Assembly: GCA_018004645.1 (NCBI GenBank)
Contig: JAGNBV010000012.1
Span: 1-49,590, forward strand
From: Bacteroidales bacterium
GTDB lineage: Bacteria; Bacteroidota; Bacteroidia; Bacteroidales; CAIWKO01
DNA length: 49,590 bases
Direction of reading: 5' to 3'
The position numbers and the translations under genes are program-made. Shown piece by piece: positions 1 through 49,590 of the stretch; the first letter of the stretch is position 1, and each line of letters begins with the position of its first letter. The notes beneath the pieces are model-generated. The model did not search any database. It was given only the letters and a program-made list of their open reading frames with translations, and was not told the DNA's origin.

Positions 1-450
1 CCCTTCGCTGCTCTGTGAGTCATCCGTATGTCTGTTACGGCTCCTTTCTGCAACTACTATGACCTCTGCTGACCTCCCGACAAGCTTGGCTTCGTCGGGA
101 CATCCCCCGGTAAGAGCTTTTTCCTTCTGCCAATTGCTGCTGCATTTACATTATTGAGTTCTTTTATTCTTGGGGCGTTAGTATGCGTGGCTACCTTACC
201 CATTCAATAATGCCTCTGTATGCAGTTTTTATTCATCAGCACCAGCTTTTGCAGTCTCGCTTCCTTCACTCCTATCGTTACCGATAACGAGCTTGCGACT
301 TACTAATGTTTCGGAGAACCACCTCCGCACATAAGGGACTTACACCCTCTGGAAAAATACACCCATCTCTTTGCTTTTTAAATAAAATTTGTATTTTTGA
401 ACTATTTATAAAGCTTTGAGGTGGGTGTGCGCTGCTCATGCAGGGCACAC
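1..450 (-). mobile_element. Group II intron, 5' portion (truncated by window edge)
   Basis: Read on the minus strand, position 450 begins GTGTGCCCTGCATGAGC, which fits the GUGYG 5' end of bacterial group II introns. It is followed by a typical domain I block (AGGGTGTAAGTCCCTTATGTG, near 350-330) and, further in, by GGTCAGCAGAGGTCATAGTAG (near 80-55), the kind of sequence found shortly upstream of the intron-encoded reverse transcriptase/maturase. No reverse transcriptase reading frame is inside the window; it should lie left of position 1. The intron is oriented opposite to the neighbouring hsd genes and starts 3 nt beyond the base of a large palindrome. Intron class is not determined. The call rests on remembered sequence patterns of the family, not on a covariance-model search. 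Confidence 0.7.
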
Positions 451-453
451 CAC

Positions 454-562
454 GCGGTATAAAAAATTGCCGGGTCAGTAGGTTATTCAATGGTTGTAGC
501 CCGCTTTAACCTTTATGTAACTTGACAGGAAATCGCCCGCAATCGGCAACTTTTCATACCGC
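454..562. repeat. Large imperfect palindrome, attC-like, left end of RM module
   Basis: An 18-nt arm at 454-471 (GCGGTAT...TTGCC) and its inverted partner at 545-562 (GGCAA...ATACCGC) match at 16 of 18 positions. Both mismatches (A461/C555 and A466/C550) become T-G wobble pairs on the minus strand, so the minus strand folds better, as is known for integron attC sites, which recombine as the bottom strand. The 73-nt interior has no gene. The group II intron begins 3 nt outside the left arm. The call 'attC-like' is inference from shape and context; a plain DNA hairpin or relic terminator is the alternative. Confidence 0.45.
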
Positions 563-566
563 CACC

Positions 567-575
567 GTTGGCAGC
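567..575. repeat. 9-bp core-like sequence at left boundary of the RM module
   Basis: GTTGGCAGC lies just right of the left palindrome and is the exact reverse complement of GCTGCCAAC at 8420-8428, which begins the right palindrome. In integron cassettes the first bases of a cassette are complementary to the inverse core at the start of that cassette's own attC, which is the relation seen here. The first seven bases (GTTGGCA) deviate from the classical GTTRRRY core at two positions, so this is suggestive only. A second short direct repeat, GGACGACA, occurs at 585-592 and 8404-8411. Confidence 0.35.
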
Positions 576-774
576 AAGTGTAAAGGACGACACAACCACG
601 ACAAACAGACGACTAAAAACGAACAGAAATTAAACCATTTTGACAGGTGACCAAAGACATAGAAATGATATTGAAACAGGCCAGCTTCTAAACCGACACG
701 CTGACCGACCCTATTTTTTTTATTTTTTTCCCACCGCACATTTTTTAAAAAACAATTTTAGCCAGCCGCACGGT
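576..774. other. Non-coding stretch between left boundary and hairpin repeat
   Basis: A/C-rich, low-complexity DNA with a T-rich run near 711-730 and a TTTTTTAAAAAA palindrome near 741-752. The 86-codon frame that starts at 640 runs through the T tract and the downstream hairpin and has an unprotein-like composition, so I see no gene here. Confidence 0.4.
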
Positions 775-832
775 CAAGCACATTTGGTTTTTTCCAACGC
801 ACAAGCCAACGCAAAAAAACCAAAAGAGCTTG
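775..832. repeat. Hairpin repeat, copy A (upstream of XRE-hsd operon)
   Basis: The left arm at 775-793 (CAAGCACATTTGG plus six T) pairs with the right arm at 813-832 (seven A, CCAAAAGAGCTTG) around a loop containing GCACAAGCCAACGCA (799-813). It shares with copy B at 8210-8278 the outer arm CAAGCACATT, the opposing arm AAAGAGCTTGC, the 15-nt loop word and the same two unpaired positions (ACA against TCT). The inner stem differs between copies but stays paired. This is compensatory change, so it is a real structured element. Function is unknown. Confidence 0.65.
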
Positions 833-891
833 CCCCTTCCCACCCACGACAATACAGTGGACATTTACACTATTTATCAGGGAGTTTTTAC

Positions 892-899
892 TACATTTG
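892..899 (+). promoter_or_regulatory. Bacteroidota -7 promoter element for the XRE-hsd operon
   Basis: TACATTTG fits TAnnTTTG and lies 26 nt before the XRE start codon, giving an expected leader of about 20 nt. A short inverted repeat AGTG-N8-CACT begins near 856, roughly 35-50 nt upstream of the predicted transcript start, and could be an operator for the XRE protein. That last point is speculative. Confidence 0.5.
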
Positions 900-925
900 A
901 CGTGTTATAAATTAATTAGGATTCT

Positions 926-1126
926 ATGAACCGAATTAAAGAAGTGCTTAAGGACAAAGGAATTTCTCAAACGTGGTTGGCGAACAAAATGGAAAAGAGT
1001 TACAACACCATTAATGAGTATGCTCGTAATGTAAGGCAACCAAGTTTGGAGGACTTATACCGAATTGCGGAAATCCTTGACGTTGACATCAAAGTATTAA
1101 TTGTTTCAAACAAGAAGAAAATATGA
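926..1126 (+). CDS. XRE-family HTH regulator, putative control protein of the type I RM operon
   Basis: A 66-residue protein that is essentially one Cro/C1-type helix-turn-helix: the scaffold GISQTWLANKMEKS, then YARNVRQPSLEDLYRIAEIL around residues 13-50, and a short basic tail. It would bind operator DNA as a dimer. Its TGA overlaps the hsdM ATG (ATGA, 4 nt), so the two are translationally coupled and the regulator heads the operon. Small C proteins of this family control restriction gene expression mainly in type II systems, so a role timing methylation before restriction is plausible but inferred. The start is supported by AGGA upstream and a -7 promoter at 892. Confidence 0.8.
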   Translation: MNRIKEVLKDKGISQTWLANKMEKSYNTINEYARNVRQPSLEDLYRIAEILDVDIKVLIVSNKKKI

Positions 1127-3894
1127 ATAAGCAAAAACTTGCAGCAAAAATTTGGGCATCTGCAAATCAGATGCGTTCAAAAATTGAAGCTAACGAATAC
1201 AAAGACTACATATTAGGTTTCATCTTTTACAAATACTTATCTGAGAAGGAACTGCAATTTGCAAAGAAGGAAGACTTCACTGAGGCAGACATAAAAGCAT
1301 TGAGCGAAGAAGACACAGAAACTGTTGAACACATAAAAAGCAACATCGGCTACTTTATAGCTTATGACAATCTATTCTCAACATGGATAAGCATGGGCAA
1401 AGACTTTGATGTTGCCAATGTTCGTGATGCACTTTCTGCTTTTAGCCGCTTGATAAGCCCTGCACACAAAAAACTGTTCGACAACATTTTTGATACTTTG
1501 CAAACTGGTTTGAGCAAATTGGGTGACAGTGCAGCTTCGCAAACAAAAGCAATTCGTGACTTGCTGCATTTAATCAAAGATATTCCAATGGACGGCAGGC
1601 AAGACTATGATGTGCTTGGCTTTATTTATGAATACTTGATTGGAATGTTTGCTGCAAATGCAGGAAAAAAAGCAGGAGAGTTTTACACTCCGCATGAAGT
1701 TTCAGTTTTGATGTCGGAAATTATTGCACATCATTTAAGAGACAAAAAGGAAATTCAAATCTATGACCCGACAAGTGGTTCGGGTTCTTTGCTTATCAAT
1801 ATTGGTAGCAGTGTTGCAAAGCATATTGATGACGAAAACAATATAAAATTCTATGCCCAAGAATTAAAAGAAAACACCTACAACTTAACTAGGATGAACC
1901 TAGTAATGAGAGGACTTTTGCCAAACAACATTATCACAAGAAACGGAGACACATTAGAAGATGATTGGCCATACTTTGATGAAAACGACCCAATACACAC
2001 TTACAATCCGCTTTATGTAGATGCAGTAGTTTCAAATCCACCTTATTCGCAAAAGTGGGACCCAACTCACAAAGAAGCTGACCCACGTTATTCACGGTTT
2101 GGTCTTGCACCGAAAGCAAAAGCAGATTACGCTTTCTTACTCCATGACCTTTTTCACATCAAGCCTGATGGCATTATGGCAATTGTATTACCTCATGGCG
2201 TTTTATTTCGTGGTGGTGAGGAAAGTGTAATTCGTGAAAAACTGATTGAAGCAAATCATATTGATACCATCATTGGTTTGCCACCAGCGATATTTTTTGG
2301 CACAGGTATTCCGACAATCGTAATGATTCTAAAACAAAAACGTGCCAACACAGATGTTTTAATTATTGATGCTTCGAAAGGATTCGTCAAAGAAGGAAAA
2401 AACAACAAACTAAGAGCATCAGACATTAAACGTATAGCTGACAGTGTTCGTGACCGTGAAACATTGCCCAAATTTTCAAAAGTTGTAACACGAGAAGAAA
2501 TCAGAGAGAATGAATATAACCTGAACATTCCACGTTATGTTGATTCTTCTGAAAACCCCGAAAGTTGGGATATCTACGCTTCTATGTTTGGTGGTATTCC
2601 TGAAAATGAAATTGACGACTTGCAAATATTTTGGGAAGCCTTTCCTGCACTTCGAGATACCTTATTTGCTAAAAACTCACCCATCAATTCAAACCTAATT
2701 GTAGATGACATCAACACTGCAATAAAGGAACACAAAAGTGTTCAAGTATTTGTAAACGGTTTCAATAAAGCATTTGCAGATTTTGACAGTTTCTTGAAAA
2801 CGGAATTATTAACCAACATTCTAACTGTAAAAATCAACAGAGAGAAAACGGTTTTGAGTGATGACATATTTAAGCGACTGGAAGACATCAAACTGATTGA
2901 TAAATATGAAGCCTACCAGTTGTTAGACAATGAATGGGATGTAATAAAAGTTGATTTGGAGATTATCCAAACAGAGGGTTTTGAAGCAACAAGAACCGTT
3001 GACCCAAACATGGTTACTCGTAAAAAAGACGGTGTTGAACAAGAAGTGCAAGACGGTTGGGTGGGAAGAATTATGCCGTTTTTACTGGTGCAAGAAACCT
3101 ATTTGAAAGACGAGCTAAATAGTTTGAGAGCCAAAGAAAATAGAGTTGTTGAAATAGCAACAGAGTTAGAAGAAATCATTGATTCACTTTCAGAGGAAGA
3201 AAGGGAAACAAGTATTTTAAATGATAATAATGATGCTTTTGTGGTTAAAGAACTCAACGAATATCTGAAAGAGATTTTTGCTGATGTTGAAACCGAAGAA
3301 ATAAAAGCATTAAAGGAATATTTAAACTTATTGGAGAGCAGAGCCAAGAAGCCAGAGAAAGAAAGCTTCATCAAATCATGTAAAACGGTTGATTGGTCTA
3401 AAATGGAAGCAAATAATGATGGCACTTTTGGCAAGGCGACCATCAACAAATACTTATTTGAATTACAATCAACATTTACTTTCCCTGATGAGACTTTTGA
3501 AAGCAAGATGGTAAAGGCATCTACTTTATTGGCAGATGAAAAAGAATTGAAAGCCAAAATAAAAGTTGAAGCGGCAGCACTTCATTCAAAGACCAAAGAA
3601 ACCATTGAAACCCTAACAGACGAACAAGTATTTGAATTGCTCGAATTAAAATGGATTGTTCCTGTTGTTACTTCTTTGAACAAATTGCCCGAAACCATCA
3701 TCACTCAATTGACCAACAAGGTGCAGGCATTGGCAAACAAATACGCCATTACCTACTCAGACGTAGCCAAAGAAATTAAACAAGCCGAAAGCACCTTATC
3801 ATCATTGATTGGCGACTTGGACGGAAACGAGTTTGACATGAAAGGATTGAACGAATTGAAGTCACTTTTAAAAACCGAAGAGCAAAATGGCTAA
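1123..3894 (+). CDS. hsdM: Type I restriction-modification DNA methyltransferase subunit M, with long C-terminal extension
   Basis: N6-adenine methyltransferase subunit of a type I RM complex (M2S methylates; R2M2S cuts). Seen: HsdM N-terminal helical domain (residues about 5-150), EFYTP (186-190), SAM-binding motif DPTSGSGSLL (215-224) and catalytic SNPPYS (304-309). At 923 residues it is much longer than the roughly 500-550 of classical HsdM; residues from about 520 onward are charged and largely helical with no motif I can name. They may help hold HsdS or HsdR. The gene overlaps the XRE gene by 4 nt and hsdS by 8 nt. By eye the module is richer in A+T than the tpiA region, consistent with horizontal acquisition. 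Confidence 0.93.
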   Translation: MNKQKLAAKIWASANQMRSKIEANEYKDYILGFIFYKYLSEKELQFAKKEDFTEADIKALSEEDTETVEHIKSNIGYFIAYDNLFSTWISMGKDFDVANVRDALSAFSRLISPAHKKLFDNIFDTLQTGLSKLGDSAASQTKAIRDLLHLIKDIPMDGRQDYDVLGFIYEYLIGMFAANAGKKAGEFYTPHEVSVLMSEIIAHHLRDKKEIQIYDPTSGSGSLLINIGSSVAKHIDDENNIKFYAQELKENTYNLTRMNLVMRGLLPNNIITRNGDTLEDDWPYFDENDPIHTYNPLYVDAVVSNPPYSQKWDPTHKEADPRYSRFGLAPKAKADYAFLLHDLFHIKPDGIMAIVLPHGVLFRGGEESVIREKLIEANHIDTIIGLPPAIFFGTGIPTIVMILKQKRANTDVLIIDASKGFVKEGKNNKLRASDIKRIADSVRDRETLPKFSKVVTREEIRENEYNLNIPRYVDSSENPESWDIYASMFGGIPENEIDDLQIFWEAFPALRDTLFAKNSPINSNLIVDDINTAIKEHKSVQVFVNGFNKAFADFDSFLKTELLTNILTVKINREKTVLSDDIFKRLEDIKLIDKYEAYQLLDNEWDVIKVDLEIIQTEGFEATRTVDPNMVTRKKDGVEQEVQDGWVGRIMPFLLVQETYLKDELNSLRAKENRVVEIATELEEIIDSLSEEERETSILNDNNDAFVVKELNEYLKEIFADVETEEIKALKEYLNLLESRAKKPEKESFIKSCKTVDWSKMEANNDGTFGKATINKYLFELQSTFTFPDETFESKMVKASTLLADEKELKAKIKVEAAALHSKTKETIETLTDEQVFELLELKWIVPVVTSLNKLPETIITQLTNKVQALANKYAITYSDVAKEIKQAESTLSSLIGDLDGNEFDMKGLNELKSLLKTEEQNG

Positions 3895-5050
3895 AACAAA
3901 CACAAATCCCGAAGTCCGTTTTGCTGGTTTTACAAAAGATTGGGAAGAAAAAGACTTTTCAAATGAAGTTGAATTTTTCAGTGGTTTAACTTATTCTCCA
4001 ATCGATATTGTAAAGGAAGATGGGACATTTGTAATAAGGTCTTCCAATATTCAGGATGGTAAATTCGTAGATGCAGATAATGTATATGTAAACAGTAGCA
4101 AAGTAAATTGTGAATTTGTAAAGAAGAATGACATAGCAGTTGTAGTGAGAAATGGTTCAAGAGATTTAATTGGTAAACACGCTCAAATAAAGAGAAACAT
4201 TAAAAATACTGTTGTCGGTGCTTTTATGACTGGAATTCGTTCAGAAACACCAAATTTTATTAATGCGTTATTAGATAGTGAAAGTTTTAAGAGAGAAATA
4301 AATAAAAATTTAGGTGCAACAATAAATCAAATTACCACTGGAAACTTTAAACAAATGAAATTTTGTTTTCCTGATGATAAGATTGAGAAGGAAAAAATCG
4401 GAAACTTTTTTGAAAACATAGACAATCTAATAACCGAGCACCAACAAAAACACTCTAAGCTTAAATCGCTTAAACAAGCTATGCTCGACAAAATGTTTCC
4501 CAAGCAGGGGCAACTTGTTCCAGAGCTTCGTTTTAACGGTTTTGAGGGTGATTGGATTCAAAGCGATTTGAAAAACATACTAAGTTTTCAATATGGTATT
4601 TTTAACAACAACCCAAATAATGGAGGTGAATATCCAGTTTATGGAGCAAACGGTGTGATTGGGGGATATACAGAATACAATGCTAGTGATTCCGTGGTAA
4701 TAGGCCATATGGGAGAATATGCAGGTATAGTTTTATGGGCAGATGGAAAGCATTTTGTTACCTATAATGGAATTATTACTAAAACTAAAAATGAAGAACT
4801 GCTAACTAAGTTTGGTTATTATATGTTAAGCAAAATGGATTTAAGAAAAATTTGTGACGGAAGTGGACAACCATTTTTATCATACGCCATACTTAACAAC
4901 ATAAAGGGTAACTATCCAAAATCTCATGATGAGCAAAATCAAATTTGCAAGTATTTTGAAAATTTTGATAGCTTAATTGGTAAATATGGACTTCAAATAA
5001 CCAAACTAAAAAACATAAAACAGGCATTTTTAGCCAAAATGTTTGTGTAA
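3887..5050 (+). CDS. hsdS: Type I restriction-modification specificity subunit S
   Basis: Recognises the two half-sites of the target DNA and docks M and R subunits. The 387 residues show the expected pseudo-twofold design. Each half opens with a matching phrase (PEVRFAGFTKDW near residue 9, PELRFNGFEGDW near 212), contains a variable target-recognition domain, and closes with a conserved helix (KLKSLKQAMLDKMF, KLKNIKQAFLAKMF). The first eight bases overlap hsdM. No second or silent hsdS copy and no flanking inverted repeats are seen, so shufflon-type phase variation is unlikely here. Confidence 0.93.
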   Translation: MAKTNTNPEVRFAGFTKDWEEKDFSNEVEFFSGLTYSPIDIVKEDGTFVIRSSNIQDGKFVDADNVYVNSSKVNCEFVKKNDIAVVVRNGSRDLIGKHAQIKRNIKNTVVGAFMTGIRSETPNFINALLDSESFKREINKNLGATINQITTGNFKQMKFCFPDDKIEKEKIGNFFENIDNLITEHQQKHSKLKSLKQAMLDKMFPKQGQLVPELRFNGFEGDWIQSDLKNILSFQYGIFNNNPNNGGEYPVYGANGVIGGYTEYNASDSVVIGHMGEYAGIVLWADGKHFVTYNGIITKTKNEELLTKFGYYMLSKMDLRKICDGSGQPFLSYAILNNIKGNYPKSHDEQNQICKYFENFDSLIGKYGLQITKLKNIKQAFLAKMFV

Positions 5051-5065
5051 ATACATTGAATAGAA

Positions 5066-8000
5066 ATGACATTTAAATCAGAAGCAGAATTTGAAGAAGC
5101 ATTGATACAAGCCCTTTCTAAAAAAGGATGGGAAAAGGAGGTTTTGAAACGTCCTACTGAAAAAGACTTGCTCCAAAATTGGGCAAACATACTTTTTGAA
5201 AATAACAGAGGCAAAGACCGTTTAAATGACTTTCCGCTTACTGAGGGGGAAATGCAACAGATTTTGGAGCAGATTAATGCTTTAAGAACTCCTTTGAAAC
5301 TAAACGGCTTTATCAATGGCAAAACAGTTTCAATAAAAAGAGATAACCCAGCAGATGAATTACACTTTGGTAAGGAAGTGAGTTTAAAAATTTATGACAG
5401 GCTTGAAATTGCAGCAGGACAAAGCCGTTACCAAATTGCACAACAACCAATTTTTCCAACCCAATCTAAAATATTAAACGACAGACGTGGCGACTTAATG
5501 CTTTTAATCAATGGAATGCCATTGATTCATATTGAATTAAAAAAGAACGGAGTTTCAGTAAGTCAAGCCTGTCATCAAATTGAAAAATATTCAAGAGGTG
5601 GCGTTTTTTCGGGCTTGTTTTCACTCGTTCAAATTTTTGTGGCAATGGAACCAAAAGAAACTGTCTATTTTGCCAACCCTGGCCCTGATGGCAAATTCAA
5701 TAAAGACTTTTATTTCCGTTGGGCAGATTTTAACAATGAGCCAATAAACGACTGGAATGATATTGCTTCTTCGTTATTGTTTATACCGATGGCTCACCAG
5801 TTAATTGGTTTTTACACCGTAGCAGATAGCAACGATGGTGTTTTGAAAGTAATGCGGAGTTATCAATACTTTGCTGCAAATGCCATTTCAGATAAAGTTG
5901 CTAAAACCGATTGGAAAAGCAAACATGCTTTAGGCGGTTATATTTGGCACACCACAGGTTCGGGCAAAACCATGACCAGTTTTAAATCTGCCCAACTTAT
6001 TGCCAATTCGCAAGATGCAGACAAAGTAATTTTCTTAATGGACAGGATTGAACTCGGCACACAATCGTTAAAAGAATATCGTGGTTTTGCAGACGAAAAC
6101 GAAGACGTACAAGCAACAGAAAATACTGGCGTTTTGGTTACTAAACTTAAAAGTTCAGATCCTACCAATACGTTGATTGTAACTTCTATTCAAAAAATGA
6201 GCAACATCAAAGATGAAGAAGGTGGGCTAAATGCTCACGACATTTTGCTCATGAATAAAAAGCGAATTGTTTTTATTGTAGATGAAGCACACCGTTCCAC
6301 TTTCGGTGATATGCTAATTACAATCAAAAACACTTTTTCATCTGCTATTTTCTTCGGGTTTACAGGAACACCTATTCAAGACGAGAACCAAAAGAAAATG
6401 AATACCACATCAACCGTTTTTGGTGATGAGTTACACAAATACAGTATTGCAGATGGTATTCGAGATAAAAATGTTCTTGGTTTTGACCCATACAAAATAC
6501 TTACATACAGAGACCGTGATTTGCGATTAGCTGTTGCTTTAGAAAAGGCAAGAGCCAACGATGAAACAGAAGCATTGGCAGACCCAAGAAAAGCTAGAAT
6601 ATTTAATAAGTTTATGACCAGAGTTAGAATGGCTGGTCATTTTGAAACTTCAGGTAGATATGTTGGGGGAATTGAAGATTATTTGCCCACTTCACAATAT
6701 GACCGTGATGAACACCACCAAAAAGTAGTTGAGGACATTCTAAGAAACTGGATAGTTCTAAGTCAAAACGGAAAATTCCACGCCATATTTGCGACAAGTA
6801 GTATTGCTGATGCAATACTTTATTATCGTTTGTTTAAATCAGAAAATCCAAACTTAAAAATCACCGCATTATTTGACCCTCACATTGACAACAACGGGAA
6901 CACCGAATACAAAGAGGACGGTCTAGTTGAAATAATGACCGACTACAACGAAAGGTATGAGCAAGATTTTAGACTTGCTAACCATGCCAAATTCAAAAAA
7001 GACATTGCAGCAAGACTGGCACACAAAGAACCTTATTTAAGGATTGATTCGGCACCACAAAAGCAAATAGATTTATTGATTGTGGTTGACCAAATGCTTA
7101 CAGGATTTGACTCCAAGTGGATAAACACGCTTTACATGGATAAGGTGCTTGAATATGAAAATATCATTCAAGCTTTTTCAAGAACTAATAGGCTTTTTGG
7201 TCCTGACAAACCTTTTGGAACAATTCGCTATTACCGTAAGCCTCATTCTATGGAGCGAAACATTAATGATGCGATAAAATTGTATTCAGGCGATAAACCA
7301 ATTGCACTTTTCGTTGAGCATTTAGATTCCAATCTCAACTCAATGAATTATTTTTTCAGTGAGATTCAAAACTTATTCATAACGGCAGGTATTGATAATT
7401 TCGAGAGACTTCCAGATGATTTATCTGAAAGAGGAAGATTTGCTATTCTATTTAAAACTTTCAACAATCACTTAGAAGCAGCAAAAATTCAAGGTTTCAA
7501 TTGGAACAAATCAACATACAGTTTTGGAAAAGGAAAAGACAAGGTAACCATTGAAATGGCATTGGACGAAAACAATTACTTGATATTGGCACTTCGTTAT
7601 AAAGAGCTGTTCAATACTGGTGGTGGTGGCGGAGGCGGTGACGTGCCTTATGAAATTGAAGGTTACTTGACTGAGATAGACACAGACAAAATTGATGCAG
7701 ACTACATGAACACCCGATTTGACAAGTATTTAAAAGAACTTGTCAAAGGAGATGTTGACCCATTAGAATTGCAGAACACTTTGGATGAATTATTTAAATC
7801 GTTTGCTGCTCTAACACAGGAAGAACAGAAATATGCAAACATTTTTATTCATGACGTTCAAAGTGGTATCGCCAAACTAGAAAGCGGAAAGACATTTAGA
7901 GAGTATATCACAGAATACGAGTTCAACGCAAAGAATGACCAAATAAAGAAAATCTCAACACTACTCGGACTTGATGAACCAAAACTTCGTTCACTTATGT

Positions 8001-8194
8001 CATCTGGCTTGACAGAGGCAAATATCAACGAATACGGGCGTTTTGACGAATTAAAAAGCACTGTTGACAAGGACAAAGCAAAAGCATATTTTGAAAAAGC
8101 AGAAGGGACAACTATTCCTGCTTTCAAAGTAAATATTAGAGTTCACAACTTGTTACAAAGGTTTATAATTGAAGATGGTTTTGACATTGAATAA
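5066..8194 (+). CDS. hsdR: Type I restriction endonuclease subunit R (motor and nuclease)
   Basis: Restriction and DNA-translocation subunit. Seen in order: a PD-(D/E)xK nuclease domain (D143 in RRGDLML, then IELKK with E157 and K159), superfamily 2 helicase Walker A TTGSGKT (about residues 297-303), DEAH box in IVDEAHRSTFG (about 405), GFTGTP, then helicase motifs through TRTNR-like SRTNRLFG. A seven-glycine run (about residue 852-858) joins the helicase part to the C-terminal helical region that contacts M/S. The length of 1042 residues is normal for HsdR. It follows hsdS after 15 nt and looks intact, so the system should be functional. Confidence 0.95.
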   Translation: MTFKSEAEFEEALIQALSKKGWEKEVLKRPTEKDLLQNWANILFENNRGKDRLNDFPLTEGEMQQILEQINALRTPLKLNGFINGKTVSIKRDNPADELHFGKEVSLKIYDRLEIAAGQSRYQIAQQPIFPTQSKILNDRRGDLMLLINGMPLIHIELKKNGVSVSQACHQIEKYSRGGVFSGLFSLVQIFVAMEPKETVYFANPGPDGKFNKDFYFRWADFNNEPINDWNDIASSLLFIPMAHQLIGFYTVADSNDGVLKVMRSYQYFAANAISDKVAKTDWKSKHALGGYIWHTTGSGKTMTSFKSAQLIANSQDADKVIFLMDRIELGTQSLKEYRGFADENEDVQATENTGVLVTKLKSSDPTNTLIVTSIQKMSNIKDEEGGLNAHDILLMNKKRIVFIVDEAHRSTFGDMLITIKNTFSSAIFFGFTGTPIQDENQKKMNTTSTVFGDELHKYSIADGIRDKNVLGFDPYKILTYRDRDLRLAVALEKARANDETEALADPRKARIFNKFMTRVRMAGHFETSGRYVGGIEDYLPTSQYDRDEHHQKVVEDILRNWIVLSQNGKFHAIFATSSIADAILYYRLFKSENPNLKITALFDPHIDNNGNTEYKEDGLVEIMTDYNERYEQDFRLANHAKFKKDIAARLAHKEPYLRIDSAPQKQIDLLIVVDQMLTGFDSKWINTLYMDKVLEYENIIQAFSRTNRLFGPDKPFGTIRYYRKPHSMERNINDAIKLYSGDKPIALFVEHLDSNLNSMNYFFSEIQNLFITAGIDNFERLPDDLSERGRFAILFKTFNNHLEAAKIQGFNWNKSTYSFGKGKDKVTIEMALDENNYLILALRYKELFNTGGGGGGGDVPYEIEGYLTEIDTDKIDADYMNTRFDKYLKELVKGDVDPLELQNTLDELFKSFAALTQEEQKYANIFIHDVQSGIAKLESGKTFREYITEYEFNAKNDQIKKISTLLGLDEPKLRSLMSSGLTEANINEYGRFDELKSTVDKDKAKAYFEKAEGTTIPAFKVNIRVHNLLQRFIIEDGFDIE

Positions 8195-8209
8195 AATATT
8201 GCCCACGCA

Positions 8210-8278
8210 TTTGCAAGCACATTGCCAAAGCAGCACAAGCCAACGCACAGACCAAAGCTTTGTCAAAGAGCTTGCAAA
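8210..8278. repeat. Hairpin repeat, copy B (downstream of hsdR)
   Basis: Arms 8210-8231 and 8257-8278 start with nine perfect pairs (TTTGCAAGC with GCTTGCAAA), have the same ACA/TCT mismatch as copy A, then pair again through CAAAGC with GCTTTG. The loop has the shared word GCACAAGCCAACGCA. It begins 16 nt after the hsdR stop codon. It lacks a T tract on the plus strand, so it is not an obvious terminator. Confidence 0.65.
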
Positions 8279-8419
8279 GCCAACGCAAGACAAAATTGTT
8301 TTTAAAAAAAAATTCCCGACCCTTCAAAAAAAATAAAAAACGCCACGAACAACCCGACAGACAATGACACGGAAACTCAACAATGACAATGGTTTACGGA
8401 CACGGACGACAGAACACCA

Positions 8420-8515
8420 GCTGCCAACACATAGAGCGATAGCCGAAAAGCCCTAAAACGAAAGCCCGAAAGAATTGACACTCTTTCGGGCTTTTTGGTC
8501 TATCGCCTGTTCAGC
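8420..8515. repeat. Large imperfect palindrome, attC-like, right end of RM module
   Basis: Nested pairing: GCTG-cc-AACA (8420-8429) with TGTTCAGC (8508-8515), leaving two extra bases; GCGATAG (8436-8442) with CTATCGC (8500-8506); and an inner 12-bp stem (8461-8472 with 8483-8494). The left and right spacers differ in length (6 nt and 1 nt), giving extrahelical bases of the sort seen in attC sites. Its first nine bases complement GTTGGCAGC at the left boundary. If it is an attC-like site, the cassette would span about 568-8509. No integrase gene is present, so this is inference. Confidence 0.45.
8461..8496 (+). terminator. Rho-independent terminator hairpin after the hsd operon
   Basis: A perfect 12-bp stem, AAAGCCCGAAAG with CTTTCGGGCTTT, 10-nt loop, and T run 8492-8496 on the plus strand. 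A second AAAGCCC just upstream (8447-8453) could pair alternatively with GGGCTTT. It lies about 270 nt downstream of hsdR and forms the inner stem of the right palindrome. Confidence 0.7.
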
Positions 8516-8581
8516 GACTCCGACATCACTTATTTGAGCGTAGGGGGTAAAGTAGCCGTTTTTTCAATGTTTGTTATAGGG

Positions 8582-8591
8582 ATGACGTCAT
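8582..8591. promoter_or_regulatory. Perfect 10-bp palindrome upstream of the TonB-C lipoprotein gene
   Basis: ATGACGTCAT is self-complementary and lies upstream of the next gene in a T-rich leader. It could be a protein-binding site; nothing else supports this, and short palindromes also occur by chance. Confidence 0.25.
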
Positions 8592-8668
8592 TTCGGGTTT
8601 AAGTTTTTTTTGTTTTTTTTACATTTTATAGTTTTATCGTGAAAAAAAGCCGTTGTCAGAAGTCCATT

Positions 8669-9133
8669 ATGAACAAAAAAAATTCTATCGAATGTCTTTT
8701 CAGGCTCAAGACATTTTTCTTTTCAGCACTGGCAGCCTCAATGTTTATGACAATTTCGTGCAGCAACAGCACTGACAACATGAATTCACAGACCGCTCCA
8801 GATTCTCAGAAAACTGCAAAACAGGATACTGTGATCGACAAAATGCCTGAATTTCCAGGTGGCGAAGCAGCCATGACAAAATTCATTGTCGACAATGTAA
8901 AGTATCTTGAAGCAGCAAAAAAAAGCGGAATTCAGGGCAAAGTTTATGTAAACTTCCTGGTAACCAAAAACGGCAAAATCGACAGCGTAAGAGTTGAGAA
9001 AAAAGTAAATGAATTGCTTGACAAGGAAGCCTTACGCGTGATATCCTCGATGCCCGACTGGATACCCGGTGAGAACAAAGGAGTTGCCATAGATGTTCAA
9101 ATGACTTTACCCATCTCCTTTAAATTGGAGTAA
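8669..9133 (+). CDS. Lipoprotein with TonB C-terminal (energy transducer) domain
   Basis: An N-terminal hydrophobic stretch ends in MTISC, an imperfect lipobox, followed by a Ser/Asn/Gln-rich linker and a TonB-C-like domain (DKMPEFPGGEAAMTKFI, then GKVYVNFLVTKNGKIDSVRVEK, then ISSMPDWIPG). In the family this domain contacts the TonB box of outer-membrane receptors, but many Bacteroidota carry small lipoprotein or transmembrane versions of unknown partner. I chose ATG 8669; a GTG at 8639 in frame adds ten residues and cannot be excluded. It is a single gene between the RM island and tpiA, with no ExbB/ExbD nearby. Confidence 0.75.
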   Translation: MNKKNSIECLFRLKTFFFSALAASMFMTISCSNSTDNMNSQTAPDSQKTAKQDTVIDKMPEFPGGEAAMTKFIVDNVKYLEAAKKSGIQGKVYVNFLVTKNGKIDSVRVEKKVNELLDKEALRVISSMPDWIPGENKGVAIDVQMTLPISFKLE

Positions 9134-9215
9134 AACAACCGGAGATTGTTTTTGGTTCCGTCACTAATGTTGCAGTATTTTTTTCAATTTATGCTCATAG
9201 TAAGTTGTTAAAATG

Positions 9216-9223
9216 TATTTTTG
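9216..9223 (+). promoter_or_regulatory. -7 promoter element upstream of tpiA
   Basis: TATTTTTG matches TAnnTTTG, 25 nt before the tpiA ATG, with TTG in the preceding 20 nt. It probably drives tpiA-prmA and the large secreted protein gene. Confidence 0.5.
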
Positions 9224-9248
9224 CTATTGAAGATCAACAGCAAAAAAC

Positions 9249-10037
9249 ATGAGAAAAAAAATTATTGCAGGCAACTGGAAAATGAATACTACCCTTCCCG
9301 AAGCCAGAGCGCTGGTGGAAGGCATCTTAAATGGCGTAGCCGGTAACCCCGATATTGTGAACCGTGAATTTCTCGACATCATTATTGCACCGCCATTTCC
9401 TTTTCTGACTACCTGCAAGGACCTCATCGGGAAGCATCCCGGAATTTATACCGCGGCACAAAACTGTTACTCCGAAGAAAAAGGAGCCTATACCGGGGAG
9501 GTGTCGGCAGCCATGGTCTATTCCACAGGCGCCAAATATGTCATCATAGGCCACTCGGAACGCCGCAGCTATTTCCGCGAGAACAGCGCCATGCTGATGA
9601 AAAAGGTGGAACTTGCTTTGCAAAACAATTTGAAACCAATTTTCTGCATTGGCGAAGTTTTGGCCGAACGCAAGTCGGAAAGACATTTCAAAGTTATCAG
9701 GCAGCAACTGACCGAATCGGTGTTTACATTGAAAGAAAGCGATTTTCGCAGGATCATCATCGCGTATGAGCCGGTCTGGGCCATAGGCACAGGCCTCACG
9801 GCCACACCCGGGCAGGCGCAGGAAATGCATGCGTTTATCCGGCAGTTGATCAGTGTGAAGTTTGGCAGAAAAACCGTCGACCATATACCGCTGTTGTACG
9901 GCGGCAGTTGCAATGCACAAAATGCCGCTTCGCTGTTTGCCATGCCCGACGTGGATGGCGGCCTGATTGGCGGCGCCTCGCTCAAGGCCGGTGATTTTGT
10001 TTCGATGATAACTACGCTTTCACAAATCAGCAAATGA
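9249..10037 (+). CDS. tpiA: Triose-phosphate isomerase
   Basis: Interconverts dihydroxyacetone phosphate and glyceraldehyde-3-phosphate in glycolysis and gluconeogenesis. Catalytic residues are all visible: Lys11 in AGNWKMN, His102 in IIGHSERR, Glu174 in AYEPVWAIGTG, and the phosphate-binding YGGSCNAQNA and GGLIGGAS loops. At 262 residues it is slightly longer than the usual 250. The last four bases overlap the prmA start (ATGA), so the two are translationally coupled. Confidence 0.97.
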   Translation: MRKKIIAGNWKMNTTLPEARALVEGILNGVAGNPDIVNREFLDIIIAPPFPFLTTCKDLIGKHPGIYTAAQNCYSEEKGAYTGEVSAAMVYSTGAKYVIIGHSERRSYFRENSAMLMKKVELALQNNLKPIFCIGEVLAERKSERHFKVIRQQLTESVFTLKESDFRRIIIAYEPVWAIGTGLTATPGQAQEMHAFIRQLISVKFGRKTVDHIPLLYGGSCNAQNAASLFAMPDVDGGLIGGASLKAGDFVSMITTLSQISK

Positions 10038-10864
10038 ACTACCTTGAACTAAACTGCGAAATTTTTCCTCCCCGGCATACCGAAATTGTGATGGCAGCCT
10101 TTTCGGATTACGGCTTTGAGAGTTTTGAAGAAACCGTCAGGGGCTTTCGTGCCTACATTCCCGAACACCAATTTGATGAAAAAACCTTCAACACACTGGA
10201 AATTTTCGACCACAAAGAAATAAAAATCAACTACGCCCTGAAAAGCATTCCCGATCAAAACTGGAATGCCGTATGGGAAAGCAATTTCGAACCGGTAGAA
10301 ATAGGGAACCGGTGTTATATAAGGGCGCCCTTTCACCCGTCCAGGGAGGGCTTCGAATATGAAATCATCATCGAGCCCAAAATGTCGTTCGGCACAGGCC
10401 ACCACGAAACCACCCACCAGATGGTCAGCCTGTTGCTGGAAGAGGATGTCCGCGGCAAAGAAGTGCTCGATATGGGCTGTGGCACGGCCGTGCTGGCCAT
10501 ACTCGCCAAAAAAACGGGAGCCGCCGCTGTGTTGGCTATCGACAACGAAGAATGGGCTTACAACAACTCTCTCGAAAATATTGAAAAAAACAACACCCCC
10601 GAAATAGAAGTACTGCATGGCGACGCTGCTGCGATAGGCAGCCGCCTGTTCGACCTGATACTTGCCAATATAAACCGTAACGTATTACTGAAAGACATTC
10701 CCACCTATGCCGCTGCCCTCAAACAGCATGGCACTATACTGCTAAGCGGTTTTTATGAAACAGATGTTTCACAAATAACGAAAAAAGCCGCACAATACAA
10801 CCTGAAATTTATTCGTTATACCACGATGAATTCATGGTGTGCCGCAGTGTACACAAAAGATTAA
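10034..10864 (+). CDS. prmA: Ribosomal protein L11 methyltransferase
   Basis: SAM-dependent enzyme that methylates ribosomal protein L11 at several amino groups. The N-terminal substrate-recognition domain (about 1-100) is followed by MSFGTGHHETT (118-127), the SAM motif VLDMGCGTAVLAI (144-156), and ILANINRNV, the family's NPPY-equivalent region. The length of 276 is normal. It overlaps tpiA by 4 nt and is followed after 7 nt by the large secreted protein gene. Confidence 0.93.
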   Translation: MNYLELNCEIFPPRHTEIVMAAFSDYGFESFEETVRGFRAYIPEHQFDEKTFNTLEIFDHKEIKINYALKSIPDQNWNAVWESNFEPVEIGNRCYIRAPFHPSREGFEYEIIIEPKMSFGTGHHETTHQMVSLLLEEDVRGKEVLDMGCGTAVLAILAKKTGAAAVLAIDNEEWAYNNSLENIEKNNTPEIEVLHGDAAAIGSRLFDLILANINRNVLLKDIPTYAAALKQHGTILLSGFYETDVSQITKKAAQYNLKFIRYTTMNSWCAAVYTKD

Positions 10865-10871
10865 TTGATTT

Positions 10872-13800
10872 ATGAAAAAAACTTTAGTCCTCCTTGCCAT
10901 CATCATATCAGGCTGTCTCTCCGCCTACAGCCAGCCGCTTAAACAATTCTCCAAAGATTCTCAAACCTTTCTCAATGAACTGAGCACCATGTTCCAGGCA
11001 GTCTCCTCCTCCGAACAGAAAGACCTGGGAAAAGCACTGATGGTGGACTTTACGGATATGTGGCTGAACAAATTCGACGCGCAGGAAAAGGACAGCATTT
11101 ATACCATGTGCAATGTGATGCTGAAACGCAAGATGAAGACCTATCCGAATTTTGAACAATACCTCAGGGCCGCCATTAACTTCCACCGCGCCAACCTTCC
11201 GCCTGAGAGTTTTGAATCATGGCAATTTTGTTTGCGCAATCTGGCGAAAATGACCAACAACCTGCGTTTTATGGCCTTGCTCGAAGGAACCAACCTGCTG
11301 CTAACCAAGAATTACCTTTACGAATCGAAGCTTTCCCTCTGGAAGTCCAACTCCAAAGACTTTGTTTTCAAATACGACTCATTACCCTATTTTGAGTTTC
11401 CTTCTCTGGACCTGACCTGTGTCAAAAAAAACGACAGCACCTGTATTTACGGGACTCACGGAAAATTCTTTCCGACACTGGACAGGTGGGTTGGCAAAGA
11501 CGGCATGTTGTATTGGGACCGCGTAGGCCTGCCCTGGGAAGAAGTGCATGCCGAAATCCACAAAGAATACAGCATTCAGCTGACCAAATCGGAATTCGAT
11601 GTGGACACCGTTACCTTTTATAACACCAATTTTTTTCAGCGTCCTCTCACCGGGAGCCTGAAAGAAAAAGTGCTGGCCGACGTGGCTGAAGAACGTATCT
11701 CCTATCCGCGTTTTACCTCATTTTATACCGATCAGGAGATCAAAGACATTTTTAAAGACATTGACTTTACCGGAGGTTTTGCCATGTATGGCAATAAACT
11801 CATCGGGCAAGGCACCAAAGAAGAGGATGCCCATCTTTTCATAAAAAAAGACAACAAGCGTTTTGTAAAACTCAGTTCCAAAGAATTCATCATGCGCAAA
11901 AACCAGATTGGCTCCGACAAAGCCGCCGTGGTCATCTACCTGGAAAACGATTCAATTTTTCATCCCGGGCTGAACATGAAATACAACAACGAAAACCGCG
12001 AACTGAGCCTGATCAGGGATGATAATGGCATATCAAAAAGCCCCTATTTCAACACCTATCACAAAATAGATATGTATTTTCAGGCGCTCTATTGGAAATT
12101 AGACCAGCCCAAGATGGACTTTACCTTTATCCGGGGCCTGGGTAGCGAAAGCAACGCCATTTTTGAATCGGATAACTATTACAATGAGTTTCGCTGGGAA
12201 AAACTCCGGGGAATGGAAGAGATACATCCCCTGGTAGAATTAAAACAGATAGCCGATGCCAGGGGCTCAAAAACAATAACCGAACTGGATGTGATGACAA
12301 AATTCCGGGTTCCTAAGGAGTTGGCTCAGGGCCAGTTGTTGACATATGCGGAAAAAGGCTTCATTATCTATAACATCGATGACGGCATCGTTGTGCTGAA
12401 AGACCGCATTTATAACTACATCAACGCAAAAACTGGCAAGACCGATTACGATGTTATCCAGTTCAACTCTATCATCTCGGCACAGGACAACGGCACCCTG
12501 AACCTGATGAATTACGACCTGAAACTACGTGGCGTTGCACGTATTCATCTTAGCGACTCGCAGTTTGTATATGTGGATCCCTACGAGCAGGAAATTGTAC
12601 TCAAAAAAAACCGTGATTTTGAGTTTGACGGCAGGATACACGCCGGCTTATTTGATTTCTACGGAAAAAAAATCACGTTCAAATATGATATGTTCCGCTT
12701 TGATATGCCGATGACCGACTCGATGAGTTTCAAGGTGCAGGACAGAACAAAACCAACGGACCTCTATGGGCACCATCCGCTGGTAAAAGTACGCACCGTC
12801 ATTGAAAACCTCAACGGCGAGATGCTCATCGACCATCCCAACAACAAATCGGGCCTGAAAAATTTTGCCAATTACCCCTCCTTTATCAGTAAAAAAGACG
12901 CTTACGTTTATTACGACAAACCATTTATCTTCAACAAAGTATATTCGAGGGATCGTTTTTATTACCGGCTCCAGCCATTCCGTATCGACACATTAGACAG
13001 CTACAACAGCGAACGAAAACAATTTAACGGCTATCTCGTATCGGCAGGCATCTTCCCCGACATTGTCGAACCGCTTTCCGTGCAACCCGATTATTCCCTC
13101 GGATTTATCATACAAACACCTCCGGGAGGATTCAAAGCCTATGGTGGAAAAGGCACATACGACTCCATTGTGGACCTCAGCTACAAGGGATTTCTTGGCA
13201 AGGGCACCCTCAAATACCTCAATTCCACCAGCCGGTCTGACGATTTTATTTTCTTCCCCGATTCGCTGTACGCCAGGGCAAAAGAATACACCATCAAGGA
13301 AAAGCCCACTCCCGTTGAATACCCGTCAGTTTATGCTCAGGATGTCGATATCAAATGGTATCCCTACCAGGATGTTATGAACGTAAACCAGATGACAAAA
13401 CCTTTTGAAGTTTTTGCCAACAAAACCCTGTTGAAGGGCGGTTTGTCCATGTCGTCAAAAGCACTCTCAGCCCACGGCCTGATATCGTTCGGAAAGGTGG
13501 AGATGTCGTCGGAAAACTACCTGCTGAAACATCATTCATTTTCGTCGGACACCACCAACGTGCAGTTTAAGACACCCGATCTGAGCGAAATGGTTTTGCG
13601 TACCGAGAATTTCAACGTGGCCATTGATTTCAACAAACAACTCGGCAAATTCAGGTCGAACGATGAAAACTCAAAAATCACCTTTCCATTTAACTATTAC
13701 GCCTGCTACATGTACAACTTCGACTGGCTGATGGATAAGGATATGCTGAATTTTCACAGCAGCAAAAAAGCCGACTATGCTTACCTGAAGACCAAAACCA

Positions 13801-15389
13801 TGCAGGAACTTATTGATGAAGAATTTACTGATTCCTATTTTGTGTCAGAACATCCTGCGCAGGACTCCCTGAGTTTTTATGCCCCCGATGCGTTTTATCA
13901 TCTCACCGAGAACATTATTTACACTCAGGATGTACCCATAATACATGTTGCCGACGCGGGCATTTTCCCTGATTCGGGCAAAGTAACCATAGACAAGAAA
14001 GCCGAAATGCTGCCGCTGCACAATGCCCGCCTGATTGCCAACACCGATTCGAAATTTCATTATATTTACAACGACACCATCAACATTTTATCAAAGAAGA
14101 TCTACCGTGGTAACGGATTTTACGATTATGTGGATGAGTTGGGTGACAAACAAAAAATTTATCTCAAGCGTATAGAAGTTGACAAAACAGGACAAACCAA
14201 TGCTTTCGGTGATATCAGCGAAGAATCAGGATTCAGGCTGAGCCCGTTTTTTGATTTTGCCGGAAAAGTAACGATGTATGCCGATAAGGAATTTCTCAAT
14301 TTTGATGGCGGTTCGCGCATCAGGCAGGACTGCGACACCTCAAAGGCACGTTGGTTGCGATTCGTAGCAGATATTGACCCTGAAAAAGTAGCCATTCCCA
14401 TTACGGACAAACCCAAAGAATACGTGTCGGGAGCCACCGGCAACGAGCTGGGCATGGGGTTGTATATTGGTGATGACTCCACACTGGTATATCCGGCATT
14501 TGTGAAGCCAAAAAACAATTTTAACGATGGTGATGTAATCACTGCCACCGGGGTAATGACCTATGATAAAGCACAGCAACGATATTATGTCGGCCCTGTG
14601 GTTGACTCCTCGGCAAAATACATCAAGCCGGAAAATTATCTTTATCTAGACAAACAAAACTGTTATATTTTTGGCGAAGGCCGTGTGAACATGGGCGCCA
14701 ACCTCGGCAGGCTCGTACTGGAATCCTTTGGAACAGTAAGAAACAACATTATTGACAACAGCACCTATTTTGATGTAGCCATGAACCTCGACTTTTTCTT
14801 TGAAAAAGACGCATACCAGATGTTTGCACAAGCTATCATCAACGATGGAGGGCTGGAACCTGCCGACCCCTCGGAAGATAAATTTTACAACGCCATGCGT
14901 TTTATGGTCGGGCCAAAAAAAGCCGACGACCTCATCAGCCAGCTCAGCCTGTCAGGGAAATTCAAATCCATACCGGACGAAATGAAGCATAGTTTGGTAA
15001 TCTCAGATATCAATTTTACCTGGAACCACCAATCACGCTCCCTGGTATCCGGAAGTCCCATAGGAATAGCCATGATAAACGAAAACCAGCTGAACAAGTA
15101 CGTGGAAGGCTATATAGAAATATCGCGCAAACGCAGTGGGAGCATCCTCAACATGTATTTTGAAGTTGAAAACGACTGGTACTATTTTAACTATGCACAA
15201 AACAAACTGCAATCCATCTCCTCGAACAAAAGCTACAACGACCTGATAAAAAAAGCGATGAGCTCCAACAAAAACATTTTGAAAGCAGAAGACAAACTGC
15301 CTCAATTTGCATTCATCATATCCACAGAGAAAAGAAAAAATGATTTTTTGAAAAAAATAGGAAAATCTGAAGATCAAAACAATGAATAA
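10872..15389 (+). CDS. Very large secreted protein of unknown function (1505 aa)
   Basis: It opens with a clear signal peptide (KKTLVLLAIIISGCLSAYSQ), so it is exported. The remainder has many alternating hydrophobic/polar stretches typical of beta structure, few cysteines, and no catalytic motif I recognise. Segments such as LISFGKVEMSSENYLL and GKVTMYADKEFLNFDGG remind me loosely of the repeating strands of OstA/LptA-like or AsmA-like envelope proteins, but I cannot confirm this. There is no T9SS C-terminal domain. It sits 7 nt after prmA, so it is probably in the tpiA-prmA transcript; a housekeeping envelope role is possible. The reading frame is intact. Confidence 0.85.
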   Translation: MKKTLVLLAIIISGCLSAYSQPLKQFSKDSQTFLNELSTMFQAVSSSEQKDLGKALMVDFTDMWLNKFDAQEKDSIYTMCNVMLKRKMKTYPNFEQYLRAAINFHRANLPPESFESWQFCLRNLAKMTNNLRFMALLEGTNLLLTKNYLYESKLSLWKSNSKDFVFKYDSLPYFEFPSLDLTCVKKNDSTCIYGTHGKFFPTLDRWVGKDGMLYWDRVGLPWEEVHAEIHKEYSIQLTKSEFDVDTVTFYNTNFFQRPLTGSLKEKVLADVAEERISYPRFTSFYTDQEIKDIFKDIDFTGGFAMYGNKLIGQGTKEEDAHLFIKKDNKRFVKLSSKEFIMRKNQIGSDKAAVVIYLENDSIFHPGLNMKYNNENRELSLIRDDNGISKSPYFNTYHKIDMYFQALYWKLDQPKMDFTFIRGLGSESNAIFESDNYYNEFRWEKLRGMEEIHPLVELKQIADARGSKTITELDVMTKFRVPKELAQGQLLTYAEKGFIIYNIDDGIVVLKDRIYNYINAKTGKTDYDVIQFNSIISAQDNGTLNLMNYDLKLRGVARIHLSDSQFVYVDPYEQEIVLKKNRDFEFDGRIHAGLFDFYGKKITFKYDMFRFDMPMTDSMSFKVQDRTKPTDLYGHHPLVKVRTVIENLNGEMLIDHPNNKSGLKNFANYPSFISKKDAYVYYDKPFIFNKVYSRDRFYYRLQPFRIDTLDSYNSERKQFNGYLVSAGIFPDIVEPLSVQPDYSLGFIIQTPPGGFKAYGGKGTYDSIVDLSYKGFLGKGTLKYLNSTSRSDDFIFFPDSLYARAKEYTIKEKPTPVEYPSVYAQDVDIKWYPYQDVMNVNQMTKPFEVFANKTLLKGGLSMSSKALSAHGLISFGKVEMSSENYLLKHHSFSSDTTNVQFKTPDLSEMVLRTENFNVAIDFNKQLGKFRSNDENSKITFPFNYYACYMYNFDWLMDKDMLNFHSSKKADYAYLKTKTMQELIDEEFTDSYFVSEHPAQDSLSFYAPDAFYHLTENIIYTQDVPIIHVADAGIFPDSGKVTIDKKAEMLPLHNARLIANTDSKFHYIYNDTINILSKKIYRGNGFYDYVDELGDKQKIYLKRIEVDKTGQTNAFGDISEESGFRLSPFFDFAGKVTMYADKEFLNFDGGSRIRQDCDTSKARWLRFVADIDPEKVAIPITDKPKEYVSGATGNELGMGLYIGDDSTLVYPAFVKPKNNFNDGDVITATGVMTYDKAQQRYYVGPVVDSSAKYIKPENYLYLDKQNCYIFGEGRVNMGANLGRLVLESFGTVRNNIIDNSTYFDVAMNLDFFFEKDAYQMFAQAIINDGGLEPADPSEDKFYNAMRFMVGPKKADDLISQLSLSGKFKSIPDEMKHSLVISDINFTWNHQSRSLVSGSPIGIAMINENQLNKYVEGYIEISRKRSGSILNMYFEVENDWYYFNYAQNKLQSISSNKSYNDLIKKAMSSNKNILKAEDKLPQFAFIISTEKRKNDFLKKIGKSEDQNNE

Positions 15390-15415
15390 CATTCGCTAAA
15401 ACCACAACCCGGCAC

Positions 15416-16885
15416 ATGACACCCCTGGAACAACACTTTTCGAAATTTAAAAAAAACATTGTCGGCAACGACCTCATGATCGACACGCCTTATGGCAAAG
15501 TAAAAATGATCTATGCTGACTGGATAGCCAGCGGACGGTTTTATAAGCCCATCGAGAAAATAATTTCCGAACAGATTGGGCCATATATCGGCAACACCCA
15601 CACCGAAACCAGCGAAACCGGCACCCTGATGACCTTGTCGTACCACCTGGCACATAAAAAAATCAAAGAACATGTACACGCCTCCGACACAGATGTAATC
15701 ATCACTGCAGGATTCGGCATGACCTCCGTGGTTAATAAGCTTCAGCGGATACTGGGGTTGCGTACGTGCGGCATGATCAACAAAAGCAATTGCCTGCAGA
15801 AATGTGAAAAACCGGTGGTCTTTATTTCACACATGGAACATCACAGCAACCACACTTCCTGGTATGAAACCAATGCGGAAGTGGTACTTATAAAACCCGG
15901 CAAAGACCTGCTTTTCGACCTGAACAACCTGGAAAAGGAGTTGAAAAAGTACAAAGACCGCAAATTTAAAATCGGCTCATTCACGGCCTGTTCCAATGTT
16001 ACCGGCATCAGTACGCCTTATCACCAAATTGCAAAAGTCATGCATCGGTACGGAGGACTTTGTTTTGTTGACTTTGCTGCCTCTGCGCCCTATTGCGACA
16101 TCAATATGCACCCGGAAGACCCCATGGAAAAACTTGACGCCATCTTTTTTTCGCCTCATAAATTTCTGGGGGGACCGGGCAGCTCCGGGGTACTGGTTTT
16201 CGACTCCTCGCTTTATCCTTTCCATGCTCCCGACCAGCCCGGCGGTGGTACCGTGGACTGGACCAACCCCTGGGGGGAATACAAATACATCGACAATATC
16301 GAAGCCCGCGAAGACGGCGGCACTCCCGGTTTTTTGCAAGCCATCCGCAGCGCCCTGTGCATCGAGCTGAAAAACCAGATGGGCACGGCCAACATCCAAC
16401 AGCGAGAACAGGAACTGCTGAAGATAGCCTTTAAAAAAATGCCGGCCATACCGGGCCTGCATATCCTTGCCGAAAATATCCGGCACCGCCTCGGGGTGAT
16501 ATCTTTTTATATCGACGGCCTGCACTATAACCTGACCGTCAGGCTGCTGAACGACCGGTTTGGCATTCAGGTACGTGGCGGATGCGCATGTGCCGGCACC
16601 TATGGACATTACCTGCTCAATGTCAGTTACCAGCAATCAAGACACATCACTTCTCAAATCACCCGCGGCGACCTGTCTGAAAAACCAGGATGGGTAAGAC
16701 TTTCGCTACATCCCACGATGACCGATGAAGAATTGAATTACATTATTAAAGCCATTGCGTCGGTGGCCAAAAACGCTGCAAAATGGGTTGACGATTATGA
16801 TTATAATCCAAGGACCAATGAGTATAAACCCAAAAAAAACATGGCTGATGAGTTAACCAGAGTCAACCGGTGGTTTAAATTGTAA
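15416..16885 (+). CDS. Aminotransferase class V-fold PLP-dependent enzyme (cysteine desulfurase-like)
   Basis: PLP enzyme of the NifS/SufS superfamily. Seen: HMEHHSNHTSWYE (139-151), VDFAASAP (218-225) with the cofactor-binding Asp, and the PLP lysine Lys249 in FFSPHKFLGGPGSSG. Cys390 and Cys392 in RGGCACAGTYGHYLL lie where the desulfurase catalytic loop is expected, but the motif differs from SufS/IscS, so the sulfur donor role is uncertain. The length of 489 exceeds SufS (about 410). No suf or isc genes adjoin it. The start at 15416 has no good ribosome-binding site but keeps the conserved N-terminus. Confidence 0.85.
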   Translation: MTPLEQHFSKFKKNIVGNDLMIDTPYGKVKMIYADWIASGRFYKPIEKIISEQIGPYIGNTHTETSETGTLMTLSYHLAHKKIKEHVHASDTDVIITAGFGMTSVVNKLQRILGLRTCGMINKSNCLQKCEKPVVFISHMEHHSNHTSWYETNAEVVLIKPGKDLLFDLNNLEKELKKYKDRKFKIGSFTACSNVTGISTPYHQIAKVMHRYGGLCFVDFAASAPYCDINMHPEDPMEKLDAIFFSPHKFLGGPGSSGVLVFDSSLYPFHAPDQPGGGTVDWTNPWGEYKYIDNIEAREDGGTPGFLQAIRSALCIELKNQMGTANIQQREQELLKIAFKKMPAIPGLHILAENIRHRLGVISFYIDGLHYNLTVRLLNDRFGIQVRGGCACAGTYGHYLLNVSYQQSRHITSQITRGDLSEKPGWVRLSLHPTMTDEELNYIIKAIASVAKNAAKWVDDYDYNPRTNEYKPKKNMADELTRVNRWFKL

Positions 16886-17090
16886 AACTCCAGATTATGA
16901 CCGGGAAACACGGCGACAGGATAACAGGCTTTATACTATCAACAAAGAAACATATAAGAATAACAACGAGAGACTGACAAGTATTAATTTAAGAAACGTA
17001 TTGTCCCGGATTATAGGCTTGGAATACGTTAAATCAATACTTGTTTAAGGTACATTAATTTATCATTACAAAATATTTAAATTTATTTTT

Positions 17091-18554
17091 ATGATTACTT
17101 TTGTTGTTTCTCTCACTATATTAATCGGAGGATATTTTATTTATGGCGCCGTGCTGGAACGCGTATTCGGCGTTGATCCCCAAAAGCTCACGCCGGTACA
17201 GCGCCTGAAAGACGGTGTGGACTATGTTGAAATCCCACTATGGCGCATTTTCCTGATACAGTTTCTGAACATTGCCGGCCTTGGACCTATCTTTGGCGCT
17301 ATAGCAGGCGCTCTGTGGGGCCCGGTTGCTTTTCTGTGGATTGTTTTCGGATGTATTTTCGGCGGCATGGTTCATGATTACCTGTCGGGAATGTTGTCGA
17401 TACGCCACGACGGTAAGAGCATCCCCGAAATTGTCGGCAAATACATGGGCATAGGGGTAAAACAGTTTATGAGGGGTTTCACAGTGATACTGATGATAGT
17501 GGTAGGCGCTGTTTTCGTAAAAGGGCCGGCCAGTATCCTCAACGATATCTCAGGGGGCGTAATGCACATTAATTTTTGGATTGCCACAGTATTTATTTAT
17601 TATATCCTGGCCACCATGATACCGATTGATAAGTTAATCGGCAGAATCTACCCTGTTTTTGGTTTTGCGCTGTTATTTATGGCGGTGGGCATCACCGTGG
17701 GTATTATCGCTGAAGGCTACGCCATGCCTGAGCTTACCGCCGCCAGTTTTGCCAACCTGCATGGTACTCCCGACAAGTTCCCTATTTTTCCTATGATGTT
17801 TGTTTCTATTGCCTGTGGCGCCATTTCGGGCTTTCATAGCACACAGTCGCCGCTGATGGCCCGTTGTCTGAAAAATGAAAAATACGGTAAACGTATTTTC
17901 GCAGGTGCTATGGCCGCCGAAGGCGTGGTAGCCCTGATATGGGCAGCCGCTGCTATGGCATTTTTCGGAGGTGTGGAGGGATTAAACAAAGAAATGACAG
18001 CACATGGCGACAATGCCGCCTGGGCAGTCAACATAATTTCCAATACGCTCCTTGGAAAATTTGGCGCCATCCTGGCCCTGCTGGGTGTGGTAGCTGCACC
18101 AATCACCTCCGGAGATACGGCTTTCAGAAGCGCGCGGCTGATAGTGGCCGATTTTCTTCATTATGACCAGAAACCCATCAAAAACCGTTTATTTATCACT
18201 GCGCCATTGTTTATTGTGGGATTCATACTGGTACAGGCCAATTTTGGGATCATCTGGCGGTATATGGCCTGGTCGAACCAAACCCTGGCGACCATTGTGT
18301 TCTGGACAATTACAATTTATCTGGTGCAGGAAAAGAAATTTTACTGGGTAACGCTGCTCCCCGGAGTTTTCATGACAGCCGTGTGCACCTCTTATATCCT
18401 TGTTGCCCCCGAGGGTTTTAAACTTCCGGTAGCCATCGGAAACATAACAGGAGTAATAATTGCCGCTGCATCATTTGCAATTTTTATGATATGGAAGTTG
18501 CGGCTTTCATCAAAAAAGAAGCCGGTAACAGTGGAGGTTCACACCGACAAATAA
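17091..18554 (+). CDS. cstA: CstA-family carbon starvation / peptide or pyruvate carrier
   Basis: Inner-membrane protein with about a dozen hydrophobic segments and the family signature in QFLNIAGLGPIFGAIAGAL followed by FGGMVHDYLSGM. Members import peptides or pyruvate during carbon limitation. At 487 residues it is shorter than E. coli CstA (about 700), as is common for the compact CstA of anaerobes and Bacteroidota. It is preceded by a 205-nt AT-rich leader region without a gene and faces the DUF1846 gene tail to tail. The substrate is not readable from sequence. Confidence 0.9.
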   Translation: MITFVVSLTILIGGYFIYGAVLERVFGVDPQKLTPVQRLKDGVDYVEIPLWRIFLIQFLNIAGLGPIFGAIAGALWGPVAFLWIVFGCIFGGMVHDYLSGMLSIRHDGKSIPEIVGKYMGIGVKQFMRGFTVILMIVVGAVFVKGPASILNDISGGVMHINFWIATVFIYYILATMIPIDKLIGRIYPVFGFALLFMAVGITVGIIAEGYAMPELTAASFANLHGTPDKFPIFPMMFVSIACGAISGFHSTQSPLMARCLKNEKYGKRIFAGAMAAEGVVALIWAAAAMAFFGGVEGLNKEMTAHGDNAAWAVNIISNTLLGKFGAILALLGVVAAPITSGDTAFRSARLIVADFLHYDQKPIKNRLFITAPLFIVGFILVQANFGIIWRYMAWSNQTLATIVFWTITIYLVQEKKFYWVTLLPGVFMTAVCTSYILVAPEGFKLPVAIGNITGVIIAAASFAIFMIWKLRLSSKKKPVTVEVHTDK

Positions 18555-18602
18555 AACAACGGATGCAATGCCCGGGAAACACGGGTGTCCCGAAGCTTCA
18601 GC

Positions 18603-20129
18603 TTACTCGCTGATAAAGAGTCTTTTGCTCGAAAACTCCGGGTCGCAGGTGAGGTTTACCCTAAGTTTGCGGAATCCTGCTTCATCGCCCGGGGTGGGGA
18701 TATGAGTGGAATGCACTTCGCAGCCACACAAATCCTTGAGGCTCTCCATAGCCATCTGTGCAGCAGGATTGTACAGGGCGCATATAGCCAGCACTATCAT
18801 GGTTTCTTCCACATCCAGGCTGACCATTTTGCCATTCAGGACATCTCTTTTCAGGCAGGTGACCGAGTCGATGATGCTTTTCGGCAGCAAATGCATATTG
18901 TCAGGCAGTCCGGCTAAATGTTTGGTGGCATTAAGTATCAGGCTTGCCGAGGCATGCAACAGCGGAGAGTTTTTTCCGGTAATAATGGTGCCGTCATGCA
19001 ATTCGATGGCCGATCCACAAAAGATCCCCGTATCGCCTTTCCCGAGTTTTTCGGCATCCTTGGCGGCTTTCCGGGCAGGCTGCACCACTTTTCTATCTTT
19101 TTCCCTGGCCCCTACTTTCGTCATAATTTCTAAGGTACGGTCAAGAGTTTCCTTTTCGGACAATCCCATGGCATACTCCACCGAACTCCTGAAATAGCGG
19201 CGGATGATTTCCTGATAGGCCGCCTCCTGTATAAGGCTGTCATTTACAATTCCGGCACTGGCCCGGTTGACACCCATATCGGTGGGCGACTGGTACATTG
19301 ACACACCGCCTGTAATTTTTTCAAGTATTTTTTTCAGCAGGTTGAAAGCTTCGATATCGCGGTTATAGTTTACCGCTTTTTTGTTATAGGCTTTCAAATG
19401 ATGAATATCGATAAGGTTTTCGTCACCCAGGTCGGCAGTGGCTGCTTCGTAAGCGATATTCACCATATGGTCGATGGGCAGGTCCCAGATAGGAAAAGTC
19501 TCGAATTTTGCATAGCCGGCTTTGATGCCGTTTTTGTACTCGTGATAGAGGTTCGACAGACATGTGGCCAGTTTGCCGCTGCCAGGCCCGGGCCCGGTAA
19601 CAATTACAATGGGTTTGGAGGTTTTGATGTATTCATTGGCTCCATATCCCTGATCGCTTACAATAAGCTCCACATCGGTTGGATAGCCCTTGGTGGGGTA
19701 ATGCAGATACACAGTGATACCTCTTGATTCGAGTTTACGCTTGAATGTTCTGGCTGCCGGCTGGTTTTGGTAGCGGGTGATGACAACGGCTGTTACATTG
19801 ATGCCCCAATACCTGAGATCATCAATAGTTTTAAAAGTGTCCACATCGTAGGTGATGCCAAAATCAGCCCTTATTTTATTTCTTTCAATATCACCTGCAT
19901 GGATGCACATGATAACATCTATCTTGTCTTTTAGCAATTGCAGCAACCTCATTTTCACATTGGGATCAAAACCCGGCAGCACTCTGGCAGCATGGAAATC
20001 GTACAATATCTTACCTCCAAACTCAAGGTACAGCTTATCGTGAAAACGGCCCACCCGTTCCAGGATGGCGGCAGTTTGCTCACGAAGATATTTCTCATTA
20101 TCGAAACCGGTCTTTATTAGCTCTTTCAT
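18603..20129 (-). CDS. DUF1846 (UPF0371) family protein
   Basis: A full-length 508-residue member of the conserved UPF0371/DUF1846 family, found mainly in anaerobes and Firmicutes. Recognisable segments: KTGFDNEKYLREQTAAI at the start, LYLEFGGKILYDFHAARVLPGF, VVTGPGPGSGKLATCLSNLYH (a P-loop-like glycine-rich stretch around residue 180) and YQSPTDMGVNRASAGI. The enzymatic role is not established as far as I know. It is convergent with cstA and divergent from pyrG, whose shared 212-nt upstream region contains no clear TAnnTTTG. Confidence 0.88.
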   Translation of the reverse strand: MKELIKTGFDNEKYLREQTAAILERVGRFHDKLYLEFGGKILYDFHAARVLPGFDPNVKMRLLQLLKDKIDVIMCIHAGDIERNKIRADFGITYDVDTFKTIDDLRYWGINVTAVVITRYQNQPAARTFKRKLESRGITVYLHYPTKGYPTDVELIVSDQGYGANEYIKTSKPIVIVTGPGPGSGKLATCLSNLYHEYKNGIKAGYAKFETFPIWDLPIDHMVNIAYEAATADLGDENLIDIHHLKAYNKKAVNYNRDIEAFNLLKKILEKITGGVSMYQSPTDMGVNRASAGIVNDSLIQEAAYQEIIRRYFRSSVEYAMGLSEKETLDRTLEIMTKVGAREKDRKVVQPARKAAKDAEKLGKGDTGIFCGSAIELHDGTIITGKNSPLLHASASLILNATKHLAGLPDNMHLLPKSIIDSVTCLKRDVLNGKMVSLDVEETMIVLAICALYNPAAQMAMESLKDLCGCEVHSTHIPTPGDEAGFRKLRVNLTCDPEFSSKRLFISE

Positions 20130-20341
20130 TTCAGTTAATCCACATTTAATAAATTAGAAAACAGCAATATTAATGAATTTTTGTGTTCAGCTGTTTTTCC
20201 GTGCGAAAAAAGTATGAACAATTATTCACCCGAAAACGACAACAATGCCAGGGAGTATTATAAACCAATGTTCAAAAAAAATGAAAACTCCACAGCCAAC
20301 TTATTAGTTTTATGATTTATTTTGTTTTTTAATATCCGGAT

Positions 20342-21961
20342 ATGCCTCAAACCAAATTTATCTTTGTCACTGGCGGAGTTACCTCATCATTAGGCAAAGG
20401 GATTATTTCCGCATCGCTTGCAAAACTTCTCCAGGCACGCGGTTTTGCCGTCCTCATTCAAAAGTTCGATCCTTACATTAACATTGACCCGGGAACGCTT
20501 AACCCTTATGAGCATGGAGAATGTTTTGTTACCAACGACGGTGCCGAGACCGATCTCGACCTGGGGCATTACGAACGGTTTTTGAATGTACCCACTTCGC
20601 AGGCCAACAATGTCACCACCGGCCGCATTTATCAGTCTGTGATCAACAGGGAACGGCACGGCGACTACCTGGGGCAGACCGTGCAGGTAATCCCGCATAT
20701 CACCGATGAGATCAAATACCGTATGAAATTGCTGGCACAGGAAAACAAGCCTGATTTTTTGATTACGGAAATTGGCGGAACCGTCGGCGATATCGAGTCA
20801 TTACCTTTTATTGAAGCGGTGCGCCAGATGAAATGGGAGTTGGGCGAAACCAACTGCCTGGTGGTACACCTTACGCTTATCCCCTACCTGTCGGCTGCCG
20901 GCGAACTAAAGACCAAGCCCACCCAGCACTCTGTAAAAAACCTGCTGGAACTAGGTGTTCAGCCCGACATACTGGTGTGCCGCACCGAAAAACCACTGAA
21001 CGACAGTATAAAAAATAAAATTGCCCTTTTTTGCAATGTCTCACCGCGGTCAGTAGTTGAATCCATTGATACCGAAACCATCTACAATGTCCCCCTGCTG
21101 ATGCACCAGGAGCAACTTGACGTTGAGGTACTCGAAAAAACACGCATGCCCCTCGATAAGGAGCCCGATCTGGAAGGTTGGAAACAATTCCTTTTTAACC
21201 TGAAAAACCCCAAAGATGAAATTAAGATAGCTCTTGTCGGCAAATACGTAGAACTGAAAGACGCCTACAAATCCATTATCGAATCATTTATCCACGCCGG
21301 ATCTACATTGCAATGCAAGATACAGGTGAAAACCATACAATCCGAGTACATCACTCCTGAAAATGTCGCAGAGCAACTCAACGGCATACACGGCTTGTTG
21401 GTGGCTCCGGGCTTTGGTGCCAGAGGTATTGAAGGCAAGATTACCGCAATACGTCATGTGCGTGAAAACAACATCCCATTCTTTGGCATTTGCCTGGGCA
21501 TGCAGTGTGCAGTGATTGAATTTGCCCGCAATGTGCTCCATTACGGCGATGCACACTCAACGGAGATCAACCCCGAAACGACACACCCTGTGATTGACAT
21601 TATGGAATCGCAGAAAATAATCACCGACAAGGGCGGCACCATGCGGCTTGGTGCTTATCCCTGCCATATAAAAAATGGGGCGCTGGTGCAGGGAATCTAC
21701 CAATCACAGGACATAACGGAAAGACACCGTCACCGGTATGAATTTAACAACGACTACCTGAAAGCCTTTGAAGAGGCAGGCATGATAGCCGCGGGGGTAA
21801 ATCCCGCCCTGCACCTGGTAGAAATAATGGAGTACACGAAGCATCCTTGGTTTGTCGGTGTGCAGTATCATCCCGAATACAAAAGCACGGTGCAAAATCC
21901 CCACCCCCTGTTTGTGGCATTTGCCGGCGCCGCCTTACGTTACAAGCTGTCAACCAAATAA
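20342..21961 (+). CDS. pyrG: CTP synthase
   Basis: Makes CTP from UTP, ATP and glutamine. The N-terminal amidoligase domain shows FVTGGVTSSLGKGI with the P-loop, KFDPYINIDPGT and GGTVGDIES. The C-terminal class I glutamine amidotransferase has GICLGMQ (nucleophile Cys) and the HPEYKS histidine/glutamate pair. The length of 539 is standard. It starts the pyrG-murB pair, with murB 8 nt downstream. Confidence 0.97.
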   Translation: MPQTKFIFVTGGVTSSLGKGIISASLAKLLQARGFAVLIQKFDPYINIDPGTLNPYEHGECFVTNDGAETDLDLGHYERFLNVPTSQANNVTTGRIYQSVINRERHGDYLGQTVQVIPHITDEIKYRMKLLAQENKPDFLITEIGGTVGDIESLPFIEAVRQMKWELGETNCLVVHLTLIPYLSAAGELKTKPTQHSVKNLLELGVQPDILVCRTEKPLNDSIKNKIALFCNVSPRSVVESIDTETIYNVPLLMHQEQLDVEVLEKTRMPLDKEPDLEGWKQFLFNLKNPKDEIKIALVGKYVELKDAYKSIIESFIHAGSTLQCKIQVKTIQSEYITPENVAEQLNGIHGLLVAPGFGARGIEGKITAIRHVRENNIPFFGICLGMQCAVIEFARNVLHYGDAHSTEINPETTHPVIDIMESQKIITDKGGTMRLGAYPCHIKNGALVQGIYQSQDITERHRHRYEFNNDYLKAFEEAGMIAAGVNPALHLVEIMEYTKHPWFVGVQYHPEYKSTVQNPHPLFVAFAGAALRYKLSTK

Positions 21962-21969
21962 ATACCATC

Positions 21970-22983
21970 ATGCAGATTTTTGAGCATTTCGACCTGAAAA
22001 AATTCAACACGTTTGGAATAGAAGCCCGTGCACGCCTGTTTGCCGAAATACAGTACCCGGCTGATTATTCTGAACTTCTCGAAGTTCATCAGAAAACAGA
22101 ACTTCCGCTCTTGCCCCTAGGCTGCGGAAGCAACATGCTGTTTACAAAAAATTATGATGGCCTGGTTGCCAAAATCAGCACCAAAGGAATAAGTAAAATT
22201 GCCGAAGATGAAGACACCGTAACCATTGATGTTGCTGCCGGAGAGTTATGGGAAGACCTGATAGCATACTGTATTAAGGAACAGCTCAGCGGATTGGAAA
22301 ACCTGTCGGGCATACCCGGGCAGGCAGGCAGCAGCCCCATACAGAATATCGGGGCTTATGGTGTGGAAGTAAAAAGTTGTATAAAGGAAGTATTGGCCAT
22401 CAGCATAGAGAACGGTGAAAAGCTGCGGTTTTCCAATGCCGATTGCCGGTTTGGATACCGCGACAGCATCTTCAAGAGGGATATGAAGGGCAGGGTTATC
22501 ATAACCAATGTGGTATTTTGTCTTTCAAAGAAAGCCCGGTTTATGCTGGAATATGGCGGAGTAGCTGAAGAAGTAAAGCGTATCAGCGACACGCCCGACC
22601 TGGCGGCTGTGAGCAAAGCCATTTGCAACATACGCGATAAAAAGATTCCCAATCCAAAGGATATAGGCTCTGCAGGCAGTTTTTTCAAGAATCCGGTGAT
22701 AGAAAAAGAAGCATTTGAACAGCTCCTTGCCCGTTATCCTGACATTTCGCACTATCCGGCCGCCGAAGGCAGACACAAACTGGCCGCAGCCTGGCTGATC
22801 GATCACTGCGGATGGAAGGGCTACCGCAAAGACGACACCGGTGTTAATGACAAACAGCCGCTGATACTGGTAAATTACGGGCAGGCCACCGGTACAGAAA
22901 TATTGCACCTGTCGCAACAAATTCAAGACAGCGTACATGAAAAGTTTGGCGTTTATCTCGAAACGGAAGTAAATATTCTTTGA
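21970..22983 (+). CDS. murB: UDP-N-acetylenolpyruvoylglucosamine reductase
   Basis: FAD/NADPH enzyme making UDP-N-acetylmuramate for peptidoglycan. Seen: FNTFGIEARA, the FAD-binding LSGIPGQAGSSPIQNIGAYG, and SAGSFFKNPVI with the catalytic serine; it ends with a conserved Glu (ETEVNIL). I set the start at ATG 21970, right after the pyrG stop, giving 337 residues, the type I (E. coli-like) length. A longer frame opens at 21847 inside pyrG but adds 41 non-homologous residues. Confidence 0.95.
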   Translation: MQIFEHFDLKKFNTFGIEARARLFAEIQYPADYSELLEVHQKTELPLLPLGCGSNMLFTKNYDGLVAKISTKGISKIAEDEDTVTIDVAAGELWEDLIAYCIKEQLSGLENLSGIPGQAGSSPIQNIGAYGVEVKSCIKEVLAISIENGEKLRFSNADCRFGYRDSIFKRDMKGRVIITNVVFCLSKKARFMLEYGGVAEEVKRISDTPDLAAVSKAICNIRDKKIPNPKDIGSAGSFFKNPVIEKEAFEQLLARYPDISHYPAAEGRHKLAAAWLIDHCGWKGYRKDDTGVNDKQPLILVNYGQATGTEILHLSQQIQDSVHEKFGVYLETEVNIL

Positions 22984-23014
22984 TTTTCAGCCATATCGTT
23001 CAGGAATTTTTATA

Positions 23015-23022
23015 TATTTTTG
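23015..23022 (+). promoter_or_regulatory. -7 promoter element abutting the antiporter start
   Basis: TATTTTTG ends only 14 nt before the GTG start at 23036, so the transcript would have a leader of about 7 nt and no room for a ribosome-binding site. This suggests near-leaderless translation and a promoter separate from pyrG-murB. Confidence 0.5.
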
Positions 23023-23035
23023 CAAAAAATTTCCT

Positions 23036-25171
23036 GTGGAAATCCTAGAACATTTTCAGTTTCCCATAACGGATTCCGTCCTTACTTTCCTCATTGTTTT
23101 TATCATTATATTTTTCGCTCCGCGTTTGCTGAAAAAAATGCGGATTCCGGGCATTGTCGGGTTTATTCTTGCCGGTGTTTTAATTGGACCCACAGGCCTG
23201 AATATCATTTCTCCAAAAAACGGGGTAGAGATGTTTTCGTCATTCGGTCTTTTGTATATCATGTTTTTGGTAGGACTGGAAATAGATATGGTGGATTTCA
23301 AAAAACATCGCTCCCGAAGCATTGTTTTTGGCATCCTGACTTTTTTCATACCGATCACAATCGGTTTTGCAATAACATATTATGTCATAAAACTGGATTT
23401 CCTGGCTTCCCTGTTGGTTTCCAGTATGTTTTCAACACATACTATGGTATCCTATCCCATAGCATCGCGCCTGGGAATCACAAAAAACAAGGTTATCAAT
23501 ACCGTGGTTGGCGGAACCATCATCACCGATACGGCAGTGCTCATGCTGTTAGCTATCATTGTCAAGGTCTTTCAGGGTTCGCTGGATACGGGATTCTGGA
23601 TAATACTATTTGGATACCTGGCAATTTTCATGGTCATCATGCTGTGGATAGTGCCTGCTATCAGCCGGTGGTTTTTCAAACACCTGGAAGGCGATGGAGG
23701 CGGACAATACATTTACCTGTTGTGCGCCCTTTTTGCTTCAGCTTTTTTGGCTGAGGCCGCCGGCATTGAACCCATGATCGGGGCATTTATGGCCGGCATC
23801 GCCCTCAATTCGCTGATTCCATCCACATCAGTGCTTATGAACAGAACATTGTTTATTGGCAACACCATCTTTATACCGTTTTTCCTGATCAGTGTTGGGA
23901 TGATAGTGGATCTGAACGTGTTACTGACCGGAAGGGAAGCGATAATTTTCGCAGGTATTTTGGTAGTTACCGCTGAAGCAACCAAATTCCTTGCCGCCTA
24001 CCTCACTCAGAAAATTTACAAATTCACTCCCATAGAAAGAAATGTCCTTTTCGGCCTGAGCAGTTCGCATGCCGCGGCTACTATTGCACTTATCCTCGTG
24101 GGTTACAATCTGGGCATCCTGAATATTGACGTCCTAAATGGAACTGTTATCGTAATCTTTATTAGCTGCCTGATCAGTTCCTTTGTAACAGAAAATGCAG
24201 GAAAAAAACTGGCACGTATCGAAAAAAACAGGCCAAAGGAGGAAGACAATTACCAGCAAAGAATACTTGTTTCCATTTCAAACCCGGAAACCATGCAATC
24301 GTTAATAAATTTCGCTTTGCTTGTCAAGGGTGACCGCACAAAAGAACCCTTGTACGTGTTGAATGTTTTTACGGGTAATCCGGATACCGAAGAATCACGT
24401 TATGAAATCATGGTTAAAAACAGGCAAATTGAAAATGTCCTGGGCTATGCTGTTCCCGATGACAAGTCGGCCCGCCTTGTTTCGCGCATAGATGTAAATG
24501 TAGCCAACGGCATCAACCGCGCCATCAAGGAGCTGATGATTACAAAAATCATCATTGGATGGAATGGCCAATCCACCACCCTGTTGAATCTTTTCGGAGG
24601 CATAGTTGAAAATGTTCTTCCTAAAAACAATCAGATGATGTTCGTTACAAAAATCATACACCCGCTGGGATATCACAAGCGTTTAGTGCTTATTGTGCCA
24701 CCCAATGCGGAATATGAACCCGGCTATAAAAAATGGGCACATCAGGTCTCGGCCATTGCCAAAGAACTTGCAGCCAAGGTGATGATTTTTGCCAACGACG
24801 AAACCAAATCACACTTAGAGAAAGATTTCGACGGATCGAAAGCTACGGCAGTCCGCTATGTAAAATTTGATGATTACGATAATATGAAAGCCCTTCAGGA
24901 TCACCTGAGCGATACCGATTTACTTTTTTGGATCAGCGCCCGCGAAAAAACAATTTCGCACAACAATTTTCTGACGACACTGCCCCGTCAACTCTCAAAA
25001 AACTTTATCAAATACAGTTTTGTAATTATTTACCCTGAACAGCATGCTGTAAAGTATCAAAACCTTAACCTGAGCATCGACGGACTTCACAGCTCTCCGA
25101 TAATGGAAAACATTGGCCGGTATGCCAGAACCAGAAAATTTATAAAAAAACTTTTCAGGAGAAATACATAA
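23036..25171 (+). CDS. Monovalent cation:proton antiporter (CPA2) with C-terminal UspA-like domain
   Basis: Residues about 1-400 form an Na+/H+ exchanger domain with roughly twelve hydrophobic segments (RIPGIVGFILAGVLIGP, GLEIDMVDFKK, MFSTHTMVSYPIASRLG, EAAGIEPMIGAFMAGIAL). Residues about 405-711 are soluble and contain a universal-stress-like segment (QRILVSISNPETMQSLINFA) that may sense nucleotide or stress. It probably handles K+/Na+ and pH homeostasis at the inner membrane. The GTG start follows a -7 box directly. Confidence 0.9.
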   Translation: MEILEHFQFPITDSVLTFLIVFIIIFFAPRLLKKMRIPGIVGFILAGVLIGPTGLNIISPKNGVEMFSSFGLLYIMFLVGLEIDMVDFKKHRSRSIVFGILTFFIPITIGFAITYYVIKLDFLASLLVSSMFSTHTMVSYPIASRLGITKNKVINTVVGGTIITDTAVLMLLAIIVKVFQGSLDTGFWIILFGYLAIFMVIMLWIVPAISRWFFKHLEGDGGGQYIYLLCALFASAFLAEAAGIEPMIGAFMAGIALNSLIPSTSVLMNRTLFIGNTIFIPFFLISVGMIVDLNVLLTGREAIIFAGILVVTAEATKFLAAYLTQKIYKFTPIERNVLFGLSSSHAAATIALILVGYNLGILNIDVLNGTVIVIFISCLISSFVTENAGKKLARIEKNRPKEEDNYQQRILVSISNPETMQSLINFALLVKGDRTKEPLYVLNVFTGNPDTEESRYEIMVKNRQIENVLGYAVPDDKSARLVSRIDVNVANGINRAIKELMITKIIIGWNGQSTTLLNLFGGIVENVLPKNNQMMFVTKIIHPLGYHKRLVLIVPPNAEYEPGYKKWAHQVSAIAKELAAKVMIFANDETKSHLEKDFDGSKATAVRYVKFDDYDNMKALQDHLSDTDLLFWISAREKTISHNNFLTTLPRQLSKNFIKYSFVIIYPEQHAVKYQNLNLSIDGLHSSPIMENIGRYARTRKFIKKLFRRNT

Positions 25172-25173
25172 TA

Positions 25174-25977
25174 ATGGCACTCTTCCCTAATTTCAAACTT
25201 GGATACAAATCTTACGGCGAGGCTCATCAGCTCATTGTAAAAAACCGTTTGTGGGGTTATGTTTTCCTTCCTGCCATTATCAATATCATCATACTTTTGC
25301 TGGTAATCTTTTTCGGCTGGAAATATATCGGCCTGTTTACCGACTGGATTCTGAACATTACCGGGTTAGCAAATAATCCCACAGGATTTTTCAGGCACCT
25401 CATCGTGTTTTTTAAATGGCTGTTTAAGATTGGACTGTATGTCTTGTTATTTTTATTCTATTTTTCGGTGTACCGATATGTGGTGCTTGCCATCTTATCG
25501 CCTGCCTTGGCGCTGCTTTCGGAAAAAACAGACAAAATTCTCACCGGCAGCGATTATCCCTTTCGTTTGTGGCAGCTTATCAAAGACATCAAGCGCGGCA
25601 TCCTCATCGTTATCCGAAACTTTTTCATTGAAATGGGTTTTATGATAGTTTTTTTCTTTCTGAGTTACATCCCCATAGTAGGATGGATAAGCCCATTCAT
25701 CATGTTTTTCATCACCTGTTATTTTTATGGTTTTTCGATGATAGATTATTCCAATGAACGTTATAAAGTGAACATCAGGGAAAGCGTGTTGTTTGTGCGC
25801 AAAAACCGCGGCATGTCAATATCCAACGGCATGATATTCTATTTATTCTTTTTCTTTGTGCCTGTGGCAGGTTTCATCTTCGCCCCGGCCTATTCGGTGG
25901 TTGCGGCTACAATTGCCGTGAGCAAGGTCAGAAACAAACAACTCACTACGCCTCATGAGCAAAAAATTCTTCCTTAA
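25174..25977 (+). CDS. EI24-domain (CysZ-like) inner-membrane protein
   Basis: 267 residues with about five or six hydrophobic segments and family phrases (NFKLGYKSYGEAHQLI at the start, SLL-type ALLSEKTDKILTG, RGILIVIRNFFIEMGF, VGWISPFIMFF). Related CysZ proteins move sulfate, but most EI24 proteins in Bacteroidota are uncharacterised, and no sulfate assimilation genes are nearby. It starts 2 nt after the antiporter stop and is likely cotranscribed with it. Confidence 0.82.
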   Translation: MALFPNFKLGYKSYGEAHQLIVKNRLWGYVFLPAIINIIILLLVIFFGWKYIGLFTDWILNITGLANNPTGFFRHLIVFFKWLFKIGLYVLLFLFYFSVYRYVVLAILSPALALLSEKTDKILTGSDYPFRLWQLIKDIKRGILIVIRNFFIEMGFMIVFFFLSYIPIVGWISPFIMFFITCYFYGFSMIDYSNERYKVNIRESVLFVRKNRGMSISNGMIFYLFFFFVPVAGFIFAPAYSVVAATIAVSKVRNKQLTTPHEQKILP

Positions 25978-25985
25978 AAATAAAA

Positions 25986-26004
25986 CACTCCTTATGCAGG
26001 AGTG
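25986..26004 (+). other. Short hairpin after the EI24 gene
   Basis: A 7-bp perfect stem CACTCCT/AGGAGTG with a 5-nt loop begins 8 nt after the EI24 stop. No T run follows, so it is at best a weak terminator or an mRNA 3'-end stabiliser. Confidence 0.35.
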
Positions 26005-26130
26005 CGAAGATGCTGCAAAACAAATCAAGCAAGAGGTTTTACTCAAATAATTAAGGGCCGGTAGTAATTTTTTGTAGAAAAGATAATTCCAGGCGCTACA
26101 AAAAATGTATTTTTATGCAATTATTTTTTT

Positions 26131-27405
26131 GTGAAGAAGATTCTATTACTACTTTGTGTCTCTTTTTTTGTTACAGCCTCCTCTGCGCAGGATACCTTGC
26201 GCGTCATGCATTACAACCTGATGTATTACAATACCAATACAGGGTTTTGCAACCAGGAAAATAATTCTGTATCCCGAAAAGATAGTTGCTTAAAAAAGAT
26301 CATTCAATATATAAAACCCGACATTTTCACCGCCAACGAAATAGGCAACAATACAAGCTCACATCAGCGTCTGCTCGACAGTGTGCTGAATGCCGGCGGA
26401 AAAAACACTTACAAAATGGGACAGGTGTCAACCAATGGCGGCGGTACCCTGTCTAATGGCATATTTTATCATGCAGAACAATTCACATTAAAAAGCCAGA
26501 CCACCGTACCCACCCTCACCACACGGGACATAAACTTTTATGAGTCTTATTTTAATTCCGTTGATCTGGGCTCAGGCACGCTGGATACGGCTTTTCTGAC
26601 CTGTATAGTGGCTCACCTGGAACCAGGTAACACAAACACTACCCTCAGAGCCCAGCAAATAGCAGTATTAATGAACTACCTGGATTCGGTAAATGTAAAA
26701 TCAAATTATTTGGTTATGGGCGATTTTAATGTATATGCCGACACCGAAGCCTGTTACCGTATGCTTATCACTCCCGGCAATGCCGATTTTGCCTTTTACG
26801 ACCCCGTTGATAAGCCGGGATTGTGGAGCGACGAGGATGATTTTCGCTTTTATCACACGCAATCCACCCATGCATTACAAGATGGATGTTTTGCATCTGG
26901 CGGCATGGACGACCGCTTTGATTTTATTCTGCAAAGCGAATACATACAAAACGGAACCCGGCACTATCAGTTCCTGAACAATTCTTATACAACGCCGGGG
27001 CAGGATGGCAATCATTTCAACAAAGCCATTAATGATGGCGCCAACAGCAGCGCTCCGGCGGATATCATTGAAGCATTGTTCAATATGTCGGACCATTTAC
27101 CGGTATATTTAGACCTGCAGGTGGACCAGACTGCCGGATTGAATATACAGGAAGTTTTCGATGTGGCTTTTCCCAATCCCGTAACCGACATCCTTCATCT
27201 GAACGTGGTACTGGAAAAACCTTCCCAATTAGATTTTGCTATCATAAACACCCTCAGCCAGGAAGTTTTTTTCTACAGCACCACCACCACCGGCACAACA
27301 GCTTCTTTTGAATTTCCCGTTGATTTTCTGAATCAGGGGATATACTTTCTTACTATGTACAACGGCATCAACAAACCTATAACAAAAAAATTTATGAAAA
27401 AATAA
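26131..27405 (+). CDS. Secreted endonuclease/exonuclease/phosphatase-family protein with T9SS sorting domain (copy 1)
   Basis: Signal peptide (KKILLLLCVSFFVTASSA), then an EEP (DNase I-like) fold: MHYNLMYYN, FTANEIGN with the metal-binding Glu, VMGDFNVYAD, and the closing DHLPVYLDL Asp-His pair. Such enzymes cleave phosphodiesters in nucleic acids or phospholipids. The last ~80 residues are a type A T9SS signal (FPNPVTDIL ... GIYFLTMYN ... KKFMKK), so it should cross the outer membrane. The start is GTG at 26131, which places the signal peptide correctly. It is a tandem paralogue of the next gene, both 424 residues. Confidence 0.87.
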   Translation: MKKILLLLCVSFFVTASSAQDTLRVMHYNLMYYNTNTGFCNQENNSVSRKDSCLKKIIQYIKPDIFTANEIGNNTSSHQRLLDSVLNAGGKNTYKMGQVSTNGGGTLSNGIFYHAEQFTLKSQTTVPTLTTRDINFYESYFNSVDLGSGTLDTAFLTCIVAHLEPGNTNTTLRAQQIAVLMNYLDSVNVKSNYLVMGDFNVYADTEACYRMLITPGNADFAFYDPVDKPGLWSDEDDFRFYHTQSTHALQDGCFASGGMDDRFDFILQSEYIQNGTRHYQFLNNSYTTPGQDGNHFNKAINDGANSSAPADIIEALFNMSDHLPVYLDLQVDQTAGLNIQEVFDVAFPNPVTDILHLNVVLEKPSQLDFAIINTLSQEVFFYSTTTTGTTASFEFPVDFLNQGIYFLTMYNGINKPITKKFMKK

Positions 27406-27492
27406 TGTCTTGCCAAAGTACAAGAAATCCAAATTATGCCTAATTTATTGTTCAATCTGTATAGTAACCATCTTCAACTCTGAAAATTTCTG

Positions 27493-27500
27493 TACTTTTG
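27493..27500 (+). promoter_or_regulatory. -7 promoter element of the second EEP gene
   Basis: TACTTTTG fits TAnnTTTG, 15 nt before the ATG at 27516. The second copy therefore has its own promoter with a very short leader. Confidence 0.55.
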
Positions 27501-27515
27501 TATAATTGACTCCAT

Positions 27516-28790
27516 ATGAAAAAAACACTTCTTATACTACTTGCCTTAACATCAGCCGCCTCCTACGCCCAGGATACCATCAGGGTTATGCAGTACAACC
27601 TGATGTATTATTACCGCAACAGCACCTACTGCACTTCGGCCAATAATCCTACCGCAACAAAAGACGTCTGCCTGAAAAAAATTACGAAATATATCAAACC
27701 GGATATTTTTACTGCCAATGAAGTAAACCCTGTAACAGCCACTCACCAGCATGTGCTCGACAACATTCTGAATACGGATGGCGTGACACACTACAAAAGA
27801 GGCGCCATGAGCAATAATGCAGGCTCGGATTTGTCGAACGCGATGTTTTATAATTCCGACAAACTCGTTTTAAAATCGCAGAATAATATTTATACCAGCG
27901 TGAGAGATATCAATATATATAATTTTTATTATAAAGCATGGAATATCGCCACTACAGACACCGCTTACCTTACCTGCATTGTAGTACATCTTAAGGCCGG
28001 CAGTACTCCATCAGACTCCGCCACCAGGATTTCGCAGTCAAATACTGTCATGAATTACCTCAACACCCTGAACAAAAAAGCCAACTACCTGCTCATGGGG
28101 GACTTTAATACCCGTACTGCTGACGAGCAGTGTTTCCAGAATTTTATCAATCATCCCAATGTCAACATTCGCTTTTATGATCCGAAGAACATGATTGGAA
28201 ATTGGAATAACAACCAATTCTATAGCAGTGTCCACACCCAATCTACGCATACAACCTCCGACGGTTGTTTTTCGACCGGCGGTATGGACGACCGTTTTGA
28301 TTTTATTCTGCAAAGCGAATTTATTAAAAACGGCACCGATCACATTCGCTACGTTAATGGCAGTTATCAAGCATTTGGCAACGACGGGAATCACCGGAAC
28401 GATGCCATCAATTATGGAACAAATAACAGTGCGCCGTCCGAAATTATTGATGCACTATACGACATGTCCGATCACCTGCCGGTAGTCATGAACTTGTATG
28501 TTGATCAAACTGCAGTGGGTATCAGCGAATCAGAGGCATCAAGCCTGGGTATTTCATTTACCAACCCCGTAGAGGACATCCTGAGATTTTCGCTGTCGCC
28601 TGCACCTTATTCCCGTCTTGAAATCAGCATCAGCAACCTGCTTGGACAAACCGTGTATCACAGCGAACAAGCAACAGACTACAATAACACATATGAAATT
28701 CCGGTGCAGTTTCTGACGAAGGGATTTTATCTGCTCCGGATTTCGGATGGAACAAGCAAGATGGCAGTCCGCAAATTTGTCAAAAATTAG
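27516..28790 (+). CDS. Secreted endonuclease/exonuclease/phosphatase-family protein with T9SS sorting domain (copy 2)
   Basis: Same length and architecture as the preceding gene: signal peptide ending SYAQ, YNLMYYY, PDIFTANEV, LLMGDFNTR, GGMDDRFDFILQSEF, SDHLPVVMNL, then a T9SS type A domain (SFTNPVEDIL ... GFYLLRISD ... RKFVKN). By eye about half of the residues are shared with copy 1, especially around catalytic motifs, while loops differ. This is old tandem duplication with possible divergence of substrate. It probably serves nucleic-acid or phosphate scavenging outside the cell. Confidence 0.87.
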   Translation: MKKTLLILLALTSAASYAQDTIRVMQYNLMYYYRNSTYCTSANNPTATKDVCLKKITKYIKPDIFTANEVNPVTATHQHVLDNILNTDGVTHYKRGAMSNNAGSDLSNAMFYNSDKLVLKSQNNIYTSVRDINIYNFYYKAWNIATTDTAYLTCIVVHLKAGSTPSDSATRISQSNTVMNYLNTLNKKANYLLMGDFNTRTADEQCFQNFINHPNVNIRFYDPKNMIGNWNNNQFYSSVHTQSTHTTSDGCFSTGGMDDRFDFILQSEFIKNGTDHIRYVNGSYQAFGNDGNHRNDAINYGTNNSAPSEIIDALYDMSDHLPVVMNLYVDQTAVGISESEASSLGISFTNPVEDILRFSLSPAPYSRLEISISNLLGQTVYHSEQATDYNNTYEIPVQFLTKGFYLLRISDGTSKMAVRKFVKN

Positions 28791-28860
28791 TTTTTTCAGC
28801 CACAAGAGGCTTATTCATCTGTAATCGTTAATATTCCTTGCTTTTTTGCAAAATTTTCAT

Positions 28861-28868
28861 TATATTTG
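28861..28868 (+). promoter_or_regulatory. -7 promoter element with long leader to the cytidylate-kinase-like gene
   Basis: TATATTTG preceded at a suitable distance by TTTTGC. The predicted transcript would carry a leader of about 150 nt before the ATG at 29028, much longer than other leaders in this window. A GGGAGGG ribosome-binding site precedes the start, which is unusually strong for this phylum. Confidence 0.5.
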
Positions 28869-29027
28869 CATATAAGCCAATTGCAAATGCCATTATTCAT
28901 TTTAACATATTATTTTTCGCACTGGGTTCATGACTTGCATACTTCACCTGGCAAGGCATTTCATATAAATCCCGCAATTTTTCCGTATTTTTTATTATAC
29001 AACCAAAAAAATCAGGGAGGGTAAAAA

Positions 29028-29654
29028 ATGGACAGTAACAAACATTTAATCATCACCATCAGCCGTGAGTTAGGTTGCGGGGGCGCATACATCGGCCGGC
29101 AAATAGCCAAAGAGTTGAACATGTATTATGCCGACCATGAAATTATTACTCTGGCAGCCGAACAGCTTTCGGCGGTGGAAGCCGATGTGGCCATGCGCGA
29201 CGAGAAGATGGAATCATTCTGGAAATCATTCTGGATGTATAGTGGCACCTTGCCGGATGCCTATATTCCTTTTCAGCGACAGTTTCAGCCAACTTCGCAT
29301 GATGTGTTTCACGCCGAAGCCAAAATAATAAAACATATAGCACAGGAAAAACCTTCGGTGATCATTGGCAGGTGCGGATTTTATGTGCTGCGCGATGAGC
29401 CAAACCGGGTGAGTATTTTTCTGCATGCCGACAAAGGCTTCAGAATAAAAAGATTAGCAGAGCTCTACCAAATTGATGAAAAAGAAGCTGAAAAGATGAT
29501 TGCCAATTCAGATAAAGAAAGAGGTGAATACATCAGTAATTTCAGCGGTACCTCGTGGCAGGATGCACGTCAGTTTCACCTGTGCATTGATACAGGCAAA
29601 ACCGGCATCGACAAGAGTGTGGAGCTGATACTAAATTATGTAAAAAGCCTTTAA
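29028..29654 (+). CDS. Cytidylate kinase-like family protein
   Basis: A 208-residue P-loop kinase-like protein: ITISRELGCGGAYIGRQIAKEL is the modified Walker A segment of the family, followed by ADHEII and GRCGFYVLRDEPN, and a C-terminal KERGEYISNFSGTSW. Family members resemble CMP kinase but lack a demonstrated nucleotide substrate; many are annotated AAA_26. The start is fixed by the GGGAGGG ribosome-binding site. It stands alone, with its own promoter and a downstream A/T hairpin. Confidence 0.85.
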   Translation: MDSNKHLIITISRELGCGGAYIGRQIAKELNMYYADHEIITLAAEQLSAVEADVAMRDEKMESFWKSFWMYSGTLPDAYIPFQRQFQPTSHDVFHAEAKIIKHIAQEKPSVIIGRCGFYVLRDEPNRVSIFLHADKGFRIKRLAELYQIDEKEAEKMIANSDKERGEYISNFSGTSWQDARQFHLCIDTGKTGIDKSVELILNYVKSL

Positions 29655-29656
29655 TC

Positions 29657-29680
29657 TGAAAAATTCATAAGAATTTTTCA
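29657..29680 (+). terminator. AT-rich hairpin after the cytidylate-kinase-like gene
   Basis: A perfect 10-bp stem TGAAAAATTC/GAATTTTTCA with an ATAA loop, starting 3 nt after the stop. The stem's 3' arm supplies the T-rich stretch. It is a weak but plausible terminator working in either direction. Confidence 0.45.
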
Positions 29681-29828
29681 CCCTTCGGGCCGCATCCATT
29701 AATAATGCTGTGAAAATATTATCACGATTTTTTGCACAAAAGAGTATTTTTATTAAAAATTTCACGGTATTAACCTGAAAATTCAAAAAGACGTATTGTC
29801 AACCAAGAGGTATTTGATGAAAAATCAA

Positions 29829-29836
29829 TAACTTTG
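29829..29836 (+). promoter_or_regulatory. -7 promoter element of the T9SS protein gene
   Basis: TAACTTTG, 72 nt upstream of the ATG at 29908, in a 253-nt intergenic region that otherwise shows only AT-rich DNA and the hairpin at its left end. Confidence 0.45.
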
Positions 29837-29907
29837 CTCATATTTTTCCAGCCTGCAAAACTGAAAAAAGAACCCGACTGGAGAAAAGAAATTAAAGATT
29901 ATTCATT

Positions 29908-30945
29908 ATGAAAAAGCTTGTTTTCATCCTGTGTTTATCGATCATTTCGCTCACCAGGCTCCATGCACAGCACACGCTGACATACGACAACAACTCATAC
30001 CTGGATGCCGACAAACAGCCGTTTATTTTGGCCGACACAGTAAGAGAAGGCAATGCCGGGCAGGATCAGGTATGGGACTTCAGCATGCTGACGGCAACAG
30101 GTGAAATGACCAGTTATATGTTTGCTTCCGGCAACCACCCTGAAAGTTCGTTATACCCCGAAGCCAATATGGTGCTGCGCGAAAAAAATATGGACTATTT
30201 TTTCAAAGTCGGACCATCAGGTATGGCAGAATACGGCCATTCTACCGAAGCGTTCAAGGTGATTTACGACGCACCTATCGTGAAATTTCCTTTTCCTTTT
30301 ACGTATGGCTCGGCTATCAACGGCATTTTCTCCGGTAAACAAATCATCAACAATCAAACCACTGCCGTTACAGGGACTTATTCCACTCTGGCCGACGGAT
30401 ATGGCACACTGATACTGCCCGGGAACATAAGAATACCCAATGTTTTGAGGGTAAAATTTGTCAGGCAAAGTAATAACAGCCAGTCGGCGGCCATAGCCTA
30501 CCGCTGGTATGCACAAAACGCCGATCCTGTGGTCAGATATCCGCTGCTGACCATTATCGTAATACAAACAGGCTCAAAAGTGAGAGTGCAAACAGTGGCT
30601 TATTATGCCTACGCTTACCAGTATGCTCAAAACCAAGCCAACAACTACAAGCCGGAAGTTCCGGGCGAATACCTGTCGGATGTTGCCGAAAAATTCAGCA
30701 TAAAAATATCGCCCAATCCTTTTGTTGATAAAGCACAGATAGAATATTCCCTTCCCGAAGAATCCACGGTTTCCATCCAGATTTTTGACAACACAGGCCG
30801 CCTGCTGGAACAACTCGCCGAAGGGAAAAAACCGGCAGGCCCGCACAGCGTAGCTTTTACAGGTAAAGGCCAGTTTGTGTATTTTGTCCGCATCGTGATT
30901 AATGACAACATCATCTGTTCGAAGAAAATCATTCAGATGAAATAA
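29908..30945 (+). CDS. Secreted protein with T9SS type A sorting domain
   Basis: Signal peptide (KKLVFILCLSIISLTRLHAQ) and a C-terminal sorting domain of about 80 residues (ISPNPFVDKAQIEYSL ... FDNTGRLLEQL ... KKIIQMK). The central ~230 residues contain AGQDQVWDFSMLTATGEMTSY, a pattern common in secreted Bacteroidota proteins but without assigned function. It should be displayed or released at the cell surface. The signal and sorting parts are certain; the cargo function is unknown. Confidence 0.85.
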   Translation: MKKLVFILCLSIISLTRLHAQHTLTYDNNSYLDADKQPFILADTVREGNAGQDQVWDFSMLTATGEMTSYMFASGNHPESSLYPEANMVLREKNMDYFFKVGPSGMAEYGHSTEAFKVIYDAPIVKFPFPFTYGSAINGIFSGKQIINNQTTAVTGTYSTLADGYGTLILPGNIRIPNVLRVKFVRQSNNSQSAAIAYRWYAQNADPVVRYPLLTIIVIQTGSKVRVQTVAYYAYAYQYAQNQANNYKPEVPGEYLSDVAEKFSIKISPNPFVDKAQIEYSLPEESTVSIQIFDNTGRLLEQLAEGKKPAGPHSVAFTGKGQFVYFVRIVINDNIICSKKIIQMK

Positions 30946-31003
30946 CACTTGCCAAAAGTAGCCAATAAAACAAGAGAGCAAAATCAATAGTTCCCAGAAC
31001 AAC

Positions 31004-31759
31004 ATGCACCGCACGCATACCATAGCAGCCGTTTCATACGCCAACACTTTTCCGTTTGTTTATGGTATAGAAAACTCACAAATGATTGACAATTTTCAAT
31101 TGCAGTTGTTTCCGCCGGCCGGGTGTGCAGCCAGTTTTGCCGCCGGAGATGCAGATATTGCCCTGGTGCCTGTTGGTGCGCTACCCACACTAAGCGGATA
31201 CAGAATCATTTCGGAATATTGTATTGGCGCGGTAAAAGAAGTGAAGACCGTACTCTTGCTTAGCAATAAAAAGATAAAGGATATCCGGTCTATTGGCCTG
31301 GATCATGAGTCAGCCACCTCGGTAAAGCTTGTCAAAATATTTGCCCGGCACCACTGGCACATACAACCGGCCTGGCAGGTAATGGAAGTCTGCAACCCGG
31401 AAGCATACCAGCAAACCGATGCCGTGGTTGCCATTGGAGATAAAGCGATAAGCCTGTCGAAAAAATTTTTGTACCAAACCGACCTTGCTGCCGAATGGAG
31501 AAATTTCACCGGACTGCCCTTTGTATTTGCCGTATGGATATGCCGTAATGACCTTCCCGCCGCAATGGAAAATAGTTTTTCGGCTGCCCTGCAATACGGC
31601 ATTGACAACATCAGTAAGGTTGTGGAAAAATACAAAACACGACTTGCAGCAGATTTCGATCTGGAGGGTTATTATCAGCACAACATAGACTACCATTTGG
31701 ACAAAGAGAAAAAACAGTCCTTGCAGAAATTTCTTACTTTTGTTGCTGAAATAGTTTAA
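31004..31759 (+). CDS. mqnA: Menaquinone biosynthesis protein MqnA-like (chorismate dehydratase, futalosine pathway)
   Basis: A periplasmic-binding-protein-like enzyme of the MqnA/MqnD family, 251 residues. Seen: IAAVSYANTFPFVYGI at the start, GDADIALVPVGALPTL, and CIGAVKEVKTVLLLSNKKI followed by LDHESATSVKLVKIF. MqnA converts chorismate to 3-enolpyruvylbenzoate, the first step of the futalosine route to menaquinone. Other mqn genes are not in the window. It could in principle be another MqnA/D-like protein, but the N-terminal VSYxN pattern favours MqnA. Confidence 0.8.
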   Translation: MHRTHTIAAVSYANTFPFVYGIENSQMIDNFQLQLFPPAGCAASFAAGDADIALVPVGALPTLSGYRIISEYCIGAVKEVKTVLLLSNKKIKDIRSIGLDHESATSVKLVKIFARHHWHIQPAWQVMEVCNPEAYQQTDAVVAIGDKAISLSKKFLYQTDLAAEWRNFTGLPFVFAVWICRNDLPAAMENSFSAALQYGIDNISKVVEKYKTRLAADFDLEGYYQHNIDYHLDKEKKQSLQKFLTFVAEIV

Positions 31760-31915
31760 ATGATTCATTGTTTATGAAGCGGGCTAAAACTTTAAAATTC
31801 CGTGTAGGTCTTCGTTCTACAAATCGCCATATACGCTTTGTATTCTGGTAAAACCTTGAACTAATCTTTTGATATCAGGAATGAATCCGAATAAACTCCG
31901 AGACAAAAAAGATCT

Positions 31916-32854
31916 ATGACAGCCTCTCTAAGCAACGAAAAATCCGGCCACAAAAAAACAGCTCATCTGTTTCCTGCTTTTGTTCCCGAATATCTGGGAA
32001 TAGAAACTTCCGTCATCGAAAGTTACGGAATCAAGCTGCAGCCTTATCTCGACAGCGCTTCGGAACTTACCGGAGAAAACCTCAGTGAGTTTGACATCAT
32101 ACACAACAACCTCCTCGGCAATCAACTAAAATCACAATACATCACCTACATTATCAGCTGCTGCATTTCGGACCTTTTACACGAAAAAAAAATACTGCCG
32201 GATTATATCAGTTCTTATAGTATGGGTATTTATGCGGCTTTGTATCATTGCGGCTCCATTGATTTTGGCACGGGACTGCAGATGATAACAGCAGCTTTCA
32301 GCGCCATCGAAAACAACTTGCCTGCACATCCCCAAGCCATGTGTTCCATTGGAGGCTTGAACAGCAAAGACATCCGGGAAATCATGCAGCCTTACATTGA
32401 GGATGTTTACATCATTAACCAAAACAGCGAGTATTCATTTCTGCTGTCAGGCCAGAAAAACAGTCTCGAACACATAGTGCAGGGTGCTGTAAAAATGGGG
32501 GCCCTGCAAACCCGCATGCTGCCTGTTACACATCCTTACCACTCGCCTTTGCTGAAAAACGCATCCACTGTTTTTAATAATGTCATAAAAAAAATGAGCA
32601 TCGGTGAGAACCGGCTGCCCTATGTTTCGGCTGTCACCAGGGAAATTATTAAAGGCCGCAACGACATCATTGCAGAACTTACAAGTAATATTTTTAATGG
32701 TTTCCATTGGCACAAGACATTTTTGTTTTTGCTTGACAAAGGCGTGGATACGTTCATTGAATGCGGAGCCGGCGACAGCCTTTACAGATTGGGGAAGTTT
32801 ATTGAAGGCGATTTCAATATTGTCACGTTAAAGAAAATTCATAAAATATGCTGA
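31916..32854 (+). CDS. Divergent FabD-like acyltransferase (malonyl-CoA:ACP transacylase family)
   Basis: The fold is recognisable from SYSMGIYAALYHCGS (nucleophile Ser102), VYIINQNSEYSFLLSG, VTHPYHSPLL (catalytic His), and FIECGAGDSL near the C-terminus. It departs from FabD in two ways: the elbow reads SYSMGI instead of GHSLGE, and the helix expected to carry the malonyl-binding Arg (RGxxM in FabD) reads GLQMITAAF with no Arg. The acyl group may therefore not be malonyl. The 3' end overlaps the next gene by 7 nt, which suggests a functional link. The start is tentative. Confidence 0.72.
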   Translation: MTASLSNEKSGHKKTAHLFPAFVPEYLGIETSVIESYGIKLQPYLDSASELTGENLSEFDIIHNNLLGNQLKSQYITYIISCCISDLLHEKKILPDYISSYSMGIYAALYHCGSIDFGTGLQMITAAFSAIENNLPAHPQAMCSIGGLNSKDIREIMQPYIEDVYIINQNSEYSFLLSGQKNSLEHIVQGAVKMGALQTRMLPVTHPYHSPLLKNASTVFNNVIKKMSIGENRLPYVSAVTREIIKGRNDIIAELTSNIFNGFHWHKTFLFLLDKGVDTFIECGAGDSLYRLGKFIEGDFNIVTLKKIHKIC

Positions 32855-33273
32855 CGACAAAAGAAGACATTATAGATTTTATCCGGAAAAACCCCCTGGC
32901 CTTTGTAGCAACAACCGATGGAAGTCAACCCCGTGTGCGCGGCATTATGATACATGATGTGGACGAAAAGGGTATTGTCTTAACCACCGGAAAAAATAAA
33001 GATTTCTACAAACAGCTGACAACCAATCCCCGCGTGGAATTATGTTTTTATGGGAACAACACACAGGTTCGCGTTACCGGAGTGGCTGTAGAGGCCGATG
33101 ATGAACTTGAACTAAAAAAGGAGATTGTGTCTGCACGACCGTTTATGCAGCCCTGGATAGAAATGTCGGGATACGGGATTATTGGGCTTTTCAGGATAAG
33201 TCAGTGCAAAGCTACTGCGTGGAGTTCTGATTCTCCGATGGCCAGAAAACGCTTCGTGGAATTATTCGCCTGA
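32848..33273 (+). CDS. Pyridoxamine 5'-phosphate oxidase-fold (PPOX) flavin-binding-type protein
   Basis: A small split-barrel protein of 141 residues: LAFVATTDGSQPRVRGIMI, DFYKQLTTNPRVELCFYG and IGLFRISQCKATAWS follow the pattern of PPOX-family proteins that bind FMN, F420 or haem. It is too short to be PdxH proper, so the cofactor and substrate are unknown. It overlaps the FabD-like gene by 7 nt and is probably translationally coupled. Confidence 0.82.
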   Translation: MLTTKEDIIDFIRKNPLAFVATTDGSQPRVRGIMIHDVDEKGIVLTTGKNKDFYKQLTTNPRVELCFYGNNTQVRVTGVAVEADDELELKKEIVSARPFMQPWIEMSGYGIIGLFRISQCKATAWSSDSPMARKRFVELFA

Positions 33274-33288
33274 TTGCCGGAATATCGT

Positions 33289-33296
33289 ACCTTTAC
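33289..33296 (+). promoter_or_regulatory. Probable -7 promoter element of the helicase gene
   Basis: TACCTTTA is one base off TAnnTTTG and lies 18 nt before the TTG start at 33314. Confidence 0.35.
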
Positions 33297-33313
33297 AAAA
33301 AAAATACACTGCT

Positions 33314-34537
33314 TTGAAATTTGATGAATTTGGTTTTGACCCCCGCCTGCTCGAAGGCATAGAAGCTATTGGCTATCAGGCCGCCACACCGATACAGGAA
33401 AAAGCTATTCCGTTTATTATGCAGGGGCGTGATATTATAGGGTCGGCCCAGACCGGAACAGGAAAAACCGCAGCATTTTTGCTGCCTATCATCCATAAAA
33501 TCATTACCAGCGAACACCACGACCATATCAAAGCAATGATAATCGTACCTACCCGCGAGCTGGCCACCCAGATAGATCAGCAGATGGAGGGCTTTTCATA
33601 CTTTACGCCTGTGAGTTCCATTGCGGTGTATGGCGGTACCGACGGCATTTCGTTCGGCAACGAAAAACAGTCGCTTACCGAAGGTGTTGATGTGGTGATT
33701 TGCACTCCCGGACGTATGATAGCCCACCTGAACCAGGGCTATACGGACCTGTCGCACCTGACCCATCTGGTACTTGACGAAGCCGACCGCATGCTCGATA
33801 TGGGTTTTTATGATGACATCATGCAGATCATCTCTTACATGCCTAAAAACCGGCAAAACCTGATGTTTTCGGCTACCATGCCCGTGCAAATCCGGCAGTT
33901 GGCACAAAAAATACTGCATGAGCCCGAGGAAGTCAGCATAGCGCTGGCCAAACCGTCGGAAAAGGTGCTGCAACTGGCCTACGTAATTTACCGTTCACAG
34001 AAAGTGCCTTTGGTACTGCATCTGCTTGCTTCTGAAAAATTGGGATCGGTGCTTGTGTTTTGTTCCACAAAAATAAGTGCAAAACAACTATGCCGAGAGC
34101 TGAAACAAAAAGGTATTAAAGCAGAAGATATCCATTCTGATCTTGACCAGAAAAAACGTGAAGAAGTGTTGCTCGACTTCCGCAACCGCAAGATTAATGT
34201 GCTGGTGGCAACCGATATTTTATCCAGAGGCATTGATGTGGAAGATATTGATATGGTAATTAATTATGATGTCCCTAACGACGGTGAGGATTACATCCAT
34301 CGCATTGGCCGCACAGCCCGTGCTGAAGCCGACGGCATTGCCATAACCCTGATAAGTCCTGAAGAACAGCAAAAATTCAGCGAAATTGAAAAGTTACTTG
34401 GCGAAGAAGTTCATAAAAGTATCGTCCCGCAGGTTTTTGGGGAATGCCCAGAATATGACCCAAAGAAAAACAAGCCCAAACCACAATTTGGCAGAAAACC
34501 CTCAGGAAATCAAAGGAGAAGAGGAAGGAGACCCTAG
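33314..34537 (+). CDS. DEAD-box ATP-dependent RNA helicase
   Basis: Complete set of DEAD-box motifs: Q motif FDEFGFDPRLLEGIEAIGY, AQTGTGKT (45-52), PTRELATQ, LDEADRMLDMGF, FSATMP, DILSRGIDV and HRIGRTARA. A basic C-terminal tail (FGRKPSGNQRRRGRRP) probably binds RNA. The type resembles RhlE, acting in ribosome assembly or RNA turnover. The start codon is TTG at 33314, chosen because it keeps the F-x-x-F Q-motif helix. It is convergent with the ABC transporter operon. Confidence 0.93.
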   Translation: MKFDEFGFDPRLLEGIEAIGYQAATPIQEKAIPFIMQGRDIIGSAQTGTGKTAAFLLPIIHKIITSEHHDHIKAMIIVPTRELATQIDQQMEGFSYFTPVSSIAVYGGTDGISFGNEKQSLTEGVDVVICTPGRMIAHLNQGYTDLSHLTHLVLDEADRMLDMGFYDDIMQIISYMPKNRQNLMFSATMPVQIRQLAQKILHEPEEVSIALAKPSEKVLQLAYVIYRSQKVPLVLHLLASEKLGSVLVFCSTKISAKQLCRELKQKGIKAEDIHSDLDQKKREEVLLDFRNRKINVLVATDILSRGIDVEDIDMVINYDVPNDGEDYIHRIGRTARAEADGIAITLISPEEQQKFSEIEKLLGEEVHKSIVPQVFGECPEYDPKKNKPKPQFGRKPSGNQRRRGRRP

Positions 34538-34580
34538 GACAGAAAAAATTCCGCTTTATTGCATAGGAGATTTTTTGCAC

Positions 34581-35630
34581 TCAGCGATCCACGGGTATTA
34601 CGGCCTCAGGAGAAATTTTCATTCTTACCTTTTCGCCGATTCGAACTTTCATTTCTGTGCTTTCCACACTATTGATTCGTGCAAAAAACACGATTCCGGC
34701 ATCGACCACCAAACTAAGATACCCGGGCGAAGGTATGATATCGGTCACTGTGCCTTCAAAAATGTTGATATCTTCATTGCCTTGCTCACGAGATAGTTTC
34801 ACTTCTTCTTCTCTGACAAATACGGAACCATTTTCCCTGACAGGCAAAGACGAATACAAGGGAATTCCTTCTTTCAAAGTAAGTTGATATAAATCACCAT
34901 TTTTTATGATTTGTGATGATGTGAAAAAATTTCTGATTCCGGTCATCGCGGATACAAAGCGACTGGCGGGTTTGTTGAAGACTTCGTTCGGTGTCCCTGC
35001 CTGTTCAATTTTCCCTGCGTTGATAATTGCCAGGGTATCGGCCAGCGAATAGGCTTCGTTATAGTCGTGGGTCACATGAATAATGGTCTGGCCGGATTCA
35101 TGTAGTTTTTTCAGCAGCCTGATCATATCATAATGTATCAGTATATCCAGTGACGACAGTGGTTCATCCAGCAACAATACGGCAGGTTCCATGGCCAGAG
35201 TCCGTGCCAGAGCCACCCTCCTTAACTCCCCGCCGGAAAGGCTCTGTGGTTTGCGGTGCAAAAGGCTGTCAATATTCATGTGTCCGGCCAATGTGCGCAC
35301 ACGGGCAAGCGTTTCGGCAGCAGAAAGTCCACGGCCATGCAAAGAATAAGCAATATTCTTTTCAACGGTCAGATGCGGAAAGACAGCCCCATCCTGAAAC
35401 ACCAATCCCACGCCGCGTTTATTAGGTTTTACCCGGGTGATATCCTGGTGATCAAGTATGATACTGCCGCTGTCGGCTTTTCTAAGTCCGGCAATGATTT
35501 CGAGCAGCATCGTTTTTCCGGCACCCGACTCTCCGAGTAACACAAAATATTCGCCGGACGATACCGTAAAAGAGATATCTTTCAGGGAAAAATCCCCAGC
35601 CTTCTTTGATATTTTTTGTACTTCAAGCAT
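34581..35630 (-). CDS. ABC transporter ATP-binding protein, molybdate/tungstate type
   Basis: ATPase of an importer of the ModC/WtpC class. Walker A GESGAGKT (33-40), signature LSGGELRR (131-138), Walker B VLLLDEP (151-157), and a C-terminal TOBE-like region (about 285-345, EGTVTDIIPSPGYLSLVVD) that in relatives binds the oxyanion or regulates transport. It overlaps the permease gene by 8 nt. The substrate is inferred from the permease and from the WtpA-like protein at 44371. Confidence 0.87.
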   Translation of the reverse strand: MLEVQKISKKAGDFSLKDISFTVSSGEYFVLLGESGAGKTMLLEIIAGLRKADSGSIILDHQDITRVKPNKRGVGLVFQDGAVFPHLTVEKNIAYSLHGRGLSAAETLARVRTLAGHMNIDSLLHRKPQSLSGGELRRVALARTLAMEPAVLLLDEPLSSLDILIHYDMIRLLKKLHESGQTIIHVTHDYNEAYSLADTLAIINAGKIEQAGTPNEVFNKPASRFVSAMTGIRNFFTSSQIIKNGDLYQLTLKEGIPLYSSLPVRENGSVFVREEEVKLSREQGNEDINIFEGTVTDIIPSPGYLSLVVDAGIVFFARINSVESTEMKVRIGEKVRMKISPEAVIPVDR

Positions 35631-36417
35631 TTTTATTTCTGGTCAGCAAACGTAACACAATGAAAAACAACAGCGACACCAGTATAAAAAGAACTGCCAC
35701 CGGCCGCGCATAGCTTAACCCAAAAGACCCAAAACGTTCGAAGATTAGGACCGGAGTCACCATTGGGTGGTAAGCCACAATCACCACAGCGCCAAATTCA
35801 CTCATGCCCCTGGCAAACATCATAATCAGCCCCGAAACCACATTTTTCCATGCCAGTGGCAGGGAGACGCTGAGAAAAACCCGTAACGGCGAAGCGCCGA
35901 GAACCAACGCCGCTTTCTCCAGCCTGACCGGGACATTCATAAAACCGTCACGGGCAGAATTAATTAAAAAAGGCAGGCTCACGAAGGCCATGGCTATGGA
36001 AATGCCTACCGGATGGCCTACCAGGTCAACACCAAAAACAGAAGCGAATTTCCCAAGAGCAGTGCCGCGCGAAATGAATCCCAGAATAGCAATACCTGCC
36101 GCTGAATGCGGGATGACAATGGGCAGGTCAATAATTCCCAGAACAAGCCTTTTAAACCTGAACTCTTTGCGCGCAAGAAGATAGGCCAGCGGAACGGCGC
36201 CAACAGCAGCAGCAAGCGTCGCACCCATCGCGGTAAACAGCGTCAGCCATATGGAATTACGGACTTCTGCATCCCGGGATGATTCAAAAACATCGGATAC
36301 CGGAGTAGCAAAAAACATCCCGGCTATCGGCGCAATAAGAAATAAAAGGATCAGTCCCCCAAGCAGGATCAACAGAAGTTTAAAAGGAGAAAAATTCGTC
36401 TTGCTGCTACTGATCAT
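35623..36417 (-). CDS. ABC transporter permease, molybdate/tungstate type
   Basis: A 264-residue inner-membrane permease with about six hydrophobic segments. The ATPase-docking EAA loop is visible (LEKAALVLGASPLRVFLSVSLPLA), as is ARGMSEFGAVVIVAYHP, characteristic of ModB/WtpB and sulfate permeases. The 3' end overlaps the ATPase gene by 8 nt. No binding-protein gene is adjacent. Confidence 0.87.
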   Translation of the reverse strand: MISSSKTNFSPFKLLLILLGGLILLFLIAPIAGMFFATPVSDVFESSRDAEVRNSIWLTLFTAMGATLAAAVGAVPLAYLLARKEFRFKRLVLGIIDLPIVIPHSAAGIAILGFISRGTALGKFASVFGVDLVGHPVGISIAMAFVSLPFLINSARDGFMNVPVRLEKAALVLGASPLRVFLSVSLPLAWKNVVSGLIMMFARGMSEFGAVVIVAYHPMVTPVLIFERFGSFGLSYARPVAVLFILVSLLFFIVLRLLTRNKNA

Positions 36418-36437
36418 AAATTTCGTTAGAAAGTTTT

Positions 36438-36456
36438 ACGAATATAAACAATTCGT
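36438..36456. promoter_or_regulatory. Inverted repeat in the gap before the permease gene
   Basis: ACGAAT-N7-ATTCGT in the 63-nt gap between the Mo-fold lipoprotein stop and the permease start. It could be an operator or an mRNA hairpin; there is no T run. Confidence 0.3.
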
Positions 36457-36480
36457 TGTATAAAACCTCATTAGAGTTTT

Positions 36481-37548
36481 TTACCTGAGCACACAACGTA
36501 TTTCTGTCAGCGCTTTGATGGCACGGTCACTGAAAAAATCCATGGCCGGATACAGCCTGAAAACAGCATCCGTTTTTTCCTCAGGGCTTGCAATCAGCAA
36601 TAATTCAGCCTGGTCATTACGGTTCATAACTTCGCTGTAAGTAAAAACACCACGGTACCCATCTTTGGCGACAGCCAATAAAAGGCCTCGTTTAAGCAAG
36701 TCGTTACTTAACGGAAAATCCTCTGCAAGCATGTCTTTCAGCATCACACCCTTAAAAGGCTGGGTGCTGTGGATGCCTTTTCCTCGGCCGTAAAAGATAG
36801 CAGGGTAATTTTGTACCAAAAGGTCTTTAGGTAATTCTTTAATGGTTTTAAGGTCTTTGGTGCCGTCGGTAATTTTAAACTCCGGGCTGTACAGCGGTTT
36901 CATCTCCTTGTTAACCGGAACATCAAGCGGGTATGACACTACCGAGATTTTTACCGGGTTTGAGATATTCCGTGCCGTTATCAGGTCGCTGCCCACCACC
37001 AGCCGGGTGTTTTCGGGCAAAGTCCACAGTTCTTTGGTTTTACTGGGCACTATCCGCATAACATCGGTAGCGATAATGATTTCGTGACGGTGAATCGGAT
37101 AGTATATCTCGCCCCACGAAAGCACCACTTTTTCGCCTTTGTCGTTTTCAATTTCCACAAACAGGTCGATAATAGGCGGAAAAGCTTCCTCATTCTTCTT
37201 TTTCAGGACTATCTGATTCAGTATGTCGTAAACAGAATATCCGTCGTAACGAAACGCGCCATAAAAAGAATCAGCAGGCGCTTTATAAATAGTTTCCTTC
37301 ACGATAACACTTCTTTTGGTCATCTTTGAAAAATCCACGATGCCTGGGTTAGCCACTTCCCCTCCCACCTCGATTTTACGATCGCCTTTTAATGGATACG
37401 TGTCGGCGTTATCGTAGAAGTCATTGGTCTTGTCTGCTGTATCGGCAGGTATAATAACACCTTCTGCGGTATTCTCTTTTTTTGTCTGATTACATGAGGT
37501 CAGCACAGCAACCGCTAACAACAGAACTAATAAGTTGATCTTTTTCAT
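36481..37548 (-). CDS. Lipoprotein with two sulfite-oxidase-like (molybdopterin-binding-fold) halves
   Basis: Lipobox VLTSC with lipid-carrying Cys19. Residues about 57-210 (KIEVGGEVANPGIVDFSKM, RYDGYSVYDILNQI, VVLSWGEIYYPIHRHE) resemble the oxidoreductase molybdopterin-binding domain, and residues about 222-350 (STQPFKGVMLKDMLAEDF, VAKDGYRGVFTYSEV) look like a second, shorter copy. The only other cysteine is Cys352, so the Mo-ligating Cys of sulfite oxidases is missing and catalysis is doubtful. It is placed 14 nt after a TonB-dependent receptor and before Mo/W-type ABC genes. A binding or handling role for a Mo/W compound is inferred. Confidence 0.7.
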   Translation of the reverse strand: MKKINLLVLLLAVAVLTSCNQTKKENTAEGVIIPADTADKTNDFYDNADTYPLKGDRKIEVGGEVANPGIVDFSKMTKRSVIVKETIYKAPADSFYGAFRYDGYSVYDILNQIVLKKKNEEAFPPIIDLFVEIENDKGEKVVLSWGEIYYPIHRHEIIIATDVMRIVPSKTKELWTLPENTRLVVGSDLITARNISNPVKISVVSYPLDVPVNKEMKPLYSPEFKITDGTKDLKTIKELPKDLLVQNYPAIFYGRGKGIHSTQPFKGVMLKDMLAEDFPLSNDLLKRGLLLAVAKDGYRGVFTYSEVMNRNDQAELLLIASPEEKTDAVFRLYPAMDFFSDRAIKALTEIRCVLR

Positions 37549-37562
37549 ATTATTTGATTTAA

Positions 37563-39911
37563 TTAATATTTCGTTTTTTTAGATTTTTTATTGTTAAAGG
37601 TATAGCTTATTTTCCCGAACACCATGCGCCCGGGCGATTTGTAACCCTTGCTGTTGATGTAAACGATATTGAACAAATTATCGATATCGATGCTGAAATC
37701 AACAGGGCCGACATTTTGCCACACCTTGATATCGGTGATGAAGCGTGCAGGATACCGGTCTGTCATCATAAAAATGTTGTCCACGGTATTATCATCTTTA
37801 ACCCAGCGGGTACCGGTGTATTTTCCGGCGATGCTGAAATTAATATAATCGGTTCGGAGGCTTATGCCTGTTGAAAACTGGTGCATAGGCACGTCGGGCA
37901 GGAACTTTCCGGTGAGGTCGCGGTCGGCCTCCGTGTTGGGTACAAAACGGCTCACGGTGGAGTGGTTGAACGTATAGTTTACATAGGCTCTCAGATACTT
38001 TCCGATGGGGGCAGAAACATCGGCTTCCACGCCATAGATGTTTACACTGCTGATGTTGCTAACCTGATAAATGGGCGCCAGTGTGTAGCCAAGATTAACA
38101 GAGTCGGCGGTGGAAAGCAACGACATAAAGTCAATACCTTTGGAAAAATACACGGAAATTTCAGTTTTCAGCCATTTGAAAAACGTGTTGTCGGTGCCAA
38201 ATTCGATATTATACAGATGCTCCGGTTTTATGGCCGGATTGGCCACCCTGAAGCCGTAACGGCTTTGTTCGGAACGGCACAGGTCATCGAGGACCGGAGC
38301 GCGAAAACCCCGGGCTATGGAAACATACATGGTCGTGGATGGGATAGGACTGTATTGTATGGTCAGCTTAGGGTTAAAAGAGGTCCAGTAGCGTGGGTTA
38401 ATGTCATCATACTGAAAACCGGTGAGGTATTCTACGCTGTACGACGGTTGTTCGATGGCAAAGCCGGCATCATAGAACATGGCCCCGTCGAACCTGAGGC
38501 CGGCCAGCAGGTTCCATTTATCTTTTCCAAAAGTGAACTTATCCTGAACAAACAAAGCATAAGTATTCAAAGTTCCCCTGTTGCTGATAAGGTCGGTTGA
38601 AGTGTAATAGATATCTTTCCCGTGGACCCTGCCTATTTTTGCTTCGCCGCCAAAAGTGATTTCGTTTTTCTTGCCGGCCGGAGTCTCTGCCCACAGCCGC
38701 AACCCATAGTCTTCCCGGCGCGAATCCACCTCATACAGCGTGTAGGCGCCATCGCTATAATACTCATTGAGGCGGAAAAACTTTTCGTATATGCCATAGA
38801 CATTGGTATATATCCGCCACTTTTTCACCTGTCCCTTATACTTGAAAAATGCCCGGTACGTGTCGCGTTCGGTATTTGCTCCCACGTCTTCATAAATTTT
38901 CACTCCCCTTCCGCGGATATCATTAAAGTATTGGAAAGATAATTCAACGCTGTTATTTTCGTTGATATGATACCCCAGAGAACCACCTGCAAACCACTCC
39001 TTGAGAAATACCGGCACCACGATGGAATCATTTTCCTTGATGATCTCATCCGGAGTGTTAATGTATCCGTCGCTGACATGATGATTAAAAAATGCTTTCC
39101 AGAAAAATAACCCTTTGTTAAACGACCCCGAAAGATCTGTTTTCAATTCCATCGTTTTATAGGTTCCTGAAGAGAGACTGACTTTACATCCAAAAGTTCC
39201 TTCGGGCGGTTTGCTCATGATATTGATGATGCCACCCATGGCATTTGACCCGTAAAGGGCGGAGCCAGGGCCTTTGATGATTTCGATTTTGCCAATGTTG
39301 TCTTTATCGATGATGTTCCAGTTAACGGATCCGCCATCGGACTTGTTCAGCGGCATACCGTCATAAACTATCAGTGTTCCGGTTTGCGAACCTCCGCCCA
39401 CGCCGCGCAACGCCACAACAGTGGTGGAAGAAAAAATACCGAATTCATTGCTGACATTGACACCTGAGACCGCGTCAAACAATTTGCTTGCCGATATCGA
39501 AGGAATACGTTTTATCTCCTGTTCGTCCATCAGTTTAGTCCTTACAGGGATGTCAATCTGGTCAAAATTGCCGGTGTTATCTGTCCGGATAACAACACCA
39601 TCAATGGATACCGAAGCTTTTGCCAGGATAAAATCAAGTTTCAAAACGCCATCGTTGCCTATCACGATATCCTTAGCCAATGAAACATAACCCACATGGG
39701 TTACTTCCAGGTGGTAAGATCCTTTCTTTACTGAATTTATGCGGTAATAACCCGCTTCGTTGGTAACTGCGCCATGCCTGGTACCTGCCAAAATCACGTT
39801 GACATCAGTAACCGGGTTTTGGTTGCTATCCACGATATATCCTTCAATAGATTGTGCTGTACCGGCAATCGCCAGCAAAATAAAAATTATATATAAACTT
39901 ACCTTTTTCAT
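37563..39911 (-). CDS. TonB-dependent outer-membrane receptor
   Basis: Signal peptide (KKVSLYIIFILLAIAGTAQ), a carboxypeptidase-regulatory-like domain (about 20-105, SIEGYIVDSNQNPVTDVNV), a plug domain (LRGVGGGSQTGTLIVYDGMP, IEIIKGPGSALYGSNAMGG), and a 22-strand-type barrel to the C-terminus. It imports a large or scarce ligand using TonB energy. I place the start at ATG 39911 (782 residues); the frame also opens at 39932, but that ATG lies in the loop of a terminator-like hairpin. The ligand is unknown; the downstream Mo-fold lipoprotein and Mo/W ABC genes suggest an oxyanion complex. Confidence 0.92.
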   Translation of the reverse strand: MKKVSLYIIFILLAIAGTAQSIEGYIVDSNQNPVTDVNVILAGTRHGAVTNEAGYYRINSVKKGSYHLEVTHVGYVSLAKDIVIGNDGVLKLDFILAKASVSIDGVVIRTDNTGNFDQIDIPVRTKLMDEQEIKRIPSISASKLFDAVSGVNVSNEFGIFSSTTVVALRGVGGGSQTGTLIVYDGMPLNKSDGGSVNWNIIDKDNIGKIEIIKGPGSALYGSNAMGGIINIMSKPPEGTFGCKVSLSSGTYKTMELKTDLSGSFNKGLFFWKAFFNHHVSDGYINTPDEIIKENDSIVVPVFLKEWFAGGSLGYHINENNSVELSFQYFNDIRGRGVKIYEDVGANTERDTYRAFFKYKGQVKKWRIYTNVYGIYEKFFRLNEYYSDGAYTLYEVDSRREDYGLRLWAETPAGKKNEITFGGEAKIGRVHGKDIYYTSTDLISNRGTLNTYALFVQDKFTFGKDKWNLLAGLRFDGAMFYDAGFAIEQPSYSVEYLTGFQYDDINPRYWTSFNPKLTIQYSPIPSTTMYVSIARGFRAPVLDDLCRSEQSRYGFRVANPAIKPEHLYNIEFGTDNTFFKWLKTEISVYFSKGIDFMSLLSTADSVNLGYTLAPIYQVSNISSVNIYGVEADVSAPIGKYLRAYVNYTFNHSTVSRFVPNTEADRDLTGKFLPDVPMHQFSTGISLRTDYINFSIAGKYTGTRWVKDDNTVDNIFMMTDRYPARFITDIKVWQNVGPVDFSIDIDNLFNIVYINSKGYKSPGRMVFGKISYTFNNKKSKKTKY

Positions 39912-39945
39912 AAAAAGACTGTCGGCAGTCATCCTGCCGACAGTC
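39912..39945 (-). terminator. Strong hairpin and T run directly before the TonB receptor start
   Basis: On the minus strand a perfect 12-bp stem (GACTGTCGGCAG/CTGCCGACAGTC, arms 39934-39945 and 39917-39928) with a 5-nt loop is followed by TTTTT, and the next base is the A of the receptor ATG. It looks like an intrinsic terminator for the upstream T9SS gene, or an attenuator whose read-through sets receptor expression. Confidence 0.75.
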
Positions 39946-39972
39946 AGTCAAATAGCTTATGTTTACTACTTA

Positions 39973-41382
39973 TTAATCAACCAGGATTTTACGTGTTGCC
40001 ACTTTGGATTCGTTGGCAAAATGCAATACAACAACATACAATCCGGAGTCAAAATTGTCCACATTGATTTTTACAAAGTCTGTCCTGCTGTTGGCATTGT
40101 ACACAAGTGCTCCCATCATATTATATACTTCGGTTTTCACGATTTCTTCCGATGATTCAATGTTGAGAACATCGTTACAGGGGTTCGGATATACATTCAC
40201 ATTGTTATCATAGATAATGCTCTGCATCCCGGCCATGTAAGTACCGGTAACAATGATGTCATCAATTTTTGAAATGCCCGTCGCTACCACATCGGCACCG
40301 CTGATGCTCTCATTGGAAGTCATGACCCACCGCAGATAAACCGAGGTTGTTCCGGGATCATTAATATCGGCAGGTAGCGCCACTTCGTTGAGCACACCGG
40401 TGGTCCAGTCGTTGGCAACGGTAATATTACCTCCGGGAACATCGGTCCATGTACCTGAGCCGCCCAATTTGTACTGCAGTTTCCAGAATTTGGGGCCCGC
40501 ATAGGTTTGTCCCGAACGCTGTTTCGACCAAACTTTCATATCATAATAGTCGTCGGCTTTAAATTTTATTGACCAGAACTTAAAATTAGCGCCGTTGTCC
40601 CAGCCCTCAGCCGTGGCAGCATAATCAGTAGCGCCATTGGTATATGTCAGGGTTCTTACTTCTGCCGAATCATTCTCTGCCCTGATATCATAGGTCAGGT
40701 TGTTGGCAAGACCATAATCTGCATTAAATTCCACATCGGTAGTATCGGCAAAGTTGAAACCGATTATGGTATCTCCGGTGGCCACGGGCAGATCCGCGGT
40801 GCCCATAATAATAATATTGTCAATAGCCGATTTGCCTGTTGGCAGCACAGGGTTCATATCAAGGGCAATATTTGATGTCATGATCCAGCGGATATAGATG
40901 GAGGTGCCGCCAGGAACAGCTATTGGAATCGGGAGCGAATCAACCACGCCCATATTCCAGGCGCTGTTGCAGACCACTGTACCACCAGGGACATTCGTCC
41001 ATGGAATGGAACCCCATTTGTATTGTACACGCCAGTCTCTGGGGCCATACAGGGTGCCATCAGACATCTGTTTTGAGTACAATACCAAATCATGATAACC
41101 TTCTGCTTTAAATTTAATCGACCAGAATTTTGTGCTGTCGCCATTATCCCATCCTGCTACTTCTTCTGCATAGGTACCATCACCGGGAACCATGGTGGCA
41201 GCTCCCGTACCGCCCTCATGCATCAGTGTTCTTGTGCCGATGTTACTGCTTATTCCTGCATTGGCAACAGAGTCTGCAAGGGTACCTGTCGGGAAAGTCC
41301 AGGCCACAATGGTATCCTGTGCCCGCATGGTGAAAACTGTCAGTATGCAAAACATACCTACTAATAGTAATTGTTTTTTCAT
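39973..41382 (-). CDS. T9SS-secreted protein with two homologous internal repeats
   Basis: Signal peptide ending MRAQ, two repeats of about 180 residues (first around 25-200, second around 205-390), and a T9SS type A tail (VYPNPCNDVLNIES ... GLYVVVLHF ... TRKILVD). Each repeat contains GWDNG...KFWSIKFKA, a YSKQ/WSKQ strand, W..QYK and a VPGG turn, which suggests jelly-roll beta domains of the kind that bind ligands or glycans. It lies between a lipoprotein and the TonB receptor on the same strand; it may capture ligand at the surface. Function is not known. Confidence 0.83.
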   Translation of the reverse strand: MKKQLLLVGMFCILTVFTMRAQDTIVAWTFPTGTLADSVANAGISSNIGTRTLMHEGGTGAATMVPGDGTYAEEVAGWDNGDSTKFWSIKFKAEGYHDLVLYSKQMSDGTLYGPRDWRVQYKWGSIPWTNVPGGTVVCNSAWNMGVVDSLPIPIAVPGGTSIYIRWIMTSNIALDMNPVLPTGKSAIDNIIIMGTADLPVATGDTIIGFNFADTTDVEFNADYGLANNLTYDIRAENDSAEVRTLTYTNGATDYAATAEGWDNGANFKFWSIKFKADDYYDMKVWSKQRSGQTYAGPKFWKLQYKLGGSGTWTDVPGGNITVANDWTTGVLNEVALPADINDPGTTSVYLRWVMTSNESISGADVVATGISKIDDIIVTGTYMAGMQSIIYDNNVNVYPNPCNDVLNIESSEEIVKTEVYNMMGALVYNANSRTDFVKINVDNFDSGLYVVVLHFANESKVATRKILVD

Positions 41383-41417
41383 TTTTTCTGTTTTTAGTTA
41401 CATTTATTATTTAATAT

Positions 41418-42374
41418 TTACATTTGAATTTTCATAGAAAACAGTATGCTTCCGGTAGTATCAAGATCGGCCTGGTGCACCCGTATGATACCTTTTTTCC
41501 CTGCGGCGGTCTGAAAGGGAATAAAAGTGCCATCCGTAGCCCATTTATATTTTTTCTTACCCCAAACATCATCATAAGATACAATCAGCAGGCTGTCGTT
41601 ATGCGCATTTTCGAAGCCTTCGGCGGTAACACCATTATCTGCACGTATGTCGTATTTGGTGTAATTTCTGGTGCCCCAGCCAGTAAGGTAAGGATAATAC
41701 AAATCGTAAAGTTCGCCTGTGGCCGATGGTTCTTCACCTGGGGAGGAGAACGTAGGCGAAGGCTTCAATATGCCATTATCATCTTTCCAGTTGAAATACG
41801 TAAGAAAATCAACCTGGCTCTGATACATAGCCGCAGAATCGGCAAAATAAACTTTGTTTACCAAAGGCAGGAAATACTGTCCGTAAGTAGTGTTCAACTG
41901 ATACCCCATACGGATGTTGTTAAATTCGTAAATACCACCAAACTGCGAATTGGGGTCTTTAAATATTTTAAGAGAGATGCTGGCTTCCTGACGTTCCCTG
42001 TCCATCACGGCAAACTGCCATTCTACGGCATCTTCCACATTTTGGTAAAAGGTCAATGCGGTAACAAAGCCTGTCGAATTCATACCCGAATCAAGCACTG
42101 TTTTGACAGTACCATTATAGAGTTTTTTTACGGTGAAATTGGTCAGGTTGGCATCCAGGCCTTCAGCCTGCACTTTAAATCTCAGGGGCTGCCCTATGGC
42201 TGCCGTATCGCCGTCGTGGGCGGTGTTTGATTCAAAGATAAGGCTAATCGTTGGAGGCAGCAGATCCTCATCATTTTTGCAAGCAGTAAATAACACCAGC
42301 GAAACAAAACAAAACACCATGTACTTAAAGCCCTGTGCACACAAAACGGAGAAACTATTGATCTTACTTTTCAT
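41418..42374 (-). CDS. Lipoprotein of unknown function upstream of T9SS protein and TonB receptor
   Basis: The N-terminus has a hydrophobic stretch and lipobox-like LFTAC (Cys32), then a KNDEDLLPP linker, typical of surface or periplasmic lipoproteins of Bacteroidota. The middle looks like an immunoglobulin-like strand set (LRFKVQAEGLDANLTNFTVKKL). The C-terminal part (YDIRADNGVTAEGFENAHND) has no motif I recognise. It has its own promoter and is followed after 35 nt by the two-repeat T9SS gene, so the two are likely cotranscribed. Confidence 0.75.
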   Translation of the reverse strand: MKSKINSFSVLCAQGFKYMVFCFVSLVLFTACKNDEDLLPPTISLIFESNTAHDGDTAAIGQPLRFKVQAEGLDANLTNFTVKKLYNGTVKTVLDSGMNSTGFVTALTFYQNVEDAVEWQFAVMDRERQEASISLKIFKDPNSQFGGIYEFNNIRMGYQLNTTYGQYFLPLVNKVYFADSAAMYQSQVDFLTYFNWKDDNGILKPSPTFSSPGEEPSATGELYDLYYPYLTGWGTRNYTKYDIRADNGVTAEGFENAHNDSLLIVSYDDVWGKKKYKWATDGTFIPFQTAAGKKGIIRVHQADLDTTGSILFSMKIQM

Positions 42375-42440
42375 GCTTGAAATTATTTTGTAATAAATGC
42401 TGTTTATTTTTTAGTTATGCATCGATTTACATATCGGGTC

Positions 42441-42470
42441 CAAAATTAACTAAAAAAGTCATACCGCAAA
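42441..42470 (-). promoter_or_regulatory. Complete Bacteroidota promoter for the lipoprotein-T9SS pair
   Basis: On the minus strand TTTG (42467-42470), an 18-nt spacer and TAATTTTG (42441-42448), matching the TTTG / TAnnTTTG consensus. The leader to the ATG at 42374 would be about 60 nt. Confidence 0.65.
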
Positions 42471-42521
42471 AAAGTTGAAATAATAAAAACGATCATTAGC
42501 ATTAGCATTAACAATAACCAC

Positions 42522-44324
42522 TCATTTCGTACCTGCAAGTTGTTTTGCTTTTTGAGAAAACTGTCTTGCTTTAAGCGTATCACCATGCAGCGAATAATAA
42601 GAGGCCAGGTTGGAGAGCGTAAAGGGATTATCGGGATTAATCTCATAAGCTTTCATAAAATAGGTGAAAGCACCTTCTCCATCACCTCTGATGTGAAAAA
42701 CCACACCCATATTGCACAGTGCTGCTTCGTTGGCAGGGTCTTTCTCAATTGCCTTCGATAAATACCAATAGCTTTTGTCTATATTGTTGAGATTTTTGCC
42801 GTAAATTTCACCTGCAGCAGCATAAGCCCGCGAATTATTGGAATCCAGGGCGATAATCTTCAAGTTATCTTCCAGGGATTTTTGAAAATCGTTTTTTTGA
42901 GAGTACAACATACTGCGCCATTTCAAAGCATCCAGGTGATTCGGATTGATGCTGATGGCCTTATCGAAGTACTTCAGCGCCTGCTCCTGATTATTAGCTG
43001 AATAAAAATAAGCCCCTGCATTATACCAGGCCACATCAATTTCTGGATACTTGAGTGTAACATCGGTCCAGAATGTGCCTGCATTTTTCCAAACCGGAAC
43101 CCTGCCCACCGACACTATGGTAAAAAAAACAGCCAGGCATCCCAGTACAAAAAATTTCAATACTTTTCCATTCAAAGGAGTTTTCATTGTATTAGTTTTT
43201 TCCAAACCCAGGCCCAACAGATAAAATAACCCCACCGAAGCCATATAAAAATACCTGTCGGCAGCAATGGCCGACCCCACCGAAAGAATTTGCAAAATCA
43301 TTACCACATTGATGGCATAAAAACCAAGGCCAAAAAGCACCTTTTTTGAAAATTTCAATGAATAGATCAATGCACCGAATATTAAAAGATTTAAGGGGAG
43401 GGATAGATAATACATTAGTGGCAGATCGCCCGATTGAAGAGGATAAGGATACAGGCCTGATAAATGGAAGGGCCATACCAACTTCATTATGTAAAAAAAG
43501 AAACTGTAATTAATGAAGAAAAATTTATCACTCAGCGAAAAAATGTCTTTGGATGTAAAACCTACAGCTCCACTTTCTTTTTGCACAAAAACCGCAAAAA
43601 GTCCAAAAAACAACGATATCATCACATAAGGAATTTTGTTGAGCAGTGTTTTGTACGAAAATTTTTTGTCAAAGCAAAAATCCGTCAACACCAGCACGGC
43701 AGGTAAAACCACAGCCATGCCTTTTGACAGGCACGACAACACAAAGGCCGCCAGCGAAATTATCAGCAGGCTATTCTTTTTCTTTTCACGGTAATCAAGA
43801 TAAAAAATGTAGCTTATAAAATAAAAAAGGCTGTAGAGCACATCTTTGCGCTGCGAGGCCCATGCCACCGACTCGATGTGCAACGGATGCACTACAAACA
43901 GCAGGCCGGTAACAAATGCCAGGAAACGGTTTTTGGTAAGTTTCACTATCAGAACATAGCTCAGCAAAGAATTCAGCAGGTGTAACAACATATTATCCAG
44001 ATGGTACAGGAAAGGATTGGCTTTAACCAGCGACCACTCTATCATATACGACAATATGGTCAACGGCTGATAATTTCCAACATAAAAACGGGTAAAAAGC
44101 TGGCTAAAGTTTGCAAATGAATGAACGGATGTATTGTTGGTAATATAATAAGGATCATCCCACACATCAATGGAATATTTCAGCGTAGGGAAATAAATAA
44201 TCACACAGGATACCACCATAATCAGCAAAAACCACCACTGTTCTTTTGGATTTTTTGCCTGGAGCGCGACCACCTTTTTTGCTGCCTTGTGTGGCGGTGG
44301 TGATTTTTTCTGAGCTGCTTTCAT
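42522..44324 (-). CDS. TMTC-like integral membrane protein with C-terminal TPR repeats
   Basis: About ten hydrophobic segments, then roughly 190 residues of tetratricopeptide repeats (DVAWYNAGAYFYSANNQEQ, NEAALCNMGVVFHIRGDGE). The first luminal loop has YSIDVWDDPYYITNN, with the acidic pair typical of GT-C mannosyltransferases, and PFHLSGLYPYP resembles the DUF1736 region of TMTC proteins, which O-mannosylate proteins in animals. It may glycosylate exported proteins using a polyprenyl-linked sugar. I use ATG 44324; a GTG at 44339 adds five residues. Confidence 0.8.
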   Translation of the reverse strand: MKAAQKKSPPPHKAAKKVVALQAKNPKEQWWFLLIMVVSCVIIYFPTLKYSIDVWDDPYYITNNTSVHSFANFSQLFTRFYVGNYQPLTILSYMIEWSLVKANPFLYHLDNMLLHLLNSLLSYVLIVKLTKNRFLAFVTGLLFVVHPLHIESVAWASQRKDVLYSLFYFISYIFYLDYREKKKNSLLIISLAAFVLSCLSKGMAVVLPAVLVLTDFCFDKKFSYKTLLNKIPYVMISLFFGLFAVFVQKESGAVGFTSKDIFSLSDKFFFINYSFFFYIMKLVWPFHLSGLYPYPLQSGDLPLMYYLSLPLNLLIFGALIYSLKFSKKVLFGLGFYAINVVMILQILSVGSAIAADRYFYMASVGLFYLLGLGLEKTNTMKTPLNGKVLKFFVLGCLAVFFTIVSVGRVPVWKNAGTFWTDVTLKYPEIDVAWYNAGAYFYSANNQEQALKYFDKAISINPNHLDALKWRSMLYSQKNDFQKSLEDNLKIIALDSNNSRAYAAAGEIYGKNLNNIDKSYWYLSKAIEKDPANEAALCNMGVVFHIRGDGEGAFTYFMKAYEINPDNPFTLSNLASYYSLHGDTLKARQFSQKAKQLAGTK

Positions 44325-44352
44325 AGTGTTGCCATACACATAAATAGAGCCT

Positions 44353-44360
44353 CAAAAATA
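44353..44360 (-). promoter_or_regulatory. -7 promoter element of the TMTC-like gene
   Basis: TATTTTTG on the minus strand lies in the short gap after the binding-protein gene, with a leader of about 20 nt to ATG 44324. The TMTC-like gene can therefore be expressed separately from the binding protein. Confidence 0.45.
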
Positions 44361-44370
44361 AGAAAATCAG

Positions 44371-45363
44371 CTAATTTTTTGGAGGAAGGGCAAACTTTTT
44401 TAGCTTTTCGGGAACTTTATTAAATTGCTCGCATATTGCAGGCACCACCGAAGGTTGTCCTGAAGCTTCCATTATAGCCATACCTCCATCGGCCTGGAGA
44501 AAAAACTCAAGAAAAGCCAGAGCTAATTCCTCATTTTCGCAACTTTTGGGTATCGTCAGGCCATAAATCATTGGGGAGCCCGTTTCACGAATCTTTTCTC
44601 CCGGCTTTTTTCCTGTTGTTTCCACGCTGACCGTTCCATAGTAATCGCCCAGCGCCTCATTCCTCAGATTCACAGAGTCGGGAAGCAGAAGGTATTTCAA
44701 ATTATGCTGCTGTGCAACCGATCGGTATAAGAAAATGTAATCAACCGCTTTGGCCTCGAGCAAAGCTATGAGGTCGGTTTCCTTCGGACGGATATAGTTT
44801 TTGTCTTTGGCCTCCATTTTTTTTGACAGACCCGGGATGTTATAATAATCTTCGGCAAGCATCATAGTAAGCAAGGAACGCACCCCGCAAGGATCGCTCT
44901 CCGGATCGCTGCGACCATAAATAACATCATCCTTAAGCAAAATATTATACCAGTTATATTTATTGATATCAGCCGCATATTTTGATCTATCTGTAAAAAC
45001 AATAGACATCTCATTGCTGGCAAATTTAATGTTCCAGTCAGCCCATTCGGGAATCAACAGGTTGTCAATCACTTTATAATCCGCCGACAGCATAATGTCG
45101 CACCTTTTCCCCAGATCGCTGATTTTTCGGGCACAATCCTTACTGCCGGCGGCTTCAGTCAAAATCTCCACCTGCGGATGGCTCACCTTGAAAGAATCGC
45201 ATATAGCTTTCACCGGATAAGAAAGACTGCCGGCATGAAAAATCACCAATTTACCTTTGAGATTGCTAGTTTCTTCTTCCGACTGATTATTATCCCTGTT
45301 AGAATTCCCGCATGAACAGGTAAACACAATGGCAGTCAAAATCAGTAAAATGAACTTTTTCAT
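44371..45363 (-). CDS. Substrate-binding lipoprotein, tungstate/molybdate type (WtpA/ModA-like)
   Basis: Lipid-anchored periplasmic binding protein (cysteines 16 and 18 in FTCSCGN). LVIFHAGSLSYPVKAICDSF, LTEAAGSKDCARKISDL, ADYKVIDNLL and GRSDPESDPCGVRSLL are the conserved ligand-site segments of WtpA-type proteins; Ser and Asp/Glu side chains there coordinate the oxyanion in relatives. The length of 330 is normal. The matching permease and ATPase are about 8 kb downstream on the same strand, separated by six genes, so the importer is encoded in two pieces. Confidence 0.87.
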   Translation of the reverse strand: MKKFILLILTAIVFTCSCGNSNRDNNQSEEETSNLKGKLVIFHAGSLSYPVKAICDSFKVSHPQVEILTEAAGSKDCARKISDLGKRCDIMLSADYKVIDNLLIPEWADWNIKFASNEMSIVFTDRSKYAADINKYNWYNILLKDDVIYGRSDPESDPCGVRSLLTMMLAEDYYNIPGLSKKMEAKDKNYIRPKETDLIALLEAKAVDYIFLYRSVAQQHNLKYLLLPDSVNLRNEALGDYYGTVSVETTGKKPGEKIRETGSPMIYGLTIPKSCENEELALAFLEFFLQADGGMAIMEASGQPSVVPAICEQFNKVPEKLKKFALPPKN

Positions 45364-45380
45364 ATTTCAGCTATTTGTAG

Positions 45381-45388
45381 CAAAAATA
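45381..45388 (-). promoter_or_regulatory. -7 promoter element of the WtpA-like gene
   Basis: TATTTTTG on the minus strand, 17 nt before the ATG. It is back to back with the tRNA-Leu promoter. Confidence 0.55.
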
Positions 45389-45491
45389 ATACTTAATTGG
45401 ATATGTACACCATTGCCTAACCAACAGATTGCAGGTATTCATTGAAAAAAACAACGTGGAAACAAAATTTTCGGAAAATATGTATTTTTTG

Positions 45492-45521
45492 TTTGTTGTT
45501 AGATAAAAATGATTACTTTTG
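45492..45521 (+). promoter_or_regulatory. Complete Bacteroidota promoter of tRNA-Leu(GAG)
   Basis: TTTG at 45492-45495, 18-nt spacer, TACTTTTG at 45514-45521. The first tRNA base is 11 nt downstream, so the 5' leader is only a few bases. Confidence 0.75.
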
Positions 45522-45532
45522 CACCCACCTTT

Positions 45533-45616
45533 GCCCAGGTGGTGAAATTGGTAGACACGCCAGCTTGAGGGGCTGGTGCCCGTACGGGTGTGCAAGTTCG
45601 AGTCTTGTCCTGGGCA
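45533..45616 (+). tRNA. tRNA-Leu (anticodon GAG)
   Basis: 84 nt. Acceptor GCCCAGG/CCTGGGC with discriminator A, anticodon stem CCAGC/GCTGG with loop TTGAGGG (anticodon GAG at 45567-45569), long variable arm CCCG-TA-CGGG, and T arm GCAAG-TTCGAGT-CTTGT. CCA is not encoded. It reads CUC and CUU. Confidence 0.97.
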
Positions 45617-45636
45617 CGGTTGAGTTAACAATGTAC

Positions 45637-45653
45637 AATGATCGATGATCATT
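45637..45653. repeat. Short perfect inverted repeat between the tRNA genes
   Basis: AATGATC-GAT-GATCATT, 21 nt after the first tRNA. It may be a processing or termination hairpin, but no T run follows. Confidence 0.35.
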
Positions 45654-45750
45654 AACATAAATAAGTTCTTTGAAGGTATTACACAATAATACTAAAAAAC
45701 ACTGAAAGAATAAAAACAAAATCAGAAAGTAAAATTTAACAACTGACGGA

Positions 45751-45784
45751 TAATTGTTAATTGTTAATTGTTAATTGTTAATTG
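45751..45784. repeat. Heptanucleotide tandem repeat (TAATTGT, almost 5 copies)
   Basis: Four perfect copies of TAATTGT plus six bases of a fifth, ending 18 nt before the second tRNA-Leu gene. It may vary in copy number by slippage. Confidence 0.9.
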
Positions 45785-45802
45785 ACAACTGTTCATTGTA
45801 TC

Positions 45803-45886
45803 GCCCGGATGGCGGAATTGGTAGACGCGCTAGTTTCAGGGACTAGTATTCGCAAGGATGTGCAGGTTCGAGTCCTGTTCCGGGCA
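45803..45886 (+). tRNA. tRNA-Leu (anticodon CAG)
   Basis: 84 nt. Acceptor GCCCGGA/TCCGGGC with discriminator A, anticodon stem CTAGT/ACTAG with loop TTCAGGG (anticodon CAG at 45837-45839), and T arm GCAGG-TTCGAGT-CCTGT. CCA is not encoded. It has no promoter of its own that I can see, so it may be transcribed with the first tRNA across the repeat. Confidence 0.97.
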
Positions 45887-45887
45887 C

Positions 45888-45915
45888 AAAAAGCAGACGA
45901 AAGTCTGCTTTTTTT
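45888..45915 (+). terminator. Rho-independent terminator of the tRNA-Leu unit
   Basis: An 11-bp stem AAAAAGCAGAC/GTCTGCTTTTT with a GAAA tetraloop and seven T, starting 1 nt after the second tRNA. Confidence 0.9.
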
Positions 45916-45983
45916 ATTTCTCATCTACTTGAAAATCCATACCATTTGAAAGAAGTCTTTTCAAGGCATCCATATTTTTATTT

Positions 45984-45991
45984 TACTTTTG
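45984..45991 (+). promoter_or_regulatory. -7 promoter element overlapping the apparent 5' end of the glycosyltransferase frame
   Basis: TACTTTTG overlaps an in-frame TTG at 45989, showing that codon is not the start. The TTG at 46004 would have a leader of about 5-7 nt. Confidence 0.55.
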
Positions 45992-46003
45992 CAAAAAAAC
46001 GTT

Positions 46004-47119
46004 TTGAAAAAAGCCATTGTCTCGGTAATCAATGATCTTGTTACTGATCAGCGTGTTGACAGGACATGTAACACCCTTGTATCACTAGGCTTTGATGTAA
46101 CCCTCGTTGGCAGACGAAAAAAAAACAGCTACTTACTGCCCAAGCGCAATTATGGAATGTTCAGGTTTTCTATGTTGTTTGAAAAAGGCCCCTTGTTTTA
46201 TGCTTTTTTCAATGTACGGCTGTTCTTCTTTTTGCTTTTCAAAAAAACCGACCTTCTTTTTGCCAACGATCTCGACACCCTATTGCCAAATTACCTGGTT
46301 TCCAGAATAAGGAAAATCCCTTTGGTTTACGACAGCCACGAATACTTTACCGGAGTACCCGAACTCACCGGCAGGCCAATGGTTCAGAAAATCTGGAAAA
46401 GCATCGAACGTGCTATTTTCCCAAAACTAAAAGCTGTCATCACGGTTAACCAATCCATCGCCGACCTATACAGAACCGAATACCATAAAGAACTTACAAT
46501 CGTCAGAAACATACCTGAAACAAGGCCACTAAACAATATAAAAAACAGAAACGAGCTGAACCTTCCTGAAAACAAAAAAATCATGATCCTGCAAGGCTCG
46601 GGCATCAACATACAACGCGGCTCCGAAGAAGCTGTAGAAGCTGTGAAATACATCGAAAATGCCTGCCTGCTGATCGTGGGTGACGGGGATGTATTGCCTT
46701 TATTAAAAAAATATGTGGCCGAAAACAAAATGGAAGACAAAGTGATTTTTATTCCAAAACAATCTCCCGAAAACCTTATTCATTATACTGCCAATGCCGA
46801 TCTTGGCCTGACCCTCGACAAAGATACCAACATCAACTACCGTTTCAGTTTACCAAACAAACTGTTCGACTACATCCATGCCGGCGTACCTGTACTCGCC
46901 TCCCCTTTGGTTGAAATACAAAAAATTATCACGGAATACAACATTGGCTGTTGTATTGAAAACCATAACCCTAAACACATAGCCGAAAAAATGCAGTTTA
47001 TGCTTGCCGATTCCCCGGACCGTGAAAACTGGAAAAAAAATCTTATTTTTGCCGCCAAACAACTAAACTGGGAAGAAGAACAAAAAAAACTTATAGCCGT
47101 ACTTCAGCACCATGCCTGA
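46004..47119 (+). CDS. Glycosyltransferase family 4-like protein
   Basis: A GT-B fold enzyme. The N-terminal half shows SVINDLVTDQRVDRTCNTL and YDSHEYFTGVPEL, and the C-terminal half has VGDGDVLPLLKKYV and a donor-site segment ending LPNKLFDYIHAGVPVLASP. It transfers a nucleotide-activated sugar onto a glycan or lipid acceptor; the substrate is unknown. I place the start at TTG 46004, after the -7 box. It overlaps the next glycosyltransferase gene by 8 nt, so the two act in one short surface-glycan operon. Confidence 0.88.
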   Translation: MKKAIVSVINDLVTDQRVDRTCNTLVSLGFDVTLVGRRKKNSYLLPKRNYGMFRFSMLFEKGPLFYAFFNVRLFFFLLFKKTDLLFANDLDTLLPNYLVSRIRKIPLVYDSHEYFTGVPELTGRPMVQKIWKSIERAIFPKLKAVITVNQSIADLYRTEYHKELTIVRNIPETRPLNNIKNRNELNLPENKKIMILQGSGINIQRGSEEAVEAVKYIENACLLIVGDGDVLPLLKKYVAENKMEDKVIFIPKQSPENLIHYTANADLGLTLDKDTNINYRFSLPNKLFDYIHAGVPVLASPLVEIQKIITEYNIGCCIENHNPKHIAEKMQFMLADSPDRENWKKNLIFAAKQLNWEEEQKKLIAVLQHHA

Positions 47120-48236
47120 CCAACATCTTCATATCATAGCTTTCGACATACCTGTACCCGTCAACTACGGTGGTGCCATTGACATTTATTACAAATTAAA
47201 AAGTCTGAAAAAAGCCGGCGTAAAAATCCACCTGCATTGTTTTGAATACGACCGCAAACCTTCGCCCCTGCTCGATGATTTATGCGTGGAAGTAAATTAT
47301 TACAAGCGCGACAATTCCAAAACCAAACTCTTCAGCAGTCTGCCGTACATTGTAGCTACACGCTATTCGGAAAACCTTTTGACCAACCTGCTCAAGGATG
47401 ACTACCCCATACTATTCGAAGGACTGCACACCTGCTATCTGCTGAACAACAAAAAACTGAAAAACCGAAAAAAGATTGTCCGTACTCATAACATTGAACA
47501 CGAATATTACAGCAGCCTTGCCCGTGTTGAAAAAAACATGTTCAGGCGTTATTATTTTCTAAACGAAGCCAGCAAACTTGCGCGTTTTGAAAAACAGCTC
47601 GACCATGCCAACGGCATTGCCGCCATCTCGATGAATGATGCTGCACATTTTTCTCACAAATGTAAAAAAGTACGCACGATTTCGGCTTTTCACCCCAACG
47701 AACAGATCACCTCAAAACCAGGTAAAGGAACCTTTGCCTTGTATCATGGGAGCCTCGAAGTAGGCGAAAATAATGAAGCGGCCTTATTTCTGGTTAATGA
47801 GGTATTCAACGATTTAAAAATAAAGTTTTATATCGCCGGCAACAAGCCAAGCACCGAGCTTAAAACGGCTGTGAACGGCAAAAAAAACATCATCCTTAAA
47901 ATGGGCATTTCCAGTGAAGAGATTTACGATCTGGTATCCGATGCCCATGTAAATATTCTTCCTACCTTTCAGGCCACGGGCATAAAGCTTAAGCTCCTCG
48001 CTGCGTTGTTTCGCGGAAGGTTTTGTTTAGTCAACACACCCATGATAGAAAAAACAGGACTCGAAAGCCTGTGTATTTGCAGAAATTCGGCAGATGAATT
48101 CAAAAAGGAATTAATAAGCCTTTTTAGCAAAGATTACGACCTCAGCGAAAACAAAAAAAGAGAAGAAATTTTGATGCACAACGGCTTTTCCAATGATTAC
48201 AATGCCGCAGCCCTCGTAGATCTTATTTTTGGTTAG
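47112..48236 (+). CDS. Glycosyltransferase (GT-B fold, family 4-like)
   Basis: 374 residues. It starts HIIAFDIPVPVNYGGAIDIY, has VRTHNIEHEYYSSLARVEK in the middle (acceptor domain), then FALYHGSLEVGENNEAALFL and VNILPTFQATGIKLKLLAAL (donor domain). It resembles mannosyltransferase-like GT4 proteins, but the sugar is not predictable. The start overlaps the previous gene by 8 nt, and the 3' end overlaps the convergent FtsE-like gene by 14 nt. Confidence 0.82.
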   Translation: MPDQHLHIIAFDIPVPVNYGGAIDIYYKLKSLKKAGVKIHLHCFEYDRKPSPLLDDLCVEVNYYKRDNSKTKLFSSLPYIVATRYSENLLTNLLKDDYPILFEGLHTCYLLNNKKLKNRKKIVRTHNIEHEYYSSLARVEKNMFRRYYFLNEASKLARFEKQLDHANGIAAISMNDAAHFSHKCKKVRTISAFHPNEQITSKPGKGTFALYHGSLEVGENNEAALFLVNEVFNDLKIKFYIAGNKPSTELKTAVNGKKNIILKMGISSEEIYDLVSDAHVNILPTFQATGIKLKLLAALFRGRFCLVNTPMIEKTGLESLCICRNSADEFKKELISLFSKDYDLSENKKREEILMHNGFSNDYNAAALVDLIFG

Positions 48237-48930
48237 CAGGCTGATACTCAAACACCCTCCCGTCATCGATACGCAGTGTGCGTGCAGGAAATCTTTTAAA
48301 TAAGAGTACGTCGTGGGTGGCCATCAGTACTGCAGTGCCTGTTTTGCTGATATTCATAAGCAACTCCAAAATATCTTCTGAAGTAGCCGGATCGAGGTTT
48401 CCGGTAGGCTCATCGGCAATAATAATCTCGGGATGATTGAGCAAGGCGCGGGCTATACCCACCCGCTGCTGCTCACCTCCTGAAAGCTGGTTAGGCATTT
48501 TAGGACCTTTGCCTGTCAAACCCACTTTGTCCAAAACCTCGGTGATACGTTGCTGCATATCGTGTTTATCATGCCAACCCGTGGCACGCAGCACAAAGAG
48601 CAGGTTTTCGTTCACGGTACGGTCAGTAAGCAACTGAAAATCCTGAAAAACAATGCCTAACTTTCTTCTCAAATATGGAATTTCCTTTGTCCTGATGGTT
48701 CGCAAATCATAGGAAGCCACCCTGGCAACACCATCTCTGGCCGGAAGCTGCGCGTAAATAAGTTTCAGCAGGCTGCTTTTGCCGCGGCCCGTCGGGCCTA
48801 TCAGATATACAAACTCTCCACGCTCAATGGCCATATTGACATTGGCAAGAACAAGAACTTCATTCTGAAAAACTGAGACTTTTTCAAGTTGTATGATGGT
48901 ATTACTGCTTATTTCAAGATGTGTTTCCAT
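48223..48930 (-). CDS. ftsE: FtsE-like ABC transporter ATP-binding protein
   Basis: ABC ATPase of 235 residues: Walker A GPTGRGKS (45-52), LSGGEQQRVGIARAL and IIIADEPTGNLD, the last being typical of the FtsE/LolD/MacB group. FtsE with FtsX controls peptidoglycan hydrolases at division. No ftsX is in the window, so LolD-like or another role is possible. I use ATG 48930; the frame opens at 48990, but the extra 20 residues run through the promoter region (-7 box at 48948-48955). Confidence 0.82.
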   Translation of the reverse strand: METHLEISSNTIIQLEKVSVFQNEVLVLANVNMAIERGEFVYLIGPTGRGKSSLLKLIYAQLPARDGVARVASYDLRTIRTKEIPYLRRKLGIVFQDFQLLTDRTVNENLLFVLRATGWHDKHDMQQRITEVLDKVGLTGKGPKMPNQLSGGEQQRVGIARALLNHPEIIIADEPTGNLDPATSEDILELLMNISKTGTAVLMATHDVLLFKRFPARTLRIDDGRVFEYQPANQK

Positions 48931-48947
48931 AAATAAAATTGAATTTT

Positions 48948-48955
48948 CAAAAATA
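48948..48955 (-). promoter_or_regulatory. -7 promoter element of the FtsE-like gene
   Basis: TATTTTTG on the minus strand, 17 nt before ATG 48930. It decides the start codon choice. Confidence 0.55.
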
Positions 48956-49107
48956 AGTTTTTTTTCTATACGGCAAAAAATCAAAATCATTATCTATTAA
49001 CAATGAATCACATTGCTGCAAGACAAAGCTTTTTTGCAGTCGCTGCTTCGATATTTTCATGACAGGCAAACTGCAAACAAGATTCAAAAATCGCTGTATA
49101 TTAAAAA

Positions 49108-49590
49108 TCAGTAATTCGTAGCCTTCTTCTCAAAATAGGCTTTGGGATGTTTGCATACAGGACAGTTTTCCAAAGCTTTTTTCCCTTTATGAACATATCC
49201 GCATTTGCGGCAAACCCATTCTTCGGGTTCTTCGCTTTCAAAAACCCTATTATCCTCAACATTCCTCAGCAATTTCAAAAAACGTGCTTCGTGTTCCGCT
49301 TCAATTTTTGCGATAAGCTTAAAAGCCGTTGCTATCTGTGTAAAACCTTCTTCTTCGGCAATCGCTGCAAATTCAGGGTACAATTCTGTCCATTCTTCGT
49401 TTTCACCGTTGGCAGCCTCCACCAGGTTATCGGCAGTGCTTTCTATCATTCCTGCCGGATAAGTAGCCGTAATTTCAACGGGTCCTCCTTCCAGAAAACG
49501 AAAGAATACTTTAGCATGGCTCTCTTCCTGCAAAGCTGTCAGAGCAAAGATTTCAGCTATCTGCTCATAACCATCCTTTTTGGCTTGCTT
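49108..49590 (-). CDS. rbr: Rubrerythrin (5' end beyond window)
   Basis: Non-haem di-iron peroxidase that detoxifies hydrogen peroxide in anaerobes. The frame is open to the right edge (KDGYEQIAEIFALTALQEESHAKVF), giving 160 residues, so the first ~30 are missing; the internal TTG at 49533 is not the start. The ferritin-like helices carry the EESHAKVF and EAEHEARFL iron ligands. The C-terminal rubredoxin-like domain has WVCRKCGYVHKGKKA and NCPVCKHP, with four Cys for one Fe. It suggests an anaerobic or microaerobic lifestyle. Confidence 0.95.
   Translation of the reverse strand, partial: KQAKKDGYEQIAEIFALTALQEESHAKVFFRFLEGGPVEITATYPAGMIESTADNLVEAANGENEEWTELYPEFAAIAEEEGFTQIATAFKLIAKIEAEHEARFLKLLRNVEDNRVFESEEPEEWVCRKCGYVHKGKKALENCPVCKHPKAYFEKKATNY

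What the first reader, a model, noticed from the sequence alone, without database searches (positions are those of the whole stretch)
454..8515. A complete type I RM operon packaged like a giant integron-type cassette
The XRE-hsdMSR module is bounded by two large imperfect palindromes (454-562, 8420-8515). The left boundary word GTTGGCAGC (567-575) is exactly complementary to the first nine bases of the right palindrome (8420-8428), the relation that integron cassettes show between cassette start and their own attC inverse core. Left-arm mismatches become G-T wobbles on the minus strand, and the right palindrome has extrahelical bases. If real, the cassette would be about 7.9 kb with four genes, far larger than usual cassettes. 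GTTGGCA is not a perfect GTTRRRY core and no integrase is present, so this may be a related, undescribed mobile unit.
Basis: partly seen in the sequence, partly recalled or inferred. Interest (0 to 1): 0.75.

Follow-up and report, generated by a model that had tools for sequence, protein, structure and literature searches.

The report
Integron-like cassette carrying a restriction-modification operon
The DNA-restriction operon sits inside a mobile gene cassette of a widespread Bacteroidota integron-like system, in which a recombinase unlike the known integron integrase strings genes, many of them anti-phage defences, into arrays between hairpin sites.

Summary
The 5' word GTTGGCAGC (567-575) is an exact 9-nt complement of GCTGCCAAC (8420-8428). 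The left palindrome belongs to a large family of attC-like sites (covariance model E 5e-19), here split in its core by a group II intron. It is the site of the previous cassette; the hsd cassette runs from about 567 to 8509. The same 9-nt start/end rule links consecutive cassettes in arrays across Bacteroidota (23 of 33 pairs perfect, about 2% expected). These arrays start at an attI-like GTT, usually 24-230 nt after a tyrosine recombinase gene, and homology between related genomes stops exactly there. The recombinases lack the IntI-specific domain, fall outside the IntI clade, and usually carry an extra N-terminal domain. Sites occur in 114 of 198 sampled Bacteroidota genomes. I found no description of this system in the papers I could search. 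It works like an integron but fails the IntI criterion, so I call it a new variant. Weak points: the window's own right-hand site is atypical (no match to the model), its genome shows no array recombinase, no empty site was found for this cassette, and recombination itself is inferred.

The parts
1..450 (-). 5' part of a group II intron inserted in the core of the left attC-like site; cut by the contig end
   Evidence: Rfam RF02001 at 114-287 minus, E 7.5e-23; junction TACCGCGTG^GTGTGCCC versus intact TACCGCGTG^TTGGCAACC in same-genus G002
451..569 (-). attC-like site of the preceding cassette (bottom strand folds), without its outer core
   Evidence: R1 match 440-578 minus, 94.8 bits, E 5.3e-19; 90% identical to a site in the G002 array
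567..575 (+). Cassette start core GTTGGCAGC
   Evidence: Exact reverse complement of 8420-8428
567..8509 (+). The hsd cassette, about 7.9 kb, GC 36% against 44% in the rest of the window
   Evidence: Core pair and cassette logic
926..1126 (+). Small HTH (XRE/Cro-like) regulator
   Evidence: Pfam HTH_3 E 2.1e-11
1123..3894 (+). HsdM, type I DNA methyltransferase
   Evidence: Pfam N6_Mtase E 4e-100; PADLOC MTase_I
3887..5050 (+). HsdS, specificity subunit
   Evidence: Pfam Methylase_S; PADLOC Specificity_I
5066..8194 (+). HsdR, type I restriction subunit
   Evidence: Pfam HSDR_N, SWI2_SNF2, EcoR124_C; PADLOC REase_I
8195..8419 (+). Cassette tail, similar to tails of other cassettes in the order
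   Evidence: 77-78% matches in G027 and G015; the G027 match lies directly before an attC-like site
8420..8428 (+). Inverse core GCTGCCAAC, cassette end
   Evidence: Exact complement of the cassette start
8426..8511 (.). The cassette's own site, atypical: hairpin with AAC..GTT ends 83 nt apart and a terminator-like inner stem
   Evidence: Fold z -4.4; no R1 match; AACACATAGAGYGATAGCCGAAAAG recurs once in the genome after another core, G000:C80
8639..9133 (+). First gene of the flanking DNA (TonB C-terminal domain)
   Evidence: Pfam TonB_C
9249..10864 (+). Chromosomal genes: triosephosphate isomerase and PrmA
   Evidence: Pfam; TIM-prmA order shared with same-genus genomes

Best explanation
The hsd operon is the cargo of one large cassette in an integron-like array of Bacteroidota. 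Each cassette begins with GTT plus about six cassette-specific bases and ends with their reverse complement followed by a hairpin site of mostly about 120 nt, usually with one gene or operon read in one direction. In intact arrays a tyrosine recombinase gene, usually with an extra N-terminal domain, lies at the head of the array, and the first cassette starts at the GTT of an attI-like site close to it. Inferred mechanism: the bottom strand of the site folds in single-stranded DNA; the recombinase cuts at the GTT core and joins a circular cassette at attI or at another site, so that the cassette's start core comes from its own site. In the window, the preceding cassette's site was later hit by a group II intron in its core, and the hsd cassette is the last of the array, joined to chromosomal DNA through an atypical site. 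Shown: anatomy, core rule, covariation, attI breakpoints, association with the recombinase. Inferred: recombination, strand choice and the direction of insertion.
For: Start/own-end core: 23 of 33 consecutive pairs perfect at 6 of 6 variable bases against 89 of 5000 random pairs, with sites chosen by palindrome alone. Stem of 17 pairs, 16 with compensatory changes, conserved G-T wobble in 36 of 38. Bottom strand folds better in 42 of 53 sites, p 4e-6. attI-like GTT, mostly 24-230 nt after the recombinase stop, matching the first site 9 of 9. In the Bacteroidota loci, chained sites lie only downstream of the N-domain recombinases. In six genomes of one genus no alignment runs past attI, and several stop exactly at its GTT. 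61 cassettes: median 968 bp, longest ORF on the array strand in 58. Recombinase and sites co-occur: 70 of 78 genomes against 44 of 120, Fisher p 3e-14. In the window: R1 E 5e-19, core pair, intron in the core, low GC. hsd homologue at another place in G076 with a site at its 3' end, 73.6 bits.
Against: The right-hand site does not match the model, and its only other copy in the genome is half a site. G000 has no recombinase of the N-domain type, only a 305-aa relative over the catalytic part. No empty site for this cassette: same-genus genomes differ upstream of TIM. In G076 the operon's left boundary core is missing and its right inverse core is AAA instead of AAC. No recombination was observed.
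Confidence: 0.84

Rival explanations
1. An ordinary integron or CALIN: a canonical IntI, perhaps carried by another host, moves these cassettes, and the Bacteroidota recombinases are bystanders.
For: The site logic equals that of attC; group IIC introns are known integron associates, and a group II intron and IS110 elements lie in these arrays. A true IntI scoring 367 bits exists in one relative, G010.
Against: Only 1 of 59 relatives has an IntI over the curated cut-off, while 44 of 59 have sites. The non-IntI recombinase sits next to the array and its attI in unrelated families. Cores such as GTTAGCAAC do not fit GTTRRRY.
Confidence: 0.08
2. The palindromes are intergenic repeats or terminators without a recombination role, and the core match in the window is chance.
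For: The right hairpin looks like an intrinsic terminator; the left hairpin alone is no better than shuffles.
Against: Chance does not give 23 of 33 perfect core pairs, the attI matches, or breakpoints at the GTT.
Confidence: 0.03
3. The left site is a genuine cassette site but the hsd operon arrived by another route, and the right palindrome is a host terminator that happens to follow the core word.
For: No R1 match on the right; the G076 copy has a different right end and identity ends at 8283.
Against: The 9-nt complement of the start core lies exactly at the right place; the tail before it matches cassette tails elsewhere that lead into sites; the sequence after the core recurs after a different core in the same genome.
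Confidence: 0.09

Closest known systems
Chromosomal integrons with IntI and attC (Vibrio superintegron type)
   Same: Tandem one-direction cassettes, attI beside the recombinase gene, structured sites with stronger bottom-strand folding and GTT/AAC cores, cassette start complementary to the cassette's own inverse core, group II introns and IS elements in the arrays. VchIntIA (2a3v) is the best structural match of the recombinase.
   Different: Recombinase without the IntI-specific domain and outside the IntI clade, usually with an extra N-terminal domain and co-directional with the cassettes; cores of about 9 nt not restricted to GTTRRRY; a conserved G-T wobble in the stem; some large cassettes with whole operons.
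CALIN (attC clusters lacking a neighbouring integrase)
   Same: G000 has four model-matched sites but no array recombinase was found.
   Different: Sites belong to the new family; the assembly is broken at the array, so loss of the recombinase is not shown.
Xer/XerA-type simple tyrosine recombinases
   Same: Catalytic domain and conserved R, K, H, R, H, Y residues.
   Different: Placed at the head of cassette arrays; N-terminal beta-beta-alpha-beta-beta-alpha domain in one to several copies.
Type I restriction-modification systems
   Same: Complete HsdM, HsdS and HsdR with a small HTH gene.
   Different: Carried as a cassette of about 7.9 kb.

Membership tests
Integron (IntI-defined) | Integrase with the IntI-specific additional domain (PMC9668308) | tested here: not met
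   Absent in all 20 array-type recombinases aligned, present in the true IntI L115; separate from a 100/100 IntI clade; 217 bits against a cut-off of 265 for TIGR02249.
Integron (IntI-defined) | attI next to the recombinase gene where the array begins | tested here: met
   9 of 9 core matches; homology stops at the GTT.
Integron (IntI-defined) | attC with RYYYAAC/GTTRRRY cores | tested here: not met
   AAC and GTT are invariant, but neighbouring bases such as GTTAGCAAC, GTTGTGCGT or GTTGGCAGC often break RRRY.
Integron (IntI-defined) | Bottom strand folds into a conserved, sequence-divergent hairpin | tested here: met
   17 pairs, 16 covarying; bottom strand stronger in 42 of 53.
Integron (IntI-defined) | Two extrahelical bases on the bottom strand | tested here: inconclusive
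   A conserved G-T wobble and small bulge columns instead.
Integron (IntI-defined) | Cassette start complementary to its own inverse core, tandem one-direction cassettes | tested here: met
Integron (IntI-defined) | Integrase-mediated excision and insertion | not testable with these tools
   Needs a recombination assay.
Group IIC-attC intron | Group II intron in the R'' core on the bottom strand | tested here: met
   Junction between G and TT of the core, one base from the published TTGT/T; Rfam group II match. Class IIC itself was not tested.
CALIN | Site cluster without an integrase nearby | tested here: inconclusive
   No N-domain recombinase in G000, but the contig ends inside the array.
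SMARCAL1-type HARP domain (recombinase N-terminus) | Significant sequence or fold match | tested here: inconclusive
   Foldseek rank 1 is 4o66 but E 0.37; Pfam HARP E 0.05 in one protein; VIA-align best Z 4.3 to other folds.
Type I restriction-modification | hsdM, hsdS and hsdR | tested here: met

The most novel reading that the evidence does not exclude
Bacteroidota have their own integron system, built on a different Xer-like recombinase lineage with an added hairpin-reading N-terminal domain in place of the IntI-specific domain. It is present in more than half of the phylum, moves multi-gene defence systems as cassettes, and has left recombinase stubs beside resistance genes such as tet(X3) now spread in other phyla.
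Probability: 0.55. Interest if true: 0.92.

Novelty: new variant of a known kind. Interest (0 to 1): 0.85.

Why it matters
Surveys that rely on the IntI-specific domain report almost no integrons in Bacteroidetes (PMC9024848), yet these sites appear in 58% of sampled Bacteroidota genomes. If recombination is confirmed, a major route of gene capture in a dominant gut, soil and aquatic phylum has been missed, the IntI domain is not essential for an integron, and the arrays give a ready index of mobile defence systems, including whole type I and type III restriction operons as cassettes.

Tried and rejected
Near-identical copies of the boundary word in the own genome: only the window copy is exact. 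Empty site at the TIM locus of same-genus genomes: TonB gene and hsd absent, upstream DNA unrelated. Right palindrome as a member of the R1 family: no match even at E 10. Array recombinase in the own genome: none of the N-domain type. tet(X3) and blaVEB-3 contexts as working cassettes: recombinase stubs present, but no matching attI/end core and only a weak partial site after tet(X3) (11 bits). HARP identity of the N-terminal domain: not significant. Recent sharing of one cassette between arrays: none found apart from a 242-nt match of the window tail in G027. Literature: ten searches found no description of this system; subscription journals and preprints are not covered.

Full report
What was checked. 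The window is contig 59 of a 3.29-Mb draft genome (G000) and begins at a contig end. It carries a small HTH gene and complete hsdM, hsdS and hsdR, followed by chromosomal genes for triosephosphate isomerase and PrmA. The first 450 bases are the 5' part of a group II intron on the minus strand. The 9-nt word at 567-575 is an exact reverse complement of 8420-8428, and the latter is the only plus-strand copy in the window (0.23 expected).

From two palindromes to a site family. DNA searches of 59 relatives showed that both the left palindrome and the cassette tail (8195-8419) are dispersed families. In G027 contig 3 they alternate over about 60 kb. Reading that region showed the rule: the GTT-plus-six start of a cassette is the reverse complement of the bases before and including the AAC of its own downstream site. 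The first cassette starts at a GTT 24 nt after the stop of a 587-aa tyrosine recombinase (recombinase).

Test of the rule. I detected sites by palindrome alone and then compared cores. Of 33 consecutive pairs, 23 match at all six variable bases; random pairing gives 89 of 5000, and the two cores of the same site match in 2 of 59. Chained cores with attI-like starts were then found in six loci of the order, in named genomes including Algoriphagus ornithinivorans DSM 15282, Flavobacterium aciduliphilum DSM 25663 and Algibacter onchidii, on a complete Chryseobacterium plasmid, and in a complete single-contig genome with more than a dozen chained cassettes (G449). In the Bacteroidota loci chained sites lie only downstream of the N-domain recombinases. 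Some short or low-scoring chains outside this group (for example L162, L184, L194) rest on a single site and are not counted as evidence.

attI. In six genomes of one genus, nucleotide similarity runs through the recombinase gene. No alignment continues past attI: the pairs among G449, G460, G534 and G546 run through a palindromic stretch and stop at the GTT core, while those with G476 and G413 stop earlier; the first cassettes differ. Many other contigs end 100-500 nt after the recombinase stop, as expected if arrays vary within the population (inference).

Structure. An alignment of 38 bottom-strand sites gives a 17-pair stem; 16 pairs show compensatory changes and one position is a G-T wobble in 36 of 38. 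The bottom strand folds better in 42 of 53 sites. The model R1 built from it finds the window's left site at E 5e-19, sites in 44 of 59 order-level relatives and in 114 of 198 Bacteroidota genomes. Genomes with a recombinase of the family (E at most 1e-60) have sites in 70 of 78 cases, the others in 44 of 120 (Fisher p 3e-14; the cross-table was made by hand from the two outputs).

The recombinase. Catalytic residues are invariant. The IntI-specific insertion is missing in all 20 array-type proteins aligned and present in a true IntI. In the tree the true IntIs form one 100/100 clade apart from them; the Bacteroidota proteins themselves need three changes and are not a proven single clade. The predicted structure matches VchIntIA best. 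The N-terminal beta-beta-alpha-beta-beta-alpha domain resembles the HARP domain only suggestively. Some recombinases without this domain lie divergent from their cassettes, as in classical integrons (G430, G438, G588).

The window read in this light. The left site belongs to the preceding cassette. The intron sits between the G and TT of its core, as the intact homologue in G002 shows, one base from the published group IIC-attC position TTGT/T. The hsd cassette runs from 567 to about 8509, with GC 36% against 44% for the rest. Its right end has the correct inverse core and an AAC..GTT hairpin, but of another sequence type that R1 does not recognise; the same sequence follows a different core elsewhere in the genome, there as half a site. 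An hsd homologue of about 84-87% identity in G076 (specificity gene excepted) lies between unrelated flanks with an R1-matching site at its 3' end, its inverse core decayed to AAA and its left end missing. G000 holds another cassette on contig 78, with a complete type III restriction system between a GTTAGGCAC start and a model-matched site.

Cargo. Sampled cassettes in the G449 array encode a reverse transcriptase, a UvrD-type helicase, Eco47II endonuclease, a DndB-like protein, an Eco57I-type methylase, an AIPR protein and a MutH-like protein, so anti-phage functions look common; enrichment was not tested statistically.

Known or new. IntegronFinder 2.0 reports, for Bacteroidetes proper, one complete integron in Salinibacter ruber besides earlier In0 elements (PMC9024848). 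Integron papers define IntI by the additional domain (PMC9668308). Ten literature searches found no description of this system. I therefore rate it a new variant of a known kind: it works like an integron by anatomy, but two defining features of IntI integrons (the IntI domain and the GTTRRRY core) were tested and not met.

Noticed in passing
L204 4576-6705 (Acinetobacter plasmid), L205 same layout: tet(X3) lies directly behind a 5'-truncated recombinase (tpnF/xerD) that groups with an array recombinase of Aquiflexum (100/97); a half attC-like site (GGCTACTAACA...) seems to follow tet(X3), but the cores do not match.
   Followed up: partly
L203 5136-6757: blaVEB-3 on a Klebsiella michiganensis plasmid is also preceded by a truncated recombinase of this family (49.8% identity to the G002 protein).
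   Followed up: partly
L245 (G430:C33): A roughly 125-nt gene-less unit, GTTGAAGAAGAA...TTCTTCTTCAACG plus a 91-nt hairpin, recurs between cassettes, as if it were a cassette made only of a site.
   Followed up: no
L063 4447-9294 (G000:C78): Second cassette of the window genome: a complete type III restriction-modification pair between GTTAGGCAC and its complementary inverse core.
   Followed up: yes
L227 4712-4747 (G000:C80): Half a site with the same sequence as the window's right site, after a different core and a different gene.
   Followed up: partly
L201 16272-20054, L202 16938-17996: IS110-family transposases and a group II intron reverse transcriptase inside arrays on Chryseobacterium and Rufibacter plasmids.
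   Followed up: no
L245, L246-L247, L250: Recombinases without the N-terminal domain, transcribed away from their cassettes, head arrays of the same site family (G430, G438, G588).
   Followed up: partly
L066 / L115 (G010:C50): A true IntI (367 bits over the integrase_gron model) in one relative of the same order.
   Followed up: no
L063 about 9648-9744: A stretch of about 90 nt that recurs at several places in G001, G003 and G042; identity unknown.
   Followed up: no
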